Source: Deltaproteobacteria bacterium
GTDB taxonomy: Bacteria; Myxococcota; Myxococcia; Myxococcales; 40CM-4-68-19
Assembly: GCA_005879535.1 (NCBI GenBank)
Contig: VBKI01000066.1
Coordinates: 93,483-157,482 of the forward strand
Length of the DNA: 64,000 bases
Direction of reading: 5' to 3'
Below are positions 1 through 64,000 of this stretch, piece by piece (within the stretch, counting starts at the first letter, position 1; each line of letters begins with the position of its first letter). The notes beneath the pieces are model-generated. The model did no database searches, was not told the origin of the DNA, and saw only the letters and a list, made by a program, of their open reading frames with translations. A program made the position numbers and the translations under genes.

Positions 1-53
1 ACGAGAAGATCCTGGAGGCGATCCAGATGGCTTGGCTCGACGAACGGGAGTGA
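1..53 (+). CDS. C-terminal end of an unidentified gene (partial)
   Basis: Reading from base 3, an open frame gives 16 residues ending ...AIQMAWLDERE before a TGA at 51-53. The next gene's GTG start overlaps this stop as GTGA, the coupling pattern used all over this window, so a real upstream gene probably ends here. Too little is visible to name it. Confidence 0.45.
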   Translation, partial: EKILEAIQMAWLDERE

Positions 54-454
54 AACCGTTGGCGGCGTGGAAGAGGCTGAAGAAGTACGCGGCGGGAAAG
101 CCTGGCGCCTGGGAGGATCATCCCTGGGGCGAGACGGTCTACAAGGTGGCGAAGAAGGTGTTCGTGTTCCTCGGGCATGCCGACGGCGGGTACGGACTGT
201 CCTGCAAGTTGCCGCAGTCGGGTGAGGCGGCGACCACGATGTTCTCGTGGGCGGAGCCCACGGGCTACGGACTCGGCAAGTCCGGCTGGGTGAGCGCGCA
301 CTTCGAGAACAGCGAGGACGTGCCCGTCGATCTGCTCGAGCAGTGGATCGACGAGAGCTACGCGGCGGTGGCGCCGAAGCGTGGAACGCCCGCCGAAGCG
401 CGAGCGAAGAAGCAATCCCGTTCGCGTCGGCCGGCTCGGCGCGAAGCGAAGTAA
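50..454 (+). CDS. MmcQ/YjbR-family protein
   Basis: This 134-residue protein resembles the MmcQ/YjbR (DUF419) family of small proteins with a DNA-binding-like double-wing fold. Family signs are the N-terminal KPGAWEDHPWGETVYKV stretch, a central GYGLSCKLP strand and a YGLGKSGWV segment followed by the acidic helix DLLEQWIDESY. The C-terminus is a Lys/Arg-rich tail that may be disordered. I chose the GTG at 50 because it overlaps the upstream stop as GTGA; a TTG at 32 would add six residues. Molecular function in this family is not well settled, so no role is assigned. Confidence 0.75.
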   Translation: MKPLAAWKRLKKYAAGKPGAWEDHPWGETVYKVAKKVFVFLGHADGGYGLSCKLPQSGEAATTMFSWAEPTGYGLGKSGWVSAHFENSEDVPVDLLEQWIDESYAAVAPKRGTPAEARAKKQSRSRRPARREAK

Positions 455-590
455 CGCCGCCACTGCTCTCGACGTGGCTGGATCACGCTGCGGGCTGCAT
501 CCGTTTTGCGCGGCGCCACCGCGTCGTCAGCAACCACGTCTCCGGTGGCGACGTCAGCGGCGGGTCTCGTGGAAGCGCCGCGGCTGCCGC

Positions 591-1790
591 TCAGGCTAGT
601 GGCCCGACCAGCAGGACGTCGATCTCGATTCCGTCCTCGACGCGCCCCTCGCCGGCCGCGATCACCGCGACCGCATTGGCGCCCGACCAGGAGGCGATCT
701 GCATGCTGCTCTGCTGCCCACCTGGTTCGAATACGAGCTGCGATCCATCCGCCGTGACCCGACCGCGGGGAAAGAAGGTGAGTCCCTTGACGCGGGAGAG
801 CGTGCCGCGCAGGAGCGCCTTCGCGCGCGGGCGCTCCGGATTCCGATCGCCGGCGAGGAGACGGATCGCGAGGCGCGCGAACAGCTCGAACCCCAGCGTC
901 GCCGCCGCGGGATTCCCCGGCACTCCGAACACCAGGCGTCCCTGAGAAGCGGTGCCGAACAGCACCGGCTTTCCGGGGCGGATGGCGACGGTGTGGAAGA
1001 TCAGCTCGCCGCCGAGCTGCTCCAGCGCATCCTGCGCGTGATCGTGATCGCCCACCGACGCCCCGCCGGTGGTCAGGAGGATGTCCGCCGGCGCGTCGCG
1101 CAATCTTTGCGCGATGCTCTCCACGGAATCGGGCGCGATGCCTAGGCGAAGCACGTCCGCGCCGGCCTCGCGGCAGAGCGCCGCCAGGGTCAGGCTGTTG
1201 GTTTCGACGATCTGCCCGGGTCCGGGCTGCTGGCCGAGCGGCACCAACTCGCTGCCGGTGCACAACACGGCAACGCGCGGCCGGCGATGTGCGCGGACGG
1301 AGGCGACGCCGCAAGCGGCGGCGAGCGCGAGATCCGCCGCATCCAGAACGCGCCCAGCAGCAAGCGCTTCGATGCCCGCGGTGAGCTCTTCGCCGCGTCG
1401 GCGGATGTGCTGGCCCGCCTTCGGCGCCTGCTGGACGCGGACGTCGAGACCTTCGCGGACGCAGTGCTCCTGCATGACGACGCAATCGGCGCCCGGCGGA
1501 AGCGGAGCGCCGGTGAAGATACGCGCCGCCTCGCGTGGCTTCAGCGGACGGTCCCAGGGCCGATCGCCCGCGGCGATTTCGCCTGCGACGCACAGCGGGC
1601 TGCCGGAATCCGCCGCGCGGAGCGCGTAGCCGTCCATCATCGAGATGTCGGTCGACGGCTGGTCACGGAGCGCCTGGACGCCGGCCGCCAGGACGCGTCC
1701 GTAGGCCTCCGTAAGTGGAACCTCTTCGGGAGGCAGCGGGCGTGCGCGGGCGCGCACGGCGGCGAGCGCATCGGAGAGCGGTGTGATCAT
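591..1790 (-). CDS. moeA: Molybdopterin molybdenumtransferase MoeA
   Basis: MoeA inserts molybdate into adenylylated molybdopterin to finish the molybdenum cofactor in the cytoplasm. The 399-residue product has the family landmarks in order: DISMMDGYA at about residues 48-56, FTGAPLPPGAD at about 92-102, and the MoCF-type TTGGASVGDHD motif at about 240-250, then the C-terminal MoeA domain IV. The ATG at 1790 is preferred over an in-frame GTG at 1829 because the latter lies inside the tRNA terminator hairpin. No other molybdenum cofactor gene is present in the window, so the enzyme it serves is not visible. Expression may depend on read-through from the tRNA or on a promoter not recognised. 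Confidence 0.95.
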   Translation of the reverse strand: MITPLSDALAAVRARARPLPPEEVPLTEAYGRVLAAGVQALRDQPSTDISMMDGYALRAADSGSPLCVAGEIAAGDRPWDRPLKPREAARIFTGAPLPPGADCVVMQEHCVREGLDVRVQQAPKAGQHIRRRGEELTAGIEALAAGRVLDAADLALAAACGVASVRAHRRPRVAVLCTGSELVPLGQQPGPGQIVETNSLTLAALCREAGADVLRLGIAPDSVESIAQRLRDAPADILLTTGGASVGDHDHAQDALEQLGGELIFHTVAIRPGKPVLFGTASQGRLVFGVPGNPAAATLGFELFARLAIRLLAGDRNPERPRAKALLRGTLSRVKGLTFFPRGRVTADGSQLVFEPGGQQSSMQIASWSGANAVAVIAAGEGRVEDGIEIDVLLVGPLA

Positions 1791-1806
1791 CCTCTGGACA
1801 CCCGCG

Positions 1807-1843
1807 AAAAACAGAAGAGCCCCGGCCACTTGCCCGAGGCTCT
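1807..1843 (-). terminator. Rho-independent terminator after tRNA-Leu
   Basis: On the minus strand a hairpin with arms AGAGCC (1838-1843) and GGCTCT (1816-1821), extended inward by CGG/CCG after one mismatch, is followed by a run of five T residues (1811-1807). It lies 57 bases downstream of the tRNA 3' end and is the clearest intrinsic terminator in the window. Confidence 0.8.
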
Positions 1844-1900
1844 ACCGTCCAGTGGCGGGCGCAGACCGTCGCGCTCAGGGGTCCGCCGCCGGGGCGTCGG

Positions 1901-1987
1901 TGGTGCCGAAGAGAGGACTCGAACCTCCACGGGGTTGCCCCCACCAGACCCTGAATCTGGCGTGTCTGCCAATTCCACCACTTCGGC
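1901..1987 (-). tRNA. tRNA-Leu (anticodon CAG)
   Basis: The minus strand reads as an 87-base class II tRNA with CCA encoded. The acceptor stem pairs GCCGAAG with CTTCGGC, the D arm contains GGAATTGGCAGAC, the anticodon stem-loop is CCAGA-TTCAGGG-TCTGG with anticodon CAG (complement of 1951-1953), a long variable arm GGGGGCAACCCC follows, and the T arm contains GGTTCGAGTCC. The long variable arm and CAG anticodon identify leucine, reading CUG, the dominant Leu codon in this GC-rich genome. Confidence 0.97.
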
Positions 1988-2009
1988 TCGACGCCAGAAA
2001 AGCCGTGGC

Positions 2010-2038
2010 GATCTAACGAACTGCAAGATTCAAGTCAA
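2010..2038 (-). promoter_or_regulatory. Sigma-70 type promoter for tRNA-Leu
   Basis: The minus strand has TTGACT (2038-2033), a 17-base spacer and TAGATC (2015-2010), which places the start of transcription about 16 bases before the mature tRNA 5' end. Spacing and the good -35 box make this a credible housekeeping promoter. Confidence 0.65.
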
Positions 2039-2119
2039 GGCGCAGCCCTCGGTCAGCGCACGCATGGACAACTGCCCCCGACCTGTGGTCGCATGTCGTA
2101 CCTGTATGCAAGGAGGAGC

Positions 2120-2500
2120 GTGAAAAGGCAGGGTCGAAGGACTGGGCATCGCGTCCTCATCGTGGATGACGAAGAGGGCTTCCGAGACGGCGTTGCCGAT
2201 CTGCTCGGCATGGAGGGCTACGAGGTCTCCGTCGCTCGCGATGCCGTGGAAGCCGTTCGCGTGTTGCCCGAGTTCCGGCCGGAAGTGATCCTGCTCGACC
2301 TGCGCATGCCTCATCTCGACGGCGAGGGTTTCCTCCGCGGCATGGGTGGACTGCCCGCGAGCAAGCGCGTTCCGGTCGTGCTGATCTCCGCGAAGGAGGA
2401 TCTGCAGCAGATTGCGCTCCGCACCGGCGCGGCGGGATACCTGAGCAAGCCCTTCGAGGCGCCCCAGCTTCTCTCGCTGCTGGAAAAAGTCCTCTCCTGA
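2120..2500 (+). CDS. Single-domain response regulator (receiver only)
   Basis: The 126-residue product is one CheY-like receiver domain with no output domain. The acidic pair D16-D17 (IVDDEE), the phospho-acceptor D60 (ILLDLRMP), S90 in VVLISAK and the invariant K110 in LSKPFEAP are all present. The GTG at 2120 is favoured by an AGGAGG just upstream (2111-2116); an ATG at 2093 would add nine residues. It ends head-on with the next gene: its TGA (2498-2500) and the neighbour's stop (2501-2503) form TGATCA. No cognate kinase is adjacent; the sensor kinase at 4941 is the nearest candidate, which is only inference from distance. Confidence 0.9.
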   Translation: MKRQGRRTGHRVLIVDDEEGFRDGVADLLGMEGYEVSVARDAVEAVRVLPEFRPEVILLDLRMPHLDGEGFLRGMGGLPASKRVPVVLISAKEDLQQIALRTGAAGYLSKPFEAPQLLSLLEKVLS

Positions 2501-3481
2501 TCAGACGGGCTTCTTCTCGATTCCGTTCTCGGTCCGGCGGTGCATCGCAGGCACCGGAGTGCCGGATGCCGGCGTGGCAACGCCTTCCGCCTCTTCGCCG
2601 CCGATGGGCTCTCCCGCTTCGATTGCCTCCGGCGACGCGCCCTCGAGCGGCAGAGACGTTTGCGCCGCCTGCGCGCCGGCCTCCTCGCGCGCGCGGTCGG
2701 CCGAAGCCGGGCCCGTCGCCTTGGGCCGTTCCTTCTGCATGGGCGGGGGCAGCGGGATCCCCGACTGCCAGAGCTTGCGCTCGGCCTGCGCGAGCCGCTC
2801 CTTCACCAGCTCGAGCTCGCCTTTCGTCACGAGGTAGACGCGGTTGTTCGTCTCGGCGCGGCCCTTGTGCTTGCGGACCTCGTCGCGCAGCTCCTGCTCG
2901 CGTTTCTTCGCCTCGCGTGCGTGCTTCTCGGCCGCAATAACCTGCCGGTCGAGCTCGCTCTTCGCCGCCTCGAGCTGCTCGTGCAGCGGCTGCACGTCGG
3001 CAGCAGGGGGCGTGGGCGCCGCCACCGTCGGCGCGTGATCGGTCAGCTCGCGAATCCGACCCTGCGCTCGATCGAGCTCGCCCCGCAGCTGCGACTCGGC
3101 GGCCTTGACCCTCTCGAGCTCACGCCGCGCCTGCGCCTCGGCAGCGTGCGCGTCCTCGGTCAGCCTTCGGGCGTGCGCCAGATCCTCCTCGAGCTCCGCC
3201 TCGCGGGCGCCCCGCGGCTGCGACTTGCCGGAGCGGCCTTCCTGCGCCTTGCGGCGCGTCTCCGCCAGCTTCTCCCGCGTCTCCGCAAGTTGCCCGGAGC
3301 GCGTCTTCGACTCTTCCTGGGCGCGCCGCAACTCGGCGCGCGCCGCCTCGGTCTCCTTGTGCGCCTGCCCGGCGTCCTCGCGCAGGGCCTTCACCGCGGC
3401 GGCAGCGGACTGGCCCTGCAGGAAGAACACCACGGCGAGCACGACCGCGACGACGGCGATGACGAACGCGAGGCCGACCAT
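2501..3481 (-). CDS. Membrane-anchored coiled-coil protein, function unknown
   Basis: The 326-residue protein starts with one transmembrane segment (about residues 3-22, rich in Val/Ala/Leu) and continues as a long charged heptad region (about 30-235, rich in Glu, Ala, Arg and Gln) broken by a Pro/Ala patch near 150-162. The tail, from about 240, is low-complexity Pro/Ala/Glu. This is the layout of a structural or scaffolding protein with one membrane anchor; I do not recognise a family. Its stop abuts the stop of the response regulator gene, so the two converge with no space. Confidence 0.75.
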   Translation of the reverse strand: MVGLAFVIAVVAVVLAVVFFLQGQSAAAAVKALREDAGQAHKETEAARAELRRAQEESKTRSGQLAETREKLAETRRKAQEGRSGKSQPRGAREAELEEDLAHARRLTEDAHAAEAQARRELERVKAAESQLRGELDRAQGRIRELTDHAPTVAAPTPPAADVQPLHEQLEAAKSELDRQVIAAEKHAREAKKREQELRDEVRKHKGRAETNNRVYLVTKGELELVKERLAQAERKLWQSGIPLPPPMQKERPKATGPASADRAREEAGAQAAQTSLPLEGASPEAIEAGEPIGGEEAEGVATPASGTPVPAMHRRTENGIEKKPV

Positions 3482-3556
3482 TCTCCGCTCCGGGAAAGGG
3501 GCGCGAGAGTAGCCAAGAACCAGACCGGGATCTACCGAATCGCGCCAGGCGCTCGC

Positions 3557-4015
3557 TCAAATGGTGGGCGTCGGACCCTTCAGCTCGTCGAAGATCGCCT
3601 CTTCCACGCCTTTGCGGTGTTCCTTGTCGGCGTGGAACGAGTACCTCGGCCCCCTGAACTGGACGCCGGCGGCCGCATGGTCGCGGACGTCGTCGATGCG
3701 GACGGCAACCAGCGCGCAGGGGAACGGTGTCGATTGCATCAGCTCCTTCTCGACCACCGCTGTCCCCCGCAGGCCGTAGCAGAGGTCGTCTCCGAGCACC
3801 TCGATCGCCACTTTGCCGTTGGAGCGGAGGTTCCGCATCGCGCGGCCTCGCGTGTCGACGGCGAGGGTGAGCGTCCGCGGATTGCGCGCCACGGCCCAGG
3901 TCATGAGCGTCGTCAGCGGCGCGCCCTGCTCGTCCACGGTGGCCACCACCAGCGCCTGTCCGCCGAGAAGAAACTGCACCAAAGGCGGAGGCATCTCGGG
4001 AACGTTCGCTGCCAT
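3557..4015 (-). CDS. Pyridoxamine 5'-phosphate oxidase-fold (FMN-binding) protein
   Basis: The 152-residue product has the split-barrel flavin-binding pattern: ALVVATVDEQGAPLTTLMTWAV near the N-terminus, then LTLAVDTRGRAMRNLRSNGKVAIEVLGDD, the segment where the flavin phosphate is usually bound. Members of this family reduce or bind flavins or haem breakdown products, and the substrate here cannot be read from sequence. ATG at 4015 is chosen because AGGAG sits just before it; an earlier in-frame start would run into the lipoprotein gene. It follows that gene by 14 bases and is probably cotranscribed. Confidence 0.75.
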   Translation of the reverse strand: MAANVPEMPPPLVQFLLGGQALVVATVDEQGAPLTTLMTWAVARNPRTLTLAVDTRGRAMRNLRSNGKVAIEVLGDDLCYGLRGTAVVEKELMQSTPFPCALVAVRIDDVRDHAAAGVQFRGPRYSFHADKEHRKGVEEAIFDELKGPTPTI

Positions 4016-4029
4016 GATCTCCTGGGCGC

Positions 4030-4920
4030 TCAGGGGCAGGCGGAGATTCCCGCGGCGTGCAACCTTGCCCGGAACACCGCGCACGCCTGGTCCCGCTCCG
4101 CTCCCTCGAGCTGGGCGGCGACGAGCGAGAGCACCGCGGCCGGATCCGCCGGCGCCGTCCCGAGAGCGCGCGCGGCGGCCAGCGCAGCGCGGGAAGCCGC
4201 GGTCAGATCGCCGCTGGCGTCCGCCCAGGCCCAGAGCGCTCCGGCGAGAACCGCCGACGCAGAGGCACCCGCAGGGAGCGGACGAGACACGTCGAGCTGT
4301 CCGGTCGGATCGCCGCCGGGATCGGAGATTGCCAGATATCCCGGATCCCCCGCGGCAGCGGCCGCGCCGAGAAAGAGCGCGATCCCCTCCGCCTCCTCCG
4401 GGTGGAGGGCGGCGACCGCGCGGAGCTGACGGCGACTCATCTCCCGTGTCACCGCTCCGGGGTTGAGAGCCAGCGGGACGCGGGCGCCGTTCGGTCCTTC
4501 GCCCAGCGTGAACGTGTCGGTGGCCCGGTCATAGCGGAGCCCCGGTTCAGCCGCCGCGCTGACCAGGATCGGCGCCGGCATCAGAGCCTCCGCCCCGGCG
4601 TTGAGCAGGAACTGCCGCGCCCGCTCCATCGCCGCGTAGTGTCCGAGGAGCGACACACAGGAGACGGTCCTCGCTACCAGCGCGCCGGAAACGCGCCGGC
4701 GCATCGCGCAATCGGGAATGCGGGCGGAATCCCCCGGTCCGCCGAGCGTCATCATTCCAGCCGGCCCGCGCACGGCGGCGAGATCCGCCCCCGGAAGCTC
4801 CACCTCCTGCCCGGTCAGCTCCCCCGAGAGCCGGTCGACGCCGAGCACGGCGACGCGGTCCGGCAAAACGGTGCCGCCGCAGGCGGTCGCGAGCAGGAGG
4901 ACGGGCAGAACCCTTCGCAT
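4030..4920 (-). CDS. Putative lipoprotein, function unknown
   Basis: The 296-residue protein opens with a short signal and a lipobox LLLATAC with Cys14, so it is predicted to be lipidated and exported. The rest is Ala/Gly-rich with several Cys residues (for example IPDCAM, TVSCVS, DQACAVF, ISACP) that could form disulfides in the periplasm. No domain is recognised. Its start is only 20 bases from the divergent sensor kinase start at 4941, and the flavoprotein gene at 4015 follows it on the same strand. Confidence 0.75.
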   Translation of the reverse strand: MRRVLPVLLLATACGGTVLPDRVAVLGVDRLSGELTGQEVELPGADLAAVRGPAGMMTLGGPGDSARIPDCAMRRRVSGALVARTVSCVSLLGHYAAMERARQFLLNAGAEALMPAPILVSAAAEPGLRYDRATDTFTLGEGPNGARVPLALNPGAVTREMSRRQLRAVAALHPEEAEGIALFLGAAAAAGDPGYLAISDPGGDPTGQLDVSRPLPAGASASAVLAGALWAWADASGDLTAASRAALAAARALGTAPADPAAVLSLVAAQLEGAERDQACAVFRARLHAAGISACP

Positions 4921-4940
4921 GAGCGCTAGAATGTAGATCG

Positions 4941-6488
4941 ATGCGGCTCTCCATCGCTACTAAAGTCTTTCTCGGATTCGTGGCGGTGTTGGCTTGTAGC
5001 GCCGCGGTGTCGGCGTACGGCGTCGCGCGCCTGCGGCGCATCGGACAGGGACTGTCGCTTCTTTCACGACCCTACATGCCGTTGACGCGGGCCGTCTCGA
5101 CCCTCGAGGCCTTCCACAAGGAGCGGGTGCGAAACACGGATCGGCTCCTGGACGAGGCGGACGCCCGGGCCCGCGCCGCATTCATCGCGCTCGACCGCAC
5201 CTATTTCGCCCGCGTCGTCGGCGAGCGGCTCACCTACGCGCAGCAGCTCGTCGGCAGCGCGCAGCAGACCGCAAGCGATCGCGACGCACTGGATCGGATC
5301 TCCGCGCGCCTCTCCGCGGTGTCCGCGCGCGTCGCGGAGGAGGAGAAGGCGGCCGCGACCCTCACGGCGCGCCTGGAGAAGGGCGGCTCCGCGGATCCGT
5401 CCCTGGAGGACTCGGTCACCCGGCTGAAGACCGCACAGCGCCGCGTCGACTACGAGGTGCGGGATCTCGGACGCATCCTCCAGGACCAGATGAACCAAGG
5501 CGTCGACGAGGCCGAGAAGCAGGAGCGGGCCGCGCGCTGGGCCATACTGGCCCTCTCCGGCATCGCCCTGCTCGTCGGCCTGCTGGTCACCTGGCTGTCG
5601 CATCGTGCTCTGCGTCCCATCCGCACGCTCACCGAAGCGGCGCAGCGGCTGGGGCGCGGGAGCCCGGACTCGGTGGCCGTTCCGGAACAGGGAGGCGACG
5701 AGCTCGCGGCGCTGGCCCGCGAGTTCAACGCCATGGCCCAGCGGCTGGCGGCGCGCGAGCGGGAGCTGCGCGCCCAAGGCGAGGCGCTGCTCCGCTCGGA
5801 ACGTCTCGCCGCCATCGGCCGCATCGCAGCGCAGATCACGCACGAGATCCGCAACCCGCTGTCGTCGATCTCCTTGAACGCCGAGGAGCTGGGGGAGCGC
5901 GCGCCGCAAGCGCGCGAGCTGTGCGAGGCGATCGTGCGCGAAGTCGATCGTCTGACTGCGATCACCGAGGACTACCTGCGGTTCGCGCGCCTTCCCAAAC
6001 CGCAGCTCCAGCGCGCTGACCTGAACGAGACCGTGCGCGACCTCGTGGACTTCGTCCGGCCCGAGCTCGACGCCAATGGCGTCGAGGTGGCGCTGTCGCT
6101 CTCGCCCTCGTTGCCGCGCGTGCCGGCGGACGTGGCACAGGTCCGGCAACTGCTCTTGAACCTGCTCCGGAACGCGCGCGAGGCGATGCCGGCGGGCGGC
6201 TCGCTACGCGTCACCACGCGTGTCACTCGCGGAGCCGTGGAGATCGAGGTCCGCGATACCGGCCCGGGCATTCCTCCCGATCGGCTGGCCCGGATCTTCG
6301 ATCCGTTCTTCACCACCAAGGAGCGCGGCACCGGATTGGGCCTGGCGATGGCCCAGGAGATCGCGCAGGAGCACGGCGGGCAGCTCTTTTGCGACAGCGC
6401 TCCAGGACGGGGGACCGCATTCACGCTGCGCCTGCCCGTCCCTGCGCTTCCCGAGCCCGCCGCCGCTCCCGCGATTGCGTCGGCATAG
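4941..6488 (+). CDS. Sensor histidine kinase with HAMP domain
   Basis: The 515-residue membrane kinase has a transmembrane segment at about 8-28, an extracytoplasmic helical sensor region of about 170 residues, a second membrane segment at 200-219 and a HAMP domain at about 220-272. The HisKA motif holds phospho-acceptor H301 (THEIRNP), followed by the ATPase boxes: N411 (LLNLLRNA), D439 in DTGPGIPPD, FDPFFTTK near 453-460 and GTGLGL near 463-467. It is an NtrB-type orphan kinase with no adjacent DNA-binding regulator. It is divergent from the lipoprotein gene at 4920, which leaves very little room for separate promoters. Confidence 0.95.
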   Translation: MRLSIATKVFLGFVAVLACSAAVSAYGVARLRRIGQGLSLLSRPYMPLTRAVSTLEAFHKERVRNTDRLLDEADARARAAFIALDRTYFARVVGERLTYAQQLVGSAQQTASDRDALDRISARLSAVSARVAEEEKAAATLTARLEKGGSADPSLEDSVTRLKTAQRRVDYEVRDLGRILQDQMNQGVDEAEKQERAARWAILALSGIALLVGLLVTWLSHRALRPIRTLTEAAQRLGRGSPDSVAVPEQGGDELAALAREFNAMAQRLAARERELRAQGEALLRSERLAAIGRIAAQITHEIRNPLSSISLNAEELGERAPQARELCEAIVREVDRLTAITEDYLRFARLPKPQLQRADLNETVRDLVDFVRPELDANGVEVALSLSPSLPRVPADVAQVRQLLLNLLRNAREAMPAGGSLRVTTRVTRGAVEIEVRDTGPGIPPDRLARIFDPFFTTKERGTGLGLAMAQEIAQEHGGQLFCDSAPGRGTAFTLRLPVPALPEPAAAPAIASA

Positions 6489-6515
6489 GCCGCCACATAT
6501 CCTCCGCCGCCCTCG

Positions 6516-7799
6516 ATGAACGACCCCGTCCACAAGAGCGTTCTGGCCAACGGCCTGCGGGTGGTCACGGTGGAGCTGCCCCACCTGCACACCGGGATGA
6601 TCGCCGCGTACGTGCGGGCGGGATCGCGCCACGAAGAGCCATCCCGCAACGGCGTCTCGCACTTTCTCGAGCATCTGTTCTTCCGCGGCAGCGAAGGCTA
6701 CCCCGACGGCCGAACGTTGAACGCCCTGGTCGAGGACTGCGGCGGCTCGCTCAACGGCGTGACCACGCGCGACCACGGGTACTACTTCTCGCCCGTGCAT
6801 CCGGAGCGGCTGGAGGTCCCGCTGGCCGTTCTCGGCGACATGCTCGCGCGTCCGCTCTTCAAGGAGATCGAGCTCGAGCGGGAAGTGATCCTCGAGGAGA
6901 TCCTCGACGAGGTCGACGAGAAGGGCCGCGACATCGACATCGACAATTTGGCGAAGGGGGCGCTCTTCCCCGGCCATCCGCTGGGCCTGAAGATCGCGGG
7001 CACGCCGGCCAGCGTCAGTGCCCTCACCGAGGAGCACCTGCGCGCCCATCACGCGAGGGCCTACGGGGCTCGGAACATCGTGCTTGCGGCAGCGGGACCG
7101 CTGCGCCACGACCGCCTGCTGGCGCTCGCGGAACGGCACTTCGGATCCCTCCGCTCCGGAGAGGTGCTCGACGACGAATCCCTGAACGGCGCTCCGCGCG
7201 GCCCCCAGCTCGTCGCCGTCGATCACACCGATGCGCAGATGGAGCTGCAGGTCTCCTTCCGTGGCCCTCCGGAGGAGCATGCCGACTTCCCCGTCCTGCG
7301 CGTGATCAAGCGCGTCCTCGACGACGGTCTCGCCTCGCGGTTGCAGATGCAGCTCGTGGAGCGAAAGGCGCTCGCATACTCGGTCGGCGCGGGAATGGAC
7401 GGCTTCAGCGACTGCTCGGTCTTCGAAGTCGGATGCGCCTGCGCCCCGCGAAAGGCGACGGCGGCGCTCTCGGAGATGCTGCGCCTCCTCGCCGAGCTGC
7501 GCGACACCGACGTGCCCGACGACGAGCTCTTGCGAGCGAAGAAGAAGTCGCGGATCTCCCTCGAGTTTTCGCTCGACTCGCCGGCGGACATGATCGGCTG
7601 GTTCGGCGCAGGCGAGCTCCTGCATCCCCCCGCCGAGCCGTTCCAGCAATGGCTCGAGCGCATCGAGAACGTGACCGCCGCTGACGTCCGGCGCGTCGCC
7701 TCCGCGCTGTTCCGCCGCGAGAACCTCGTCGCCTGCGCCGTGGGCCCCTTGTCCGGAGTGGAGCCGAAGCTGCGTGCCGCGGCGGAAAGCGGGCTGTGA
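6516..7799 (+). CDS. M16-family zinc metallopeptidase
   Basis: The 427-residue protein is a single-chain M16 (insulinase/processing peptidase-like) enzyme. The inverted zinc motif HFLEH (H49, E52, H53) lies near the N-terminus, with the distal acidic region EREVILEEILDEVDEKG supplying the third ligand. The C-terminal half carries the usual inactive M16C-like domain (SVGAGMDGFSDCSVFEVGC and following). No signal peptide is visible, so it is probably cytoplasmic, as in related bacterial processing peptidases. Its TGA overlaps the rhomboid GTG as GTGA, so the two proteases are translationally coupled. Confidence 0.92.
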   Translation: MNDPVHKSVLANGLRVVTVELPHLHTGMIAAYVRAGSRHEEPSRNGVSHFLEHLFFRGSEGYPDGRTLNALVEDCGGSLNGVTTRDHGYYFSPVHPERLEVPLAVLGDMLARPLFKEIELEREVILEEILDEVDEKGRDIDIDNLAKGALFPGHPLGLKIAGTPASVSALTEEHLRAHHARAYGARNIVLAAAGPLRHDRLLALAERHFGSLRSGEVLDDESLNGAPRGPQLVAVDHTDAQMELQVSFRGPPEEHADFPVLRVIKRVLDDGLASRLQMQLVERKALAYSVGAGMDGFSDCSVFEVGCACAPRKATAALSEMLRLLAELRDTDVPDDELLRAKKKSRISLEFSLDSPADMIGWFGAGELLHPPAEPFQQWLERIENVTAADVRRVASALFRRENLVACAVGPLSGVEPKLRAAAESGL

Positions 7800-8896
7800 T
7801 CGACCCTCTCGGCGGCATCCCCGACGAACCCGCGCCCGAGCCCGAGCCGCAGCGCATCCAGCGTCCGCTGCGCCCCACGACCTGGGCGTTGCTGATCGTG
7901 CTCGGCGTCGCTTTCCTGGCGGAGGCGTTGGTCGGACGGGATCCCGCCGTGGAAAACAGCGTGGCCCTGTTCCGGCTGGGCGCGCTGTACGCGCCCGCTG
8001 TGCGCGACGGCGACATCTGGCGGATCGGGTCGTACGCCCTGCTGCACATCGGCTGGGTCCATCTGCTGGTCAACGCGTACGCGCTGTGGATCCTCGCGCC
8101 GCAGCTCGAGATCACCTTCGGCTCGAACCAGACCCTCGGGCTCTTCTGCGCCACGGCAATCGCCGGTGGCGGAGCCAGCGCGTTGTGGAGCGCGTATTCG
8201 GGAAGCGCGCGCCTTGCCGCCGGAGCATCGGGCGGCATCTTCGGCCTCTTCGGCGCCACGGTCGCGCTGTACTTTCGCGTGCGAAAGGGTCTCCCCGAGC
8301 CCGTTCGTCGCGGCATCATCCGCGCGATCGCTCTGAACCTGCTCATCAACCTCGCGATCGCCCTCAAGGCTCCCGTGGACAACGCGGCGCACCTCGGCGG
8401 CCTCCTCTCCGGAGTTCTCTTCGGCCTGGTTGCGCCGCTCCTCCGCGGCGAGCCGCGGCCGTGGCACGGGCTCGCGCGCGCGCTCCTGCTCGCATCGGCG
8501 CTCGCATTCGCTGCGATGGAAGGAGCGGCGGTCTCCCGCGCCGTGAAGCCCCATCCGCGAACGTTGCGGGGCCCCGGAGTCGAGGCGCAGGTCCCGTCGC
8601 TCCTGGTGCCGATGCAACCGGGCATTGCATACCTGCCGGGCATCGTCGAAGCACATCTGCGACGCGAGGACCGCCCGCTGCGGATCGCTCCTGGCGAGGA
8701 CGCCGTCCACATCGGCGAGCGGACGTGGCTGCGGCGTCGTTCGTCGGAGGAGGGGACGGAGTCCGCCGTCTACGAGGCAGCCGACGGAAACAGGACTCTC
8801 GTGATCGAATTCGCTTGCGGCGACGACGTCTGCCGGGGTGCGGCGGGGGAGGAGATGGTCGCCCGGATCGCCCGCACCGCCCGCCCTCTCCCCTGA
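7796..8896 (+). CDS. Rhomboid-family intramembrane serine protease
   Basis: This 366-residue membrane protein has the rhomboid catalytic dyad: S145 in GASGG and H199 in NAAHLGG, plus the conserved HIGWVHLLVNAYALW segment near 84-98. Six or so membrane helices span about residues 28-220. The C-terminal 140 residues are soluble and not recognised. Rhomboids cleave transmembrane segments of substrate proteins within the membrane. The start is the GTG that overlaps the upstream M16 peptidase stop, suggesting a shared proteolytic task; that link is inference. Confidence 0.92.
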   Translation: MIDPLGGIPDEPAPEPEPQRIQRPLRPTTWALLIVLGVAFLAEALVGRDPAVENSVALFRLGALYAPAVRDGDIWRIGSYALLHIGWVHLLVNAYALWILAPQLEITFGSNQTLGLFCATAIAGGGASALWSAYSGSARLAAGASGGIFGLFGATVALYFRVRKGLPEPVRRGIIRAIALNLLINLAIALKAPVDNAAHLGGLLSGVLFGLVAPLLRGEPRPWHGLARALLLASALAFAAMEGAAVSRAVKPHPRTLRGPGVEAQVPSLLVPMQPGIAYLPGIVEAHLRREDRPLRIAPGEDAVHIGERTWLRRRSSEEGTESAVYEAADGNRTLVIEFACGDDVCRGAAGEEMVARIARTARPLP

Positions 8897-8940
8897 AAGT
8901 CAAGCCTGTTTTCGCGCGCCTGCGGTGGTAGCTTTTCAGC

Positions 8941-9306
8941 ATGCGCGAGTTCCTCTACCGGCTCGTCCAGCGCCTCCAGGAGGAGGCGCGCCCGCTCTCG
9001 CGCAACAAGCACTTCCACACGTTCGCGGGAGAGACGGCTCGCGCGCTCCGGATCGACCGCCATCTGCGCGATCTCGCGCGGCATCTGGAGTTGCTCCGCA
9101 GCCGGGACGAGCGCCCGCGGGTCCGGGCGCTGCCTGGAGGCGCCATCCAGCTCGTTCTCCAGCACCCGACGCTGACCGTCGTCCGGACCGCCACGCTGTC
9201 GGCGGAAGAAGTCCAGCTCCTCCTCCGCACCCCCGCGGGCGCCTGGGCGCTCGGTGCTGAGCAAACGCACGGCGCTGTGGTGAAACCGGCGCTGGAACGC
9301 GGTTAA
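8941..9306 (+). CDS. Small protein of unknown function
   Basis: A 121-residue soluble, Arg/Leu/Glu-rich protein with a predicted helical N-terminal half (FLYRLVQRLQEEARPLSRNKHF) and a beta-like C-terminal half. No motif or family is recognised and no signal peptide is seen. Codon use matches the neighbours, which supports coding. It stands alone between the rhomboid gene and the cold-shock gene on the same strand, 44 bases after the former. Confidence 0.6.
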   Translation: MREFLYRLVQRLQEEARPLSRNKHFHTFAGETARALRIDRHLRDLARHLELLRSRDERPRVRALPGGAIQLVLQHPTLTVVRTATLSAEEVQLLLRTPAGAWALGAEQTHGAVVKPALERG

Positions 9307-9357
9307 CCGCCGGACGGGTCCGTAGGCAAGGGTGAGACGGGGTAGGAGGTCGCCCCC

Positions 9358-9411
9358 TTGAATCGCGCCGCGGCGTGTCCCTATCCTCAACGCTACCCCC
9401 TGTTTCGGGGG
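9358..9411 (+). promoter_or_regulatory. Candidate cold-shock gene promoter and leader hairpin
   Basis: TTGAAT (9358-9363), an 18-base spacer and TATCCT (9382-9387) make a plausible sigma-70 promoter. It would give a leader of about 80 bases containing a small hairpin with arms CCCCC and GGGGG (9396-9411). Long structured leaders are common in cold-shock genes. Confidence 0.45.
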
Positions 9412-9473
9412 AGAGCAGTGCAGTCGGAATTCAGGCACCCCTGGGGGAGCCGCTTGCGAAAGGCAGAACCGGA

Positions 9474-9677
9474 ATGGCGACAGGTACCGTGAAGTGGTTC
9501 AATGACGCGAAAGGCTACGGCTTCATCACTCCCGACGGCGGCGGCAAGGACGTGTTCGTGCACCACACCGCCATCCAGATGGAGGGGTTCCGCAGCCTCG
9601 CGGAAGGTCAGAAGGTCGAATACGAAGTGACGGAGGGGCCCAAGGGTCCGCAGGCGGCGAACGTCCGGAAGGTCTGA
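9474..9677 (+). CDS. Cold-shock domain protein (CspA family)
   Basis: The 67-residue product is a complete single cold-shock domain that binds single-stranded nucleic acid and acts as an RNA chaperone. RNP1 (KGYGFI) and RNP2 (VFVHHTA) are intact, and the protein starts with the usual [14 protein letters not shown]. An earlier in-frame ATG at 9375 would add 33 unrelated residues and is rejected. The last 152 bases are overlapped on the other strand by the open frame of the outer-membrane protein gene. Confidence 0.95.
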
Positions 9678-10428
9678 ACGGATTCCGCAGGCGCAAGACA
9701 CGAGCCGCCCGGCGTCCAATCGCCCGGGCGGCGCTGGCGACGTCGTGCGGCACAGGCGCCCCGTTGGGGATCTCGTGCCAGGTCACGAAGAGTTCCGGGC
9801 TGAGGGAGAACCACGGCGTCACGCGCGCGTCGTACGAGAGGCCCCCGGCCAGCGCGAGGCCGCTCGCGGACGAGTACGAGCTGCAGCAGGAATTGCTGTT
9901 GTAATCGACCCCGCCGACGCCGATGCCGACGTTCAGGTTGAGCCCGTTCCCGGCGCGATCGCCGATCAGCACGGTCTGCCCCCGGATGGTGAACGTCCAG
10001 GATGCGAAGTCGGCGCTCTGCGGATACCTGCCGGCGTCGACGGCGAAGTCCATGAAGAGCTGGAAGCGGTCGGAGAACCCGTACCCGAGGCGGAAGTCGA
10101 GGTCGAAGGCGCCGGTCCGGCCCGGTCCCTGGGTGGAGAGATAGGCCGAGCTGCCGCCCAGACCGAACGAGAGCAACAGCCCTTCCCGCGCCTGCATCTG
10201 TCGCCGATGCCAGTACGAGTCGTCGTCGCGGTAGCGCTGTAGGTAGGCGGGCTGTGCCGGAGGAGGAGTCCCCGTCGCCGACTCGAGCGCAGCGACCTGC
10301 ATCCCGAAAACGACACCCACCGACGCGGATCCCGAATGAGACGCGCTGCTGCGCGTGCCGGACTCCTCGGCCCGGAGAACGGACGGGATGGCGAGCAGAA
10401 GTGCAAGCGCTAGGATGGCCGGCTTCAT
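9526..10428 (-). CDS. Outer-membrane beta-barrel-like protein with aberrant C-terminus
   Basis: The frame encodes 300 residues: a signal peptide (about 1-20, ending VLRAEE), then amphipathic strands typical of a beta-barrel ([58 protein letters not shown]). After about residue 225 the sequence turns into Arg/Pro-rich material that runs antisense through the cold-shock gene and ends without the terminal aromatic residue that barrels usually carry. No other frame continues the barrel. A truncation, frameshift or displaced 3' end near 9700-9740 is likely. It is the last gene of the minus-strand group that begins with the kinase at 16498. Confidence 0.6.
9704..9732. other. Strong GC-rich inverted repeat between two convergent genes
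   Basis: A perfect 9-bp stem, GCCGCCCGG (9704-9712) with CCGGGCGGC (9724-9732), lies 27 bases after the cold-shock stop. It has no clear T-run on either strand, so it may be a weak bidirectional terminator or mRNA end stabiliser. It falls exactly where the barrel protein frame loses its normal character. Confidence 0.5.
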
Positions 10429-10464
10429 CGCTACCTGACCTCGGGCTGCCCTTGGCGGCCACGC

Positions 10465-11532
10465 TCATAACACCCGGGCGCCCCATCTTCCTCCCCCGGC
10501 CGCCAGCTGCCCGCACCCCGCGCTGATCTCCTGGCCGCCGGAATACCGCACAGCGAATGGCAGGCGTGCCTCGGACAGAACGTCCAGGAACGCCGACCGC
10601 GCCTCGCGCGTCGAGCGCCGAAAACCGCCGATCTCGCCGTTGACGTCGATGAGGTCGATCTTCACCAGCGCCGGATCGAGGAGCGCCGCGAGGGCGCGGG
10701 CATCGTCGGGCGCGTCGTTGACGCCGCCGAGCAGCACGTACTCGACCAGCACCCGGGTCCGGCGCGCTCGGGCGTGCGCGTGCAGGGCGTTGACCAGCTC
10801 CGGCGTCGGGTGCGCCTCCTCGATCGGCATCAGCGACAGCCGTTTGCGCGGGACCGCATGCGTGAGCGAGACCGCCAGACGGAACTTGTGGCCCTCGGCG
10901 GTGAACCGGCGGATTTGCGGGACGACGCCGGCCGTGGAGATGGTGATCGACTTCGCGTCGATGGAGGCGCCCGAAGGATGGCTGAGGATACGGGCGGCGC
11001 GGATCACCTCGTCGTAGTTCAGGAACGGCTCGCCCATGCCCATGAACACGACGCCGCGCACCGGCCGATCGGCCTCGGCCCGGACGGCGAGGACCTGCCC
11101 GACGATCTCGGCTGCATCCAGGTTGCGGCGAAACCCGAGCTCACCGGTGGCGCAAAAAGCGCAGGCCAGGGCGCAGCCCGCCTGCGAGGAGACGCAGACG
11201 ATGTACTTCTTCTCCTTGCCTTCATAGGCGCTCACGTCGGCGCCCGGGGCCTCGCAGGGAACCGGAATGCGGACGGCTTCGACGCGTGTGGCGCCGTCCA
11301 GCTCGAAGAGATACTTCACGAAGCCGTCGGGCGCCGTCTCTCGCGCGGAAATCTGGAGGACCTCGGCGGTGCTCCCGGCCTCGATGCGCTCGATCAGCTC
11401 GCGCCGGACGCCGCGCACCGAGCGCAGATCGGACTCGCCTCGCTGCACGGCGGCAGCGAGCACCTTGCGCCCGACTTCCTCGGAGGCGCCGAGCAGTGCG
11501 TAGTCGGCAGGGAGAAGTCCGGCCCGGTGCAT
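10465..11532 (-). CDS. rlmN: Dual-specificity RNA methyltransferase RlmN (23S A2503, tRNA A37)
   Basis: RlmN is a radical-SAM enzyme that methylates C2 of A2503 in 23S rRNA and of A37 in some tRNAs. The 355-residue protein has the CxxxCxxC iron-sulfur motif at C120, C124 and C127, the SAM-binding GMGEP at 165-169, and a C-terminal Cys (about 340, in ISAGCGQL) in the position of the methyl-carrying cysteine. Length is normal. It lies 22 bases after the Kelch lipoprotein gene on the same strand, so it is probably read from the same transcript although the functions look unrelated. Confidence 0.96.
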   Translation of the reverse strand: MHRAGLLPADYALLGASEEVGRKVLAAAVQRGESDLRSVRGVRRELIERIEAGSTAEVLQISARETAPDGFVKYLFELDGATRVEAVRIPVPCEAPGADVSAYEGKEKKYIVCVSSQAGCALACAFCATGELGFRRNLDAAEIVGQVLAVRAEADRPVRGVVFMGMGEPFLNYDEVIRAARILSHPSGASIDAKSITISTAGVVPQIRRFTAEGHKFRLAVSLTHAVPRKRLSLMPIEEAHPTPELVNALHAHARARRTRVLVEYVLLGGVNDAPDDARALAALLDPALVKIDLIDVNGEIGGFRRSTREARSAFLDVLSEARLPFAVRYSGGQEISAGCGQLAAGGGRWGARVL

Positions 11533-11554
11533 GGGCGGGAGCTTCTCCCCTCCG

Positions 11555-13846
11555 TCATTTGAAGTCCACGGTCATCTTCAGCCGGTCGACTCCGACCGGC
11601 GACCCGCTGAATTGCGTGGTGGCGCGCTGCGCCTGCTGCAGGAGCAGGTAGATGTTGCCGTCGGGCTGTACGAACGCCGTGCCCGGTGCCGTCGGGGATA
11701 CGACGAGCCGCGTCCCGAACGCATCCTGCAACCCCGTCCCGACGAATCTCCACTTGCTACCGTCCCAGAGATACCCCTGGGTGAGGGTCGAGGAGGTGAG
11801 CCCGTTGCCGTCCACGGTGATCGTCATGCCGGTGGCCGTATCGATCGATGGCAAACCCAGCGGGGCCTTCATCAGGAGGCGCGCGGTGCTTTGGCGGCTC
11901 GTGGTCCACAGCTGATCCGTCGGCGTTCCCGAGATCAGACCACCGAATACGTACGCCCGCGAGCCGTCCCCGGCCATCATCGGGCGCGTTCGCGTGGCAG
12001 GAGACAACGCAAAGCCGCCGTCCTGACGAGGCTGCCTCCAGGCGTTGTTCGGAAGGTCGTAATCCCAGATGTCGTTGACCGCTCCACTCGCATCCGTGCC
12101 CCCGTAGATCACCATCCTTCTGTTGATGCTGAACAAGGGGAACGTGAACGAGAAGGTCGTCTGCCAGATGGCGCCGCCCGCATTCGTCCGGAATGTGGGC
12201 GGAGTGCCCGTCGGGAACAGCTGCGTCCAGGTCACCTGCGTCGTGCACGCGCCCGTGGCCGGCCCATTGCACGCCAACTTGCCCTGCCACAGGTCGTTCT
12301 TGAGCCCGTTGCCCGATATTCCACCGCTCTTCGACCCTCCGAAGAGGAGAAACGTCGTGGAATCCACCGGCACGAGCGTCACTCCGGTCCTGAATCCGAT
12401 TCCGCCACTGGCGGTCACCAACGCACCGCTCGGGTCGCCGCCGACCCCGGTGCACGGAAAGGCCGTATTCTTCGGCCCATTGGTGTTCGGCGAGCTCGCA
12501 AAACCGGCGTAGACGACGCAGCCGTTCGTGTCGTTGTTCGCGGCGGTGATCGCTTGGCCGCCAACCATCAGGAGGCCGGCATATTGATCGAACGTGTTGG
12601 CGGTCGCGCTGTTCGAGACCGGCACGCTCGCGGGCGCGCTCGCCATCGCCGCATTTGCGAGCGGCAGATTACCGGCGTCGAACCATCCGGTCGTGACGAG
12701 CGTCGGAGTGACGGTACTGTCGGTTCGCGTCCCGTAGGCGACGACTTTGCTCGTCATGGCACCAGCGGCGTTCGTAAACCCGCCAGCCATCGAGAACTGC
12801 AGGCTGAACTGGGTGCACGGTGTCGTGCAGCTGAATGAACCGCCTGTCCCAAGACCGACGCCGGCGAACGCGCCGCCAAGCGGAACCGCATTCACTCCGG
12901 CAGGCGGAACGACCTTGGTCCATCCGTTGACCGTATCGACGGTATAGAACGTTCCCAAGGTATCGACCGCGCCGCCGGCCGCCGTCGTGCCTCCGTAAAG
13001 CAGGAGGGTGCCGCCGATCGCGAGCGTTCCGCCGACCCTGGCGGGCGGCGTGACGTTCGCGCTCAGGGTCGTCGGGATCGGCGCGAACTCCTGCCACCCG
13101 ATCGAGCTGGAATCCGACGTGAGGGGAGGCGAAGCAGTCGTTGCCTGGTGGAAGTCGAGGTACGCGGCCGAGGCGTAGGAAGTCGCCGACTGGACGCCGC
13201 CGTCGGCGAGCAACGTATCGTTCGCCCCCAATTCGGGCGCGACGCCGCCGTCGAGCCCCGGACCGCTCGAGATCCAGGACGCGGGGGGATACAGCGAGTC
13301 GCTGCTCGTCGTCACGTCATAGGCGGCGTTCGGATTGGTGTTGCCCGCGACTTCCTTGCCCTCGAAACCGAGCTCGACCTGCTGCTTGTAGCCGGTCACC
13401 GGAACAGAGTGGCCGCTGTCGTCCTGGACGCGCAGCGAGACCTGGGCCGTGGCCGTCGGGAGCTGGAACGCGAGAACGGAACCGTTGGTGGCGACCTGCG
13501 AGTCGGCGAGGTCCGCGCCGCCCTGGCTTGCGATCAACCGCACGCCGATGAAGTCGGGCGCGGACGTCACCGCCCCCGCTGCCGCAGTAATCGTGGTGCG
13601 GACCGTGCCGTCAGGGCTGGGAGCTCTGACCAGTAGGAACTTGCTCGCGTCCGCCGTGAGCGTCTTCTGCGGGGCCGTCCCGTTCAGGCATTTGAACGTG
13701 GCCGCGGAGCCGGTGGTCCCCAGATCGCAATGGTACCCGGTCGGGCATTCCGCCGAGTTGCTGCAGCTGAACTTGGTCGGATCGACCTGGCACCCGGCGA
13801 CGAGCAGCAGGGCAGCGGCGAACGAGAGCACGGCGGTCTTCTGCAT
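11555..13846 (-). CDS. Kelch-like repeat lipoprotein
   Basis: The 763-residue exported protein starts with a signal and lipobox LLLVAGC, then a small Cys-rich EGF-like patch (FSCSNSAECPTGYHCDLG). The remainder is Gly/Thr/Ala-rich and repeats Kelch-like blades: LLLYGGTT, LMVGGQ, FLLFGGSKSGG, MVIYGGTDASG and AYVFGGL spaced through the chain, typical of a beta-propeller. It is likely a surface or periplasmic lipoprotein. The ATG at 13846 is preferred for its clean signal peptide and a GGGGGAA upstream; an ATG at 13879 touching the previous stop would add 11 residues. Binding partner unknown. Confidence 0.8.
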   Translation of the reverse strand: MQKTAVLSFAAALLLVAGCQVDPTKFSCSNSAECPTGYHCDLGTTGSAATFKCLNGTAPQKTLTADASKFLLVRAPSPDGTVRTTITAAAGAVTSAPDFIGVRLIASQGGADLADSQVATNGSVLAFQLPTATAQVSLRVQDDSGHSVPVTGYKQQVELGFEGKEVAGNTNPNAAYDVTTSSDSLYPPASWISSGPGLDGGVAPELGANDTLLADGGVQSATSYASAAYLDFHQATTASPPLTSDSSSIGWQEFAPIPTTLSANVTPPARVGGTLAIGGTLLLYGGTTAAGGAVDTLGTFYTVDTVNGWTKVVPPAGVNAVPLGGAFAGVGLGTGGSFSCTTPCTQFSLQFSMAGGFTNAAGAMTSKVVAYGTRTDSTVTPTLVTTGWFDAGNLPLANAAMASAPASVPVSNSATANTFDQYAGLLMVGGQAITAANNDTNGCVVYAGFASSPNTNGPKNTAFPCTGVGGDPSGALVTASGGIGFRTGVTLVPVDSTTFLLFGGSKSGGISGNGLKNDLWQGKLACNGPATGACTTQVTWTQLFPTGTPPTFRTNAGGAIWQTTFSFTFPLFSINRRMVIYGGTDASGAVNDIWDYDLPNNAWRQPRQDGGFALSPATRTRPMMAGDGSRAYVFGGLISGTPTDQLWTTSRQSTARLLMKAPLGLPSIDTATGMTITVDGNGLTSSTLTQGYLWDGSKWRFVGTGLQDAFGTRLVVSPTAPGTAFVQPDGNIYLLLQQAQRATTQFSGSPVGVDRLKMTVDFK

Positions 13847-13878
13847 CGGTAGGTTCCCCCCGGAAGAGGTCGTATCCA

Positions 13879-14826
13879 TCAGAATTTTCCCGCCACCGCC
13901 GCACCGGACGGTGTGGGAAGGAAGTAGAGGACGCCGGCGCCGATGCCGGCAGCGAGGCCGGCGCCGAGCAGCACGGCGGAGACGGTGTGGGCGGACTTCG
14001 ACTGGGACATCAGGTCATCCGCCGTCGCGGTCGTGTGCCGGCCCGAGGTCAGCTCGTTGTCGACGTTCTTGGCCTTGATCGCGAAGATCGCTCCGCCGCC
14101 GAGCATGGCGACCGACGCGCCGGCGAGTGCGTAGGTCCATGTGCGCCGCGAGGATGAAGGCTCCGCGCGCACTTCCATTGTCGTCACCGTCGGCGCCGGC
14201 AACGCCGACGCGGGAGCCGCGCCGGGCGTGAGCTGCGACACGGCGGGACTCGCGACCGGATGGTTGGAAGGAGTCTGCGCCGGCGGGATGTTCGTCACCA
14301 CGGCCGGCGGCGTCTGCGTCGTCGTGGACGGGCGCGAGCCGCCCGAAGGTTGCGCGGGAGTCGTTGCCGGAGGAGCCGGTGGCTGGCCGCGACCGGCCAC
14401 TTCCGAAGGAGGCGCATCGCGCACGCCGGAAGGAGGCGCCTCCCGCGTCTTCTTTTCCTTCGCGAGGAGCTCGTCGATTTCCTTGAGCGCCTTCTTCACC
14501 GCGGCGGTGGTCTGAGCATCCGGGTTCTCGCGCAGGTACGCGCGGTAGAACTGCTTCGCCTTGTCGTACTGCGCAGCCTGCCGGTACGACTGGGCGATGT
14601 TGAAGAGCAGCGCTGGCAGCGGCCGCAGCCGGTAGACGAGGATGTACTCCTCGGCCGCCTTCTCGAACTCGCCGAGATCGTAGTGCACCTTGGCGTTGGC
14701 GGCGTGCTGGCGCGCCTCCTCGAGGGTGGGATCCTTGCGGCTGGAAGAATCCTCCGCCGCATGCGCAGCGCCTGCAAGGACCATCGCGGCGCACCCGAGC
14801 GCCGCGAGCAGAGTGCCATGTCTCAC
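13879..14826 (-). CDS. Exported TPR protein with C-terminal membrane segment
   Basis: The 315-residue product has a signal peptide (cleavage near AHAAED), two to three TPR-like helical hairpins (HAANAKVHYDLGEFEKAAEEY, ALLFNIAQSYRQAAQYDKAKQFY, then DAQTTAAVKKALKEID), a long Pro/Thr/Ala-rich linker (about 130-205), and two hydrophobic segments near the C-terminus. The GTG start has a strong GAGGGGGA upstream. It lies 10 bases after the kinase gene and probably works with it; this pairing of a kinase with an exported TPR protein recurs in myxobacteria, but the role is not known. Confidence 0.82.
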   Translation of the reverse strand: MRHGTLLAALGCAAMVLAGAAHAAEDSSSRKDPTLEEARQHAANAKVHYDLGEFEKAAEEYILVYRLRPLPALLFNIAQSYRQAAQYDKAKQFYRAYLRENPDAQTTAAVKKALKEIDELLAKEKKTREAPPSGVRDAPPSEVAGRGQPPAPPATTPAQPSGGSRPSTTTQTPPAVVTNIPPAQTPSNHPVASPAVSQLTPGAAPASALPAPTVTTMEVRAEPSSSRRTWTYALAGASVAMLGGGAIFAIKAKNVDNELTSGRHTTATADDLMSQSKSAHTVSAVLLGAGLAAGIGAGVLYFLPTPSGAAVAGKF

Positions 14827-14836
14827 ATTGTCCCCC

Positions 14837-16498
14837 TCAAAACTCCACCGGGATGGTGTCGTCTTTCTCCGATGACGCCCGCGCCTTCTTGTTCGACCGG
14901 TCCGCAGCCCTGATCGCAGGCACCGGCGGCACCGGCTTCGGTTCCGCCAGGAGCGACGCGCGCACCACTTTGGGCGCGTCGGCGACCACGTCGGTGGCCC
15001 AGGCCACGAAGTCCTTCTTCGAAAATGCGAAATGCACGCTCGCGTTCTTCGGCACCGCGAGATCGAATGGCGTCACCGCCGCCTTGACGCCGTCCTTCCA
15101 CGTCGCCTCGACGATCGCGCCGACCGGCTCGGAGACGACCGAGAGCTGCACCTTCTCGCTCTCGAGCCGGCGCTGCTCGTCCTCCGCGCGCACGGCTGCC
15201 TCGCGCGCCTGCTCCGCGATCCGCTGCGCCGCGAGCTGCGCCGCACGCACCGCTGCCTCGCGGTTCTCGCGGGCCTGTTGAAGCACGAGCGCGACGATTC
15301 CGCCGACGAGGACGAGCGCGACGGCGCTGACGACGACGTACTGCCCCGCCTTGGACTTCGCTGGCGGAGGAGGCGGCGGCGTCGCGACCGTCATCCCGGG
15401 CCGCGCCGGCGTCGCGGGACTCTTGCGCGGCAATGCCGTTCGAACGGGTGTCTTCGAGATGCCTTCGGGGTTGGTCCGGGTGCGGGTGCCCGTGGCGGCC
15501 GCGGCCAGCTCGTCGGCGCTGGCGATCGGCAGGTCGCGCGAGATCCCCAGCTGGTCCATCACCTGCGCGATGGCGTCATGCGCCTCGCGCATGCTCTGGT
15601 AGCGGTCCTCCTGCTTCTTCTGCAGGCACTTGACGATCACGGCCTCGTACGCCTGGGGGATCTCCGGGGCCAGCGTCCGCGGCGCCGGCGGCGTCAGCTG
15701 CAGGTGACCGATCAGCACCTCGCCGAAGCTCGTGCCCGGAAACGGCAACCGGCCGGTGGCCATCTGGTACATCATGCAGCCCAGGCTGTAGATGTCGCTG
15801 CGGGCGTCGATGCGCGCCGTCATGCCGCCGGCCTGCTCAGGCGACATGTACGCGGGCGTGCCCATGACCATGCCCGTCTGCGTCTTGCCGGTGGATACGC
15901 CTGCGTCGTCGGTGACGCGGGCGATGCCGAAGTCCACGACCTTGACGAAGTTCTTCTTCCCCTTGTGGACCGTCAGGTAGACGTTGTCCGGCTTGAGGTC
16001 GCGGTGGATGATCTTGCTGTCGTGCGCCGCCTGCAGGGCCTCGCAGATCTGGATGAGGATGGGGCCCGCGACCTCCAGCAGCATGGGTCCGTCGGGAAGC
16101 ACCAGATCCTGAAGCGGCTTCCCGTGCAGGAACTCCATGATGAAGTAGTGGCGGTTGTCGTCGGTGACGTTGAGGTCGAGGATCTTGAGGATGTTGTCGT
16201 GGCCGATGACGTTGACGGCGCGCGCTTCGTTGAAGAAGCGGTCGACGATCTTCTTGTCGGTGGCGTACTGCTGGTGCAGGAACTTGATGGCGACGCGCGA
16301 CCCGATCACCGGGTGCTCGGCCATGTACACGGCGCCCATCCCGCCCTTGCCGAGGAGCCTCGAAACCCGGTAGCTGCCGACGTTCCGTCCCAGCAACTCG
16401 TCGTCGGGCTCGACGACGGAGAGATCGAGGCCGTCCTCGGGGCAGTGGAGGATCTCGTCCTCGTACTGGGTCTGGCACTCGGGACAGGTCCGGGACAA
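14837..16498 (-). CDS. Membrane Ser/Thr protein kinase with N-terminal zinc ribbon (kinase 1)
   Basis: The 553-residue Hanks-type kinase begins with a CPEC...HCPEDG zinc-ribbon-like motif (Cys5, Cys8, Cys19), then a complete kinase domain: GKGGMGAVY loop, catalytic K72, HRDLKPDN with D167, DFG at 189-191 and the APE-equivalent MSPEQ. A Pro-rich linker leads to one transmembrane helix at about 386-406 and a periplasmic PEGA-like domain. I chose the TTG at 16498 because it gives MSRTCPECQ, matching the paralogue at 18283, with GGAG six bases upstream. It heads the operon with the TPR and Kelch genes. Confidence 0.92.
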   Translation of the reverse strand: MSRTCPECQTQYEDEILHCPEDGLDLSVVEPDDELLGRNVGSYRVSRLLGKGGMGAVYMAEHPVIGSRVAIKFLHQQYATDKKIVDRFFNEARAVNVIGHDNILKILDLNVTDDNRHYFIMEFLHGKPLQDLVLPDGPMLLEVAGPILIQICEALQAAHDSKIIHRDLKPDNVYLTVHKGKKNFVKVVDFGIARVTDDAGVSTGKTQTGMVMGTPAYMSPEQAGGMTARIDARSDIYSLGCMMYQMATGRLPFPGTSFGEVLIGHLQLTPPAPRTLAPEIPQAYEAVIVKCLQKKQEDRYQSMREAHDAIAQVMDQLGISRDLPIASADELAAAATGTRTRTNPEGISKTPVRTALPRKSPATPARPGMTVATPPPPPPAKSKAGQYVVVSAVALVLVGGIVALVLQQARENREAAVRAAQLAAQRIAEQAREAAVRAEDEQRRLESEKVQLSVVSEPVGAIVEATWKDGVKAAVTPFDLAVPKNASVHFAFSKKDFVAWATDVVADAPKVVRASLLAEPKPVPPVPAIRAADRSNKKARASSEKDDTIPVEF

Positions 16499-16530
16499 GG
16501 CGTTCTCCGCACGGAGGCTCGCGCCTACAG

Positions 16531-16558
16531 TTGACGCTCGCGCCAAGGGTGCTGTCAA
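16531..16558. promoter_or_regulatory. TTGAC-N18-GTCAA element upstream of kinase 1
   Basis: A spaced inverted repeat TTGAC (16531-16535) and GTCAA (16554-16558) precedes kinase 1. Read on the minus strand it begins with a consensus -35 box TTGACA. An element with the same spacing precedes the paralogous kinase 2, and the rest of the intergenic sequence is not alike, so it is probably a conserved promoter or operator. Confidence 0.5.
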
Positions 16559-16597
16559 GCGCTCAAAAGCCCAGCCGGAATGAGGGCGTACGGGCGA

Positions 16598-18283
16598 TCA
16601 CTTGAGGTCGCCGAGGACGTCCACGACCCCGTCCGGGGCCTTGGGCGTGCGCTCCTTGCGGTGCTTCTTTTCCGGGGTCTTCCTTTCCCTTTCGGGCGTC
16701 TCCGCGGCGATCGGCGCCTTCGGCACCGCCTTCAGAACCGCCTGCACGGTCTGCGGCTGGTCGGCGATCACGTCCATCGCGTAATCGAAGTAGCCGGCCT
16801 TGCGGAACTCGAAATGGATCTTCGCGTTGCGCGGAACCTCCAGGCTGAGCGGCGCGGCGCCGCGCTTCTCGCCGCCGCCTTTCCAGGTCGCCACCACGTC
16901 GGCGTCGAGCGGCTCCGAAACGACGGAGAGGAAGACCGGCGTCTCCGGCTGGCGGACGATCTCGGTGGCGCGCACGGTTGGCGCCGGCCGGGGATCGGGC
17001 GCGGGCCGGAGCACCACGAAGGCGGCGACCGCGACGGCCGCCAACGCCAGAGCGCCGATGCCTGCGTACAGCGCCGTGCGCCCGCGCTCCCGCGTCGGCG
17101 GCGGCGTGATCCTGGTGGGCGGCTGCGACGCGCGGGACATCGCGCCGCCCGCGGGCCGTCCCGTGGGGCGCGAGGTGGCTGCGCGCGCGTTGGGGTTCGA
17201 GATGCGGTTCTTCGAAATTGGACCCGTCGGGCGGCCGGGAGTGCGTGCGCCGGGGAACGAAGGTGGCCGGGCATCGACTGGATGAAGCTCCTGGTCCGTG
17301 TCGTCGGCGTGCGGCAGGTCTTTGGAGATCTTGAGCTGGTCCATGCACGTCTCGATGGCGTGCTTCAGCTCCTTCATCGAGGCGTAGCGATCCTCCTGCT
17401 TCTTCTGGAGGCACTTGAGGACGATCGCTTCGTAGGGCTCCGGAATCTGCGCGTTGAGCGATCGCGGGTGCGGAGGCGGAACTTGAATGTGCCCGATCAG
17501 CACTTCGCCGAAGTTCGAGCCCGGAAACGGCAGGCGGCCGGTGGCGAGCTGGAACATCATCACGCCGAGCGAGTAGATGTCGCTCCGCCCGTCGATCTTG
17601 TTGCTCGCGCCGGAGCCCTGCTCGGGGCTCATGTACGCCGGCGTGCCCATCACCATGCCGGTCTGGGTCTTGCCGGTGGAGATGCCCGCGTCGTCGGTCA
17701 TGCGCGCGATGCCGAAGTCCACCACCTTCACGAAGTTCTTCTTCCCCTTCATCGTGATCAGGTAGACGTTGTCCGGTTTCAGGTCGCGGTGGACGATGCC
17801 GCGCTTGTGCGCCGCCTCCAGCGCGTCGCACATCTGAAGCAGGATGGGCCCGGACACGTCGAGCGGAACCGCGACGTTGTGCTTGAGGAGCGCCTGCAGC
17901 GGGCGACCGTGCAGGAACTCCATCACGAAGTAGTGCCGGTGGTCCTCGGTGACGTTCAGGTCGAGGATCTTGAGGATGTTGTCGTGGCCGATGACGTTGA
18001 CCGCCCGCGCCTCGTTGAAGAAGCGGTCGACGATCTTGTCGTCGTGCGAGAACTGGGGATGCAGGAACTTGATCGCTACCCGCGAGCCGATGCCCGGGTG
18101 GACGCCCATGTAGACGGATCCCATCCCGCCCTTGCCGAGCAACCTCTCCACGCGGTAGCTGCCGATGCTGCGACCGAGCAGATCGTCGACGGTGGGGATG
18201 TCCGAGAGCCCGCGGCCATCCTCGGGGCAGTGGAGAACGTCGTCGTCGTAGGTGTTTTGACAGTCGGGGCAAGTCCGCGACAC
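16598..18283 (-). CDS. Membrane Ser/Thr protein kinase with N-terminal zinc ribbon (kinase 2)
   Basis: A 561-residue paralogue of kinase 1, nearly collinear with it: MSRTCPDCQ...HCPEDG ribbon, GKGGMGSVY loop, VAIKFLHPQ lysine, HRDLKPDNVYL, VDFGIARM and a STGKTQTGMVMGTPAYMSPEQ activation segment, then a low-complexity linker, one membrane helix (ALYAGIGALALAAVAVAAF) and a PEGA-like periplasmic region ending in a Lys-rich tail. GTG at 18283 is chosen by alignment with kinase 1; a start at 18397 would cross the conserved promoter element and run into dapF's leader. The two kinases look like a tandem duplication that has diverged outside the catalytic core. Confidence 0.92.
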   Translation of the reverse strand: MSRTCPDCQNTYDDDVLHCPEDGRGLSDIPTVDDLLGRSIGSYRVERLLGKGGMGSVYMGVHPGIGSRVAIKFLHPQFSHDDKIVDRFFNEARAVNVIGHDNILKILDLNVTEDHRHYFVMEFLHGRPLQALLKHNVAVPLDVSGPILLQMCDALEAAHKRGIVHRDLKPDNVYLITMKGKKNFVKVVDFGIARMTDDAGISTGKTQTGMVMGTPAYMSPEQGSGASNKIDGRSDIYSLGVMMFQLATGRLPFPGSNFGEVLIGHIQVPPPHPRSLNAQIPEPYEAIVLKCLQKKQEDRYASMKELKHAIETCMDQLKISKDLPHADDTDQELHPVDARPPSFPGARTPGRPTGPISKNRISNPNARAATSRPTGRPAGGAMSRASQPPTRITPPPTRERGRTALYAGIGALALAAVAVAAFVVLRPAPDPRPAPTVRATEIVRQPETPVFLSVVSEPLDADVVATWKGGGEKRGAAPLSLEVPRNAKIHFEFRKAGYFDYAMDVIADQPQTVQAVLKAVPKAPIAAETPERERKTPEKKHRKERTPKAPDGVVDVLGDLK

Positions 18284-18294
18284 GGCATCGCGAG

Positions 18295-18322
18295 TTGAAT
18301 CTTTCCGGGACGGTAGTGTCAA
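18295..18322. promoter_or_regulatory. TTGAA-N18-GTCAA element between kinase 2 and dapF
   Basis: TTGAA (18295-18299) and GTCAA (18318-18322) are spaced exactly as the element before kinase 1. On the minus strand it supplies TTGACA as a -35 box for kinase 2; on the plus strand TTGAAT could serve the divergent dapF gene. Confidence 0.45.
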
Positions 18323-18365
18323 GCTTCGCGCCGTGCGCGCGGCCTTCCGGTTAGACTTGTTTCCG

Positions 18366-19130
18366 ATGCGGTTCGCCAAGCTCCACGGCCTCGGCAACGA
18401 CTTCCTGCTGCTCGACCTGCGCGCGGGAGGCGATCCTCTTCCCGCCCGGCGCGCCCTCGAGCTGTGCGACCGTCATCGCGGCGTCGGCGGAGACGGAGTG
18501 CTCACGCTGCTGCCTGGCGCGCGGATGCTGGTGCAGAACGCGGACGGCTCCGTCCCCGAAATGTGTGGAAACGGCGCACGCTGTGCCGCACTCTGGATCG
18601 CCACCGACGGGTGCACGCAGCCGGCGTCGGCGCGCGTGGAGCTGCTCACCGACGCGGGGCCGAGGCCGTGCAAGGTCGACGCCACCGAGCCCAGGCGCGG
18701 TCTGGTCGAGGTCGACATGGGAACCGCGCAGCTCGAACCGCCGCGACCCGTGGCACGCTGGGAAGCGGTGCCCGTCTCGATGGGCAATCCGCACCGCGTG
18801 ATCTTCGTCGACGGCGGCGCCTCTCGACTCGCGGCGGAAGCCGGACCCGGGCTCTGCGGCGTGGAAAACGCCAACATCGAGTTCGTCGAGCGGATCGGCC
18901 CTGACCGGTACGCGGCGTTCGTCTGGGAGCGCGGTGCCGGGCTGACCCAGGCGTGCGGCACCGGAGCGTGCGCGGTCGCAGCGGCGGCCGTCGCGCGCGG
19001 AGAAGCGCGGCGCGACCGCGACGTCGTGGTGGAATTGCCTGGAGGCGCGTTGACAATCCGCGTCGATACTCAGGACCGCGTCACGATGCGGGGGCCCGCC
19101 GAGCTGGCGTTCCTCGGCGAGCTCCCCTGA
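18366..19130 (+). CDS. dapF: Diaminopimelate epimerase
   Basis: DapF converts LL- to meso-diaminopimelate for lysine and peptidoglycan synthesis. The 254-residue protein carries the two catalytic cysteines in their usual contexts, C67 in MCGNGARC and C197 in ACGTGACA, and the N-terminal FAKLHGLGNDF signature. The ATG at 18366 gives the canonical MRFAKLHG start; 11 residues upstream in frame are excluded. It stands alone on the plus strand and is divergent from kinase 2. Other aspartate-family genes are elsewhere in the window (asd at 29689, hom-thrC-thrB at 59193). Confidence 0.97.
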   Translation: MRFAKLHGLGNDFLLLDLRAGGDPLPARRALELCDRHRGVGGDGVLTLLPGARMLVQNADGSVPEMCGNGARCAALWIATDGCTQPASARVELLTDAGPRPCKVDATEPRRGLVEVDMGTAQLEPPRPVARWEAVPVSMGNPHRVIFVDGGASRLAAEAGPGLCGVENANIEFVERIGPDRYAAFVWERGAGLTQACGTGACAVAAAAVARGEARRDRDVVVELPGGALTIRVDTQDRVTMRGPAELAFLGELP

Positions 19131-19140
19131 AGCGACGATT

Positions 19141-20385
19141 CTAGAAGTAACAGTTCCAGCTCAGCGTCAGCGACTTGCTCGCCGAGCGCCCAAGGCTGGT
19201 CAACGGCTGCTGGCCGGCGGGCACGAACGGCGCATAACCGGCGTTCCCCGCGTTGATGCTCTGCGCTCCGAAAGACGACTGGCCACGGTTCAGCGCGAAC
19301 TCCGCCAGGACGTGGTTCTGGCTCTTGTTGATATAGAAGTCGAGGCCGAACCGCGTGTTGCGGCTATCGCCCGTGTGCGCCTGAGCGCATTGCGCCGCCG
19401 TGACATCGGCGCCCGGCGTGCAATCGTCTCCCTGGAAATACTCGAAGGACACGTACGGGCGCACGAACGAGACACGATACCCGACGTCGAGCGACAAGCC
19501 CTTGCCGGTATCGCGCGAACCGGTGCCGTTGCCGTACAGGTACCCGCCGAGAATTGCGACGAACTCCAGCTGCTCAGACAAGGGGAAGTCGAAGAATAGC
19601 GTGCTGGTGACCGACCTCTGGTTGGTGAGGCCCTTGAGCGTTCGCAACGCGTCCGCCTGGTACGTGCCGGCGAGCGAGATGCTGAGGATCGGGTCCTTGG
19701 CGAAGTATATGCTCTGGTACAGGTAGCTGCCCTCTTCGCTTCCGATGATGTCGAAATTCACGAAACCGCCGAACGCCGGGTAGTGCTTCGAGTTGGGTCC
19801 GGTGGCTGCGGCGGTCGGCTGAACGCCCTCGTAGATGCCGCCGCGGAAGCCGAGCTTCTTGTCCAGTCCCCACCCACGAACTTGGAGTCCCGTGCTGCGC
19901 GTTCCGGGGAAGTTCGCTGCCGTGAATCCGCGGAGCATGTCAGGATGCCCGTCGACGTTGGCCTGGTTGGCGCTGGTGGTGATGGTGAAGCGGGAGTTCG
20001 GGTAGAAGATCAGTCCGCCCTCGACCAGCAGGACGTTGTCGCCCTTGGTTCCACCAGGTCCCCAGGAGACCCACGCGTCCTGCACGATCATGCGGCTGGT
20101 GAAGTTAGCGAACTTGCCGAAGTTCGCGTTGTCGACCTGGAAGTAATACGACCAGTTTGTGCCCACGTCCCCGTTCGCCTGGATTCGTGTCCGGCGGACG
20201 TAGAAGTCGTAGGCGTTGTCGGTTCCGCTTGGCGCTCCGTTCTCGTTGAGCTGGAATTGCGGCTGGATGAACGCCTGGATGTTCAGCGTCACATCCTTGG
20301 TGGGTAGCGGAACCGCCACCGCCCAGGACGCCGCAGACACGAGAAACAGCAGCACTCCGGGAAGCAGGCTCAGGCTCTTACGCAT
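19141..20385 (-). CDS. Outer-membrane porin (phosphate-selective porin O/P-like)
   Basis: The 414-residue protein has a signal peptide (about 1-23, ending SWAVA) and alternating hydrophobic strands throughout, ending in the aromatic WNCYF expected of a trimeric or monomeric barrel. Segments such as FYVRRTRIQANGDVGTNWSYYFQVD and VLLVEGGLIFYPNSRFT resemble the OprO/OprP family, but substrate cannot be read. A GAGGGG lies five bases before the ATG. It converges with dapF, 10 bases apart. Confidence 0.85.
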   Translation of the reverse strand: MRKSLSLLPGVLLFLVSAASWAVAVPLPTKDVTLNIQAFIQPQFQLNENGAPSGTDNAYDFYVRRTRIQANGDVGTNWSYYFQVDNANFGKFANFTSRMIVQDAWVSWGPGGTKGDNVLLVEGGLIFYPNSRFTITTSANQANVDGHPDMLRGFTAANFPGTRSTGLQVRGWGLDKKLGFRGGIYEGVQPTAAATGPNSKHYPAFGGFVNFDIIGSEEGSYLYQSIYFAKDPILSISLAGTYQADALRTLKGLTNQRSVTSTLFFDFPLSEQLEFVAILGGYLYGNGTGSRDTGKGLSLDVGYRVSFVRPYVSFEYFQGDDCTPGADVTAAQCAQAHTGDSRNTRFGLDFYINKSQNHVLAEFALNRGQSSFGAQSINAGNAGYAPFVPAGQQPLTSLGRSASKSLTLSWNCYF

Positions 20386-20422
20386 CCATCCCCCTCTGTC
20401 GGGTGAGCGCTTCGGAGGAGAG

Positions 20423-20450
20423 GTAAGACTTTTTTGTATGCTCTTGTCAA
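20423..20450 (-). promoter_or_regulatory. Possible porin promoter
   Basis: A perfect TTGACA (20450-20445) on the minus strand lies about 60 bases upstream of the porin start and is followed by an A-rich tract; the -10 region (TCTTAC at 20428-20423, spacer 16) is poor. Only the -35 element is convincing. Confidence 0.35.
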
Positions 20451-20461
20451 CTCCCCGGCCG

Positions 20462-22174
20462 CTATTCGTCGAGGAGTTCCTTGAGCACTTCGCGGCCTGA
20501 CGCGGTGATCCGGACGGTGCGCGTGATGTCCTTCCCCAGATCCGGATTGACCAGCCGGACCGTGTGCTCGCCGGCCGCCAGCATCAGCGGTTCGTTCAGG
20601 GGGGTGACGCCGATCTCCTGGCCATCCACCTCGACCCTTGCCCAAGGGCGGATCAGGAGCACCAATTCGCCCTTGGCGGTAATGATCGGTTGCACCGGGG
20701 GCTGCGAAGTAGCTTGCGGAATGGAGCGCTTGGGTTTCGCGGCTACAGCCTGCCGCGATTCCGGGGCAGGAGGTACCGGGACCGCAGGTGGAACCGGCGC
20801 AGCAGGGACCGCAGCGCGCGCCACGGAGGGCGTAGCCTGCGCCATCACTGGCGGCGCGTCTGGCGCCGCACCGGCGTCCGTGACAGGCGGTGTCGGGCTC
20901 GGAGGAGGCTCCGTCGCCTGGAGCTGCGGAGTCGCTGGTTCCGCGACCGGCTCCGCCGGCCGCGGTGCTACCGACGCGCGCTCGATTGGCACGATATCCG
21001 CGGCAAACGCCCCGCGGCGCTGCAGAAATGCATACCCCGCGGCGCCCCCCAGGGCGGCGATGCAGAGAAATGCGGCGATCCCGTACGCCATACCCCGCCG
21101 GTCCCGCGGCGGCGGCGGCGGCGGCCTCGGAAGCACCACGGTTCGCGCTTCCCGCAGCTGCGGACGGCGCGCGGGGACGGCGCGGACCGCGCCAGTGCCG
21201 TTCATCTCCGCTTCCAGCGCCTGCATCGCCGCGCCGGTGCTCTCGTCGGGCGGCTGCACCGGCTCGGCATACGCCTTGGCAAAATCCGAGATGCGCGCCG
21301 GCGTGATCGCCTGCCCGAGAGAGACGAGCAGCGCGTCGAGATCGGCCTGCAGATCGTGGCAGCTCGCGTATCGCGCATCGCGATCCTTGGCCAGCGCCCG
21401 CTCGAGCACGGCCACGAGACCCGCGGGCGCCTCCGGCCGCGGGACGGAGAGTGGCTGTGGATCTTCCGTCATCATGCGACCGATGAGCGACACCTCGCTG
21501 TCGCCTTCCCAGGGACGCTTCCCGCCGAGCATCTCGTAGAGCACGACGCCGAGCGCGAAGACGTCGGCGCGGCGATCCAGGGCATCGCCGCGGAGCTGCT
21601 CGGGCGGCATGTACGCGACCTTGCCTTTCAGGGTCCCCGTGCGCGTCATCCCGCTCGAGTTCGCCGCCTTGGCGATGCCGAAGTCGACCACCTTCGCCAT
21701 GCCGTTGCGATGGACGAGGATGTTGTCCGGAGAGATGTCGCGGTGGACGAGACCGAGCGGCTTGCCGTCGGGCCCCGCGAGATCGTGCGCGTAGTGCAGG
21801 CCGCCTGCGGCCATGGAGACGATCTTCACCACCTCGGCGATGGGCAGCCGCTCGCCGCGCTCGTGGGCACGCTTCGCCACCGCGCGCAGCGAGGGCCCGT
21901 CGATGAACTCCATGGCGATGAAGTAGTTTCCGTTCGCCTCGCCGAGATCGAAGATGCTGACGATGTTCGGGTGATCGAGCCGGGCCGCCAGCCGGGCTTC
22001 GTTGAGGAACATCTCGACGAACTGGCGGTCGCGCGCCAGGTGCGGCAGGATCCGCTTCAGGCATACCAGCTTCTCGAAGCCCGCCGCGCCGGCTTGCCGC
22101 GCGAGGTACACCTCGGCCATTCCGCCGGAGGCGATCAGCCGGACGAGCTTGTACTTGCCGATGGGCGCCGTCAT
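20462..22174 (-). CDS. Membrane Ser/Thr protein kinase with PEGA domain (kinase 3)
   Basis: The 570-residue protein has a kinase domain from about 7 to 275 ([11 protein letters not shown] loop, K40, HRDISPDN with D146, VDFGIAK with D164, YMPPEQL), a variable linker with a Pro run, a membrane helix ([20 protein letters not shown]) and a Pro/Ala-rich spacer. It ends in a PEGA-like periplasmic domain ([27 protein letters not shown]) that usually contacts surface structures. The catalytic loop has IS instead of LK after HRD, a common variant in myxobacterial kinases. ATG at 22174 gives the canonical [12 protein letters not shown] start. It precedes the porin gene by 76 bases. Confidence 0.92.
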
Positions 22175-22230
22175 CCCGCAGGGCGATGCTACAGCACGCC
22201 CCGGAGTGCTCCCAGAATTCACCTGTACAA

Positions 22231-22845
22231 TCACCTTTTACTGAGGTCGCGGAGCGTGTTCTGCACGCCCTCCAGCTTGCCGGACAAGGTGGACGCGTCG
22301 GGGGCATGTGCGCCATTTCCCTGCTTCACCGCTTCGAGCTTCCGGCGCGCGCCTTCGACGAGCTGCGCCGCCGTCGCGATGTCGGTCTGCGCGTCGTCCC
22401 AGGCGAGGTCCGCCCGCAGCACGCCGAGCTCCGCGACCTGCGCGCCGGTCAGCCCCGGAAGCGCGCTTGCACGGTCGACGAGCGCTGCCGCATTGCGCCC
22501 ATCGCCCTTCTTGCCCGCGTTCTTGGCCCAGTTGCCGAGGAGGTCGAACAACCACCGATCGAGCGCGTTCTGATCGTCGAACTCGGTTTCCATCGGAGGC
22601 TTCTCCCCCGCGGGGATGGGAATGGGGCCGTAGGCCTTGTCCGTCGGCGGAATCGGCGAGGTCCCGATGGGGAAGAACCTGCCGCGCTCGATCACCAGCA
22701 AGCTTCCCTGCGCGGCGACGCGGAAGTGGTGCTGGTTGCGTTCGGACGCGAGCCATCCCACGGCGACGAGCAGGGCCAGGATGATGAGCCAGAGGACGAG
22801 GCGCTGCAGCGTGCTTCCTCTGCGGGCCGCCACCTGCTCAGCCAT
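22231..22845 (-). CDS. Single-pass membrane protein, function unknown
   Basis: A 204-residue protein with one transmembrane helix (about residues 16-35, [19 protein letters not shown]) near the N-terminus and a soluble, mostly helical C-terminal domain. No family is recognised. The ATG at 22845 overlaps the end of hpt by eight bases, so translation is probably coupled. It may anchor something at the envelope, but nothing in the sequence says what. Confidence 0.75.
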
Positions 22846-23368
22846 GACGGAGCACGCCGATGAAGGGGACGTTGCGGTACTTGTCCGCTGCATCCAGACC
22901 GTAGCCGACCACGAAGCGGTCCTCGATCTCGAAACCGAGATAGTCGATGGGGATCCGGGTCCGGGCCCGGGACGGCTTGTGCAGGAGCGTGCAGAGCTTC
23001 ACCGAGGCGGGGCGGCGGGTGGCGAGGTTGTCGAGCAGGTAGCGCATGGTCAAGCCGGTGTCGACGATGTCCTCGACGATCAGCACATGCTTGCGTTCGA
23101 TGGGCCTGGTCAGATCGCTCGTGATCTTCACCACGCCGGAGGACTCGGTCGCTTCCCCATAACTGGAGAGGCCGATGAAGTCGATACTGACCGGCAGATC
23201 GACGGCGCGGCCGAGATCCGACATGAAGATGTACGACCCCTTCAAAACGCCCAGGAGGACCAGGTCCTTTTCCTGGTAGTCCCGCTCGATCTGCTCCCCT
23301 AGCTCCTTGACGCGTTTCGCGATCTTCTCCGCCGAAAAGAGCGGTTCGAGGTCTGCAGAAAGTCTCAA
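22838..23368 (-). CDS. hpt: Hypoxanthine phosphoribosyltransferase
   Basis: This purine-salvage enzyme makes IMP or GMP from hypoxanthine or guanine and PRPP. The 176-residue product has the PRPP-binding loop [13 protein letters not shown] (about 95-107) with the acidic pair E99-D100, the flexible-loop SSYGEAT region and [10 protein letters not shown] near the C-terminus. TTG at 23368 is chosen because AAGGAG stands six bases upstream (23380-23375); another TTG at 23392 lacks a ribosome site. It follows the upp-like gene by 58 bases. Confidence 0.95.
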
Positions 23369-23426
23369 GCGATTCTCCTTCCCGACAAACAAAACCTTGG
23401 GGTGCCTGGCGGTCGATCTGAAGCCA

Positions 23427-24242
23427 TTACACCCAGGCGTTGTTCATGATCTCGCCGAAGCCGCCCCCGCCCGGAACGATGTACTGCTTGTCGTCGAGCC
23501 CCCGCTCGCGGTCCCAGTGCGTTCCCGGAACCGTATCGAACACGTCCTCCGGCGAGAGGCCGCGGTCGAGCCTGAGCGCGTAGACGATGGCCTCGGCGTG
23601 CCTCGTGATGACGTTCTTCAAGTACTCGGGCGTGACGATCAGGTTCGCGGCGATGATCTTGCGCGGCTTGCCGATCACGTCGCGCTTGTAGGCGTCGATG
23701 GCGGTGCACATGCTGCCGCCGGTCGCGCCCATCGGGTCGGGAAAGAGCAGGATGGCGTCGTCGACGTCTCCGCCGATCTTGCTGCCGAAGATGCGCGCGC
23801 CGGTTACGTGCGACGCGTCGTCGAGGACCCGGGCCATCACGAAGTGGTCCTGGCGTACCACGCGCGGATCCAGCAGCGTGTTGAGGAAATCGTACGTGAT
23901 CTGCGAAGGCAGCGTGCCCGCGCGGGCGATGTTCACCGTCACCGCGCGGACCTCGGGATCGACGGTCTCCCCGTGGAAGACGGCGTTCGGCGTGGAGTCG
24001 ATCATCCGCGTCGCCGTCGCGGTCGGGCGCCGGGGAAATTCGGCGTTGACGATCACCCGCAACAGATCGCGGTAGAGCACGGCCACGAGCGTGTTGATCT
24101 CCGGCTGGTACGTGCCCTTCGCACACAGCTTCGCCAGCTGCGTGAGGGCGAGCGGGTCCGCGAGGATGTGCACGTTGGCGCCGTAGCGATGCTCCAGCTG
24201 CGGGGCCCGGTAGGGGATGTGATCGTAGGCGTGGTCGCGCAT
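23427..24242 (-). CDS. upp: Uracil phosphoribosyltransferase-like protein
   Basis: The 271-residue protein belongs to the uracil phosphoribosyltransferase fold: ARAG at about 106-109, the PRPP-binding [10 protein letters not shown] at about 169-178 and the C-terminal [15 protein letters not shown] that would contact uracil. The PRPP motif has Gly where most UPRTs have Leu or Ala (DPMLATGGS), and the chain is some 60 residues longer than the E. coli enzyme, so it is a divergent member. GAGG lies seven bases before the ATG. Adjacent hpt supports a base-salvage role. UMP synthesis from uracil is the expected reaction. Confidence 0.8.
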
Positions 24243-24290
24243 GCGGTTACCTCGCAGCCGGACCCGCTTCGGACGGCGGCGGACGCCCGC

Positions 24291-26198
24291 TCACTTTCCG
24301 GCGCTTTTCCGGGCGGGAAGGAAGCGGATCCAGAGGTCGGCGTCAACGCCTTCCTTGCCCGGCCGCGCTTCGAACAGCGCGTCGCGGAGATCGGCAGCCC
24401 GGTCCGCGAACAGCCGTGCTGCCTGGCCTGCGACGCCGCCATGGGCGCCCGCGGCGCGCTCGACGGAGCGGACGATTCCCGCCACGTCCACCCAGACGTT
24501 CTGCTGTCCGGGAACGTCGAACCCGGCGATGCCGATCCGCTTGAGGTGCTGTGCGAGCGACTGACCCTGCAGCTGCAGGACGCGTCCCAGCACGCCGAGG
24601 TCCGCCGCGCTCGCCGGTTTCACCTGCTGCTTGTTCCGCCGCCGCGCCCCGGGCGCTTCGCTCGCAGGCGGAGGGGTGCCGCCAATCGCGAGAAAGAGCA
24701 CGTCTTCGCGGACGGCTGCCTGGGCTCCGTCGCCGAGGCGGAACCAGGAGGCGCCGTTGAGCTGCGCGCGGTCGACGGCGGGACGCGCGCGCATCGCCCG
24801 GTCCAGCGCGGCGCGGACCGTCTGGGGATTGGAGAGCTGCGCGGTGACGACGAACGCCGAACGATCGAACGACCCCACCTGCTCGCCCAGCACGGCTTCG
24901 ATGAGCGAGCTGGCGTCGAGATAGACGCCGATGCCGATGTTTCCCGCGAACGACGGAATGAGGTCCTTCTCCAGATCCAGTCCGGTCGTCTCCTGCACGC
25001 GGTCGCGGAGACGCGCCGCGTCCGCTCCGGCAGTGCGCGTCAGCTCCCGCCAGACTGCCTCCGGCGCCGCCGAGATGCGCAGATACGCAGCCGCGTCGCC
25101 CGGCAGCCGGGAGGCGAGGTCCGGAGGCCGGACCAGCGGTTTGAAAGCGGCGACGAGCTGGTCGCCGGCGAGGTTCTTGAGCTGCGCGAACATCCTCACC
25201 TGGACCAGCTCGCGGTTCTCCGGTTTTTCCAGGATGGTGAACGCGGACGCGCCCAGCTCGCCAGAAAGGCGGCCGCTGCCGGCCGCGCCGCGATCGCCTT
25301 CCCGCGAATAGAACACGGCATCGCCCGACCCGACGTGCCGGACCGCGGTGAGAAATCCGGGATCGGCGGCGAGGCCCTTGCCCGGAGGAATCGCCGCGGC
25401 GCTGGCCAGCGCGCGGGCCGGATCGGTCGCGCCAGCAAGGCGCAGGTAGAGATATCCTTGGCGTTGCAGGAGCGCGACCGTCTCGCCGGTGGCATTGCGA
25501 CCCACCAGAATGGGAGTCCCATCCGGCAGCGTCGCGTCCCCCAGCTGGAAGGGGCCGCCCCCGTAGCGTCCCAGGGTCCGGGCGGAACCGAGAAGCTGCC
25601 GCGCTGCAGCCAGCGACTTCTTCTCGTCGGAGCTGCCGATCGCGAACACCAGCGCCTCGGGGTCCTGCGGAACGGTGAAGAACGCGATGCCTTTCTGCGG
25701 GTCGAATCCGTTTGCTTCCGCGGCGCGCGGGTCGAGCACGTCGAATCCCGCGCCAGCGCCGAGCGACCGCGCGAGCTCGTCGAGCGACGCTCCCAACGAC
25801 AGCTTGGCGGCGACCTCGCGGTGGATGACCAATCGCGCCCACGGCGCGGGGATCAGCAGCGCGGCGCGCGCGTCCCCCGGCACCGCCATGGCCACGGTTC
25901 GCTCCAGCGCGGTGACGTGCGTCCGCGCCGTGCGCATCTGGCCGTCCTTGTCGCGAATGGTCTCGACGACGGTGTAGACGCCTGCGCGCGGGAATGCGTG
26001 GACGACGGACGCGCCCTGCCCCTGCGCGGTCCCGTCGCCGAAGTCCCAGAGGATCTCGGTTCCTTCCGGCACCTGTTGCGACTCGCCGAAGCGGAGCGGA
26101 ACGCCGGTGTACGTCGTCCGGGCATCTCCGGGATCGGGAGAGATCCGCTTCACGCAGGACAGCAGGATGAGCAGGCAGAGGAGCAGGCGAGTCCGCAT
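24291..26198 (-). CDS. PKD-domain lipoprotein, function unknown
   Basis: The 635-residue exported protein starts with a lipobox (LLILLSC), then one PKD-like immunoglobulin fold at about 30-95 (ILWDFGDGTAQG...VVHAFPRAGVYTV is diagnostic). The remaining 530 residues alternate hydrophobic strands and helices with no recognised catalytic motif and look like a large secreted beta/alpha domain. ATG at 26198 gives the clean signal; an ATG at 26216 adds six residues. It stands upstream of the upp-hpt group by 48 bases on the same strand. Confidence 0.75.
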   Translation of the reverse strand: MRTRLLLCLLILLSCVKRISPDPGDARTTYTGVPLRFGESQQVPEGTEILWDFGDGTAQGQGASVVHAFPRAGVYTVVETIRDKDGQMRTARTHVTALERTVAMAVPGDARAALLIPAPWARLVIHREVAAKLSLGASLDELARSLGAGAGFDVLDPRAAEANGFDPQKGIAFFTVPQDPEALVFAIGSSDEKKSLAAARQLLGSARTLGRYGGGPFQLGDATLPDGTPILVGRNATGETVALLQRQGYLYLRLAGATDPARALASAAAIPPGKGLAADPGFLTAVRHVGSGDAVFYSREGDRGAAGSGRLSGELGASAFTILEKPENRELVQVRMFAQLKNLAGDQLVAAFKPLVRPPDLASRLPGDAAAYLRISAAPEAVWRELTRTAGADAARLRDRVQETTGLDLEKDLIPSFAGNIGIGVYLDASSLIEAVLGEQVGSFDRSAFVVTAQLSNPQTVRAALDRAMRARPAVDRAQLNGASWFRLGDGAQAAVREDVLFLAIGGTPPPASEAPGARRRNKQQVKPASAADLGVLGRVLQLQGQSLAQHLKRIGIAGFDVPGQQNVWVDVAGIVRSVERAAGAHGGVAGQAARLFADRAADLRDALFEARPGKEGVDADLWIRFLPARKSAGK

Positions 26199-26254
26199 GC
26201 GCGGCGGGTGTATCACACCGCCCTTGCTGCGGACGCGGACGACCGTCGTCGCGG

Positions 26255-26302
26255 TTGACAGGGGGCTGGCGGACCGTTAGAGCTTTCAGAAAGTTTTGAA
26301 AG
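26255..26302 (+). promoter_or_regulatory. Promoter with overlapping inverted-repeat operator
   Basis: TTGACA (26255-26260), a 17-base spacer and TAGAGC (26278-26283) precede the polyprenyl synthase gene. Overlapping the -10 end and expected transcription start is an inverted repeat CTTTCA (26283-26288) and TGAAAG (26297-26302), embedded in two direct GAAAGTT copies (26289-26295 and 26298-26304). The position suits a repressor site, and the second gene of the transcript encodes a GbsR/MarR-type regulator. Confidence 0.55.
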
Positions 26303-26324
26303 TTCATCGACAGAAGGTCGGACA

Positions 26325-27389
26325 ATGACGGCGGTGTCGTCAGGAGGTCTGGCGGAGCTTCACGAGGCGGCGGCAAGCCCGCTGGCGCGCCCGTCCGCTG
26401 CACAGCTCCTGCCCCTCGCCCAGTCCGCAGAGGGGATTCCCCGGCTCGAGCGCCTGCTGCTCACCGCCGCGCGGCGTGCGCCTCGCGAGCTCGCCGGCGC
26501 CGCCGCCGACCTGGTCCGCGCCGGAGGAAAGCGGGTGAGGCCGCTGCTCGTGCTGCTGTCGGCGCGGGCCGCGATGCCAGGACGGCGCGCGCGCGGGCGC
26601 GTCCCGCTCGCCCTCGTCGCGGAGATGGTCCACTCGGCGACGCTGCTGCACGACGACGTGATCGACGACGGGCTGACGCGGCGCGGACTGCCTGCGCCGC
26701 GCGTGGCGTACGGAAACGGCGTCTCGGTGATCGCGGGAGACTGGCTGCTGGCCGCGTCGCTGGAGCTCGCGCTGCGGGCCGACTCCCCGGGCGCGCTCGA
26801 GGCGCTGGTGCGCACGCTGCGCCAGCTGGTCGAGGGGGAAGCGCGGCAGATCGCCCTGCGGGGGAAGACGGACTTCACTTCCGACGATGCGCTGCAGATC
26901 GCGCACCTCAAGACCGGCTCGCTGTTCGCCTTCTGCGGCGAGGCAGGCGCCCTGGCGGCCCGCGCGCCAGTGGCCGTCGTCGCGGCGCTGCGCGATTTCG
27001 GAATGCGGTCCGGTTCTGCCTTCCAGATCGCCGACGACCTGCTCGACTTCGAATCCGACGCGGCAACCCTCGGCAAGGCCGTGCTCGCCGACGTGACCGA
27101 GGGAAAGCCTTCGCTACCGCTGGCCATCGCGCTCAAGCGGCTCCCTCCGCTTCGCGAGGAGCTGGCAGAGCTCCTGAAGGGCCCGCCGGAGACCACCGAA
27201 GACGAGGTCCGGGCCCGCGTCCGCGCCTTCGCCGGCCGTCTGTCCCGAACGGGAGCGCTGGGCGCTGCGCGCCGGATCGCCGAGAAGGAGCGCGACGCCG
27301 CGCTCGCCGCGCTGGAGCGCGTCCCCCACAGCCCGACCCGGGAGCTCCTCGCCCAGGTCGCCCGGGCCCTTCTCTCGAGAAGTCACTGA
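26325..27389 (+). CDS. Polyprenyl diphosphate synthase (long-chain, trans type)
   Basis: This 354-residue enzyme condenses isopentenyl diphosphate into a long all-trans chain, probably the side chain of a quinone. Both aspartate-rich motifs are present: DDVIDD at 110-115 and DDLLD at 237-241, with GGKRVRP at about 67-73 binding the allylic substrate. The Ala/Leu-rich N-terminal 35 residues are longer than usual. AAGG lies seven bases before the ATG. The next gene, a GbsR/MarR-type regulator, starts six bases after the stop, so the two form an operon. Confidence 0.93.
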   Translation: MTAVSSGGLAELHEAAASPLARPSAAQLLPLAQSAEGIPRLERLLLTAARRAPRELAGAAADLVRAGGKRVRPLLVLLSARAAMPGRRARGRVPLALVAEMVHSATLLHDDVIDDGLTRRGLPAPRVAYGNGVSVIAGDWLLAASLELALRADSPGALEALVRTLRQLVEGEARQIALRGKTDFTSDDALQIAHLKTGSLFAFCGEAGALAARAPVAVVAALRDFGMRSGSAFQIADDLLDFESDAATLGKAVLADVTEGKPSLPLAIALKRLPPLREELAELLKGPPETTEDEVRARVRAFAGRLSRTGALGAARRIAEKERDAALAALERVPHSPTRELLAQVARALLSRSH

Positions 27390-27394
27390 CGCCG

Positions 27395-27967
27395 ATGACG
27401 CCCGCCCCGACATCGTCCCTGGACGCCGAGATGGGGCCCAAGGAGCAGGAGCGCCGCTTGCTGCACGAAGTGGCGGACGCGGTCGGCGCACTGATGGAGT
27501 TCTGGGGCTTCAAGCGGGTGATGGGACGGGTGTGGGCCCTGCTCTACCTGCGCGGAGACGCGCTCTCCGCCTCCGACCTGTGCGAGCAGCTCTCCATTTC
27601 CTCGGGGGCGGCCTCGATGGCGCTCTCGGAGCTGGAGCACTGGGCGGTGATCCGCAGGATCCGCAAGGCGGGCGACCGGCGCGAGTACTTCGAGGCGGAG
27701 ACCGACATCTGGAAGATGATCTCGCGGGTGCTGCGCGAGCGCGAGCTGGTGCAGATCGAGCGCGCGCTGGAGGTCTTCGAGCGCGTCCGCGAGAAGCTGC
27801 GGTCGCTGGCGGTGCCGGGCGAGCGTTCACGCCTCGAGGACATCGCGGAGCGGCTGGGAAAGCTGGTCGACCTCGCGCGCGTGGGGCGGGCGCTGCTGGT
27901 CGCCATTGTGCAACAAGGGCGCGTCGATCTCGGCCCGCTGATGCGGTTTCCGCGGCCGCGGCGTTAG
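27395..27967 (+). CDS. GbsR/MarR-type winged-helix transcriptional regulator
   Basis: The 190-residue protein has the GbsR-like pattern: an N-terminal helix with MEFWGFKRVMGRVWALLYL, a helix-turn-helix at about 57-82 (LSASDLCEQLSISSGAASMALSELE), and a wing (IRRIRKAGDRREYFEAE). The C-terminal half is helical and probably dimerises. It shares an operon with the polyprenyl synthase, and the inverted repeat at 26283-26302 is a candidate target. Its TAG overlaps the convergent gene's TAA by bases 27964-27967. Confidence 0.88.
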   Translation: MTPAPTSSLDAEMGPKEQERRLLHEVADAVGALMEFWGFKRVMGRVWALLYLRGDALSASDLCEQLSISSGAASMALSELEHWAVIRRIRKAGDRREYFEAETDIWKMISRVLRERELVQIERALEVFERVREKLRSLAVPGERSRLEDIAERLGKLVDLARVGRALLVAIVQQGRVDLGPLMRFPRPRR

Positions 27968-29592
27968 AACTCGACCGATACCCCGAACCGCCAGGCGTGG
28001 TCGCTGAGGATCAGCCCGCCGCGTCTGTTGAAGTTGTTCAGATGCGTCCAGCCGTACTCGGCGAACAAGGCCGTCCGCTGGATCCCCGTATCGAGATACG
28101 CCTCGCGCGCCAGATCGAGATCCAGGGCGTTCAGGTTCACCGCCACTCCGAGAGCGGTCGTGTAGCCGTAGCTCCAACCCGAGCCATGCCCGCCCTGAGG
28201 CGGCTTCGAGACGTCGCCCCTGCCGTCGTACGAGACCCAGAGCGCCCGCATCAGCCCGAGCTGCGCATAAGGAATGAAGGGAAAGCGCTCCCATCGATCC
28301 GCCAGCCAGTCGAAGCGGTAGGTCGCGATGAGACCAAACGGAAACACGTTCAGCGTCGCCGTGTCCTGTGACTGCTGGGCCGCTCCCGGCGTGGAGCTGA
28401 CGAGGATGGCCTTGCCGTAGTTCTGCCAGAAGCCGGCGGTAGCGCCGATCAACAGCGAACCGAACGGATGCGCGATCTCCCAATCGAACTCGAGCTGGTA
28501 TCTGGGCGGGGCGCGCGGGCCGAACACGTCGTGGTACGGGGTTCCCGTGAGCCCCGGCTCGGAATCCACCTTGGGATCGTAGCGATCCATCTTGAAGCCG
28601 ATGAGGAAACGCCGCGACGGCGGATCCTCCGCGCGCGCCGAAGGAGCGATCAGCGCGAAGAGAGCGATCACCGCAGCACCGTTGCGGGCCTTGCGGCGGC
28701 GCCGCAGCAGCAAGGCCATCACCAAAGCGCCGCCTGCGATCCAGGCCGAGGCGCCGCCGGTCGTGCATCCGTGTCCGCCGAGCGCGCTGCCGCCTTCCTC
28801 GCGGTAATGCTCGTAGAAGTCCGAGGAGGGAACCGGGGTTGCGGTGATGGAGCCGGACGGGTCGGAGACGTTTCCGTACGTGTCGTGCGCGACGACCGTG
28901 ACCGTGTAGCCCGCGTCGTTCTGCAGGGCGGTGCCGTCGTCGGTATGTTCGATGTCGGCGTTGGTCTTCGCGGAGACGGTATTGGCGCTTCCGCCACTGC
29001 TGGTCGTACCCGCGGGCACGACGTGAACGTCGTAGGTGGCGATCGCCTCCGCGGCGTTGCCCGCAGACCAGTACACCCGGAAGTGCCGGTCGCCGGGCGT
29101 GAACGAGAGATCCTGCGGCGGCGTGGGCTTCGCCAGCGCGTAGCTCACGTTCACCGAGGCACTGGAGAGCCCGCCCAGCGCGCGATACTGCACGCAGAGG
29201 ACGTTGGTCACCGGGTTTGCGGAGCCGGCGTCGGCGATCGCCGGATCGTCGCATCCGACGGTCCCTGCATCGGTGAAGGCCATCTGGTTCGCACTGACCG
29301 TGTCGGCCCCGGTCTGCGCCAATGTTTCCGAGCGCGTGAGCTGCGCGGACGGGGAAGGAGGATTGGTGGTGCAACTGGCCGGATCGCGCGCGCCCAACAG
29401 CAGGACCGACTCTCCCGTGGAGGGCGTGGTGCCGAGGTCCCAGTTCGCGACCAGTTGCAGCGTCTTGCAGTTGCTCGAGCCCACGAGTACGCCGGCGGTC
29501 GAGTTGTTGACCAGCAGCGACACGGCGCCTGCCGCGAACGGCGCGAGCGCGAGTGCGAAAGCGGGGGCCAGGCGCATCTGGCGTCCGGTCAT
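27964..29592 (-). CDS. Fused surface-anchored (MXYO-CTERM-like) protein and outer-membrane beta-barrel
   Basis: A 542-residue chain joins two usually separate proteins. Residues 1-270 have a signal peptide (FALALAPFAAGA) and a fibronectin-III-like domain (PPQDLSFTPGDRHFRVYWSAGN...). A sorting-type tail follows: GC at about 275-276, a membrane helix and an Arg run (RRRR near 297). Instead of stopping, the frame continues with what looks like a second signal peptide (AAVIALFALIAPSARAED) and a barrel (FLIGFKMDRYD to the terminal FGVSVEF). An internal ATG at 28719 could start the barrel alone. Starts at 29592 or 29577 are equally possible; the TTG at 29673 lies in a palindrome and is rejected. 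Confidence 0.75.
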   Translation of the reverse strand: MTGRQMRLAPAFALALAPFAAGAVSLLVNNSTAGVLVGSSNCKTLQLVANWDLGTTPSTGESVLLLGARDPASCTTNPPSPSAQLTRSETLAQTGADTVSANQMAFTDAGTVGCDDPAIADAGSANPVTNVLCVQYRALGGLSSASVNVSYALAKPTPPQDLSFTPGDRHFRVYWSAGNAAEAIATYDVHVVPAGTTSSGGSANTVSAKTNADIEHTDDGTALQNDAGYTVTVVAHDTYGNVSDPSGSITATPVPSSDFYEHYREEGGSALGGHGCTTGGASAWIAGGALVMALLLRRRRKARNGAAVIALFALIAPSARAEDPPSRRFLIGFKMDRYDPKVDSEPGLTGTPYHDVFGPRAPPRYQLEFDWEIAHPFGSLLIGATAGFWQNYGKAILVSSTPGAAQQSQDTATLNVFPFGLIATYRFDWLADRWERFPFIPYAQLGLMRALWVSYDGRGDVSKPPQGGHGSGWSYGYTTALGVAVNLNALDLDLAREAYLDTGIQRTALFAEYGWTHLNNFNRRGGLILSDHAWRFGVSVEF

Positions 29593-29666
29593 AGCAAGGA
29601 AGGGGCCAGCGGCTCCCGCCGAAGGCCGGTAAGCCGCTGTGCTTTTGCCAGGACCGTTGCTGAGTT

Positions 29667-29681
29667 CTGACAATTTGTCAG
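29667..29681. promoter_or_regulatory. 15-bp perfect palindrome upstream of the fused barrel gene
   Basis: CTGACAATTTGTCAG is a perfect dyad with 7-bp arms around one base, in the short gap between asd and the fused anchored-protein gene. On the minus strand one half is TTGTCA, close to a -35 box. It has the size and symmetry of a repressor site. Confidence 0.45.
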
Positions 29682-29688
29682 TAGCGCC

Positions 29689-30735
29689 CTAAGCGCGAGC
29701 GGACAGCTTGTCAGCGTAGTCGCGTGCGAGCAGCTCGGCGATCTGAACGGCGTTCGTCGCCGCGCCCTTGCGCAGGTTGTCGCTCACGACGAACAGCGCG
29801 AGGCCGTTCGGAGCGGACAGATCGCTGCGAATCCGGCCGACCAGCGTGTCGTCGTTGCCCGCGCCGAGCAGCGGCATCGGGTACACGTGCTCCTTCAGCT
29901 CGTCGACTACTTTCACGCCGGCTGCCTTGCGCAGGATCTCCCGCGCCTGGTCCGGGGCGAGCGGCCGCTTGAAGAAGAGATGCGCCGCCTCGGAGTGACA
30001 ATAGAAGACGGGCACGCGCACGCAGGTGGCGGAGACCGCAAGCCCCGGCAAGCCGAGGATCTTCCGGCTCTCGTTCACCAGCTTCATCTCCTCGTCGGTG
30101 TACCCGTTGCCGCTGTCCTTCCCGATCTCCGGCAGCAGGTTGAAGGCGATGCGATGGGGAAACTTCTCGTTCGCCGTCGCCTCCAGGTTGAAGAGCGCGC
30201 GCGCCTGCTTCTCCAGCTCGTCGATTCCCTTCTGCCCGGCGCCGGAGACCGACTGGTAGGTGGAGACGATCACTCTCTCCAGCCCCGCCGCTTCGTGCAG
30301 GGGCTTCAGCACCACCACCAGCTGGATGGTGCTGCAGTTGGGATTCGCGATGATCCGGCGCCCGCCCGGCTTCAGGGCCAGGTCTACGTCCCGCGGGTTC
30401 ACCTCGGGAACCACCAATGGGCAGTCGGCGTCCATGCGGAACGCGCTGGAGTTGTCGATCACCACCGCTCCCGCGCGCGCGGCGTGGGGAGCGAACTCGC
30501 GCGAAACCGTGGCGCCCGGCGAGAAGAGCGCGATGTCCGCCCCGGCGAAGGAGTCCGGCTTGAGACGCTGGACGGTCACCTCACCGCCCATGAACTCCAG
30601 GTTCTGCCCTTCGCTCCGTTCGGACGCGAGCGGGACCAGCTCGCGCACGGGAAACTCGCGCTCCTCGAGCACTTTCATCATCTCGCGGCCGACCACCCCG
30701 GTCGCTCCCGCGATGGCCACCTTGTACTGCCTCAT
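29689..30735 (-). CDS. asd: Aspartate-semialdehyde dehydrogenase
   Basis: Asd reduces aspartyl phosphate to aspartate semialdehyde, the branch point to lysine/peptidoglycan and to threonine/methionine. The 348-residue protein has the NADP-binding GATGVVGREM at about 10-19, the catalytic C134 in NPNCSTIQL, and the R/H active-site region CVRVPVFYCHSEAAHLFF. Its ATG overlaps the tsaB stop as ATGA, so it is the last gene of the uppS-cdsA-rseP-tsaB-asd operon. Homoserine dehydrogenase and diaminopimelate epimerase are encoded elsewhere in the window. Confidence 0.97.
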   Translation of the reverse strand: MRQYKVAIAGATGVVGREMMKVLEEREFPVRELVPLASERSEGQNLEFMGGEVTVQRLKPDSFAGADIALFSPGATVSREFAPHAARAGAVVIDNSSAFRMDADCPLVVPEVNPRDVDLALKPGGRRIIANPNCSTIQLVVVLKPLHEAAGLERVIVSTYQSVSGAGQKGIDELEKQARALFNLEATANEKFPHRIAFNLLPEIGKDSGNGYTDEEMKLVNESRKILGLPGLAVSATCVRVPVFYCHSEAAHLFFKRPLAPDQAREILRKAAGVKVVDELKEHVYPMPLLGAGNDDTLVGRIRSDLSAPNGLALFVVSDNLRKGAATNAVQIAELLARDYADKLSARA

Positions 30736-31289
30736 TTCATCCGCCTCGCGCCAAACCCCTGCACGTAATCCGGTGCAAGGGCGAAACAGGTGCCTTCATC
30801 GTACGACGCCGCGCGCAATCGCGGTATGCAAAGTCTTGCGATCGCCGCCGCCGGGGGAGGCTTCCGCAGCAGGCGGGCGCCTTCCGGCAAGCGCACATCT
30901 GCCGCCATGCAGACCTCCACATCGCCCTGCGGCATCCCGTCGCGGTAGGGCTGGATGAAGAGCTCTCCCTTGCGCGCTTCGGTTGCGGCGTAGACCAGCC
31001 CTGGCTCGTCCATCGCGATGGCCTGCAGGCTCGATGCGCCGGCGATAGGCAGCCTTCGCGCGTACGCGATGGTCTTCGCGGCGGCGAGGCCAACGCGCAG
31101 GCCGGTGAAAGAGCCGGGTCCGAGGCCGACGGCGACTCCATCGACGAGGGTCAGGTCTCCGAGCGCTGCTGGTAGGACGTCGCCTGCCCTGGCCGGCGGA
31201 CCGATGAGCTGCTCGCGAACGACCCGGCCGTCTTCGAGGAGCGCGCAGGAGGTGAACGGGGTCGAGGTATCGAGGGCGAGCACCCTCAC
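30732..31289 (-). CDS. tsaB: tRNA threonylcarbamoyladenosine biosynthesis protein TsaB
   Basis: TsaB is the non-catalytic partner of TsaD in making t6A37 in ANN-decoding tRNAs. The 185-residue product has the ASKHA-type N-terminus LALDTSTPFTSCAL and the conserved GPGSFTGLRVGLAAAKTIA block, followed by AGASSLQAIA. GTG at 31289 is chosen because it overlaps the rseP stop as GTGA; the 31298 GTG would add three residues. It is coupled at both ends, to rseP upstream and asd downstream. Confidence 0.93.
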   Translation of the reverse strand: MRVLALDTSTPFTSCALLEDGRVVREQLIGPPARAGDVLPAALGDLTLVDGVAVGLGPGSFTGLRVGLAAAKTIAYARRLPIAGASSLQAIAMDEPGLVYAATEARKGELFIQPYRDGMPQGDVEVCMAADVRLPEGARLLRKPPPAAAIARLCIPRLRAASYDEGTCFALAPDYVQGFGARRMK

Positions 31290-32932
31290 TCGAACCACTT
31301 CCGCATCGCGTCGTTGCGGAACGCGTAGAGCATCAGCGTGAGCAACAGCGCGATGCCCACCACGTTCGCGACTTCGCGGAAGCGCACCGACAGCGGGCGC
31401 CGCCGGATCCCTTCGATGAAGGCGGTGAGGACGTGGAACCCGTCGAGCACCGGGACCGGGATCAGATTCATCAGCCCGAGCACCACGCTGATGGCTCCCA
31501 TGGTCACGATCAGCTCCCGCCAGCCGTTTTCGGCGGCCTTGCGGGCGACGTCCGCGATCATCAGCGGCCCGCCGATGGCGCGGCTGGAGATGTGTCCGGT
31601 GACGATGCGCACGATGCCGATCGTCTGCGCGCGCACGAAGCCCGCCGTATTGCCGACGGCGCGGCGGGCCGCATCCGGCAGCGTGTACCGCACCCAGATG
31701 CGTTCCGCGTCGGCAAAAGCGTTCAGGTCGGGGGCTGCCCCCAGGTCCGGGACGTCCTGCAGCACGCCGGTCTCGTCGCGATCCTTGCGCAGATGAGGAG
31801 TGACGGTGGCAATGAGCTCCTTGCCGTCGCGTCGCACGGTGATCTGCAGGGGCTGCGTGCCGGCCGCCTTGATCGCACCGTCGACTTCGTCGCCCCAGGA
31901 GAACGCCGGCCTGCCGTTGACCGCCAGGACGCGGTCGCCGCGCCGGAGTCCCGCCTCGTCGGCGGCGCCTCCGGGCTGCACGGCGAACAGGGTCAGATCG
32001 CTTGGCTCCAGGCCGTACGCACCCGCTTTTTCCGGCGCCGGCAAAGTCACCGTCATCGGCTTGTCGGACCAGAGCGTTCCGCCCGGAGCCTGCACGGGCA
32101 ACGGACGGATCAGGTCCAGCGTCACCGCGTCGGCGCGCGCAGCGATCTGCTGCTGGAGTTGCTCCCAGCTCGCGATCGGCGATCCGTCGAGCTTCACCAC
32201 CTTGTCGAACGTGTGCAGACCGGCGCGCGCGGCAGGCAAATCCGGCGAGATTACCGTTACCTGCGCTGCGCGCGGCACCGCCGAAATGCCGATGCGGCCG
32301 TGCTTGACGGTCTCGATCGGGTTGGTTTCCTCGTGGACCGCAGGAACGATGCGCAGGGTCTCGCGGGCGTCATTGCGCTCCACTTCCATGGTCAGAGGCT
32401 GGCCGGCGTGGGCGCGGATCTTCTCCTGCAGAGCGCTCCAGCCTTCGACTGGCTCGCCGTCGATGCGGACGATCCGGTCGCCGGAACGCAGTCCCGCCTG
32501 CGCCGCCGGAGACTGCGGCTTGACGTACCCCACCTTCGCGGCGAGGTCCTGGTGCGGCGCCGCGAAGACGACGAAGTACAGGGCGACCGCGAGCGCGAAG
32601 TTCGCCGCCGGCCCCGCGAAGGCGATCACGCCCTTCTTCCAGGGCGGCTGCTCGAGGAAGCCCCGCCCCCGATCCTGGGGCGCCACCTCCTCGTACGGGT
32701 TGTCTCCGGCGAACTTCACGTATCCGCCGAGCGGGAGGAGCGAGACGCGATATTCGGTCTCTCCGGCGGTGAATCCGAAGAGCCTGGGCCCGAATCCGAT
32801 GGAAAAGCGGATGGCCTTGACCCCCACGGCCTTGCCGACCAGCAGGTGCCCCAGCTCGTGGAAGAACACGACGACGCTGATGACCAGCGCGAACGAGAGC
32901 AGGGTGAAGCCTGCCGACTGTACAAAAGCCAT
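31286..32932 (-). CDS. rseP: Site-2 protease RseP with three PDZ domains
   Basis: RseP is an inner-membrane zinc protease that cuts transmembrane substrates, classically an anti-sigma factor and signal peptide remnants. The zinc motif is HELGH (H25-H29) in the first helix, and the third ligand lies in the C-terminal VLDGFHVL motif near 496. The 548-residue chain is longer than the usual ~450 because three PDZ-like domains, about 130-200, 223-298 and 311-382, each with an AGL(R/H)..D(R/K)(I/V) core, sit between the membrane halves; most homologues have two. It follows cdsA by 44 bases and is coupled to tsaB. Confidence 0.95.
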   Translation of the reverse strand: MAFVQSAGFTLLSFALVISVVVFFHELGHLLVGKAVGVKAIRFSIGFGPRLFGFTAGETEYRVSLLPLGGYVKFAGDNPYEEVAPQDRGRGFLEQPPWKKGVIAFAGPAANFALAVALYFVVFAAPHQDLAAKVGYVKPQSPAAQAGLRSGDRIVRIDGEPVEGWSALQEKIRAHAGQPLTMEVERNDARETLRIVPAVHEETNPIETVKHGRIGISAVPRAAQVTVISPDLPAARAGLHTFDKVVKLDGSPIASWEQLQQQIAARADAVTLDLIRPLPVQAPGGTLWSDKPMTVTLPAPEKAGAYGLEPSDLTLFAVQPGGAADEAGLRRGDRVLAVNGRPAFSWGDEVDGAIKAAGTQPLQITVRRDGKELIATVTPHLRKDRDETGVLQDVPDLGAAPDLNAFADAERIWVRYTLPDAARRAVGNTAGFVRAQTIGIVRIVTGHISSRAIGGPLMIADVARKAAENGWRELIVTMGAISVVLGLMNLIPVPVLDGFHVLTAFIEGIRRRPLSVRFREVANVVGIALLLTLMLYAFRNDAMRKWFE

Positions 32933-32976
32933 GGAAGCGCGAGTCTAAATGTGCATTGCGCGGCGCGCCAGCACCG

Positions 32977-33789
32977 TCAGGTAAGGAGGCGTGCACACAA
33001 GAGGACAAAGGGCGCATTGAAGAGCAGCGCGTCGATGCGATCGAGCAGGCCGCCATGGCCGGGCAGCAGGTTCCCGCTGTCCTTCGCGCCGAAGGCGCGC
33101 TTGAGCATCGACTCCGACAGATCGCCGACCGGACCGAGGATGGCGGCGCCGGCGCCGATCAGCGCCGCGCCCCAGGCCGGGACCGAGGGCAGCCAGATCT
33201 GCCGGACGACGATGGCTCCGGCGATGCTGCCAGCCGCCCCGCCGAGCGCTCCCTCCCAGGTCTTGCTCGGCGAGATCCGCTCGTAGAGCTTGCGCCGGCC
33301 GAATGCGCGCCCGGCGAAATAGGCGAAGGTGTCGTTCAGCCAGGTGACCACGAGCGTGAGGACGATCCACCACTCTCCCCGCGGCATCCGCCGGAGCGGG
33401 AGCAACGCCGAAAGCAGGATCCCGGCGTAGGCAGTACCGAGCACTGCAAGGGCGACGCGACGCGGCGCGTTCGGGATCTCCACCTCGAAGAGGAGCGCGT
33501 CCGCGAACGCGACGATCACCACGGCGGACAGGACCGTTTCAGCGGTGACCCACGCCGCGGGCGCTTCCTGGAGCAGGGGGATGACGAAGGCGCCGCCAAT
33601 CGAGACGACGGCGGCGCCGGTGAGCTCGCGGCGTGGGAGCTGGTTCAGCTCCAGGGCGCAGACGCTGGCGGCCGCGCCAATCAACAGGGCCAGCGGAACA
33701 CCGCCCCGCCAGATCAACCAGAGCACTCCCGGCAGGAGCACCAGCGCGGTGATCACGCGGATGATCAGGTTGCGGTTCTTCTCGCTCAT
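32977..33789 (-). CDS. cdsA: Phosphatidate cytidylyltransferase
   Basis: CdsA makes CDP-diacylglycerol, precursor of all phospholipids. The 270-residue membrane protein has seven or eight hydrophobic helices and the C-terminal signature GPVGDLSESMLKR...KDSGNLLPGHGGLLDRIDALL, with SPSKTWEG upstream in the loop that binds the nucleotide. Its ATG overlaps the uppS stop as ATGA. The order uppS-cdsA-rseP is standard in proteobacteria, but dxr, often found between cdsA and rseP, is not present here. Confidence 0.95.
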   Translation of the reverse strand: MSEKNRNLIIRVITALVLLPGVLWLIWRGGVPLALLIGAAASVCALELNQLPRRELTGAAVVSIGGAFVIPLLQEAPAAWVTAETVLSAVVIVAFADALLFEVEIPNAPRRVALAVLGTAYAGILLSALLPLRRMPRGEWWIVLTLVVTWLNDTFAYFAGRAFGRRKLYERISPSKTWEGALGGAAGSIAGAIVVRQIWLPSVPAWGAALIGAGAAILGPVGDLSESMLKRAFGAKDSGNLLPGHGGLLDRIDALLFNAPFVLLCARLLT

Positions 33790-34547
33790 GCCTGGGTGCG
33801 GAGCTGGGCGCTGGTCTTGCCGAAGCGCCGTTCCCGCTTCTGGAAGTCCTCCAGCGCGAGCAGCAGATCGAGCTCACCGAAGTCGGGCCAGAGCGCGTCG
33901 GTGAAATGGATCTCCGCGTAGGCGAGCTGCCAGAGCAGGAAGTTCGAGACGCGGAACTCTCCGCTGGTACGCACCACGAGCTCCAGCGGCGGCAGGCCCT
34001 CCGTCCAGAGCCGGTCCTCGATCGCCCTCGCGTCGATGGAGCCGGGGTCGAGGCGGTCGGCGGCGATCCGGCGCGCCATCGCGATGATTTCCTCGCGACC
34101 TCCGTAGCTGAGCGCGAGCGTGAGCGTCATGTCGGTATGTCGCGCGCTGTCGTGGCGCAGCTCTTCCAAGGGATCGCGCACGCGCGGCGGCAAGCGGTCC
34201 AGCTCGCCGATGGCATGCAGCCGGATGCCGTTTTCCATGATCTCCGGCCGTTCGCGGTTCAGATAGTCGCGCAAGAGGTCCATCAAGCCGGCGACCTCAG
34301 CCGGAGGTCGGTGCCAGTTCTGCGAGGAAAACGCGTAGAGCGTCAGCGCCTTCAGCCCCAGGCGCCGCGCCGCGCGCGTGACCTCCCGGACCGAGTCGCT
34401 TCCCCTGCGGTGTCCTTCCAGCCGGGGCAGCCCTCGCTGCTCCGCCCAACGGCCGTTTCCATCCATGATGATGCCGACATGGCGCGGGAGCGGGCGCTGC
34501 GCGACTTCCGCCTTGAGCTGGGCGATGTCCCGTTCGATACGCGGCAT
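33786..34547 (-). CDS. uppS: Undecaprenyl diphosphate synthase (cis-prenyltransferase)
   Basis: UppS makes the C55 carrier lipid for peptidoglycan and O-antigen. The 253-residue protein has the catalytic HVGIIMDGNGRWA motif with D29, the substrate-binding LTLYAFSSQNWHRP, and the C-terminal ELVVRTSGEFRVSNFLLWQLAYAE block, all typical. It is the first gene of the minus-strand operon and is divergent from kinase 4 with 61 bases between starts. No clear promoter was recognised in that gap. Confidence 0.97.
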   Translation of the reverse strand: MPRIERDIAQLKAEVAQRPLPRHVGIIMDGNGRWAEQRGLPRLEGHRRGSDSVREVTRAARRLGLKALTLYAFSSQNWHRPPAEVAGLMDLLRDYLNRERPEIMENGIRLHAIGELDRLPPRVRDPLEELRHDSARHTDMTLTLALSYGGREEIIAMARRIAADRLDPGSIDARAIEDRLWTEGLPPLELVVRTSGEFRVSNFLLWQLAYAEIHFTDALWPDFGELDLLLALEDFQKRERRFGKTSAQLRTQA

Positions 34548-34608
34548 GAAGTCGCGGGCACCATAGCAGGAATGCTGCGCGGCGCGTCGTTCGGGTTAGG
34601 TTAGTGAT

Positions 34609-35652
34609 GTGCGCGGCTGGTTCGGCCCATTCCGCATCGAACGCCAGGTCGGCCGCGGCGGCCTGGGCGCCGTGTACCGCGCGGTCGATTGCCGCAACGG
34701 GGTCACCGTAGCGCTGAAGATGCTACCGCACGCGCCCGACCCGTCTTCCACCCGGCGGCTGCGGCGCGAGTTCGACGCGCTCAAGCACCTCGAGCATCCC
34801 AACATCGTGCGCGTGTTGGACGTCGGCGAGATGGACGGCATCCCCTGGTTGTCGATGGAGTACGTCGACGGAATGGCGCTGCGCGAGTGGCTCGTGGTGG
34901 CCGGCCGGCCCAAGCTGCTCGAGCCGGAGCCCGACGCGGATGCGCCGGAGGGCGTGGACCTCGACGCCCTCTTCGAGGAACCGGATTCCGGCGCGCTGCT
35001 CGCCGCTGCGCGCGCGCACCGGTTCCGGATCGAGACCGGCCTCGAGGCGATGCTCACCGATGAGGAGCAGATCGAGCAGAACAACCCCGACCGGCTGCAT
35101 GCGCTGTGCGAAGCGCTGGCGCAGGTGTGCGACGGGCTGTCGTTCATCCACACGCGCGGCCTGCTGCACCGCGACGTGAAGCCGGGGAACATCCTGGTCC
35201 GGCAGGACCGCCGCGCGACGCTGGTGGATTTCGGTCTGGCGAAGAGGATGACCGACGCGGAGATCACCGACCACGGGCACGTGGTGGGGACCTACCGTTA
35301 CATGTCGCCGGAGCAGGCCCGGGGAGAGCCGCTCGATCGGCGCAGCGATCTCTATTCGCTCGGTGCCACCCTGTACGAGCTGCTCGCCGGGCGGGCGCCG
35401 TTCACGCACCGCAACCAGTTCGAGCTCCTGGAGGCGATCATCTACCAGGAGCCGCCGGAGATCGGGCGCATCAATCCCGGCGCGCCCGCGGCGCTGGCCC
35501 GCCTTGCGGAGCGTCTCTTGCAGAAGAATTCCGAGGAGCGGCCCCAGAACGCCGCGGAGGTGGCGCTGCTCCTCCGCGTCATCGGGCGTGGCGTGTGGGG
35601 GTTCTCGGAGCCGCTGATGGTGCCCCGACCGGCGGAGGAAAAGACCGGCTGA
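34609..35652 (+). CDS. Soluble Ser/Thr protein kinase with a kinase-domain insert (kinase 4)
   Basis: The 347-residue protein is a kinase domain with almost nothing else: GRGGLGAVYRA loop, K37, HRDVKPGN with D189, DFG at 207-209 and MSPEQARGEP. Between the hinge (EYVDGMALREW) and the catalytic loop is an acidic insert of about 60 residues (roughly 100-160, with EPEPDADAPEG and TDEEQIEQNN). There is no membrane helix or sensor domain, so it is probably cytoplasmic. The GTG start has AGG about eight bases upstream. It converges with the methyltransferase-like gene, two bases between stops. Confidence 0.92.
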   Translation: MRGWFGPFRIERQVGRGGLGAVYRAVDCRNGVTVALKMLPHAPDPSSTRRLRREFDALKHLEHPNIVRVLDVGEMDGIPWLSMEYVDGMALREWLVVAGRPKLLEPEPDADAPEGVDLDALFEEPDSGALLAAARAHRFRIETGLEAMLTDEEQIEQNNPDRLHALCEALAQVCDGLSFIHTRGLLHRDVKPGNILVRQDRRATLVDFGLAKRMTDAEITDHGHVVGTYRYMSPEQARGEPLDRRSDLYSLGATLYELLAGRAPFTHRNQFELLEAIIYQEPPEIGRINPGAPAALARLAERLLQKNSEERPQNAAEVALLLRVIGRGVWGFSEPLMVPRPAEEKTG

Positions 35653-35654
35653 GG

Positions 35655-36371
35655 TCACCTGGCGGTTTCGCGCACGCGCCTGCGCAGATCGGCGACGAAG
35701 TTGCCGCGCAGCCAGCGATGCTTCCAGGCCTTGACCGCGAGCCAGACGGCGGCGACGGCGGCGAGCGCGACGGCATACGGAAACACCGGCCCCCGGCGGT
35801 CGGAAGCGATCAGGACCAGAGCGAGCGCGATCCAGGCGGCGGCGGGATTGTGCTCCTTGCGCAGCGCGCGCCGGAAGTCCCACGGCGGTCCCCCGGCAGG
35901 GGTCGCAAACCGCGGCCAGAACCGGGGGACGCGCCGGCACCAAGCCTCGTACTCGGCGCCGAACGTCTGCAGCAGGAAGCGCTCCTCGGCGGCGACGATC
36001 GCCCGGTACTGCAGCGCGAACAGCAGCGCGACGATCACCAGGAGGAGCGGATCGTGCGCGATCACGCAGAGCCCGAGTGTGATTCCGAGGTTCCCCAGGT
36101 AAAGCGGGTTCCGCGTCAGCGCGTACGGGCCCTTGGTGTTGAGCGACGTTGCGATCAGCTTTTCGTTCTGTCCCGAAGTACCGTCCGTGACCTGGCCGAG
36201 CACCCACGCGCGAAGCGCCTGCCCACAAGCGCAAAGAAGGAGCCCCGCAACCGTCCAGAGCGGTGAGGCGGGTCCACGGCGGTTCCAGAGCAGCGGCAGT
36301 GCGACGAGCACGAGCAGCAGCGGCGTGAAGCTTCGCCATCGGAACAGCACGCGCCCCGCTCGCTCCAGCAT
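35655..36371 (-). CDS. Isoprenylcysteine/phospholipid methyltransferase-like membrane protein
   Basis: The 238-residue membrane protein has the ICMT/PEMT-type core: [20 protein letters not shown], then [24 protein letters not shown], a SAM-binding signature of this family, with four to six hydrophobic helices. Bacterial members methylate lipids or unknown small substrates; prenylated proteins are not expected here. The C-terminal 60 residues hold two further membrane helices. It is divergent from the exporter gene with 30 bases between starts. Confidence 0.85.
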
Positions 36372-36401
36372 CGCCGGGCGTGGCGTATCAGGAGAAGCCT
36401 C

Positions 36402-38203
36402 ATGCTACAAGTCGCGCGCGTGAGGGAATACCGGCGTCTTCTCGCGGCGGTGCGGCCGCACCTCAGCCTGCTCGCCGCGGCGATCGCCTCGATGTTGGTG
36501 CTCTCCGCGGCCACCGGCGCGTTCTCCTGGCTGGTCGGGCCGATGTTCCAGTTCGTGTTCAAGGGAGGTGCGCTCGACGCCGGCGCTCTCCGAAGCGCCC
36601 TGCCGTTCCTGCACGCGCCGGAAACGATCTCCGCGGAGACAGCGCTGCGCGCGTTGCCGCTGCTGATCCTCGCGATCGCCGCGGTGCGCGGGATCGCCTA
36701 TTTCGGCCAGTTCTATTGCATGGGGATGCTGGGCCAGCGGGTGGTGGCCGACATGCGCCTCGCGCTCCACCAGAAGCTGCTCGAGCTGGCGCCGGCATTC
36801 TTCGCCCGCAGCTCATCGGGCGATCTTCTCGCGCGCTTCGCAAGCGACGTGGCGGCGGTGGAGTTCGCCGTCACCTACGGCTTCGCCGCGTACCTGCGCG
36901 ATGGTCTTCAAGTTTTGGTCCTGCTCGGCGTCTCCATCGCTCTCGACTGGCGGCTGGCGCTGCTGGCGTTCGTCGCCGTTCCGCTCACGGTCCTTCCCAT
37001 CGTCCGGTTCGCCCGGCGGCTGAAGAAGATCGCCGCGCGGGGGCAGGCCCAGATCGGCACCCTCTACACGCTCCTGCACGAGGCCCTGCAGGGCGTACGC
37101 ATCGTGCAGTCGTTTGGGATGGAGCGGTACGAGCGGAACAAATTTGCCGCCGGCCAGGACCGCTTTCTCGCGACGATGCGGCGCAGCTTCTTCGTGCGCG
37201 CGATCTTCACGCCCACGCTGGAGATCATGGCGGCGATCGGCATCGCCACGACCGTCGTCTTCGCGGCGCGAGCGGTCGCGGCGGGCAACCTGCAGCCGGA
37301 TCGGGTGATCTCGTTCCTGGCGACGATCGTCCTCTTGTACACGCCGCTCAAGTCGCTGGGCGGAACCGGACAGGGCGTGACGCAGGGGCTCGCGGGAGCG
37401 CGCCGCCTCTGGGAAGTCCTGGACGAGCCGGTCGATCCCGTCCCCGGCCACCTCGAGCTGGCACCGTTCACGCGCGAGATCCGGTTCGAGCGCGTCTCGT
37501 TCCGCTACCGCGCCGAGGGACCGCTCGTGTTGCGCAACGTGGACCTGAGCCTGCGCCGAGGCGAGGTCATCGCGCTCGTGGGACCGTCGGGCGGCGGGAA
37601 GACGACGCTGGTGAACCTGCTCCCGCGGTTCGCCGATCCGTCGGACGGCCGGGTGACGATCGACGGACGCTATATCCGCGAGGCGACGTTCCGGTCGCTG
37701 CGGGCGCAGATTGCGCTGGTCACGACACCGTCCGCGCGAACATCGCGTACGGGCTCCAGCAGGTGTCGCAGCAGAGCGTGGAGGCCGCGGCGAAGGCGGC
37801 GCGGGCGCACGACTTCATCCGGGAGCTGCCGCGCGCGTACGACACCGACGTCGGCGAGCGCGGGGTGACGCTCTCGGGGGGACAGCGCCAGCGGCTCGCC
37901 ATCGCGCGGGCTCTCTTGAAGGACGCGCCCATCCTGCTTCTCGACGAGGCGACCAGCGCGCTCGACACCGAGAGCGAACGCGAGGTGCAGCGGGCCCTCG
38001 ATCGGCTCATGGAGAAGCGCACCTGCCTCGTCATCGCCCACCGTCTGTCCACGATCCGCCACGCGACCCGCATCGCCGTCCTCGCCCAAGGGCGCGTCGT
38101 CGAGCTTGGCACCCACGACGAGCTCCTGGCACGACGCGGCGAATACGCCCGCCTCTACGAGCTCCAGTTCGCGTCGCCTTCCGAGCTCCTCAAACCCGCC
38201 TAG
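36402..38203 (+). pseudogene. MsbA-type ABC exporter, frameshifted at the Q-loop
   Basis: Two frames together encode a half-size ABC exporter of about 600 residues. The first (36402 onward) has six membrane helices and the Walker [10 protein letters not shown] with K400; after ALVT at about residue 441 it is out of frame and stops at 37868. The other frame picks up at [10 protein letters not shown] and supplies the [15 protein letters not shown] signature, Walker [13 protein letters not shown] and H-loop VIAHRLST to 38203. Bases for about seven residues (Q-loop, expected QxxxLFN) are missing at 37721-37725, equal to a 22-base deletion. AGGAGA lies six bases before the ATG. If intact it would flip lipid A or another lipid. 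Sequencing error is possible. Confidence 0.8.
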
Positions 38204-38206
38204 CCC

Positions 38207-38307
38207 GCCGCGGGGTTCCGCGCGCTGCCTTGGGGACTAGCGCGGCGCGGGGTCGCGCGGGCTGTCCCGCAGCGCCGCGGGGTTCCGCGCGCTGCCTTGG
38301 GACTAGC
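38207..38307. repeat. Two-copy direct repeat in the exporter-sspB gap
   Basis: A 35-base unit at 38207-38241 recurs at 38274-38307 with one G missing (both begin GCCGCGGGGTTCCGCG and end GACTAGC), start to start 67 bases. Between the copies an inverted repeat CGCGGCG/CGCCGCG can fold into a hairpin. No T-run follows, so it is not a standard terminator. The region has no gene. Confidence 0.7.
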
Positions 38308-38351
38308 AAGCCGCAGGACGAGCGCCTGTTTACTGAAGGGCGGTTGAGAAA

Positions 38352-38882
38352 ATGGACCGGGAGGAGTACAGGAGTCGGCGCATGGCGCAGCGGGTGCCCG
38401 GCAAGAAGGAGACGCTCCTCGCCTATCTGGCGAGGGGCATCGCCATGGTGCACCTGGATGCTCGCCGCCCCGCCGTCGTGGTGCCTCCCCAGTACGCGAT
38501 GGACGCGCATTTGCGGCTGAACCTGAGTTACCGCTACGGAATCCCCGACCTCGACATCTCGGCCGAGCGTATTCGGGCAACGCTGTCGTTCGGCGGGCGC
38601 CCGTTCCGCTGCCTCATCCCCTGGGGGTCGGTCTTCGGGATCACCTGCCATGGAACCGGAGACGGCCAGGTCTGGCCCGAGGATCTTCCGGTGGAAGTCG
38701 TCCACACCATGGCCGACCGCTACACCAGCCAGCGGCGCGAGCCCGGCGCGTCGGCAGCGCCGCGGCGCGCGAAGCCGTCTCTGGCCGCCGTCGACGGTGA
38801 CGTCAGCGGGCAGCCTGAGGAGAAGGAGCAGCCGGGATCTCGGGAAGGCGCGCCACGGCGGCATCTTCGCCTCGTCCGATAG
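38352..38882 (+). CDS. sspB: ClpXP adaptor SspB-like protein
   Basis: SspB delivers ssrA-tagged and other substrates to ClpXP. The 176-residue product has the SspB core: KKETLLAYLARGIAMVHLDARR, PAVVVPPQYAMDAHLRLNLSYRYGIPD, and SFGGRPFRCLIPWGSVFGITC. It ends in a long charged linker with the C-terminal LRLVR, a match to the short ClpX-binding motif of the family. Its last 80 bases overlap the 3' end of the convergent membrane protein gene. Confidence 0.9.
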   Translation: MDREEYRSRRMAQRVPGKKETLLAYLARGIAMVHLDARRPAVVVPPQYAMDAHLRLNLSYRYGIPDLDISAERIRATLSFGGRPFRCLIPWGSVFGITCHGTGDGQVWPEDLPVEVVHTMADRYTSQRREPGASAAPRRAKPSLAAVDGDVSGQPEEKEQPGSREGAPRRHLRLVR

Positions 38883-39312
38883 GACGGAAAGATTTGCGCG
38901 CGGGCCGGTCGAGCTTGCGCAGCTCCCGCTCGAGCGCCTCGAACAGCCATCCGCATCCGTACCAGAACGGCGCGTAGTCCAGCCGCACGTAGCCGCGGAC
39001 GTTCAGGCCCTTCAGGTAGCGCCAAGGCACGTCGCCGATGATCCGGTTGAGCAGCGAGGCGCTGCCGAACTCGACGGCATAGATCCCGGCCATGTACGCG
39101 AGTGATCGCGCCCAGCGGGAAACGCCGCCTCTGGCCAAGCGGGCGTGCAGGCGCTCGAGGAGCAGGCCGCCGCTGCCGTAGATCGGCAGCATCCAGAGGT
39201 AGGAATGCCCTTGGAGGCGGCGATCGCGCAGCCAGACCGAGCCGGTCAAGCTCGTGAACGTGACCTCCACGGCCCAGCCGACAAAACCATACGCGAAGAA
39301 GCGGCGCAGCAC
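38803..39312 (-). CDS. Small membrane protein (putative ABC-transporter type IV/CmpB-like)
   Basis: The 169-residue protein has about four hydrophobic segments in residues 1-125 (FFAYGFVGWAVEVTFTSL, SYLWMLPIYGSGGLLLERL, ARSLAYMAGIYAVEFGSASLL, PFWYGCGWLFEAL), a GW..E motif and an RRLQGHS...PIYGSG loop that resemble the CmpB-like family (PF06541 from memory). The tail is charged and Pro-rich, and overlaps sspB by 80 bases on the other strand. Function is unknown. It lies downstream of a short gap after pgl, and its own promoter was not recognised. Confidence 0.7.
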   Translation of the reverse strand: MLRRFFAYGFVGWAVEVTFTSLTGSVWLRDRRLQGHSYLWMLPIYGSGGLLLERLHARLARGGVSRWARSLAYMAGIYAVEFGSASLLNRIIGDVPWRYLKGLNVRGYVRLDYAPFWYGCGWLFEALERELRKLDRPARKSFRPIGRGEDAAVARLPEIPAAPSPQAAR

Positions 39313-39350
39313 CGATCAACCATGCGGCCGCGCGCGCCGATGTGCATCCG

Positions 39351-40061
39351 TCAGAGGCGGGACGACGCCCGTCCGTCGCAAGCGACGACCACCCGGCCCG
39401 ATGCTTTGCGCAGCCACTGCGCGGGGCAGGCGGCGAGATCCTCCGGGCCTTTCAGCGCGCGGGCAAGCACGTCCGCCTTCTCCGCCCCGGTCACTTGGAG
39501 CACCACCATCCGCGCCGTCACCACCAGGAACGGGAGCAACGTGATCCGCGCGATTTTCGGTTCGACCTTGAAGGGAGCCGCCACGTGACGGACGAGCTCA
39601 TCATCGCCGCGCTCGGCGCTGCCGGGCACTCCCGCAAACAGCGAGCAGATGTGACCGTCCGGACCGAGCCCGAGCAGGACCAGGTCGAGACGCGGCGGCG
39701 TTCCCAAGGTGCTGCGCAGATCGTCCGCATACCGCCGCGCTTCTACCTGGAGATCGGACGCCTCGCCGCGCATCCGGTGCACGGCGCGCGGGGTGACGTG
39801 CCGGAGCAGGCCTTCCTGCGCCAGCCGGTAGTTCGAGAGAGCATGATCCGGTGCGACCGCGCGCTCGTCGGTGAAGAAAATGTCCGTCTGCGCCCAGGGG
39901 AGCTTCGCGCCGAGGAGCCTGGTGAAGAGAGGCGGCGCGCTCGAGCCGCCTGTGAGAGCCACCGCCGCCCTGCCCCGCGCCGCGGACGCGCCGGCGACAG
40001 CCTCTACGAACAACTCCGTCGTTGCGGCGGCGACATCGGGAACGACGGCGACTTCGGTCAC
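39351..40061 (-). CDS. pgl: 6-phosphogluconolactonase
   Basis: Pgl hydrolyses 6-phosphogluconolactone in the oxidative pentose phosphate pathway. The 236-residue protein belongs to the NagB-like lactonase family: VALTGGSSAPPLFTRL, the DIFFTDERAVAPDHALSNYRLA block and LVLLGLGPDGHICSLF. GTG at 40061 overlaps the opcA stop as GTGA. It is the last gene of the glk-to-pgl operon. Confidence 0.96.
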   Translation of the reverse strand: MTEVAVVPDVAAATTELFVEAVAGASAARGRAAVALTGGSSAPPLFTRLLGAKLPWAQTDIFFTDERAVAPDHALSNYRLAQEGLLRHVTPRAVHRMRGEASDLQVEARRYADDLRSTLGTPPRLDLVLLGLGPDGHICSLFAGVPGSAERGDDELVRHVAAPFKVEPKIARITLLPFLVVTARMVVLQVTGAEKADVLARALKGPEDLAACPAQWLRKASGRVVVACDGRASSRL

Positions 40062-41140
40062 GTCCGTCCTGCCGGGAGCAGCTTCGCAGCGGCGATGGCG
40101 GCCTGCGCGTAGAGCTCGTCGCGCCCCGAAAGCAGCTTCAACTCCAGCGCCAGGAGCCTTCCCGGCGTTTCCGGCGGAAGCCGGATGCGATGGGCGCACC
40201 AGCCGTCGTCGTCGCCCTTCACCTGCGCGAGGAGGAGATCCTTTTCCCTGTGGAGCGTGAACGTCGCCGGCGGCGCGGTGAGCTCGAGCAGCTTCACGTG
40301 TCCGAGACCCATGGGCGCCGCGCGCGGAACCGCGGTCGAGCGCGCCGAGGTCGCCTCGTCGACGTGACCTTCCGCGGCGATCTCCACTTCCAGGCGCTTG
40401 ATCCGCGACTGCAGCCACCCGAGCAGCAGCAGGCCTTCGGAGCCCACTGCGCCGGCGCAGAGCACGCGCGCCTTCCGGATGTTCCCGCGGTGCTCGCGCA
40501 GGTTCGGCAGGTCCAGGGTCTCCGCCGCCAGCGACTGCCAGGGAAAGATCCTCGCCCAGGCGAGATCCCCGAGCGGCGCTCCGCGGGAGAGCAGCTTCGC
40601 GGTTTCCGCCAGGTGGCTCGGCGGGCGCGCTCCAGAATCGGTGATGATCCGATCTGCGGAGTCCACGACGCGCTTGAGCAGATCCCCGTGCGGACGGCCG
40701 CCCCAGACCACGACCATGGGCAGGTCGGGACGGAGCAGCCCCATCATCGCCGACTCCAGGTGCCGCACCGCGCGCCCCGTCGCAGTCAGCACCACCCGCT
40801 CCATCGTGATTGCGCCGCCCGAGCGCACCACCGACACGCTGGCGGTCAGCGACTCCTCCTCGATCACCTCGTCGGCCACCAGCGCGAGCAGCCGGCAAGG
40901 ATGCAGGGTCCCGGCAACCTCCAGCGCTTCGCGCGCGCGCTCGTACTGCGCCGCGTTGAAGAGGATGGCGACGAGGTTCAGCGTGGAGACCGTCTCCGGA
41001 GCCGGGCCGCCGCGCTCGCGCGCCTGCCGGAGCAGCATCTCGATCCGCCCGACATCGACCGCCTTGTCGAAGCGGACCGTCAGCTCGCCGCCGTGCGGCG
41101 ACGCGCCCGCCGAGATGGGCTCGCCATAAGCCTCGCTCAC
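40058..41140 (-). CDS. opcA: Glucose-6-phosphate dehydrogenase assembly protein OpcA
   Basis: OpcA supports assembly or redox tuning of glucose-6-phosphate dehydrogenase and is found chiefly in cyanobacteria and actinobacteria. The 360-residue product has the family's core: ARVLLLALVADE-like N-terminal strands, SGGAITMERVVLTATGRAVRHLESAMMGLLRPDLPMVVVWGG..., a Ser/Asp-rich DRIITDSG segment and a C-terminal binding domain. GTG at 41140 overlaps the zwf stop as GTGA, with GGAGG five bases upstream; an ATG 12 bases earlier is less likely. Its location directly after zwf supports the role. Confidence 0.9.
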   Translation of the reverse strand: MSEAYGEPISAGASPHGGELTVRFDKAVDVGRIEMLLRQARERGGPAPETVSTLNLVAILFNAAQYERAREALEVAGTLHPCRLLALVADEVIEEESLTASVSVVRSGGAITMERVVLTATGRAVRHLESAMMGLLRPDLPMVVVWGGRPHGDLLKRVVDSADRIITDSGARPPSHLAETAKLLSRGAPLGDLAWARIFPWQSLAAETLDLPNLREHRGNIRKARVLCAGAVGSEGLLLLGWLQSRIKRLEVEIAAEGHVDEATSARSTAVPRAAPMGLGHVKLLELTAPPATFTLHREKDLLLAQVKGDDDGWCAHRIRLPPETPGRLLALELKLLSGRDELYAQAAIAAAKLLPAGRT

Positions 41141-42687
41141 AGTCGCCTCCATGCCCTTCGGTCCTGTACGAGGAGCTCTTCGGCGGCGTCCGGCCCCCAG
41201 GTCCCGGCAGGATACGGGTGAGGGGGAGGGAACTCCGCGCTCTCGGTCACCTTGAGGATGTTCCCGACGATCTTCCACGCCGCCTCCACCTCGTCGCGGC
41301 GGGTGAACAGCGTCTGGTCGCCGCGCATCGCGTCGAGCAGGAGCCGCTCGTACGCCTCCGGGCTGGCGGCGCCGAAGGTCGTGCCGTACCGGAAGTCCAT
41401 GCTGACGGTGCGCGGGCGGAAGCGCTCCCCGGGAACTTTTGCGGAAAAGCGGAGCGCGATTCCCTCTTCCGGCTGCACGCGGATGATGAGCACGTTGGGC
41501 TGCGTCGCGCCTTCGCCGAAGAGCGGATGCGGCACCGGGCGGAAGTGGACCGCGATCTCCGTGGCCCGCTTCGGCATCCGCTTCCCCGATCGCACGTAGA
41601 AAGGGACGCCGTCCCACCGCCAGGAGCGCACGTTCAGGCGCAGGGCAACGAACGTAGGCGTATGCGAGCCGGAAGCAACGTCCTTCTCCTGCTGGTATCC
41701 CGGCACGTCGGCGCCGGCGACGCTCCCGGGCGCGTACTGCCCGAGGACGACGTTGCGTGTCACCTGCTCCGGCGAATCGAACAGCTCGACGGCCCGCAGC
41801 ACCTTGATCTTCTCGTCCCGCACCGCATCGGCGTCGAATGCGACGGGCGGCTCGATCGCCGAGAGGCAGACGAGCTGCAGGACGTGGTTCTGGATCATAT
41901 CGCGCAGGATCCCGGCCTCTTCGTAGTAGCGGCCGCGGCCCTCGATGCCCAGGTCCTCGCCCGCGGTGATCTGCACGTGGTCGACGTAACGCCGGTTCCA
42001 CACCGGCTCGAAGATCGCGTTCGCAAAGCGGAACACCAACAGGTTCTGGACCGTCTCCTTGCCGAGGTAGTGATCGATGCGAAAGACCTGCCGTTCGTCG
42101 CACGTCTCCAGCACCAGCCGGTTGAGGGCGCGCGCGCTGGGCAGGTCGCGCCCGAACGGCTTCTCGATCACCACTCGCGTGAACCTCGTGTCGAACGGCC
42201 CGGAGATCAGGCCCGCGGCCTTCAGCTGCTTGAGCAGCGTGGGAAACGCGCTGGGCGGCGTGGCGAAGTAGTAGAGCCGGTTGCCGCGCGTGGAGCGCAC
42301 GCGATCCAGCTCTTCGAGCTGCGTCCGCAGGCGCGCAAACGTGTCCGGGTCGTCGAACGATCCCGGCACGTAGCGCATGCCGGCCCCGAAGTCCTGCCAG
42401 ATCTCCGGATCGACGGGCTTCGTGCGCGAGAACCTGCCCACCGCCTCGCGCATCTCGCCGGCGAACTCCTCGTGCGTATACGGGGTCTTCGAAACGCCGA
42501 CGATCCCGAACGCCGCGGGCAGATGCGCGCCGATGGCGAGGTTGTAGAGCGCGGGAACGAGCTTGCGGTGCGCGAGATCGCCGCTGGCCCCGAAGATCAC
42601 CACCGCGCACGGCTCCGGAGCGGAGTCGCCGCGCAGCCCGGGCCGGAGCGGATTGGGGACTTCGTCGTGCTCCGGCGCGTAGGGCAC
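41137..42687 (-). CDS. zwf: Glucose-6-phosphate 1-dehydrogenase
   Basis: Zwf oxidises glucose 6-phosphate to 6-phosphogluconolactone with NAD(P)+. The 516-residue protein has GASGDLAHRKL for nucleotide binding near residue 33 and the active-site FRIDHYLGKE with its catalytic His-Tyr-Lys cluster, then the C-terminal VEAAWKIVGNILK. Length is normal. It starts with GTG three bases after the gnd stop and overlaps opcA by four bases. Confidence 0.97.
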   Translation of the reverse strand: MPYAPEHDEVPNPLRPGLRGDSAPEPCAVVIFGASGDLAHRKLVPALYNLAIGAHLPAAFGIVGVSKTPYTHEEFAGEMREAVGRFSRTKPVDPEIWQDFGAGMRYVPGSFDDPDTFARLRTQLEELDRVRSTRGNRLYYFATPPSAFPTLLKQLKAAGLISGPFDTRFTRVVIEKPFGRDLPSARALNRLVLETCDERQVFRIDHYLGKETVQNLLVFRFANAIFEPVWNRRYVDHVQITAGEDLGIEGRGRYYEEAGILRDMIQNHVLQLVCLSAIEPPVAFDADAVRDEKIKVLRAVELFDSPEQVTRNVVLGQYAPGSVAGADVPGYQQEKDVASGSHTPTFVALRLNVRSWRWDGVPFYVRSGKRMPKRATEIAVHFRPVPHPLFGEGATQPNVLIIRVQPEEGIALRFSAKVPGERFRPRTVSMDFRYGTTFGAASPEAYERLLLDAMRGDQTLFTRRDEVEAAWKIVGNILKVTESAEFPPPHPYPAGTWGPDAAEELLVQDRRAWRRL

Positions 42688-42690
42688 CGA

Positions 42691-43590
42691 TCACCCCTTC
42701 TTCACGGCGTGACCGCCGAACTCGTTGCGCAACGCCGCCTGGACCTTGGCGCCGAACGATTCCTCCTGCCGGGAGGCGATGCGCATCTGCAACGCAAGCG
42801 TGATCACCGGAGCGGGCACGTTCTGGTCGATGGCCGCTTGCACCGTCCAGCGCCCCTCGCCGCTGTCCTCGACGTACCCGCGGAGCCCGTCGAGGCCGGG
42901 ATCCTTCTCCAGCGCGTCGTGCAGGAGCTCGAGCAGCCAGGAGCGCACCACGCTGCCGTAGCGCCAGATTCCGGCAATCTGCGGCAGGTCGAGCTGACCG
43001 AACGGCGAGGTCTTCAGGATCTCGAACCCCTCGGCGTACGCAGCCATCAGGCCGTACTCGATGCCGTTGTGGACCATCTTGACGAAGTGGCCGCTGCCGG
43101 CGGGGCCGGTGTGCATGAGCCCGCCCTCGGGGGCGAGCGACTTCAGCGCCGGCTCGATGGTCGCGTACGCGGAAGGCGCTCCGCCCACCATCAGGCAGTA
43201 CCCGTTCTTGAGGCCCCAGATGCCGCCGCTCGTCCCGGCGTCACAGAAGTGGATGCCCCGTTCCGCCAGCTCCTTCGCCCGCCGCTGCGAGTCCCTGAAG
43301 TTGGAGTTTCCGCCGTCGACGATGATGTCGCCTTTCTGCGTCCGCGCCGCCAGCGAGGTGACGAGCTCCTCCGTGATCCTCCCCGCGGGCACCATCGTCC
43401 AGCAGACGCGGGGAGGCCTGAGGGCGGCGATCACCTCGTCGAGGGTAGTGGCGGGCGCGGCGCCGGCGGCAGCGAGCTCCGCCGCACGGCGGGGATCGAC
43501 GTCGTACGCGATCACCCTGTGCCCGCCTTGCAGCAAGCGCTGCACCATGTTGCCGCCCATCCGTCCGAGACCCAGCATCGCGAGCTGCAT
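42691..43590 (-). CDS. gnd: 6-phosphogluconate dehydrogenase, decarboxylating (short, GndA-type)
   Basis: This enzyme converts 6-phosphogluconate to ribulose 5-phosphate, CO2 and NAD(P)H. The 299-residue product is the short form (the classical enzyme is about 470 residues). It shows the dinucleotide fold MLGLGRMGGNMVQRLL, the VDGGNSNFRDS and GTSGGIWG motifs, and the catalytic GSGHFVKMVHNGIEYG. Short forms are often NAD-dependent. It is separated by five bases from the tal-pgi stop and directly precedes zwf. Confidence 0.95.
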   Translation of the reverse strand: MQLAMLGLGRMGGNMVQRLLQGGHRVIAYDVDPRRAAELAAAGAAPATTLDEVIAALRPPRVCWTMVPAGRITEELVTSLAARTQKGDIIVDGGNSNFRDSQRRAKELAERGIHFCDAGTSGGIWGLKNGYCLMVGGAPSAYATIEPALKSLAPEGGLMHTGPAGSGHFVKMVHNGIEYGLMAAYAEGFEILKTSPFGQLDLPQIAGIWRYGSVVRSWLLELLHDALEKDPGLDGLRGYVEDSGEGRWTVQAAIDQNVPAPVITLALQMRIASRQEESFGAKVQAALRNEFGGHAVKKG

Positions 43591-43595
43591 GGCCG

Positions 43596-46388
43596 TTACC
43601 TGTGCGAGAGGAGCCTGACCGCTTCCTGAAGCGCGGCGACTGCCTTGTTCGAATCTCCGTCCTCGACGTGGACGCGCAGCGCCCGCCGCCCGTGCGCCTG
43701 AAGGACCTCGAGGTCTCCACAGGCTTGGGCCGCAAAGAGCGTCCCGAACGAGTACGGCATCCCGGGAATGGGAAGGTCTTCGCCGCCGTCGGTGGTGATC
43801 TGCAGGAACAGCCCGGTGTTCGGCCCGCCCTTGTGAAGCTGACCGGTGGAATGGAGAAAACGCGGACCGAATCCCACCGTGCACGCGAGCTTCGTCGTGT
43901 TCCGGATGCCGCCCTGCACGCTCTGGAAGTTCTGCGACACCTCGCCGTCCTGCGGAAGATAGAGCTGCAACGCGACGTAGTCTCCGGCGTCGGCGAGAGC
44001 GAGGTGCGCGGCGATCCACCCGGCGGGCGACGCGGCGACGGCGCTTCCGAGAGTGCCCGCGGCCTTGCGCAGGATCTGCGCGTGCTCCGCGGAAGCGAAC
44101 AGCGCCAGCCCCTGGGATCTCAGCACCGGCTCCTGCGCCGGCAGCGTGCCCGCGGCGAGCAGCGATCGGGTCTTTTCCTTGCTCTCGGCGACGTTGGGCT
44201 CGTCGAACGGGTCGATCTCGAGCACCGCTCCCATCGCCGCCGTCGCGATCTCCCAGCGCAGGAACTCGCCTGCGATCTCCATGGGAGTGGACAGCTTCCA
44301 CTGCAAGAGCGGCTGGCCCGCCTCCGCGAGATGGCTCATGTCGTGCGCTTCGCTCTGCAGAGAGAGGGAGACGAAGAGGCGGTCGTTGCCGTACGCCTCG
44401 GCCTTTCCCGGCGGCTCGCCGTCGACGGGAACGATCCCGCGTCCCTGCTTGCCGGTGCTCTCGGCGATGAGCTGCTCCAGCCAGGCGCCGAGCGGCGCGA
44501 GATTCTTGCTGAGCAGGAAGGTGAGCTTGTCCGCGCCCTTCTTCGCCAGACCTGCGGCGATGCCGCCGATGCGAACGGCGAGGTTCTCGGCCAGCGGGAC
44601 GCGGGCGTGGGACGCCAGCGCGACCTTCTCTGCCTGCTCGACCAGCGCCTTCGCGTCGAGGCCAAGAAGCGCGGCCGGAACGAGCCCGAAGTAGCTGAGC
44701 GCGCTGTAGCGCCCGCCGATGTCCGGCGGGTTCACGAACGTCTTCCAGAACCGCTCGTCCTGGGCCCGCTTCTGCAGCGGCGTCCCCGGATCCGTGATGG
44801 CGACGAAGCTCGACCCGTCGGCCACCTGGGCGCGGAAGTGCCGGTAGAAGCAGTCCACCTCGGTGGTGGTGCCGCTCTTCGAGCTGACGAGGAAGAGCGT
44901 GCGGCCGAGGTCGAACCCGCGCGCCGCCGCACGCACTGCGTCCGGCGCCGTGGAATCGAGCACGCGCAAGTCCAGCCCGCCTTCGCGCTTGCCGAGAATG
45001 CGCGCGATCACTTCCGGAGCGAGCGACGATCCGCCCATGCCGAGCAGCACGCAGTGCCGGAACTTCCGTCCCGCGTCGGCGGCGAACGCGGAGATCTCCT
45101 TCGCGTGCTCCTTGCCGAAGCTCGTCGCCTCCAACCAGCCGAGCCGCGTCTTCGCGACGTTCTTCGGGCCCCACAACGAGGCATCCCTGGCCCAGATGCG
45201 CGCGGCCACCTTCTTCTCCCGCGCGGCATCCAGCCCGGCGGTCGCGTCTTCGCGTCGCTTGCCGAGGCTCTCGCGAAGCTGCGCCTTGCGCGCGAACGTC
45301 TGCGCCGCTGCCCGCGCCGCGATGGCGTGGAGAAGACCGTCGAGCGCCTTGGAGAAGAGGTCGAGGCCCTGGTCGGTGAGCTCCGCGCAGACCTTCTCCA
45401 GATCGATGCCGAGCTCCGAGAGCCGCGCCAGCTGGGCCCGCGCCTGCGGGACGTCTTCCGTCACGGTCTCGCGCTCGACCTTGCCGTGGTCGTTGAACGC
45501 CTCGAGAGTGGCGAGGGGGAGCGTATTCACCGTGTCGCGCCCGATCAGCGGCTCGACGTAGAGGACGTCGCTGTAGGCCTTGTTCTTCGTGCCCGTCGAC
45601 GCCCAGAGCGGCCGTTGGCGGGTCGCGCCCCTGGATTCCAGCGACTTCCAGCGCGAGGAAGCAACGCTCTTCAGATAGATCCGGTACGCCTCCTTCGCGT
45701 TCGCCACCGCGATCTTCCCGAGCAGGTCCCGCGCTCCCTTCTCCTCCAGGAGCTTGTCGACGGCCGTATCGACGCGGCTGACGAAGAAGCTCGCCACGCT
45801 GTGGATCTGCGAGATCGGGAGCCCTTTCGCGACCCGGTCCTCCAGGCCGGACAGGTAGGCGTCGATCACCTGCTCGTACACGCGAACGCTGAAGATCAGC
45901 GTGATGTTGATGCTGATGCCCGCCGCCGTTGCCTGCCTGATCGCGGGAATCCCTTCGGGGTTCGCGGGGATCTTGATGAACAGGTTCGGGCGGTCGACGG
46001 AGCCCCAGAACCGCTTCGCCTCCTGGACCGTGGCCTTCGTGTCGCGCGCGATGTACGGCGACACCTCCAGCGAGACGAAGCCGTCGCGTCCCTGCAGGCG
46101 GTCGAACAGCGGCCGCAACGCGTCGCAGGCGGAGCGCACGTCGTCGATGGCGATGGCCTCATAGATCTCGAGAGGCGTCTTGCCCTGCTCGATGAGCGTC
46201 TTGAGCTGGTCGTCGTACTCGTCGGACTCGACGATGGCCTTCTCGAAGATGGCCGGGTTGGCGGTGACGCCGCGGATCCCGTCTTCCTCGACCATCCGCG
46301 CCAACTGGCCAGAATGGATCAACTTGCGCCCGATCAGATCGAGCCATGCGCTCTGTCCAAACTCGTTCAGCCTCGCTGCCGGCTTCAT
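43596..46388 (-). CDS. tal-pgi: Bifunctional transaldolase-phosphoglucose isomerase
   Basis: A natural 930-residue fusion. The N-terminal transaldolase (about 1-365) has TANPAIFEKAI, the Schiff-base lysine K139 in NLFIKIPAN and LWASTGTKN. The C-terminal glucose-6-phosphate isomerase (about 380-930) has LLGMGGSSLAPEV, VSSKSGTTTEVD and the C-terminal phosphosugar-binding block. It connects the pentose phosphate pathway to the glycolytic hexose pool in one polypeptide. Such fusions occur in some bacteria. Between tkt (9 bases) and gnd (5 bases). Confidence 0.96.
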   Translation of the reverse strand: MKPAARLNEFGQSAWLDLIGRKLIHSGQLARMVEEDGIRGVTANPAIFEKAIVESDEYDDQLKTLIEQGKTPLEIYEAIAIDDVRSACDALRPLFDRLQGRDGFVSLEVSPYIARDTKATVQEAKRFWGSVDRPNLFIKIPANPEGIPAIRQATAAGISINITLIFSVRVYEQVIDAYLSGLEDRVAKGLPISQIHSVASFFVSRVDTAVDKLLEEKGARDLLGKIAVANAKEAYRIYLKSVASSRWKSLESRGATRQRPLWASTGTKNKAYSDVLYVEPLIGRDTVNTLPLATLEAFNDHGKVERETVTEDVPQARAQLARLSELGIDLEKVCAELTDQGLDLFSKALDGLLHAIAARAAAQTFARKAQLRESLGKRREDATAGLDAAREKKVAARIWARDASLWGPKNVAKTRLGWLEATSFGKEHAKEISAFAADAGRKFRHCVLLGMGGSSLAPEVIARILGKREGGLDLRVLDSTAPDAVRAAARGFDLGRTLFLVSSKSGTTTEVDCFYRHFRAQVADGSSFVAITDPGTPLQKRAQDERFWKTFVNPPDIGGRYSALSYFGLVPAALLGLDAKALVEQAEKVALASHARVPLAENLAVRIGGIAAGLAKKGADKLTFLLSKNLAPLGAWLEQLIAESTGKQGRGIVPVDGEPPGKAEAYGNDRLFVSLSLQSEAHDMSHLAEAGQPLLQWKLSTPMEIAGEFLRWEIATAAMGAVLEIDPFDEPNVAESKEKTRSLLAAGTLPAQEPVLRSQGLALFASAEHAQILRKAAGTLGSAVAASPAGWIAAHLALADAGDYVALQLYLPQDGEVSQNFQSVQGGIRNTTKLACTVGFGPRFLHSTGQLHKGGPNTGLFLQITTDGGEDLPIPGMPYSFGTLFAAQACGDLEVLQAHGRRALRVHVEDGDSNKAVAALQEAVRLLSHR

Positions 46389-46397
46389 CGTCTCTCC

Positions 46398-48413
46398 TCA
46401 CTTCGTGTTCGTGCGTCCGCCGCCCTCGAGCCATTTCGAGATGCGACCCGCTACCTTCTGCGGCGTCAGATCGTAGGCGTCGGCGAGCGCCTTCTCCGGG
46501 GCGCTGGCCCCGAAGCGGTCGATGCCCACCATCAGGCCGTCGCCGATGATCCGGTACCAGTCGAGCCCACCGGCCGCCTCCACCGCCACCATCTTCGCCC
46601 GCCCGTGGGGAATGAGCCGGCGCTGCTCTTCGCCCGGCCAGCGGAGGAAACGCTCCACGCAGGGCATCGAGACCAGGCGGACCTTGAGCGACTTGTCGAA
46701 GAACTGGAGCGCCTGCTGCGAGGTCGACACTTCGCTGCCGGTGGCCACGATGACCAGATCCGGATCCTCGACGTCGACCAGGGCGTACGCGCCGCGCAGC
46801 GCCTCGCGGACGTTCGCCGGCCTGCTCCGCTGCAGGACCGGCAACTTTTGCCGCGTGAACGCGAGCGCCGTGGGCCCTTCCTTGCGCTCGACCGCGGCCG
46901 CCCAGGACGCGGCGGTCTCGGTGGCATCGGCGGGCCGCCAGACATCGAGATTGGGGATGCAGCGCAACGCGGCCAGCTGCTCGATGGGCTGGTGGGTGGG
47001 GCCGTCCTCGCCGAGGAAGATCGAGTCGTGGGTAAAGACGAAGATGCTGTGCAGCTTCGACAGCGCAGCGAGGCGGATGGGCGGGCGCATGTAGTCGGCG
47101 AAGAGCAGGAACGTCGCGCTGTACGGCAGGAAGAAGCCGTCGTAGGCGAACCCGTTCACGACCGCGCCCATCCCATGCTCGCGAACGCCGAAATGGATGT
47201 TGCGGCCGGCGTAATTCTCGGCTTGCACGTCGCCGCCGTCCTTCACGTAGGTGAACGTGGAGGGGTCGAGATCGGCGGAACCGCCCACCAGGCCGGGCAG
47301 GAGCTGCGCCGCCTTCTGGATGATGGCCTGCCCGTGCTTGCGCGTGGATTCCGGCGCGGTCGCGTTCGCGACCGCCGCCGCCAGTTGCTCGGGCAGATCT
47401 TCCGGGACCTTCTGGTCGGCCAGCGCGCTCCACAGCTTCGCCTTCTGCGGACTTGCGCGTTGCCACTCGCTGAACCGGCGCTGCCAGTCCTCGTAGCCCT
47501 TCTTCAGCTCCTCGATCCGTCCGGCCCAGAATCGCCGGACCTCGTCGGGGACCAGGAAGGCGGGCTCGAGCGGCCAGCCCAGGTTCTGCTTCGCGGCTTT
47601 CGCCTCGTCTTTTCCGAGCGGCGAGCCGTGCACCTCGTAGGTATTGGACTTATGTGGCGCCCCGAACCCGATCACCGTCCGCACGCTGATCAGGGAAGGC
47701 CGGGAATCGGCCTTGGCTGCCCGGATGGCGCGATCGATCGCCTCCACGTCGTTGCCGTCGTCGATGCGCTGGACGTGCCACCCATATGCCTCGAACCGCT
47801 TGCCCCGGTCCTCGGTGAAGGTGACCTCCGTGGGACCTGCGAGCGAAACGCGGTTGTCGTCGTAGAGGAAGATCAAATTGCCGAGCTTGAGATGCCCGGC
47901 GAGGGAGCACGCCTCGGAGGCGACGCCTTCCATCAGGTCGCCGTCGCTGCAGATCCCGTAGACGAAGTTGTCGACGGGGAACGCACCGCCGCCGTTCATC
48001 CTCGCCGCGAGCATGCGCTGGGAGAGCGCCATTCCCACCGCATTGGAGATCCCCTGGCCCAACGGACCGGTAGTGGCCTCGACGCCGGGCGTGTCGTGGA
48101 ATTCGGGATGGCCGGGCGTCTTCGATCCGTACTGGCGGAACGACTTGAGGTCGTCCATCGTCACGTCGAAGCCCGCGAGATGAAGCATGGCGTAGATCAG
48201 CATCGAGCCGTGGCCTGCCGAAAGCACGAACCGATCGCGGTTGGCCCAGCGCGGCTCATTGGGGTTGAAGCGCAGGTGCCGGCTCCAGAGAACGAACGCC
48301 ATCGGCGCCGCACCCATCGGCATGCCCGGGTGGCCGCTGTTTGCCTTCTCCACCGCGTCCACGGCGAGAAAACGGATCGTATCGATGCACTTCTTCTGCA
48401 GTTCAGGGTTCAT
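46398..48413 (-). CDS. tkt: Transketolase
   Basis: Transketolase moves two-carbon units between sugar phosphates using thiamine diphosphate. The 671-residue protein has the [17 protein letters not shown] start, [14 protein letters not shown], the thiamine-binding [14 protein letters not shown]...YDDN, and in the C-terminal half [13 protein letters not shown]. Length is normal. Its ATG overlaps the glk stop as ATGA. Confidence 0.97.
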
Positions 48414-49465
48414 TCCGGGCTCGTCGATGGAGTGTTTCGGGTTTGCGGCGCGAGCTGGGACTCGCGTGCGGCGAGAGCTGCGGCTCCCAGCACGCCCGCG
48501 CGGGCGTCGAGCACGATCTGGACCGGCATCTGTTCGAGCACCGGCCGCATCCGTCCCTTGCTGACGAACGCCTCGCGAAAGCGTCCGTCCTTCATGAAGT
48601 CGAGCATCTTCGGGGCGATCCCGCCCGCGACGTACACGCCGCCCGTAGCCAGCGTCTTCAGCGCGAGGTTTCCGGCCTCGGCGCCGTAGAGCTCGCAGAA
48701 CAGCTCGACGGTGCGCCGGCAGAACGGGTCGCCGGTAGCGGCTCCTGCGGTGATGGCGGCGGGAGCGTTGTCGCGGTCGCCGGCAATACTCTCTGCCAGC
48801 GCCTCGCCGGGCCCCATGCCGGTCACGTGCGAGATGGCGTCGGCCAGATTGACAAGGCCATCCCCGGACAGGACCCGCTCCCAGCTCACGTGGTCGTAAC
48901 GCCGCATCAGGAATCGCAGGACGCCGATCTCGAGCCCGGTGCGAGGCGCAAAACTGCAGTGCCCACCTTCGCTCGCCAGCACTTCGCGCTGACCGCTGGC
49001 GCCGAGCGTCGCGATGGCTTCGCCGAGCCCGGTGCCGGCGCCGATCACTGCCCAGGCCCCCCTCGGATCGCGCACTCCCTCATTCAGCGTCACCAGATCT
49101 GCAGCCTTTACCGCCGGAATTCCCAGCGCCAGCGCGTGGAAGTCGTTGACGAGCCTGACCGAATCGATGCCGAGCGCCTGCGCGAGTTCCTCCTCGTCGA
49201 GGATCCAGGGCAGGTTCGTGGTGTGGCTGCGGCCGTTTGTGACCGGCCCCGCCACCCCGAATCCCGCGCGGCGGGGCATTGGCCGCCGCACCTCGCTGGC
49301 GAAGGCGCGGCAGATGGCTCCGACGCCGGAATAGCTCCGGCTTTCATAGCGGCTGCTCGCCAGCACCTCGATCGACGGTGCGCCAGTCCGCACGTCGGGC
49401 GGCGAGACGTCGCAGATCGCCAGGAGGGTCTTGGTCCCCCCGATGTCGCCTGCGAGCACCTGCAT
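48410..49465 (-). CDS. glk: Glucokinase
   Basis: Glk phosphorylates free glucose to glucose 6-phosphate and so feeds the rest of the operon. The 351-residue protein has the phosphate loop [10 protein letters not shown], the NLPW...NDFHALALG glucose-binding core, GAGTGLGEA and [12 protein letters not shown]. No ribosome site is seen before the ATG, and the candidate promoter would put transcription start almost on the codon, so translation may be leaderless. It is the first gene of the operon that ends with pgl. Confidence 0.95.
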
Positions 49466-49473
49466 GCCGCGGC

Positions 49474-49501
49474 AACCTACCCGACGAACGAAGAAGATCA
49501 A
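49474..49501 (-). promoter_or_regulatory. Possible promoter of the glk-pgl operon
   Basis: TTGATC (49501-49496), a 16-base spacer and TAGGTT (49479-49474) on the minus strand. Transcription would start within a few bases of the glk ATG, giving a leaderless message. The gap to the divergent gene (49466-49600) is otherwise unremarkable. Confidence 0.35.
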
Positions 49502-49600
49502 GCGACGAAGGGAGATGCCACGTCTTGCCCGCCCTTGCCCGCTGCACGATGAACCCCAAGTTTCGACTGGAGGCGCGTGCGCGCACAGTGGAGGAATGCG

Positions 49601-50284
49601 ATGAGAGCGGACGGAGCATGGGCAGGCTGGGCGGGGATGGTTGCAGCGGCGGCGTTGTTCTGGCCCGCGGTCGCGCGCGCGCAGATCGAGACCACCCTCT
49701 CGCCGGTCGGAGACGCGAACTGGAGCGCGACGGCCGGCCGGACGGCTGGAGCGGGGAATGCCGTCCTCCAGGCAGAAGCGGGATGGCCGGGCATCGGGTT
49801 CACCTATCTGAAGGGCCTCGATGAGCGCAGCGACATCGGCTTTCACATCGCTTTGAATTACGGGCTCGAGGGAACGTCTTCGAGCGCCACCGGCGTCAAC
49901 CTCGCCATCCCCTATCGGCGGACTCTCGCTGACAGCGGCGACACGGCGATCGCCTTCGAGATGCAGCCCGGCCTTTCCATCTACAGCAACAACGGCGCGA
50001 TGGTCGGCATCGGTGGGCCCATCGGCGTCGTCGCGGGTTTCCACGTGAGCCCGCCTTTGACGCTGGACATCGCCGCCGACGTGCCGGTCCTCGTCTCTTT
50101 CTCCAACCCGGCCGGTTTCCTCTTCGGACCGCAGTTTGGCGGCGGCGGGGAGTACCTGATCGACCGGAACCTCGCGGTGACCGCGCGCCTGCGCGTCGGC
50201 CCGCGGTTCGCTCTCACCTCGGGGGATACGACGTCGCAGACCGGTTTCGTGACGATCATCGGCCTCGCCTATAACGCGCGCTGA
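49601..50284 (+). CDS. Exported outer-membrane-like protein
   Basis: The 227-residue product has a signal peptide (MVAAAALFWPAVARA before QIE) and alternating strands ending in VTIIGLAYNAR, suggesting a small barrel. Chosen ATG has GGAGG six bases upstream; a GTG eight codons earlier is less likely. Family not recognised. It is divergent from glk and converges with the helicase gene, two bases apart. Confidence 0.75.
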   Translation: MRADGAWAGWAGMVAAAALFWPAVARAQIETTLSPVGDANWSATAGRTAGAGNAVLQAEAGWPGIGFTYLKGLDERSDIGFHIALNYGLEGTSSSATGVNLAIPYRRTLADSGDTAIAFEMQPGLSIYSNNGAMVGIGGPIGVVAGFHVSPPLTLDIAADVPVLVSFSNPAGFLFGPQFGGGGEYLIDRNLAVTARLRVGPRFALTSGDTTSQTGFVTIIGLAYNAR

Positions 50285-50286
50285 GA

Positions 50287-53200
50287 TCAAGCGAGCTGGA
50301 TGAGCGCCGCCTGATCCAGCTCCAGCCGGGCGCCGTCGAGCGCGGCCGCCGCTTCTTCGTAGAGTTTCGTTTCCGCCTCGAGGACGCGGCGTGCCTCCGC
50401 TTCGCCGACCTTGCTCTGGGCGAGCCAGCGCAGCAGCCTTCGCGACGCGGCTTCCTTCTCCGCCTGGATTCCTCTTTTCGCCTCCTCGACCGTTGTCCGC
50501 AGACGCCGCTGCGCCTCTTCCTGCGCCACGCGAAGGGCGCCTTCCACCGCCTGCGTGAAAGCGCCCGGAGGCCCTCCTTCGGGCGCCGGCACCGGCTCGA
50601 CCCTGGAAGAATCGAGCTGCGCGCCGAGCGCATCGTCGACCCGGGCTCCGCCATGGCCATCCAGCCGCACGGGCACGCGCAGCAAGGGCTCGTCGATGTG
50701 TCGCGCCGCGCGCCGCGACGGTACGCGCGCTCCCTGCGCGAGATCGGCGGGCTCCGGCAAAGCGACGAGAAACCGCGCGTCGAGGGCAGCGCCGGACAAT
50801 CCGCGCAGGTGTGCGCGCGCCACGGTGGCCCGGCCGAGCTCGCCATCACGGACCCAGGAGAAAAGCGCCTCGACCAGGGGGTGTCCCGTGGCGAACGAGT
50901 CGTATTCTTCGTGCGTCACCGCGACGTCGCGCCGGAACGAGCCCAACACGGTCCGGTCGTCCGAGAGATCGAAGCCGGCCAATGCGTCGACCTTCAGCTC
51001 CGGACCGACGTGGAACGAGACCTGCCCCGGCAGCACGTCGACCTCCACGTCGACCGCCAGGCCTACCCGCTTCGCCGCCTCGATGGTCACGGCTTCCAGG
51101 CGCGACTCGAGCAGCGTCGCAACCGTCCGCAGCCCGGCTTCCGCGTCTGCGGTCGGGGAAAGCCGGGCGCCGATCCGCTGGCCGCCGCGCTCTGCCAGCG
51201 CGCGGACAGAGGCGAAGTCGCAACTGCGCAGATCGAGCAGCGGATCGTAAGCCCGCGCCACTTCCGCGCGCGCCGCCGACACCCGCGCGGCGAGCTTCCG
51301 CGTCATCTCCTCCCAGCGTTCGGCGTCGTCGGTGGAAGCGAGCGCAAGCAGCGACGGCTCGACGCCTTCGAGGACGGGGTCGAGGCCGCCGACCGGCTCG
51401 GTGAACACGCCGACGCCCGCGTCGAGCACGTCGAGCACGCGCGCCGCAAGCGTTCCCTCGGGGTGGAAGGCGTGGATGCGCACCTCCCGCGACTGGCCGA
51501 TGCGATCGATGCGCCCGATGCGCTGCTCGATGGCCGCGGGGCTCCAGGCGAGATCGTAGTTCACCAGCACGTGGCAGTGCTGGAAGTTGCGCCCTTCCCC
51601 GCCCAGCTCGGTGGAGAGGAGCACGCGCGGGCCGTCCGGATCGCGGAAGCGCGCAACCATCTTGTCGCGGTCCGCCGGCGAGAGGTCGCCGACGTAGCCC
51701 AAAGCCTCGATGTGCCGGCGCGCGAGCGCCGCTCGCAGGTACTCGATGGTCTCGCGCGGCTCGGCGAACACCAGCACCTTCTCGGAAGGGCCCAGCTCCG
51801 CGAGGAGGTCCTGGAACGCCTCCAGCTTCGAGTCCTTCGCCAGAGCGAGCGCGCGCTGCGCCAGCTTCTTCTCCCCCGCCGCCGAGAGACCCGCAGCGAG
51901 CGCCGGAGGCGAGCTGCCCATCCGCCGCAACAGCGAGGCGAGCACGGCGCCCGAAGGGAGCTTCGCGTGCGACAGGGCGCGGCGGACGTCATGCTCCAGC
52001 TTGCGCTCTTCCTCCGTCAGGTGGACGGGGATCCGGGTCAGGCGCCGTGGGGTGAACCCGCCCACGACCGCCCGCCGGTTGCGCAACAGGCGCGCCGAGA
52101 GGCCGTAGCTCTCGGCGAGATGCGCGAGCAGTGGCTTGCCGCGCAGCTCCCGCAGCGCGGGATCGTCCGGAAACAGCGCGGCGATGCGCTCCGCCGCGGC
52201 GGCATCGCCGCCAAGCAGCGCGCGTACTTCCGCGGAGAGATCGCCCTGCCGCGCCAGCCGTGCGCGCAGCTCCTGCTCGGTTGCTGCTGGAGCGGGATCC
52301 ACGAGGCGCAACAGCGCGTGGTATTCCGCCGGGTCGAGCTGCAGAGGCGTGGCGGTCAACAGCAGCAGGCCCCAGGTGCTGCGCGCCAGAGCCTGCGCCA
52401 CCTCGTACGCCTTGGCGCCGCGGAGGTGGTGCGCTTCGTCGACGATCACCAGGTCCCACCCGGCGCCTGCCGCGGCTTTCGTCTCCTCGCGGCTGCGCGA
52501 GAGCCATTCCAGCGAGGTGATCACCAGCGGATGACGCCCCCAAGGGGAATCATCGTCGTCCGGGGCTTCCGCTTCCGCCGCCTCGCGGTCGTCCTTCGCC
52601 CGGTCGGGATCCATCAGCGTGAACAGCAGGTTGAATTTGTGGAACAGCTCCGCCAGCCACTGCACCGTGAGGTGGCTCGGCGCGACCACCAGGCAGCGCT
52701 TGACGAGTCCGGCGTGCAGCAATCCCGAAAGGACGAGGCCGGCCTCGATGGTCTTTCCCAGCCCGACCTCGTCGGCGAGAACGAATCGCGGCTGCGGCGC
52801 CGACAGCACCTGGTGCGCTACGCTCACCTGGTGCGGCTTGACGTAGACGCGCGAGGCGAAGAGCGCGCCGAGCGCGTCGGCACGGCGCTCGAGATCGAGG
52901 CGCACCGTCTCCGAGCGAAGGTGGAAGTCTTCCGGAGCCCCCCAGCGGCCGGAAGCGAGTTGTTCCGCCGGCCCTTCGCGGGGAACCGGCGCGCGCAGGT
53001 CGGCCTCGCTCCGGATCTGCGGCTTCTTGCCGGGAATGTCGACCGTATACCGGTAGAGGTCGTCGGCAGGCCCGGGCAGCGTGCGAAGCACGCGCGCGGC
53101 GGAGCCGTCGGCGAACAGGACCGGCGATTCCGGCGCGAATCGGTAACGCGCCAGCGCGATGTCGCGCGACGACAGCATCACCGGGCCGCCGGGCCGGCCG

Positions 53201-53313
53201 GGAAACTCGGCGGAGAGGCGCGGCGGGTCGTCGCTCACCGCGAGGATGTGCCCGACGCCCCATCCCCCTTGTGCGCGGTGGATGACCTTCATCCCTTTGA
53301 GGAACCGGGGCAC
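50287..53313 (-). CDS. SNF2-family helicase, RapA/HepA-like
   Basis: The 1008-residue protein has a two-lobe SNF2 motor: Walker A ADEVGLGKTIEAG (K187), DEAH box at about 292-295, TATPLQL, and in the second lobe LLSTELGGEGRNFQHC and IEQRIGRIDRIGQ. The N-terminal 115 residues and the C-terminal 400 are unlike chromatin remodellers and resemble RapA, which recycles RNA polymerase. The GTG at 53313 has AAGG six bases upstream and is 25 bases from the divergent chrA start; an upstream frame to 53532 would overlap chrA and is rejected. The C-terminal half is rich in Arg/Ala/Glu helices. Confidence 0.9.
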   Translation of the reverse strand: MPRFLKGMKVIHRAQGGWGVGHILAVSDDPPRLSAEFPGRPGGPVMLSSRDIALARYRFAPESPVLFADGSAARVLRTLPGPADDLYRYTVDIPGKKPQIRSEADLRAPVPREGPAEQLASGRWGAPEDFHLRSETVRLDLERRADALGALFASRVYVKPHQVSVAHQVLSAPQPRFVLADEVGLGKTIEAGLVLSGLLHAGLVKRCLVVAPSHLTVQWLAELFHKFNLLFTLMDPDRAKDDREAAEAEAPDDDDSPWGRHPLVITSLEWLSRSREETKAAAGAGWDLVIVDEAHHLRGAKAYEVAQALARSTWGLLLLTATPLQLDPAEYHALLRLVDPAPAATEQELRARLARQGDLSAEVRALLGGDAAAAERIAALFPDDPALRELRGKPLLAHLAESYGLSARLLRNRRAVVGGFTPRRLTRIPVHLTEEERKLEHDVRRALSHAKLPSGAVLASLLRRMGSSPPALAAGLSAAGEKKLAQRALALAKDSKLEAFQDLLAELGPSEKVLVFAEPRETIEYLRAALARRHIEALGYVGDLSPADRDKMVARFRDPDGPRVLLSTELGGEGRNFQHCHVLVNYDLAWSPAAIEQRIGRIDRIGQSREVRIHAFHPEGTLAARVLDVLDAGVGVFTEPVGGLDPVLEGVEPSLLALASTDDAERWEEMTRKLAARVSAARAEVARAYDPLLDLRSCDFASVRALAERGGQRIGARLSPTADAEAGLRTVATLLESRLEAVTIEAAKRVGLAVDVEVDVLPGQVSFHVGPELKVDALAGFDLSDDRTVLGSFRRDVAVTHEEYDSFATGHPLVEALFSWVRDGELGRATVARAHLRGLSGAALDARFLVALPEPADLAQGARVPSRRAARHIDEPLLRVPVRLDGHGGARVDDALGAQLDSSRVEPVPAPEGGPPGAFTQAVEGALRVAQEEAQRRLRTTVEEAKRGIQAEKEAASRRLLRWLAQSKVGEAEARRVLEAETKLYEEAAAALDGARLELDQAALIQLA

Positions 53314-53338
53314 CGCGGACCTTCTATACTGGAAGGAC

Positions 53339-54631
53339 ATGGACGGCCACGCCATCGAGTCCCCGGCCGCGGCAGCGCGCCTGCGACCGCCGCTGCCGGA
53401 CTTCTTTCGCGCCTCCCTGTTCCTCGGCCTGGTGGGATTCGGCGGCGGGCTCTCGGTGCTCGCCAACATCCATGCGCTGGCGGTGAAGAAAAGGCGCTGG
53501 CTCACGGAGCGCGAGTTCACCAACACCATCACCGTCGCACAGATGCTTCCCGGCGGCGCCGCTGCGAATGCAATGGCCTACGCGGGCCTGCGATTCGGCG
53601 GACTCAAGGGCGCATTCCTCGGCTACCTCGGCTTCGTGTTGCCCGGGTGGATCGCCGTGATGGCGCTCGCGTTCCTGTACGTGCATTTCGGCACGGCGCC
53701 CAACGTGGCGACCTTGCTCGGCGGTTTCAACGCCGCGGTGATCGGGATCATCGGCGCCATCACCCTGAAGATGGCCAAGAGCGCCGTCTCGCGCCTCTGG
53801 CAGATGGGCGTGGCCGCGGGCGCGCTCCTCTTCTCCGTCCTCGGCGACGCGCCTCCCGGCGAAGTGGCATTGGTCGCGATCGGCGTCGGGCTCGCGGTCG
53901 ATCTCGGCACCAAGCGCGCCCGCCTGTTCGCGATGGAACGTCGCAAGATGCGCGAGCGGCGCGAAGCTCCGGTCGTCCTGCCCGAGGAAGGCGCTACGCT
54001 CTCCACCCAGAAATCGGAGCCTCGGAAGCCGCCGACGGAAATGAACGTCGCCAGCTGGACGGTCTTCGTGGTGATGCTCGGGATCGCGCTGCACGCCCCG
54101 GGCGTGGACGCGGAGCTGTTGCGGATCGCGTTCTCGTTCTTTCGCACCGGTCTCGGCGCGTACGGCGGCGGTTTCGCCATCGTGCCGCACCTCAAGCAGG
54201 TGGTCGAACGCGAGCACTGGATCACCGAGCGACAGTTCGCCGACGCCGTGGCCATCGGCAAGCTCACACCCGGACCGGTGCTGCTGCTGGCGACGTTCAT
54301 CGGCTATCTGCGCCATGGCTGGCTCGGCGCCGTGGTGGCGACGCTCGGCATCTTCAGCGCTCCCTTCATCCTGGTGGCGTTCGCCGGCACCTGGCTGGAC
54401 CGGATCCGCTCCCGGCGTCCGGTGCGGGCGGCGCTGCGCGGGCTCACGCCGGCCGTCCTCGGCCTGATGGCGGCGGCGGTGATCTCGCTCGGCGACACCA
54501 TCAACGGAGAGGGCGAGATCGCGATTGCGGTGGCGGTGGCGCTGACGCTCAGCCGCTTCGAGATCAACCCCGCGATCATGCTCGCGCTGGGCGGCGTGGC
54601 GCGGTTCGCCTTCCGCTTCGCGGGACTATAA
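53339..54631 (+). CDS. chrA: Chromate transporter (CHR family, two-domain)
   Basis: The 430-residue membrane protein has two homologous CHR domains, the first with GFGGGLSVLANIHAL and TITVAQMLPGG, the second with GAYGGGFAIVPHLKQ and AIGKLTPGPV. It is the long-chain form that exports chromate. About 10-12 helices are visible. A cytoplasmic charged loop of about 60 residues links the halves. It is divergent from the helicase and 9 bases before rpiA. Chromate is the family substrate; sulfate or another oxyanion is possible. Confidence 0.93.
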   Translation: MDGHAIESPAAAARLRPPLPDFFRASLFLGLVGFGGGLSVLANIHALAVKKRRWLTEREFTNTITVAQMLPGGAAANAMAYAGLRFGGLKGAFLGYLGFVLPGWIAVMALAFLYVHFGTAPNVATLLGGFNAAVIGIIGAITLKMAKSAVSRLWQMGVAAGALLFSVLGDAPPGEVALVAIGVGLAVDLGTKRARLFAMERRKMRERREAPVVLPEEGATLSTQKSEPRKPPTEMNVASWTVFVVMLGIALHAPGVDAELLRIAFSFFRTGLGAYGGGFAIVPHLKQVVEREHWITERQFADAVAIGKLTPGPVLLLATFIGYLRHGWLGAVVATLGIFSAPFILVAFAGTWLDRIRSRRPVRAALRGLTPAVLGLMAAAVISLGDTINGEGEIAIAVAVALTLSRFEINPAIMLALGGVARFAFRFAGL

Positions 54632-54640
54632 AGGAGCCGC

Positions 54641-55300
54641 ATGGACCTCGATGCGCAGCGCAGGGCAGCCGGAGAGCGCGCGGCCCAGTTCGTCCAGGAC
54701 GGGATGGTCATCGGGTACGGGACCGGACGGGGAGCGACGGCGGCGCTCGAGGCGCTGGTGAAGCGCAAGGTCCGCGTGCGCGGCGTGCCCACGTCGGAAA
54801 AGACGGTCGCGATCTGCAAGCGCCTGGGCCTCGAGATGGTCGACTTCGACCATCACCCGCGCCTCGACCTGGTCATCGACGGCGCCGACGAGGTGGATCC
54901 GCGCGGCCAGCTCCTGAAGGGTGGCGGCGGCGCGCACGTGCGGGAGAAGCTGGTGGCCCTGGCGTCCGCGCGGCGGATCGTCGTCGTCGAGGAAGCGAAG
55001 CTGGTTCCCCATCTCGGCGCCACGCGCGGGGTGCCCATCGAGGTGGTCGCCTTCGGATGGCGCGGAACCCTCGAGCGGATTGCCGCGGTCCTGCCTGGAG
55101 CGACCCACCGGGAAGGTCCTCCGACCGACAACGGCGGCGTCGTCGTCGATGCGCCCTTGCCGGCCGGCGCAAATCTCGAGCGGATCGATCGCGCCCTCAA
55201 GGGAATCGCCGGCGTCGTCGATCACGGATTGTTTCTCGATCTCTCGCCCACCGTCGTCGTGGGCGGCCCGTCCGGCGTGCGCGTGATCAGCGGTGGCTGA
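54641..55300 (+). CDS. rpiA: Ribose-5-phosphate isomerase A
   Basis: RpiA interconverts ribulose and ribose 5-phosphate, completing the pentose phosphate set encoded 5-15 kb away. The 219-residue protein has GTGRGATA near 27-34, IDGADE at 79-84, the KGGGGAHVREK active-site loop with E102 and K93, and the C-terminal block DHGLFLDLSP. An AAGGAG precedes the ATG. Its last 14 bases overlap the convergent HMA-like gene. Confidence 0.96.
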   Translation: MDLDAQRRAAGERAAQFVQDGMVIGYGTGRGATAALEALVKRKVRVRGVPTSEKTVAICKRLGLEMVDFDHHPRLDLVIDGADEVDPRGQLLKGGGGAHVREKLVALASARRIVVVEEAKLVPHLGATRGVPIEVVAFGWRGTLERIAAVLPGATHREGPPTDNGGVVVDAPLPAGANLERIDRALKGIAGVVDHGLFLDLSPTVVVGGPSGVRVISGG

Positions 55301-55556
55301 CGTAGCCGGCGCCGGAGATCGCTTTCTGGATCACGGCGGCATTTGCGGAAGCGTCGTCGAAGACGACGGTCAGCGTCTTGCTGCCCAGATCGGACGAGAC
55401 CCGGATGACCCCCCTGACCTGCTGCACCGCCGACTCCGTCTTGTACACGTCGCCCTTGCTGTGCCAGCCCTCCACTTTCAGGCTGAGCGACTGCTCGGCG
55501 GCCTGGGCGGCGAACGCAAGCGCGAGCGCGGACCAGAGGGGCTTCATGGCGCCCAT
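55287..55556 (-). CDS. Exported HMA-fold protein lacking the CxxC motif
   Basis: A 89-residue protein with a signal peptide (about 5-20, LWSALALAFAAQAA) and a heavy-metal-associated fold: SLSLKVEGWHSKGDVYKTESAVQQVRGV, IRVSSDLGSKTLTVVFDD, AVIQKAISGAGY. Where MerP-like chaperones have GMxCxxC, it has GWHSKGD, with no cysteine in the mature chain. Metal binding by that motif is therefore unlikely unless His, Asp or other residues serve. Start may be 55556 or 55547. It follows the ZIP-like gene by 32 bases and ends inside rpiA on the other strand. Confidence 0.8.
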   Translation of the reverse strand: MGAMKPLWSALALAFAAQAAEQSLSLKVEGWHSKGDVYKTESAVQQVRGVIRVSSDLGSKTLTVVFDDASANAAVIQKAISGAGYVSHR

Positions 55557-55588
55557 TGTAACTGCCCCGGTGGCGGTCGCGCGATCGA

Positions 55589-57124
55589 TCAGACGGCGCG
55601 CGGTCCGTGGCGCAAAGGGGCGAACCATCCGCGCACGCCCTGCGACCAGAGGGTCGCGATCGCGAGGCCCAGGAGGATCAAGCCGGCGGCGGCCCCGAAC
55701 GGCGACGATGCGACCTGCATCCCCAGGGAATCGCGGAGGCCGCGCATCGCCTGATCCGCCGCGGCCGGAGCAGCCGCCAGCGCGCCGGAGAATGACAGCA
55801 GCCAACCCGCGATCAGCGCTGCCCCGCTTTCGCCCGCCAGGATCGCAGGCCCCGCGACACGGCGGCCCTCCACGACCGCGCGTATGAAGCCGGTCCGGGT
55901 CAGCGGGCCGATCGCGAGCAGCGCGATCGCGATTCCTGGGTCCAACCCCTTGCGAACGAGCACGGCCGCGACGGCGGCCGCGCCGGCCTCGTCGAGCCGC
56001 GCCGCGAGGGCGACGATGGCAACGAGCGCAGCAGCGGGCACGAGGTTGCCGGGGAATGCCCGCATGCTCACCTCGAGGCCCGACGCGGCCATCAAGAGCG
56101 TGAGCAGCGCCGGGGCCCGCGCGCGCACCGCGGCCAGCATCTCGGCGCCGACGGGGCGGGCCGGCGCTTCCGAGCGGAAGGAGTGCGCCGCGGGCAGCGC
56201 AAGCAGGACGGTCAGAGCCGCCCATCCCATCGCGGCGGCAGGGCCGAGCAGGACCAGCAGGAGAAGGAAGGCGTCCCAGCGGAAGAAGCGCGTGCGCACG
56301 GCCAGCAGCGCCCCGGCGGCGCAGCCGACGAGGATCGCCGGAGCACAAGCGAGCGAGATCCCGCCGATGACGCGCAGCAGCTCGATCAAGGGAGGCGCCT
56401 CTTCGCGCAGGTGCATGACCGCCCCGAAGCCGGCAACCGCGAGCCCAGCGGCACAGGCAACGAGATCGAGGGCGCGTTCCAGGCGCGAACCGAAGCGCTG
56501 CGCCCGGATCTCGTCGGAGACCACGTGCAAGAGCGCGCCGGCGGTCACCGCAGTGGCCGTCTTGAGAAAAGCGCCCTCCTCGAACCCGGGCAGCGCGAAA
56601 CTGAGCAGCGCCCCTGCGATGCCCGCAGCGCCGACCAGGGCGGCGCGCAGAGTCGCGGCACGCGGCCCGCCCAGATCGAGGAACGGCAGCACGACCGCGG
56701 CGGTGAGCGGCGCATGGTGCGCGACGATGGCCGCCTCCAGATCGAGGTTCCCGCGCGGCTGCGCCAGCGCGGCGACGAGGGCCAACCCTTCCACGACCGA
56801 GTGGAAGATGAGCGCCGCAAAGCCGACCTCGGCGGAGACGCGCAGGCCGGAGAGCCCGCGGCCGCGCAAGAGCCCGGGGCCGAACGTTCGCGCCAGCCAC
56901 TCGAGGAGCCAGGGCAGCGCGAAGCCCGCCGCCATCCACAACAGGGCGACCAGTCCCTGCGAGGGAAGCACTTCCGGCAGGAGATGGAACGCGACGACGC
57001 CTGCCGCGGCCGCGAATGCGAACGTCCGGATGCGCTCGAGGATACCGGGGCGCCGCCGGGCGACCAGCGCGATGGCGCCTCCGAGGATCGCGGAAAACCC
57101 CGCGAGCATGGCGGCGTGGATCAT
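55589..57124 (-). CDS. Two-part membrane protein: ZIP-like half fused to a second permease-like half
   Basis: A 511-residue polytopic protein. Residues 1-225 follow the ZIP pattern: FHLLPEVL (H47, P50, E51), a TM4-like HSVVEGLAL (H108, E112), a degenerate TM5 HHAPLT (H136, H137), and HVVSDEI (H200, D204, E205). Residues 240-505 add about seven helices. That half has no ZIP motif; its GLDPGIAIALLAIGPLTR segment faintly recalls the ArsP/SO_0444-type permeases, which is uncertain. The ATG overlaps the regulator's stop as ATGA, so it is coupled to a Fur/Zur-type gene. A transport role for zinc or another divalent metal is likely; direction is unknown. Confidence 0.75.
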   Translation of the reverse strand: MIHAAMLAGFSAILGGAIALVARRRPGILERIRTFAFAAAAGVVAFHLLPEVLPSQGLVALLWMAAGFALPWLLEWLARTFGPGLLRGRGLSGLRVSAEVGFAALIFHSVVEGLALVAALAQPRGNLDLEAAIVAHHAPLTAAVVLPFLDLGGPRAATLRAALVGAAGIAGALLSFALPGFEEGAFLKTATAVTAGALLHVVSDEIRAQRFGSRLERALDLVACAAGLAVAGFGAVMHLREEAPPLIELLRVIGGISLACAPAILVGCAAGALLAVRTRFFRWDAFLLLLVLLGPAAAMGWAALTVLLALPAAHSFRSEAPARPVGAEMLAAVRARAPALLTLLMAASGLEVSMRAFPGNLVPAAALVAIVALAARLDEAGAAAVAAVLVRKGLDPGIAIALLAIGPLTRTGFIRAVVEGRRVAGPAILAGESGAALIAGWLLSFSGALAAAPAAADQAMRGLRDSLGMQVASSPFGAAAGLILLGLAIATLWSQGVRGWFAPLRHGPRAV

Positions 57125-57543
57125 CGCCGGCACCTCTCGCAGATGCCGCGCAGCTCGAGGACGTGCTCCTGCACGCGATACCGCGTGGCGCGGCGGACCT
57201 CGCCCAGCGCGCGCTCGAGGACGTCGGAATGGAATTCTCGCGCGCTGCCGCACTCGGTGCAGACGATGGCGTGATGGCAGCGCCGCTCCTTCTCCGAGCA
57301 GGGACGCACCGCGGAGGACCCGACGACGCGGTGGAGCAGGCCGAGCTCCAGCAGCGCGGTGAGATTCCGGTAGACGGAGACGCGGTCCATCCGGAAGCCG
57401 GCCCTGGCGAGAAGCTTCTGCAGCTCGCGCGGTCCGAGCGGACGCGATGACGCCTCGATCAGCTCGTGGAGCGCGTGCCGGGCGCGGGTGATGCGGCCGC
57501 CGCGGCTCCGCAGCGCCGCCTCGGCGCGAGTGGAAAAGCGCAC
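57121..57543 (-). CDS. Fur-family metalloregulator, probably Zur-like
   Basis: The 140-residue protein has the Fur winged-helix (SRGGRITRARHALHELI...DRVSVYRNLTALLELGLL) and the structural zinc cysteines C95/C98 (CTEC) and C135/C138 (CERC). The regulatory region includes H90-H91 and H105. GTG at 57543 gives a family-like N-terminus; a TTG at 57567 lies in the dyad at 57561-57579 and is rejected. It is coupled to the ZIP-like gene, which favours Zur over Fur, although metal choice cannot be read from sequence. Confidence 0.88.
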   Translation of the reverse strand: MRFSTRAEAALRSRGGRITRARHALHELIEASSRPLGPRELQKLLARAGFRMDRVSVYRNLTALLELGLLHRVVGSSAVRPCSEKERRCHHAIVCTECGSAREFHSDVLERALGEVRRATRYRVQEHVLELRGICERCRR

Positions 57544-57560
57544 GCCGGGGTCGTAGCACA

Positions 57561-57579
57561 GATGCAACCTTGTTGCATC
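57561..57579. promoter_or_regulatory. Perfect 19-bp dyad, candidate Zur/Fur operator
   Basis: GATGCAAC-CTT-GTTGCATC is a perfect inverted repeat with 8-bp arms and 3-bp spacer, 18 bases upstream of the regulator's GTG and overlapping the aminotransferase stop (57578-57580). Size and position suit a Fur-superfamily operator controlling the regulator and the ZIP-like gene. Confidence 0.65.
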
Positions 57580-58681
57580 AAGCGGAGAGGATTCGCGAGA
57601 GGATGACGATGCCCTGGCTGAAGATCGCCGGCTCCGGGAGCAGCGAAAGCACCAGGTGGGCGCCGGAAGGGAAGTCGAAGAAGTACCCGGGATGGACGAG
57701 GACGCCTGCCTCCAGCAGCGTCAGGCCCCATTCCTCTTCGCTCCGGGTGCGCGGTACGGAGAGGACCTCGCCCCAGCCGCCCTCGGAACGCAGCACGTCC
57801 CAGGGCGCTCGCGGCGGGCGCGCCGCTGCCAGCGATGCCCGGTTGATGGCGAGCCGCTCGCGGACCGCGGCCTGAAAGACGCCGCGCGAAGCGAGGATCG
57901 CGGGCGCGACGAGCTGCACCGGCGTGGGCACGGACAGGTAGGTGTCGGCGATCAGCTCCAGCCGGCGCACCGCCTCGTCCGCGCCGGGGCCGGCTGCCGC
58001 AATCCACCCCAGCTTGAGCTGCGGCAGGCCCGCGACCTTGGAGAGCCCCGAAAGCGAGAACGACAAGACGTCGCCATACCGGACGGCGCTTCGCGCCCGG
58101 CGCGAGTCATCGAAAGCCGGGAAGTCCGCGAAGACCTCGTCGGAGATCAGGGCGCAGCCGTGTTCGTTGCAGGCGGCGGCGAGCGCCGCGCGTTCCTCTT
58201 GCTTGAGATATGCGCCGGTGGGGTTTCCCGGACTGACGACGACGACGGCCCGGGTGCGGGCGGAGAACTGAAGCGCGGCGGTGTCGAGATGCCACTCGCC
58301 GTCCCAACGCATCCCGTACGGTACGGCGCGCACGCTTTCCAGGGCGGTCAGGTACCCGAACAGCGGATAGCTCGGCTCGGGCACCAGCACCTCGTCGCCG
58401 GCGTCGCAGAGCAGCTTGAACAACCACGCGTAGCCCTCGCTCGTGGAGGCGGTGAGGACCACGCGGTCCGGCGAAATCCCGTGGTAGGCGGCAACGGCCT
58501 CGCACGCCAAGGGCAGCCCGCGAGGGTGCGGTTCGTATGCAGGAGCGGCAGGGAGCGCGACGGCCAAAGCGGGGAGACCGGCTTGCGTGGGATTCGACAG
58601 CGTCAGATCGACGTAGGGCGTCTTGCGCCGGGCCAGCGCGCGCGCCAGCGCATTCTCCTGCTGCGTGAAATCGATCCTCAC
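57578..58681 (-). CDS. Pyridoxal-phosphate aminotransferase, class I/II
   Basis: The 367-residue cytoplasmic protein has NPTG (153-156) and the D181EVF pair, the Schiff-base lysine K215 in SLSGLSKVAGLPQLKLGW, and the C-terminal Arg region that binds carboxylates. The family covers aspartate, aromatic and other aminotransferases; the substrate is not clear. GTG at 58681 overlaps the DUF3052 stop as GTGA. Its 3' end contains half of the regulator's dyad. Confidence 0.92.
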   Translation of the reverse strand: MRIDFTQQENALARALARRKTPYVDLTLSNPTQAGLPALAVALPAAPAYEPHPRGLPLACEAVAAYHGISPDRVVLTASTSEGYAWLFKLLCDAGDEVLVPEPSYPLFGYLTALESVRAVPYGMRWDGEWHLDTAALQFSARTRAVVVVSPGNPTGAYLKQEERAALAAACNEHGCALISDEVFADFPAFDDSRRARSAVRYGDVLSFSLSGLSKVAGLPQLKLGWIAAAGPGADEAVRRLELIADTYLSVPTPVQLVAPAILASRGVFQAAVRERLAINRASLAAARPPRAPWDVLRSEGGWGEVLSVPRTRSEEEWGLTLLEAGVLVHPGYFFDFPSGAHLVLSLLPEPAIFSQGIVILSRILSA

Positions 58682-59118
58682 GCTTCCGGCGGCGCGCCCA
58701 GCTCCGCGCTGCGCGGGAGCGGCAGCCGGTCGCGGGGCTTCTCGACGAACCGCAGCGCCGACCAGATCTCGTCCACGGCGATGATCTTGTTGTCCGTCAG
58801 GCCGCCGGCGAGACCCACCGCGCGCACGAGCTGCTCGTCGAGATCGGTGAAGAACCCCGAGCTCTTCCTCGGCCAGGCGACCCAGAGCGCTCCGCGCGGC
58901 GCCAGGACGTGCTTCGCCTTGTGGAAGAGCTCACCGAGCACGGCGCGCGACGAGGAGAACACGACGATCACGTCGGCGAGGCTGACGATCTTCGTCGTCA
59001 CGCCGACGCCCTCCGGGAGCGGATCGAGGCGCTTGACGAAGCCGACGGGCGGATCGAGGATCAGCACCCGCCGGCCTTCGCGGATGCCGAGCTTCTCGGC
59101 TAGGCTGGTTTCGCCCAT
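58678..59118 (-). CDS. DUF3052-family protein
   Basis: The 146-residue soluble protein starts MGETSLAEKLGIREGRRVLILD and has VIVVFSSSRAVLGELFHKAKHVLAPRGALWVAWPRKSSG, matching the DUF3052 family of proteins with a small alpha/beta fold and no assigned reaction. AGGAGG precedes the ATG by six bases. It is the first gene of the minus-strand run through the aminotransferase and Zur/ZIP genes, and is divergent from hom. Confidence 0.88.
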   Translation of the reverse strand: MGETSLAEKLGIREGRRVLILDPPVGFVKRLDPLPEGVGVTTKIVSLADVIVVFSSSRAVLGELFHKAKHVLAPRGALWVAWPRKSSGFFTDLDEQLVRAVGLAGGLTDNKIIAVDEIWSALRFVEKPRDRLPLPRSAELGAPPEA

Positions 59119-59192
59119 TCGCGTCCTCCTTGTAGGTAATCCGAGCCTCGATCCGCAAGACGTTCGACGCAGGGTGTCGTAGACTTGCCGCA

Positions 59193-60476
59193 ATGAAGCA
59201 GGTCCGGATCGGGCTGCTCGGCGTCGGCACAGTGGGCCAGGCCGTGGCGCGCGCGCTCGTGGAGCGGCAGGACGTCCTCTCGCGTGCAGCGGGGACGCCT
59301 CTGTTGCTGCAGCGCGCCGCCGTGCGCGATCTGGCGCGTCCGCGCGGTTTGCCGGCGGATCGGCTCACCTCGGATCCGGCGGCGGTTGCGGCCGCCGATG
59401 ACGTGGATCTGGTGATCGAGCTGGTCGGTGGCGAGGAGCCGGCGCGGTCGTTGATCACCACCGCGCTCGAGCGTGGCAGACCGGTGGTCACGGCGAACAA
59501 GCGCGTGCTGGCATGGCATGGACCCCAGCTCGCGGAGCTCGCAGCGCGCCGCGGCGTGGAGCTCCGCTACGAGGCGGCGGTGGGGGGCGGGATTCCGCTG
59601 ATTGCCCCGCTCACCGACGATCTGGCAGCGAACCGCGTGCTGGAGCTGCGCGCGATCATCAACGGCACCTGCAACTACGTCCTCACCCGGATGGCCTCCG
59701 GCGAGTCGCTCGAGGACGCGCTGGCAAAAGCGCAGCAGGCTGGATACGCGGAAGCGGATCCGCGCGACGACGTGGACGCGGTGGACGCGGGAGACAAGCT
59801 GGTGGTGCTGCTGCGGCTGGCGTTCGACGTCGAATGCACTCCCGCACAGCTCCACCGTCAGGGCATCCGCGGGCTCGACCCACGCGACCTCGCTTATGGG
59901 CGCGAGCTGGGGTACGTGCTGAAGCTGCTCGCCGTGGCGCGCAGCACCGAGAGCGGAGTCGAGGCACGGGTGCACCCGGCGTTCCTTCCTTCGGAGCACC
60001 CTCTGGCCCGCGTCGACGGCGCGTACAACGCAGTGCACGTGATCGGCGATCTCTGCGGGCCGGTCATGTTCAGCGGCCTGGGCGCCGGGGGCGATGCCAC
60101 TGCGAGCGCCGTGCTCGCCGACGTCGTGCACGTCGCCCGGCGTCTCGCGCTCGGCGACCCGGTGCCGCCGCCGCGTCAGAACGGTCGCCGGCCGCGCTTG
60201 CTTCCCATGGCGGAGGTGACGACGCGCTGCTACTTCCGCCTCTCGGTCGACGACGAGCCGGGCGTGTTCGCGCAGATCACCCGGGTGCTCGCCGACCACC
60301 ACATCGGGCTCGCAAGCGTGATCCAGCGCGAGCCAGGGCGGCATGGCTCGGCCGAAGTCGTGCTCCTGACCTACGCCGCGCCGGAAGCGGCGCTGGCCGA
60401 CGCGGAGGAGCAGCTCGCGAAGCTTCCGTCGACGCAGTCGGTGCGGGCGCGGATCCGCGTCGGGGCGCCGAAGTGA
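59193..60476 (+). CDS. hom: Homoserine dehydrogenase
   Basis: Hom reduces aspartate semialdehyde to homoserine. The 427-residue protein has the NAD(P) fold GLLGVGTVGQAV, NKRVLAWHG, the catalytic INGTCNYVLTRM and AGYAEADPRDDVDAVDAGDK, and a C-terminal ACT domain (DDEPGVFAQITRVLADHHIG) for feedback by threonine. Its stop overlaps thrC as GTGA. The divergent DUF3052 start is 74 bases away. Confidence 0.97.
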   Translation: MKQVRIGLLGVGTVGQAVARALVERQDVLSRAAGTPLLLQRAAVRDLARPRGLPADRLTSDPAAVAAADDVDLVIELVGGEEPARSLITTALERGRPVVTANKRVLAWHGPQLAELAARRGVELRYEAAVGGGIPLIAPLTDDLAANRVLELRAIINGTCNYVLTRMASGESLEDALAKAQQAGYAEADPRDDVDAVDAGDKLVVLLRLAFDVECTPAQLHRQGIRGLDPRDLAYGRELGYVLKLLAVARSTESGVEARVHPAFLPSEHPLARVDGAYNAVHVIGDLCGPVMFSGLGAGGDATASAVLADVVHVARRLALGDPVPPPRQNGRRPRLLPMAEVTTRCYFRLSVDDEPGVFAQITRVLADHHIGLASVIQREPGRHGSAEVVLLTYAAPEAALADAEEQLAKLPSTQSVRARIRVGAPK

Positions 60477-61507
60477 AGCGCGGCGTGCTGGCCCGCTGGG
60501 CCGCCCATCTGCCGCTGACGGAAAAGACTCCGCACCTGACGCTGGGCGAGGGCGACACGCCGCTGATCTCCGCTCCTACGCTCGCACGCGACGTCGGCTG
60601 CGCGGAGCTGTGGTTGAAGTTCGAAGGGCAGAATCCCACCGGGTCGTTCAAGGACCGCGGGATGGTCGTGGCGGTGGCCAAGGCGGTGGAGGCCGGCGTG
60701 CACAGCGCGGTCTGCGCGTCGACCGGCAACACTTCCGCGAGCGCGGCGGCGTACTGCGCAGCCGCCGGCATCCGCTGCAACGTCGTGGTGCCCGAAGGAA
60801 AGGTGGCGTTGGGCAAGCTGGCGCAGGCGGTGGCGCACGGAGCGCGCATCGTGGTGCTGCGCGGAAACTTCGACGCAGCCTTGATCCGCGTCCGGGAGAT
60901 CGCCGGGCGCACCGGCATCGCCCTGCTCAACAGCGTCAACCCCCACCGCATCGAGGGTCAGAAGACGGCTGCGTTCGAGATCGCGGAGGCGCTCGGGGAA
61001 GTGCCGCACGCCGTCGCGCTGCCGGTGGGCAACGCCGGCAACATCAGCGCGTACTGGCGGGGATTCCGCGAGCTCGGCGAGCGTCGCCCGGTGATGCTCG
61101 GCTTCCAGGCAACGGGCGCGGCTCCGCTCGTCTCCGGCGTGCCGGTCGCGGAGCCGGAGACCATCGCGACTGCCATTCGCATCGGCAACCCGGCGTCGTG
61201 GAAGACGGCGGTGGAAGCGCAACGCGATTCCGGCGGGCTCTTCGCGGCAGTGACCGACGAGGAGATCCTCACCGCCTACCGGCGCCTCTCCAGCGAGGCC
61301 GGCGTCTTCTGCGAGCCGGCCAGCGCGGCGCCGGTGGCCGGACTGCTGCGGCTCGCGCGGGAGAAGCGAGACTTCAGCGGACAGACCATCGTCGCCGTGT
61401 TGACCGGCCATGGCCTGAAGGATCCGCAGTCCGCCATCGACGCAGCGGCCGCGATCGGGACGCCGATCGCCGACGACACAAAAGCGCTGGAGGCTGCTCT
61501 GCAATGA
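60473..61507 (+). CDS. thrC: Threonine synthase
   Basis: ThrC makes threonine from O-phosphohomoserine with pyridoxal phosphate. The 344-residue protein has LGEGDTPLISAP, the lysine K60 in NPTGSFKDRGM, ASTGNTSASAAAYCAAAG and the phosphate-binding GNAGNISAYWRG. GTG at 60473 overlaps the hom stop; an upstream frame to 59513 is a shadow of hom. Coupled to hom and thrB. Confidence 0.97.
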   Translation: MKRGVLARWAAHLPLTEKTPHLTLGEGDTPLISAPTLARDVGCAELWLKFEGQNPTGSFKDRGMVVAVAKAVEAGVHSAVCASTGNTSASAAAYCAAAGIRCNVVVPEGKVALGKLAQAVAHGARIVVLRGNFDAALIRVREIAGRTGIALLNSVNPHRIEGQKTAAFEIAEALGEVPHAVALPVGNAGNISAYWRGFRELGERRPVMLGFQATGAAPLVSGVPVAEPETIATAIRIGNPASWKTAVEAQRDSGGLFAAVTDEEILTAYRRLSSEAGVFCEPASAAPVAGLLRLAREKRDFSGQTIVAVLTGHGLKDPQSAIDAAAAIGTPIADDTKALEAALQ

Positions 61508-62421
61508 AGCCCTTCACGGTGCTCGTGCCGTGCTCGACGTCCAATCTCGGCTCCGGATTCGATGCGGTGGGGATCGCGCTCTCCGTATTCGATCTGATGG
61601 TGCGCGCCTCCCCCGGCGGCGAGGGTCTGCGCATCGCGCGGTTGTCGGGAGAAGGCGCGGATCGGCTGCCGCCGGATTCCACCAATCGCGTGATCGAGGC
61701 GGCGCACCGCGCAGCAATGACGGCAGGACGCCGCCCGGAGTCGCTGTCGGCGGAGCTTTCGATCCACAGCTCGATTCCTTTGAAGCGCGGTCTTGGTTCC
61801 TCGGCAGCGGCGGCGCTCGCGGGCGCAATGCTGGCCGATGCGCTCCTGGAGGGGGCGATCGGCGGCGATACCGTTCTGCGCACGGCCGTCGAGATGGAAG
61901 GCCATCCTGACAACGTCGTTCCCGCATTGCGCGGCGGGGCACAGGTCTCGGTCCGCGATGGGCGCGGCGGGATCATGTCGTGCCCCATCCGCATCGGCGC
62001 TCCCGTACGCGCAGCGCTGTACATCCCGGATCAGGAGCTGGCGACGTCCGCCGCGCGCGCGGTGCTGCCGAAGCAGGTCCCGTTCGCTGACGCCGTGCAC
62101 AACCTTGGCCGCTCTGCGCTGTTGGTGGCGGCTCTCACGGAGGGCAAGCTCGAGCTGCTGGCGGAAGCAATGGACGATCGCCTCCACCAGCCCGCCCGCG
62201 CTGGCCTGCTTCCCTGGATGCCGCCTTTGCTCGAGGCCGCGAAGAAGGGCGGAGCATTCGGTGCGGCGCTCTCGGGCGCGGGAACCACGGTCTGCGCGCT
62301 GTGCAGCGCCGGCTCCGCGCGCGAAGTCGCGCGGGCCATGATGGACGCCGCCGCTTCGCTGGGAGTCGCCGGCCGCTCCGAAGTAGTGGACGTCGCCGTC
62401 CCAGGCGCCCGCGTCGTGTGA
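61504..62421 (+). CDS. thrB: Homoserine kinase
   Basis: ThrB phosphorylates homoserine for threonine synthase. The 305-residue GHMP kinase has the substrate motif PCSTSNLGSGFDAVGIAL, the ATP loop PLKRGLGSSAAAALAG and the C-terminal ALSGAGTTVCAL. ATG overlaps the thrC stop as ATGA. It completes hom-thrC-thrB. Confidence 0.97.
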   Translation: MKPFTVLVPCSTSNLGSGFDAVGIALSVFDLMVRASPGGEGLRIARLSGEGADRLPPDSTNRVIEAAHRAAMTAGRRPESLSAELSIHSSIPLKRGLGSSAAAALAGAMLADALLEGAIGGDTVLRTAVEMEGHPDNVVPALRGGAQVSVRDGRGGIMSCPIRIGAPVRAALYIPDQELATSAARAVLPKQVPFADAVHNLGRSALLVAALTEGKLELLAEAMDDRLHQPARAGLLPWMPPLLEAAKKGGAFGAALSGAGTTVCALCSAGSAREVARAMMDAAASLGVAGRSEVVDVAVPGARVV

Positions 62422-62479
62422 ACGTCAAGGCGCGGAACTTGAATTGGTACTGCTCCAGCGCGCTACTGAGGGCGAGGGC

Positions 62480-63178
62480 TCAGGACTTCCGTTCGGTCTC
62501 GAGGATGTGCGCGATGGCGGCGTCGATGCGGCGGCGGAATTCGTCGTCCGCGTCCATGAACTGGACGCCGACACCGGGGAGGGTTCCGCGCTTCCTGGCG
62601 TCTTCCTTCGTCACCCGATGCACCACGATCCCGCGTGCCGGAACCGCGGTGCTGCTGCCCGGGAGCTCCATCTCGACCTGGACGATGGTCTTCAGAGGCG
62701 GCGGATTCTCGGTGTGCACGAATACGCCGCCCGCGCTGATGTTCGCGGCGTACTCCAGGACGAAGTCCTGCACCGTCGCGAAGCGCACCGCGAAGTTCGC
62801 GTTGTAGCGGGGGAACGCGCGGCGCCGGTCTTCGTGCGGATGCAGCGCCACCGCGCCGATGGGGACCGCGTCCGCGGCCCGCGTCCTCCGCGCGATGAGC
62901 TGGCCGATCTGCGTCCGATGCGCCTCGCCGGCTCCGACGAAATCCGCCCAGAACCCTGGCTCCTCGCCGGCGTTCGCGTGCTCGCGCACGACTGCGTCGA
63001 CGTGCAGGGCGTCGCGCGCGCCGGGCAGATACAGCTTCATCGAGACCGTGGTTCCCGCGGCGGGCGGCTCGAGGCAGCACACGAGGACGCCACTCTCGCT
63101 CAGCTCGCGCGTGGTGGTCTGGACCGCGGTATCGCCGGCTGCGAAGCGGATGGGAAAGACGATAGACGCGCGATCCAT
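62480..63178 (-). CDS. Protein with two PilZ domains
   Basis: The 232-residue protein carries two PilZ-like barrels. The C-terminal one (about 115-225) has the c-di-GMP motif RRRAFPR (118-124) and NISAGG (146-151); the N-terminal one (about 1-95) has a weaker ELSESG and lacks the RxxxR, so it probably does not bind the nucleotide. The C-terminal domain resembles a Myxococcus paralogue family. A cytoplasmic c-di-GMP effector with an unknown partner is likely. Convergent with thrB. Confidence 0.88.
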   Translation of the reverse strand: MDRASIVFPIRFAAGDTAVQTTTRELSESGVLVCCLEPPAAGTTVSMKLYLPGARDALHVDAVVREHANAGEEPGFWADFVGAGEAHRTQIGQLIARRTRAADAVPIGAVALHPHEDRRRAFPRYNANFAVRFATVQDFVLEYAANISAGGVFVHTENPPPLKTIVQVEMELPGSSTAVPARGIVVHRVTKEDARKRGTLPGVGVQFMDADDEFRRRIDAAIAHILETERKS

Positions 63179-63349
63179 GCAGTTTCAGTCTACCTGTCCC
63201 CTCTGGGGCACAAAGGCGCGCCTGTGGTCCGCGGCGCCCAAGGGTGGGATGCCCCGCGCGCGATGAACAGCGTCGCCCGCGTACGAGGGAACACCCTTGC
63301 GCAGGCACGGCTCGGAAGCTAGGTTCGCGGCCCCCTGCTGGAGGCAGCC

Positions 63350-64000
63350 GTGCCTTTGCGGACTCCGCTCTACGACGCCCACCTCGCTGCCTCGGCCCGC
63401 ATCGTCGAGTTCGCGGGTTTCGAGATGCCCGTGCAGTACCAGGGCCTGCTCGAGGAACATGCGGCGGTGCGCGAGAACGTCGGGATGTTCGACGTCTCGC
63501 ACATGGGAGAGATCACCCTCGAGGGCCCGCGCGCCCTGGAGACCGCGCAGAAGCTGGTCACGAACGACCTTTCGAAGTGCACGGATGGCCAGGCGCAGTA
63601 CAGCGCGCTCTGCAACGAAAAGGGCGGCGTGATCGACGACGTCATCGTCTACCGGTTCTCGCCGGAGCGGCTCTTCATCTGCGTCAACGCCAGCGGGCGG
63701 GAGAAGGACTTCGACTGGATGCGCGCGCACGCCGGCGACGGGGTCGCGGTAGGCCAGCGCTCGGACGACTGGGCGCAGATCGCGGTGCAGGGACCGAACG
63801 CGCCGAAACTGGTCGATGCGCTCTGCGAGCCGCGCGTCCTCGACCTCGCCTACTACCACTTCCGCGAAGCCACGGTGGCCGGCGTCCGCGGATGCATCAT
63901 CGCGCGCACCGGATACACGGGCGAGGACGGCTTCGAAGTCTTCGTCCCGCCCCAGGGAGCGCGAAAGCTCTGGGACGCGCTGCTCTCGAAGGGCGTGGTC
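63350..64000 (+). CDS. gcvT: Aminomethyltransferase, glycine cleavage system T protein (5' part)
   Basis: GcvT transfers the methylene group of glycine to tetrahydrofolate. The first 217 residues are visible and match: TPLYDAHLAASARIVEFAGFEMPVQY, GMFDVSHMGEI, NEKGGVIDDVIVYR, and GYTGEDGFEVFVPP. The gene runs past the window end. GTG at 63350 has GGAGG five bases upstream. The 171-base gap before it contains no recognisable glycine riboswitch and no gene that I can support. Confidence 0.95.
   Translation, partial: MPLRTPLYDAHLAASARIVEFAGFEMPVQYQGLLEEHAAVRENVGMFDVSHMGEITLEGPRALETAQKLVTNDLSKCTDGQAQYSALCNEKGGVIDDVIVYRFSPERLFICVNASGREKDFDWMRAHAGDGVAVGQRSDDWAQIAVQGPNAPKLVDALCEPRVLDLAYYHFREATVAGVRGCIIARTGYTGEDGFEVFVPPQGARKLWDALLSKGVV

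Follow-up and report, generated by a model that had tools for sequence, protein, structure and literature searches.

A Fur-family regulator and a ZIP::ArsP_1-type fusion transporter form a conserved gene pair with a predicted operator in a family of Myxococcota

Genes at the locus and extent of the unit

The window, a stretch of 64,000 nucleotides from the genome of a soil-dwelling myxobacterial lineage (a 5.16-Mb assembly in 118 contigs), carries on its minus strand genes for a Fur-family regulator, a two-part transporter of 511 residues and an exported HMA-fold protein free of cysteine. Their coordinates, strand and lengths agree with those given in a preliminary description of this DNA. The features considered here are as follows, from left to right.

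55287-55547, minus strand: exported HMA-fold protein, 86 aa, no cysteine
55589-57124, minus strand: ZIP::ArsP_1-type fusion transporter, 511 aa, ATG start at 57124
55589-56390, minus strand: C-half of the transporter, about residues 245-511, a reduced ArsP_1-type permease without the CSCG repeat
56419-57124, minus strand: ZIP half of the transporter, about residues 1-235, delimited by motif conservation and profile comparison
57121-57543, minus strand: Fur-family regulator, 140 aa, GTG start
57552-57581, minus strand: putative promoter elements around the dyad, from direct reading of the sequence
57561-57579, no strand: operator-like dyad, perfect over 19 bp, overlapping the stop codon of the aminotransferase gene
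57578-58681, minus strand: class I/II aminotransferase (PF00155, E 3.7e-32), a syntenic neighbor judged to lie outside the unit

The stop codon of the regulator gene (TGA, 57123-57121) overlaps the start codon of the transporter gene (ATG, 57124) in an ATGA, as read directly from the sequence, and the overlap noted earlier for these two genes is borne out. The HMA gene had been placed in the same minus-strand run; it is not coupled but lies 41 bp from the transporter gene and probably has its own promoter, since a TACAAT-like box found 7-9 bp before its ATG (7 bp in the source genome) is conserved in relatives.

A full-length transporter is present in 12 of the 12 family genomes searched, and outside the family it was found in 0 of the 48 other genomes of the order and in 0 of the 135 others of the class. 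The regulator gene adjoins the transporter gene, directly upstream, in 10 of the 12; in the two genomes of genus g4 (G009 and G011; L042 and L043) the fusion is kept with the regulator not adjacent. The core unit is this gene pair. Adjacency of the HMA gene is limited to the genus: it adjoins the unit in G000, G003, G004, G005 and G006, and partly, at a contig end, in G002, and orthologues with the same cysteine-free loop are located elsewhere in G007, G008 and G010. The neighborhood of the two-part protein is therefore conserved as far as the regulator is concerned, and only within the genus for the HMA protein.

The aminotransferase gene, the gene at 58681-59118, hom, thrC, rpiA and a chromate transporter gene form a conserved synteny around the unit. 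Membership of the first two in the operon was considered and rejected, because both are retained also where the regulator is absent (L042), and because in four genomes a divergent gene stands between aminotransferase and regulator; they are housekeeping synteny outside the unit. Thus, of the metal-homeostasis operon proposed earlier, a conserved metal-related pair built on a ZIP fusion stands, and its extent is smaller than claimed, with the HMA protein confined to the genus and the two upstream genes outside. The product of 58681-59118 had been labeled DUF3052; it is strongly conserved beside hom in the family, yet no Pfam family matches it at E <= 10, and the label is not upheld. The chromate transporter at 53159-54631 has two domains (TIGR00937, E 8e-63) and adjoins rpiA in the same conserved order.

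A Zur-like regulator and its predicted operator

The regulator matches PF01475 (FUR) at E 2.9e-15. Two structural CxxC pairs, C95/C98 and C135/C138, are invariant in the aligned orthologues, which also have H71, C82, C89, H90, H91 and E103 in common. The sensory site of E. coli Zur consists of a His, a Cys, a hinge His and a Glu (PMC6103462), and H71, C82, either H90 or H91, and E103 align with the hinge His, Cys, His region and Glu of that protein, the exact His being uncertain by 1-3 columns. A Cys at the Zur sensory position is lacking in the genome's two further Fur-family proteins (L065 and L070). In a PDB search the best match was 2o03, M. tuberculosis FurB/Zur (E 3.8e-12), followed by Fur (9.2e-12) and PerR (1.6e-11), and no NCBIfam equivalog cut-off was reached, so that similarity searches alone do not decisively separate Zur from Fur or PerR here. 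Judged from its residues, the regulator is Zur-like, with all four positions of the Zur sensory site kept; it shares with E. coli Zur and M. tuberculosis FurB the Fur fold, the two structural CxxC pairs and the His/Cys/His/Glu sensory positions. In one relative, G004 (L038, about 1675), an in-frame stop interrupts the regulator gene after ...REFHSEAL, reflecting either an assembly error or a true truncation.

The perfect 19-bp dyad previously noticed before the regulator is located at 57561-57579 and reads GATGCAAC-AAG-GTTGCATC, an 8-3-8 shape. Its core, TGCAACNNNGTTGCA, has a single perfect copy in the 5.16-Mb genome. Perfect 8-3-8 dyads occur three times in the 64-kb window, and the shape alone is therefore near chance; the dyad is judged to be real because it is conserved in nine genomes and not because it is perfect. 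Indeed, the core GCAACnnnGTTGC is kept in nine out of nine readable regions upstream of the regulator, at a similar place and mostly as TTGATGCAACnnnGTTGCAT, around nine different 3-bp centers (AAG, ATG, GTT, AGT, TGC, GAT, TCT, ATC and GGT). A fixed core with a variable center is the pattern of a protein-bound dyad, and this one is a predicted operator.

The dyad is embraced by the hexamers TTGATG (57581-57576) and TGCTAC (57558-57553), 17 bp apart, and [T/C]GCTA[G/C] is retained shortly downstream of the dyad in most relatives. These promoter-like elements would yield a nearly leaderless transcript with the GTG start codon just past the -10 element, and binding between them should repress. 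A palindromic operator over the promoter and a regulator co-encoded with a metal importer (a predicted one here) are also features of known Zur systems, and autoregulation has been reported for zur genes that are part of an operon (PMC6103462). The 8-3-8 shape of GATGCAAC-N3-GTTGCATC differs from the Zur box shapes listed in the same paper, namely 9-1-9, 7-1-7 and 23 bp. Also unlike known Zur, the sole perfect site is that of its own operon, and a ZIP fusion takes the place of znuABC as the partner.

A wider regulon is not claimed for this dyad. One-mismatch sites in the source genome are little commoner than those of a reversed control, and the extra matches in relatives fall inside coding genes (L053 and L055-L059) or in a large ORF (L054). 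The single perfect site in the genome and the coding positions of the extra matches suggest a local autoregulator, not a global one. The ZnuA-family gene of the same genome has no matching dyad; a Zur, if it is one, would thus act without control of that gene through this motif.

Furthermore, in four relatives (G001, G002, G004 and G007) a GDT1/UPF0016 gene (PF01169, E about 1e-38) is inserted on the opposite strand between the aminotransferase and regulator genes, so that it and the regulator flank the same dyad, from which the GDT1 gene is 29-50 bp away. In the source genome and in G005 the GDT1 gene is elsewhere, with no dyad there.

The two halves of the transporter and its longer relatives

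Pfam Zip (PF02535) matches the transporter over residues 92-229 (E 9.4e-6, 25.5 bits), below the gathering cut-off of 35.1 bits; it was found in 11 of the 12 members, and in the relative G008 it passes the gathering score with 45.5 bits. An alignment of the 12 orthologues has the motifs H47xxPE51, H108xxxEG113, H136-H137-x-P139 and H200xxxDE205 invariant in this half, including residues H47, E51, H108, E112, H136, H137, H200, D204 and E205. When an AlphaFold model of the transporter (pLDDT 82, pTM 0.81) was searched with Foldseek, BbZIP came first with probability 1.00 and, for the best entries, a by-target TM-score of 0.63-0.68. No PDB sequence was matched by the transporter profile. By hhalign, the N-half aligns with stand-alone myxobacterial ZIPs (E 3e-11) and with the N-half of longer fusions (E 3.5e-16), and the controls ArsP_1, ChrA and GDT1 all stay below 1%. 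On the evidence of motifs and modeled fold the N-half is a ZIP domain, for which metal transport itself is predicted. It resembles the ZIP family (PF02535; ZupT, BbZIP) in fold and in the HxxxEG and HxxP signature residues, and differs from it in the score below the Pfam cut-off, in a TM5 that reads HHAPLTAAV, and in the second membrane domain fused to it.

For the C-half, no Pfam family matches, and Foldseek gave no meaningful match for it within the whole model; for this reason profile comparison was used. The C-half aligns by hhalign with the ArsP_1 halves (PF03773) of the longer fusions at a probability of 98.5% (E 3.8e-15), while the controls ZIP, ChrA and GDT1 are all under 1%. The alignment covers only positions 145-385 of the 406-position ArsP_1 template, which indicates loss of the CSCG-bearing repeat; the motif itself is absent, and the protein ends in a conserved GVRGWFAPLRH. 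Homology to ArsP_1/COG0701 permeases thus extends over repeat 2 and the C-terminal end. Compared with such permeases (SO_0444 Cu/Zn efflux, NF033936; BAS1632), the C-half is missing repeat 1 with CSCG, has no stand-alone Pfam match and stands behind a ZIP domain. Mean pairwise identity is 66% in the ZIP half vs 40% in the C-half. Probably, the latter is a retained structural or accessory half, since its first repeat has been lost and it evolves faster. In ArsP_1 homologues of another family, selenocysteine at an in-frame TGA was considered and rejected on the example that was read through, L213, where the TGA merely ends the gene.

This lineage is not alone in having such a fusion, as longer ZIP-like::ArsP_1 fusions of 615-690 aa (L094-L100, L134, L137, L139, L140 and L142) are found in several other myxobacterial families. 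They have the same domain order, and the 511-aa family matches them over the whole length in a profile comparison (probability 97, E 5.5e-11). They differ in having a full and clear ArsP_1 domain (E 1e-28 to 1e-43), with CSCG in most of those listed, and a different Fur subgroup nearby or none; some, of an Archangium type (a tentative label), have a His/Cys-rich C-terminal tail. Gene orders vary: COG0523 GTPase, Fur and ZIP::ArsP_1 in L139, a convergent COG0523 gene in L140, and MerC, fusion (1252-3201) and Fur in L094. The longer fusions match NF033936 (SO_0444 Cu/Zn efflux) at 186 bits, below its cut-off of 300, and from this resemblance the lineage may be one of exporters, which counts against zinc import. 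A plasmid search for fusion homologues gave one partial match only, to an SO_0444-family protein.

The HMA protein matches PF00403 at E 2.9e-7. It has the HMA fold and signal-like N-terminus of exported HMA/MerP-like proteins, and is unlike them in its loop, which reads GWHSKGD instead of the GWHCxxC of Cys-bearing paralogues: Ser and Asp replace both Cys, and the CxxC metal-binding loop is absent from the protein and its orthologues. Among exported HMA proteins of the order (loci L161-L185), GWHCxxC is the loop found, with one orthologous group of the present family carrying GWHSxGD, kept in eight genomes.

Proposed function and alternatives

Building on the observed architecture and homologies, the conservation of pair and dyad and the conserved sensory-site residues, we consider it somewhat better than an even bet that the unit is an autoregulated, zinc-repressed ZIP importer operon; the metal, the repression, the direction of transport and the roles of the C-half and the HMA protein are what we infer. 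With zinc at its Zur-type site, the regulator dimer would bind the dyad across the -35 element and spacer of its own promoter and keep the regulator and transporter genes alike from being transcribed. Under zinc shortage the repressor would leave the DNA, the transporter would be made by coupled translation through the ATGA, and its ZIP half would carry zinc into the cytoplasm. In some relatives the same dyad would also control the divergent GDT1-type cation transporter, and the cysteine-free exported HMA protein may serve as an optional accessory in the periplasm, expressed from a promoter of its own. Support for zinc comes from the Zur-type site and the ZIP domain, from the COG0523 context of L139 and L140, COG0523 being linked to zinc homeostasis in PMC2770081, and from the ArsP_1 permease BAS1632 of B. 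anthracis, which is Zur-regulated (PMC6336718).

Manganese or mixed divalent cation homeostasis is the best-surviving alternative, and an unlikely one. Here a Mur-like Fur would sense Mn(II) and, through a single operator, control a ZIP importer and, in relatives, a divergent GDT1 Mn/Ca antiporter. ZIPs can carry Mn2+, and a harder ion would be in keeping with the loss of cysteines from C-half and HMA protein alike. The dyad shared with PF01169 genes in four genomes speaks against zinc and for this reading, since GDT1/UPF0016 proteins are known for Mn2+/Ca2+ transport according to PMC7380456 and PMC8236900, the latter giving Mn2+ for the UPF0016 members characterized so far. However, Mn sensors do not usually have a cysteine such as C82 at the Zur sensory position, it would be odd for a single repressor to govern both an importer and a typical exporter, the COG0523 genes near the longer fusions favor zinc, and GDT1 is unlinked in the source genome's own subclade.

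We think it quite improbable that the unit is a heavy-metal efflux or resistance operon, whose fusion would export Cu, Zn or Cd like SO_0444/ArsP_1 proteins, with the HMA protein as a periplasmic shuttle. The homology of the C-half to ArsP_1, the NF033936 matches and His/Cys-rich tails of longer fusions and the nearness of fusions to MerC in Archangium-type genomes would fit, and in Nitratiruptor, Cd and Cu induce transporters of the SO_0444 family (PMC10092412). Yet the CSCG-bearing repeat is missing here, the HMA protein lacks metal-binding cysteines, and it is the importer-type ZIP half that is better conserved; moreover, with a Fur-type repressor sitting on the core promoter, abundant metal would silence the genes instead of inducing them. 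Ordinary drift, with no function in common between the Fur protein and an orphan membrane protein, can be largely set aside: the compared genomes are all of one family and 2 of the 12 are without the regulator, but pair and dyad are still present at about 45% protein identity, in genomes whose flanks differ by GDT1 insertion, HMA relocation and other downstream genes.

A bolder extension of the zinc importer reading is possible, though we hold it doubtful. In this extension, ZIP::ArsP_1 fusions would be an undescribed, phylum-wide class of Zur-linked transporters in Myxococcota, with importer and permease folds in one machine; the thiol ligands would have been stripped in the present family (the CSCG repeat lost, the HMA CxxC turned into SxxD), and a single-operon Zur with its own operator would also drive GDT1 in relatives. 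The preliminary description knew of no such system. In the papers searched, with most subscription journals outside, we found no account of this combination, operator or reduced fusion, nor any paper that deals with zinc regulators or their operators in Myxococcus. Each part is of a known kind, longer fusions exist in other families and an ArsP_1 permease is a known Zur target (PMC6336718); it is the combination of parts, the operator and the reduced form of the fusion that apparently lack a description in that literature.

If the zinc importer reading is true, the locus would offer a ready operator motif together with a regulator bearing a Zur-type site. In the fusion, a transporter fold normally found in importers would be joined to an unrelated one usually annotated as an exporter, and the role of ArsP_1/COG0701 permeases in zinc regulons, those of Bacillus included, would become testable through a single polypeptide.

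Follow-up and report, generated by a model that had tools for sequence, protein, structure and literature searches.

The locus

The window analyzed here is a stretch of 64,000 nt of contig VBKI01000066.1 (GCA_005879535.1, positions 93,483-157,482) from a Deltaproteobacteria bacterium (Myxococcota). It contains a gene in which a ZIP-type metal transporter appears to be joined to a second membrane domain. The following features surround and make up this gene, all positions being those of the window:

57561..57579, no strand: perfect 8-3-8 palindrome GATGCAAC-N3-GTTGCATC, an inverted repeat and putative operator
57121..57543, minus strand: Fur-family regulator gene with an inferred GTG start (Pfam FUR, E=3.5e-15)
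55589..57124, minus strand: fusion gene, ATG at 57124 and stop at 55589, a single open reading frame of 511 aa
56405..57124, minus strand: N-terminal ZIP half (residues 1-240) with eight predicted TM helices (Pfam Zip match, AlphaFold model, BbZIP fold match, conserved motifs)
55589..56404, minus strand: permease half, residues 241-511, a probable decayed SO_0444/ArsP_1-type domain (hhalign, helix comparison of two models)
55287..55547, minus strand: gene of a predicted secreted HMA-domain protein of 86 aa with a signal-peptide-like N-terminus (Pfam HMA, E=5.4e-7)

An uninterrupted chain of the 511-residue type is kept at full length in all twelve genomes analyzed from the window protein's family (called f1 below), with sequence identities of 40-76%. 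Because of this conservation, the chain is neither a chance reading frame nor a product of faulty assembly. The idea that an assembly or frame error has joined two genes can be regarded as negligible: the same chain occurs in twelve separate genomes, both of its halves display purifying selection at the codon level, and nothing was found in favor of such an error, which the orthologs rule out.

The AlphaFold model of the window protein, calculated with a 12-sequence alignment (pLDDT 82, pTM 0.81), has eight helices in residues 1-240, followed by about 7-8 more. The initial annotation had described a ZIP half joined to an unrelated permease-like half of about seven helices devoid of ZIP motifs. 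The model agrees with the division into two halves and with the helix count, and the full chain is not one continuous ordinary ZIP fold. Likewise, in Pfam and NCBIfam searches no single family model covers all 511 residues. The permease-like character of the second half was thus correctly recognized, but this half is homologous to SO_0444/ArsP_1 and is not an unexplained domain, as described below.

The N-terminal ZIP half

The N-terminal half resembles the ZIP family (SLC39, PF02535; BbZIP of Bordetella bronchiseptica, ZupT) in its eight helices and in the HxLPE, HxxxEG and SDE motifs of TM2, TM4 and TM7, and it differs from that family in being followed by a C-terminal extension of 270 residues. 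Residues 1-224 match the Pfam Zip model PF02535 with E=5.6e-8 and 32.8 bits, just below the gathering score of 35.1, and the f1 ortholog in genome G008 clears this cut-off with 45.5 bits. The motifs HLLPE (47-51), HSVVEG (108-113) and HVVSDE (200-205), noticed in the initial annotation, are present beyond what chance would produce, together with HHAPLT (136-141). Residues H47, E51, E75, H108, E112, H136, H137, H200, D204 and E205 are invariant in all twelve f1 proteins, and so is the set composed of the TM4 H-x3-E/D-G motif and the TM5 His ligand (H108, E112, G113, H136). Apart from the fusion protein, its genome contains no ZIP-family match.

In the AlphaFold model the N half has the eight-helix ZIP fold. 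BbZIP is its best PDB fold match by Foldseek (prob 1.00, TM-score 0.64 by target length), but the E-value of this match is only 0.03. In hhalign comparisons the f1 N half reaches 99.3% against the N halves of the other fusions and 97.7% against stand-alone ZIPs.

Residues H177, E181, Q207 and E211 of BbZIP (PMC9278863) would correspond to H108, E112, H136 and L140 of the window protein, an equivalence read from the TM4 and TM5 motifs and not from a residue alignment to BbZIP. Unlike BbZIP with its Q207 and E211, the window protein has HHAPL in TM5, and a leucine (Leu140) takes the place of the glutamate E211 throughout f1 (12/12). The motif had been called degenerate in the initial annotation. 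Its sequence is as quoted there, but the glutamate is equally absent from the stand-alone ZIPs of this order (8/8), which have HKVPS, HKIPS or HNTPA at that place. The absence is therefore normal in this group of Myxococcota and does not represent a degeneration peculiar to the window protein.

Tracing the C-terminal half to SO_0444/ArsP_1

The 12 f1 C halves, searched singly, have no Pfam or NCBIfam match at E<=1, NF033936 and PF03773 included; a PADLOC search returned nothing for the C half, and the second half contains no ZIP motif. A profile built from the 12 C halves and searched in 195 Myxococcota genomes matches 21 further genomes. Most of the proteins matched have about 580-670 residues and consist of a ZIP-like N region followed by a complete ArsP_1/SO_0444 permease. 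By hhalign, the f1 C half reaches 98.7% over 254 columns against the C halves of these intact fusions and 87.3% against stand-alone SO_0444 proteins. The controls, namely the ChrA of the window, stand-alone ZIPs and the protein's own N half, remain at 0.2-0.3%. Judged by these profile comparisons, the second half is a known domain in a decayed state, homologous to SO_0444/ArsP_1, and not an unknown one. An ArsP/SO_0444-type relationship had been proposed as a check in the initial annotation, and the proposal led to the right family.

A different interpretation would be that ZIP is joined here to a permease fold that is unrelated or new. The 12 members without a Pfam or NCBIfam match would fit this, and so would the lack of a PDB fold match for the C half: in fold searches with the models of the window protein and of the intact fusion L043, the ZIP half was matched and the permease half was not. 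No SO_0444/ArsP transmembrane structure was found in the PDB by sequence. However, the C half leads to ArsP_1/SO_0444 in the profile search as well as in hhalign, the controls being clean, and the intermediate sequences L013 and L014 retain ASGAT-like remnants. A new fold is thus very improbable. When the C-half profile was searched against PDB sequences, only weak matches to PsaL appeared, which were judged to be due to chance.

What the permease half has lost

The decay of the permease half, which went unnoticed in the initial annotation, is most evident in its first repeat. In the alignments, all twelve f1 proteins are missing a segment of about 60 residues, which bears the CSC motif in the intact fusions. 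In L043, an intact fusion whose model has a pLDDT of 84 and a pTM of 0.81, permease repeat 1 begins with a long helix (226-263), which is followed by helices 274-285, 292-304, 309-322, 324-334 and 336-358; the CSC motif opens helix 292-304. In the f1 model, helix 245-273 leads directly to helices 283-293 and 295-309. By comparison of the two models, the three helices around CSC (274-285, 292-304 and 309-322 of L043) are gone as a unit in f1. As both the stand-alone SO_0444 proteins and the fusions possess the CSC hairpin, its absence from f1 is most simply read as a loss.

In repeat 2, the CASGATP motif is eroded to a RLDEAGA-type sequence in the window protein, with the loss of both Cys and Pro, and GPATN has become GPLTR. 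The permease half of the window protein is shortened and free of cysteines. The Thr-Pro of CASGATP is present in all 13 fusions, and the Pro is found in none of the 12 f1 proteins. Remnants of the motif survive in L013 and L014 as ASASGAAL and ASASGATL. The window C half therefore has the profile homology and the helix order of SO_0444 (NF033936) and ArsP_1 (PF03773), save for the missing hairpin, but unlike these families it has no CSC, CASGATP or GPATN and is matched by neither family model. The f1 C halves nevertheless keep an invariant tail, G-x-R-G-x-F, and the invariant residues P262, A263 and G406.

Intact fusions and reciprocal decay

Proteins that combine a ZIP domain and an intact permease are found in at least nine families of Myxococcota apart from the window's own, so the extra domain does not stand unexplained, as had been claimed in the initial annotation. 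The loci taken as intact ZIP-SO_0444 fusions are L040-L050, L053, L056, L057, L069, L077 and L086. Their permeases contain the motifs PLPLCSCGVLP, CASGATP and GPATN and match PF03773 with E-values of 1e-28 to 1e-43 and NF033936 with E-values of 1e-35 to 1e-61. Only two of their N regions match a ZIP model alone (L043 to ZupT and L056 to Zip), and the ZIP identity of the others was established by alignment and profile comparison. The L043 model also matches BbZIP (prob 1.00).

The window protein and the intact fusions have the same domain order, and yet their patterns of conservation are opposite. The mean pairwise identity is 66% in the N half and 39% in the C half of f1, versus 28% and 41%, respectively, in the intact fusions. 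In the ZIP half of the latter, only H108, D/E112 and H136 are invariant (13/13), and the residues of TM2 and TM7 are often lost. The decay is reciprocal: f1 is eroded in its permease half and the intact fusions are eroded in their ZIP half.

The reduced ligand set of the intact fusions, with the permease complete, might indicate that the ZIP half is an efflux part or a metal sensor or gate for the permease, and that the window protein keeps this role without transport. The f1 pattern is the opposite of that expected, with all of the ZIP residues conserved and the permease motifs lost, which makes this explanation improbable.

Both f1 halves are constrained. In f1 pairs, the N half gives dN/dS values (Nei-Gojobori) of 0.08-0.30, compared with 0.19-0.58 in the C half; dS is high in some pairs. 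The evolutionary rate of the C half is about 2-3 times that of the N half in most pairs. By this codon measure, the C half is relaxed and still under purifying selection. Because of this selection and the invariant tail, the C half must do something. It is conceivable that it still works as a permease by way of an altered pathway without cysteines, in which case the protein would both import and export or would form a single composite transporter. Such activity would agree with the selection on the C half, with its invariant tail and the residues P262, A263 and G406, and with the retention of the full-length fusion in every f1 genome. On the other hand, the two motifs that mark the metal path of SO_0444/ArsP_1 are missing or eroded, an entire hairpin is absent, and the C half evolves faster than its partner. 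An active C half is therefore considered fairly unlikely.

Phylogenetic trees were calculated for the N halves (41 rows, L103 and L116 being left out) and for the C halves (35 rows); they are unrooted and have long branches. In the N-half tree, f1 and the fusions are split from the stand-alone ZIPs with a support of 100/100, and in the C-half tree they are split from the stand-alone SO_0444 proteins with a support of 100/99, so that both halves group with those of the intact fusions. The AU test does not reject the alternative that places the f1 C half with the stand-alone SO_0444 proteins (p-AU=0.126). The simplest reading of these trees is that both halves descend from one fusion, which would then have decayed reciprocally. 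Fusions were sought in Myxococcota and in plasmids. A tblastn search of plasmids with an intact fusion gave one record, which matched the permease part only. In the literature searched, no description of a ZIP-ArsP/SO_0444 fusion was found, although a negative search of this kind does not prove that there is none.

The operon and its regulator

The gene of the Fur-family regulator overlaps the start of the fusion gene by 4 bases. Its inferred GTG start is backed by an ATG at the same place in orthologs. A Fur-family gene adjoins the fusion in 10 of the 12 f1 loci, and Fur genes are also found beside the intact fusions of genomes G087 and G186. The third gene of the apparent operon codes for the HMA-domain protein, in which the CxxC metal motif is replaced by GWHSKGD; an HMA gene with the same GWHSKGD motif adjoins the fusion in several orthologous loci. 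The order Fur-family gene, fusion gene, HMA gene thus has the appearance of an operon. No sigma-70 promoter was recognized before it by consensus.

The palindrome is located in front of the Fur-family gene and overlaps the stop codon of an upstream aminotransferase-like gene. The form TGCAACN3GTTGCA has this sole exact copy in the 64 kb, was found in none of 100 shuffles, and occurs once in the 5.16-Mb genome. The longer form, with up to 2 mismatches, occurs at only one other place in the genome, on another contig. Genomes G001, G002, G005, G006 and G008 likewise have a single copy at this operon. Around the other copies in G004, G007 and G009, no metal genes adjoin consistently.

ZIP importers belong to Zur regulons (PMC6103462). 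As in the Zur regulons with zupT and znuABC, a Fur-family gene with a putative operator in the form of a palindrome directly precedes a ZIP gene in the window; in contrast to them, the palindrome has no further exact copy in the genome and is absent from znuABC. The znuABC genes are encoded elsewhere in the window's genome, and no palindrome with up to 3 mismatches occurs in the 10 kb around them. The regulator therefore appears to be dedicated to the fusion operon, and its identity as a general Zur is unsupported.

Two genomes, G009 and G011, have kept the fusion and have neither ZnuA/ABC-3 matches nor a neighboring Fur gene. A ChrA-like chromate-transporter gene and rpiA (53159-54631, plus strand) are convergent to the window operon, and this order is kept in several orthologous loci.

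Proposed function

The computed homologies of the two halves, the segment that is missing, the reciprocal pattern of conservation and the gene order make it possible to outline a probable history and role of the window protein, in which the metal, the direction of transport and the role of the C half are the conjectural parts. The protein is probably a ZIP-type importer under Fur control that carries a decommissioned SO_0444/ArsP_1 permease half, derived from an ancestral fusion of two transporters. The ancestor would have had a ZIP-type divalent-metal transporter at its N-terminus, fused to a complete metal-efflux permease of the SO_0444/ArsP_1 type. SO_0444 owes its designation as a Cu/Zn efflux protein to mutant fitness data (PMC3219624). 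In the f1 lineage the ZIP half would have been kept under strong constraint, and the permease half would have lost the re-entrant hairpin segment of about 60 residues with CSC in repeat 1, together with the Cys/Pro motif of repeat 2. The ZIP half would then import a divalent metal, most likely Zn, under the control of the Fur-family regulator, using the same elevator mechanism as BbZIP. The C half would no longer conduct metal and might serve as a membrane scaffold or as an oligomerization or regulatory module.

As a rule, the importer and the exporter of a given metal are distinct proteins with opposite regulation. The presence of ZIP-SO_0444 fusions in so many Myxococcota families, and in that of the window, raises the question of whether one chain can do both. 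A bolder suggestion, which seems rather unlikely, is that the ZIP-SO_0444 chain acts in many Myxococcota as a single bidirectional device that sets the level of a metal, and that in f1 its exporter half has been switched off and now serves as a permanent scaffold or regulator of the ZIP elevator. If this were true, the window family would be a natural experiment in the dismantling of such a device. The reciprocally decayed lineages offer a direct route to testing the contribution of each half. The window protein also illustrates that a C-terminal region which matches no family can be followed back to a known domain that has decayed.

Related permeases and neighboring genes

Several observations concern other members of these families. 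In genome G075 (L124:5012-8007), an intact ZIP-SO_0444 fusion gene is convergent, as judged by eye, with the gene of a COG0523-type GTPase. GTPases of this class are often found in Zur regulons. In L058:1456-3570, L060 and L061 (genomes G063, G066 and G060), an SO_0444-type permease is in frame with an HflK-like SPFH domain; the G063 protein matches NF033936 and TIGR01933, and these SO_0444-SPFH fusions span several genera of one Myxococcota family. The window's own genome encodes ArsP_1-type permeases at L028:1111-3813 and L027:401-1498 (contigs C58 and C46), in which GVCVNCAAPI replaces PLCSCG. The L028 permease continues in frame into a region that, by eye, is FG-GAP/VCBS-repeat-like.
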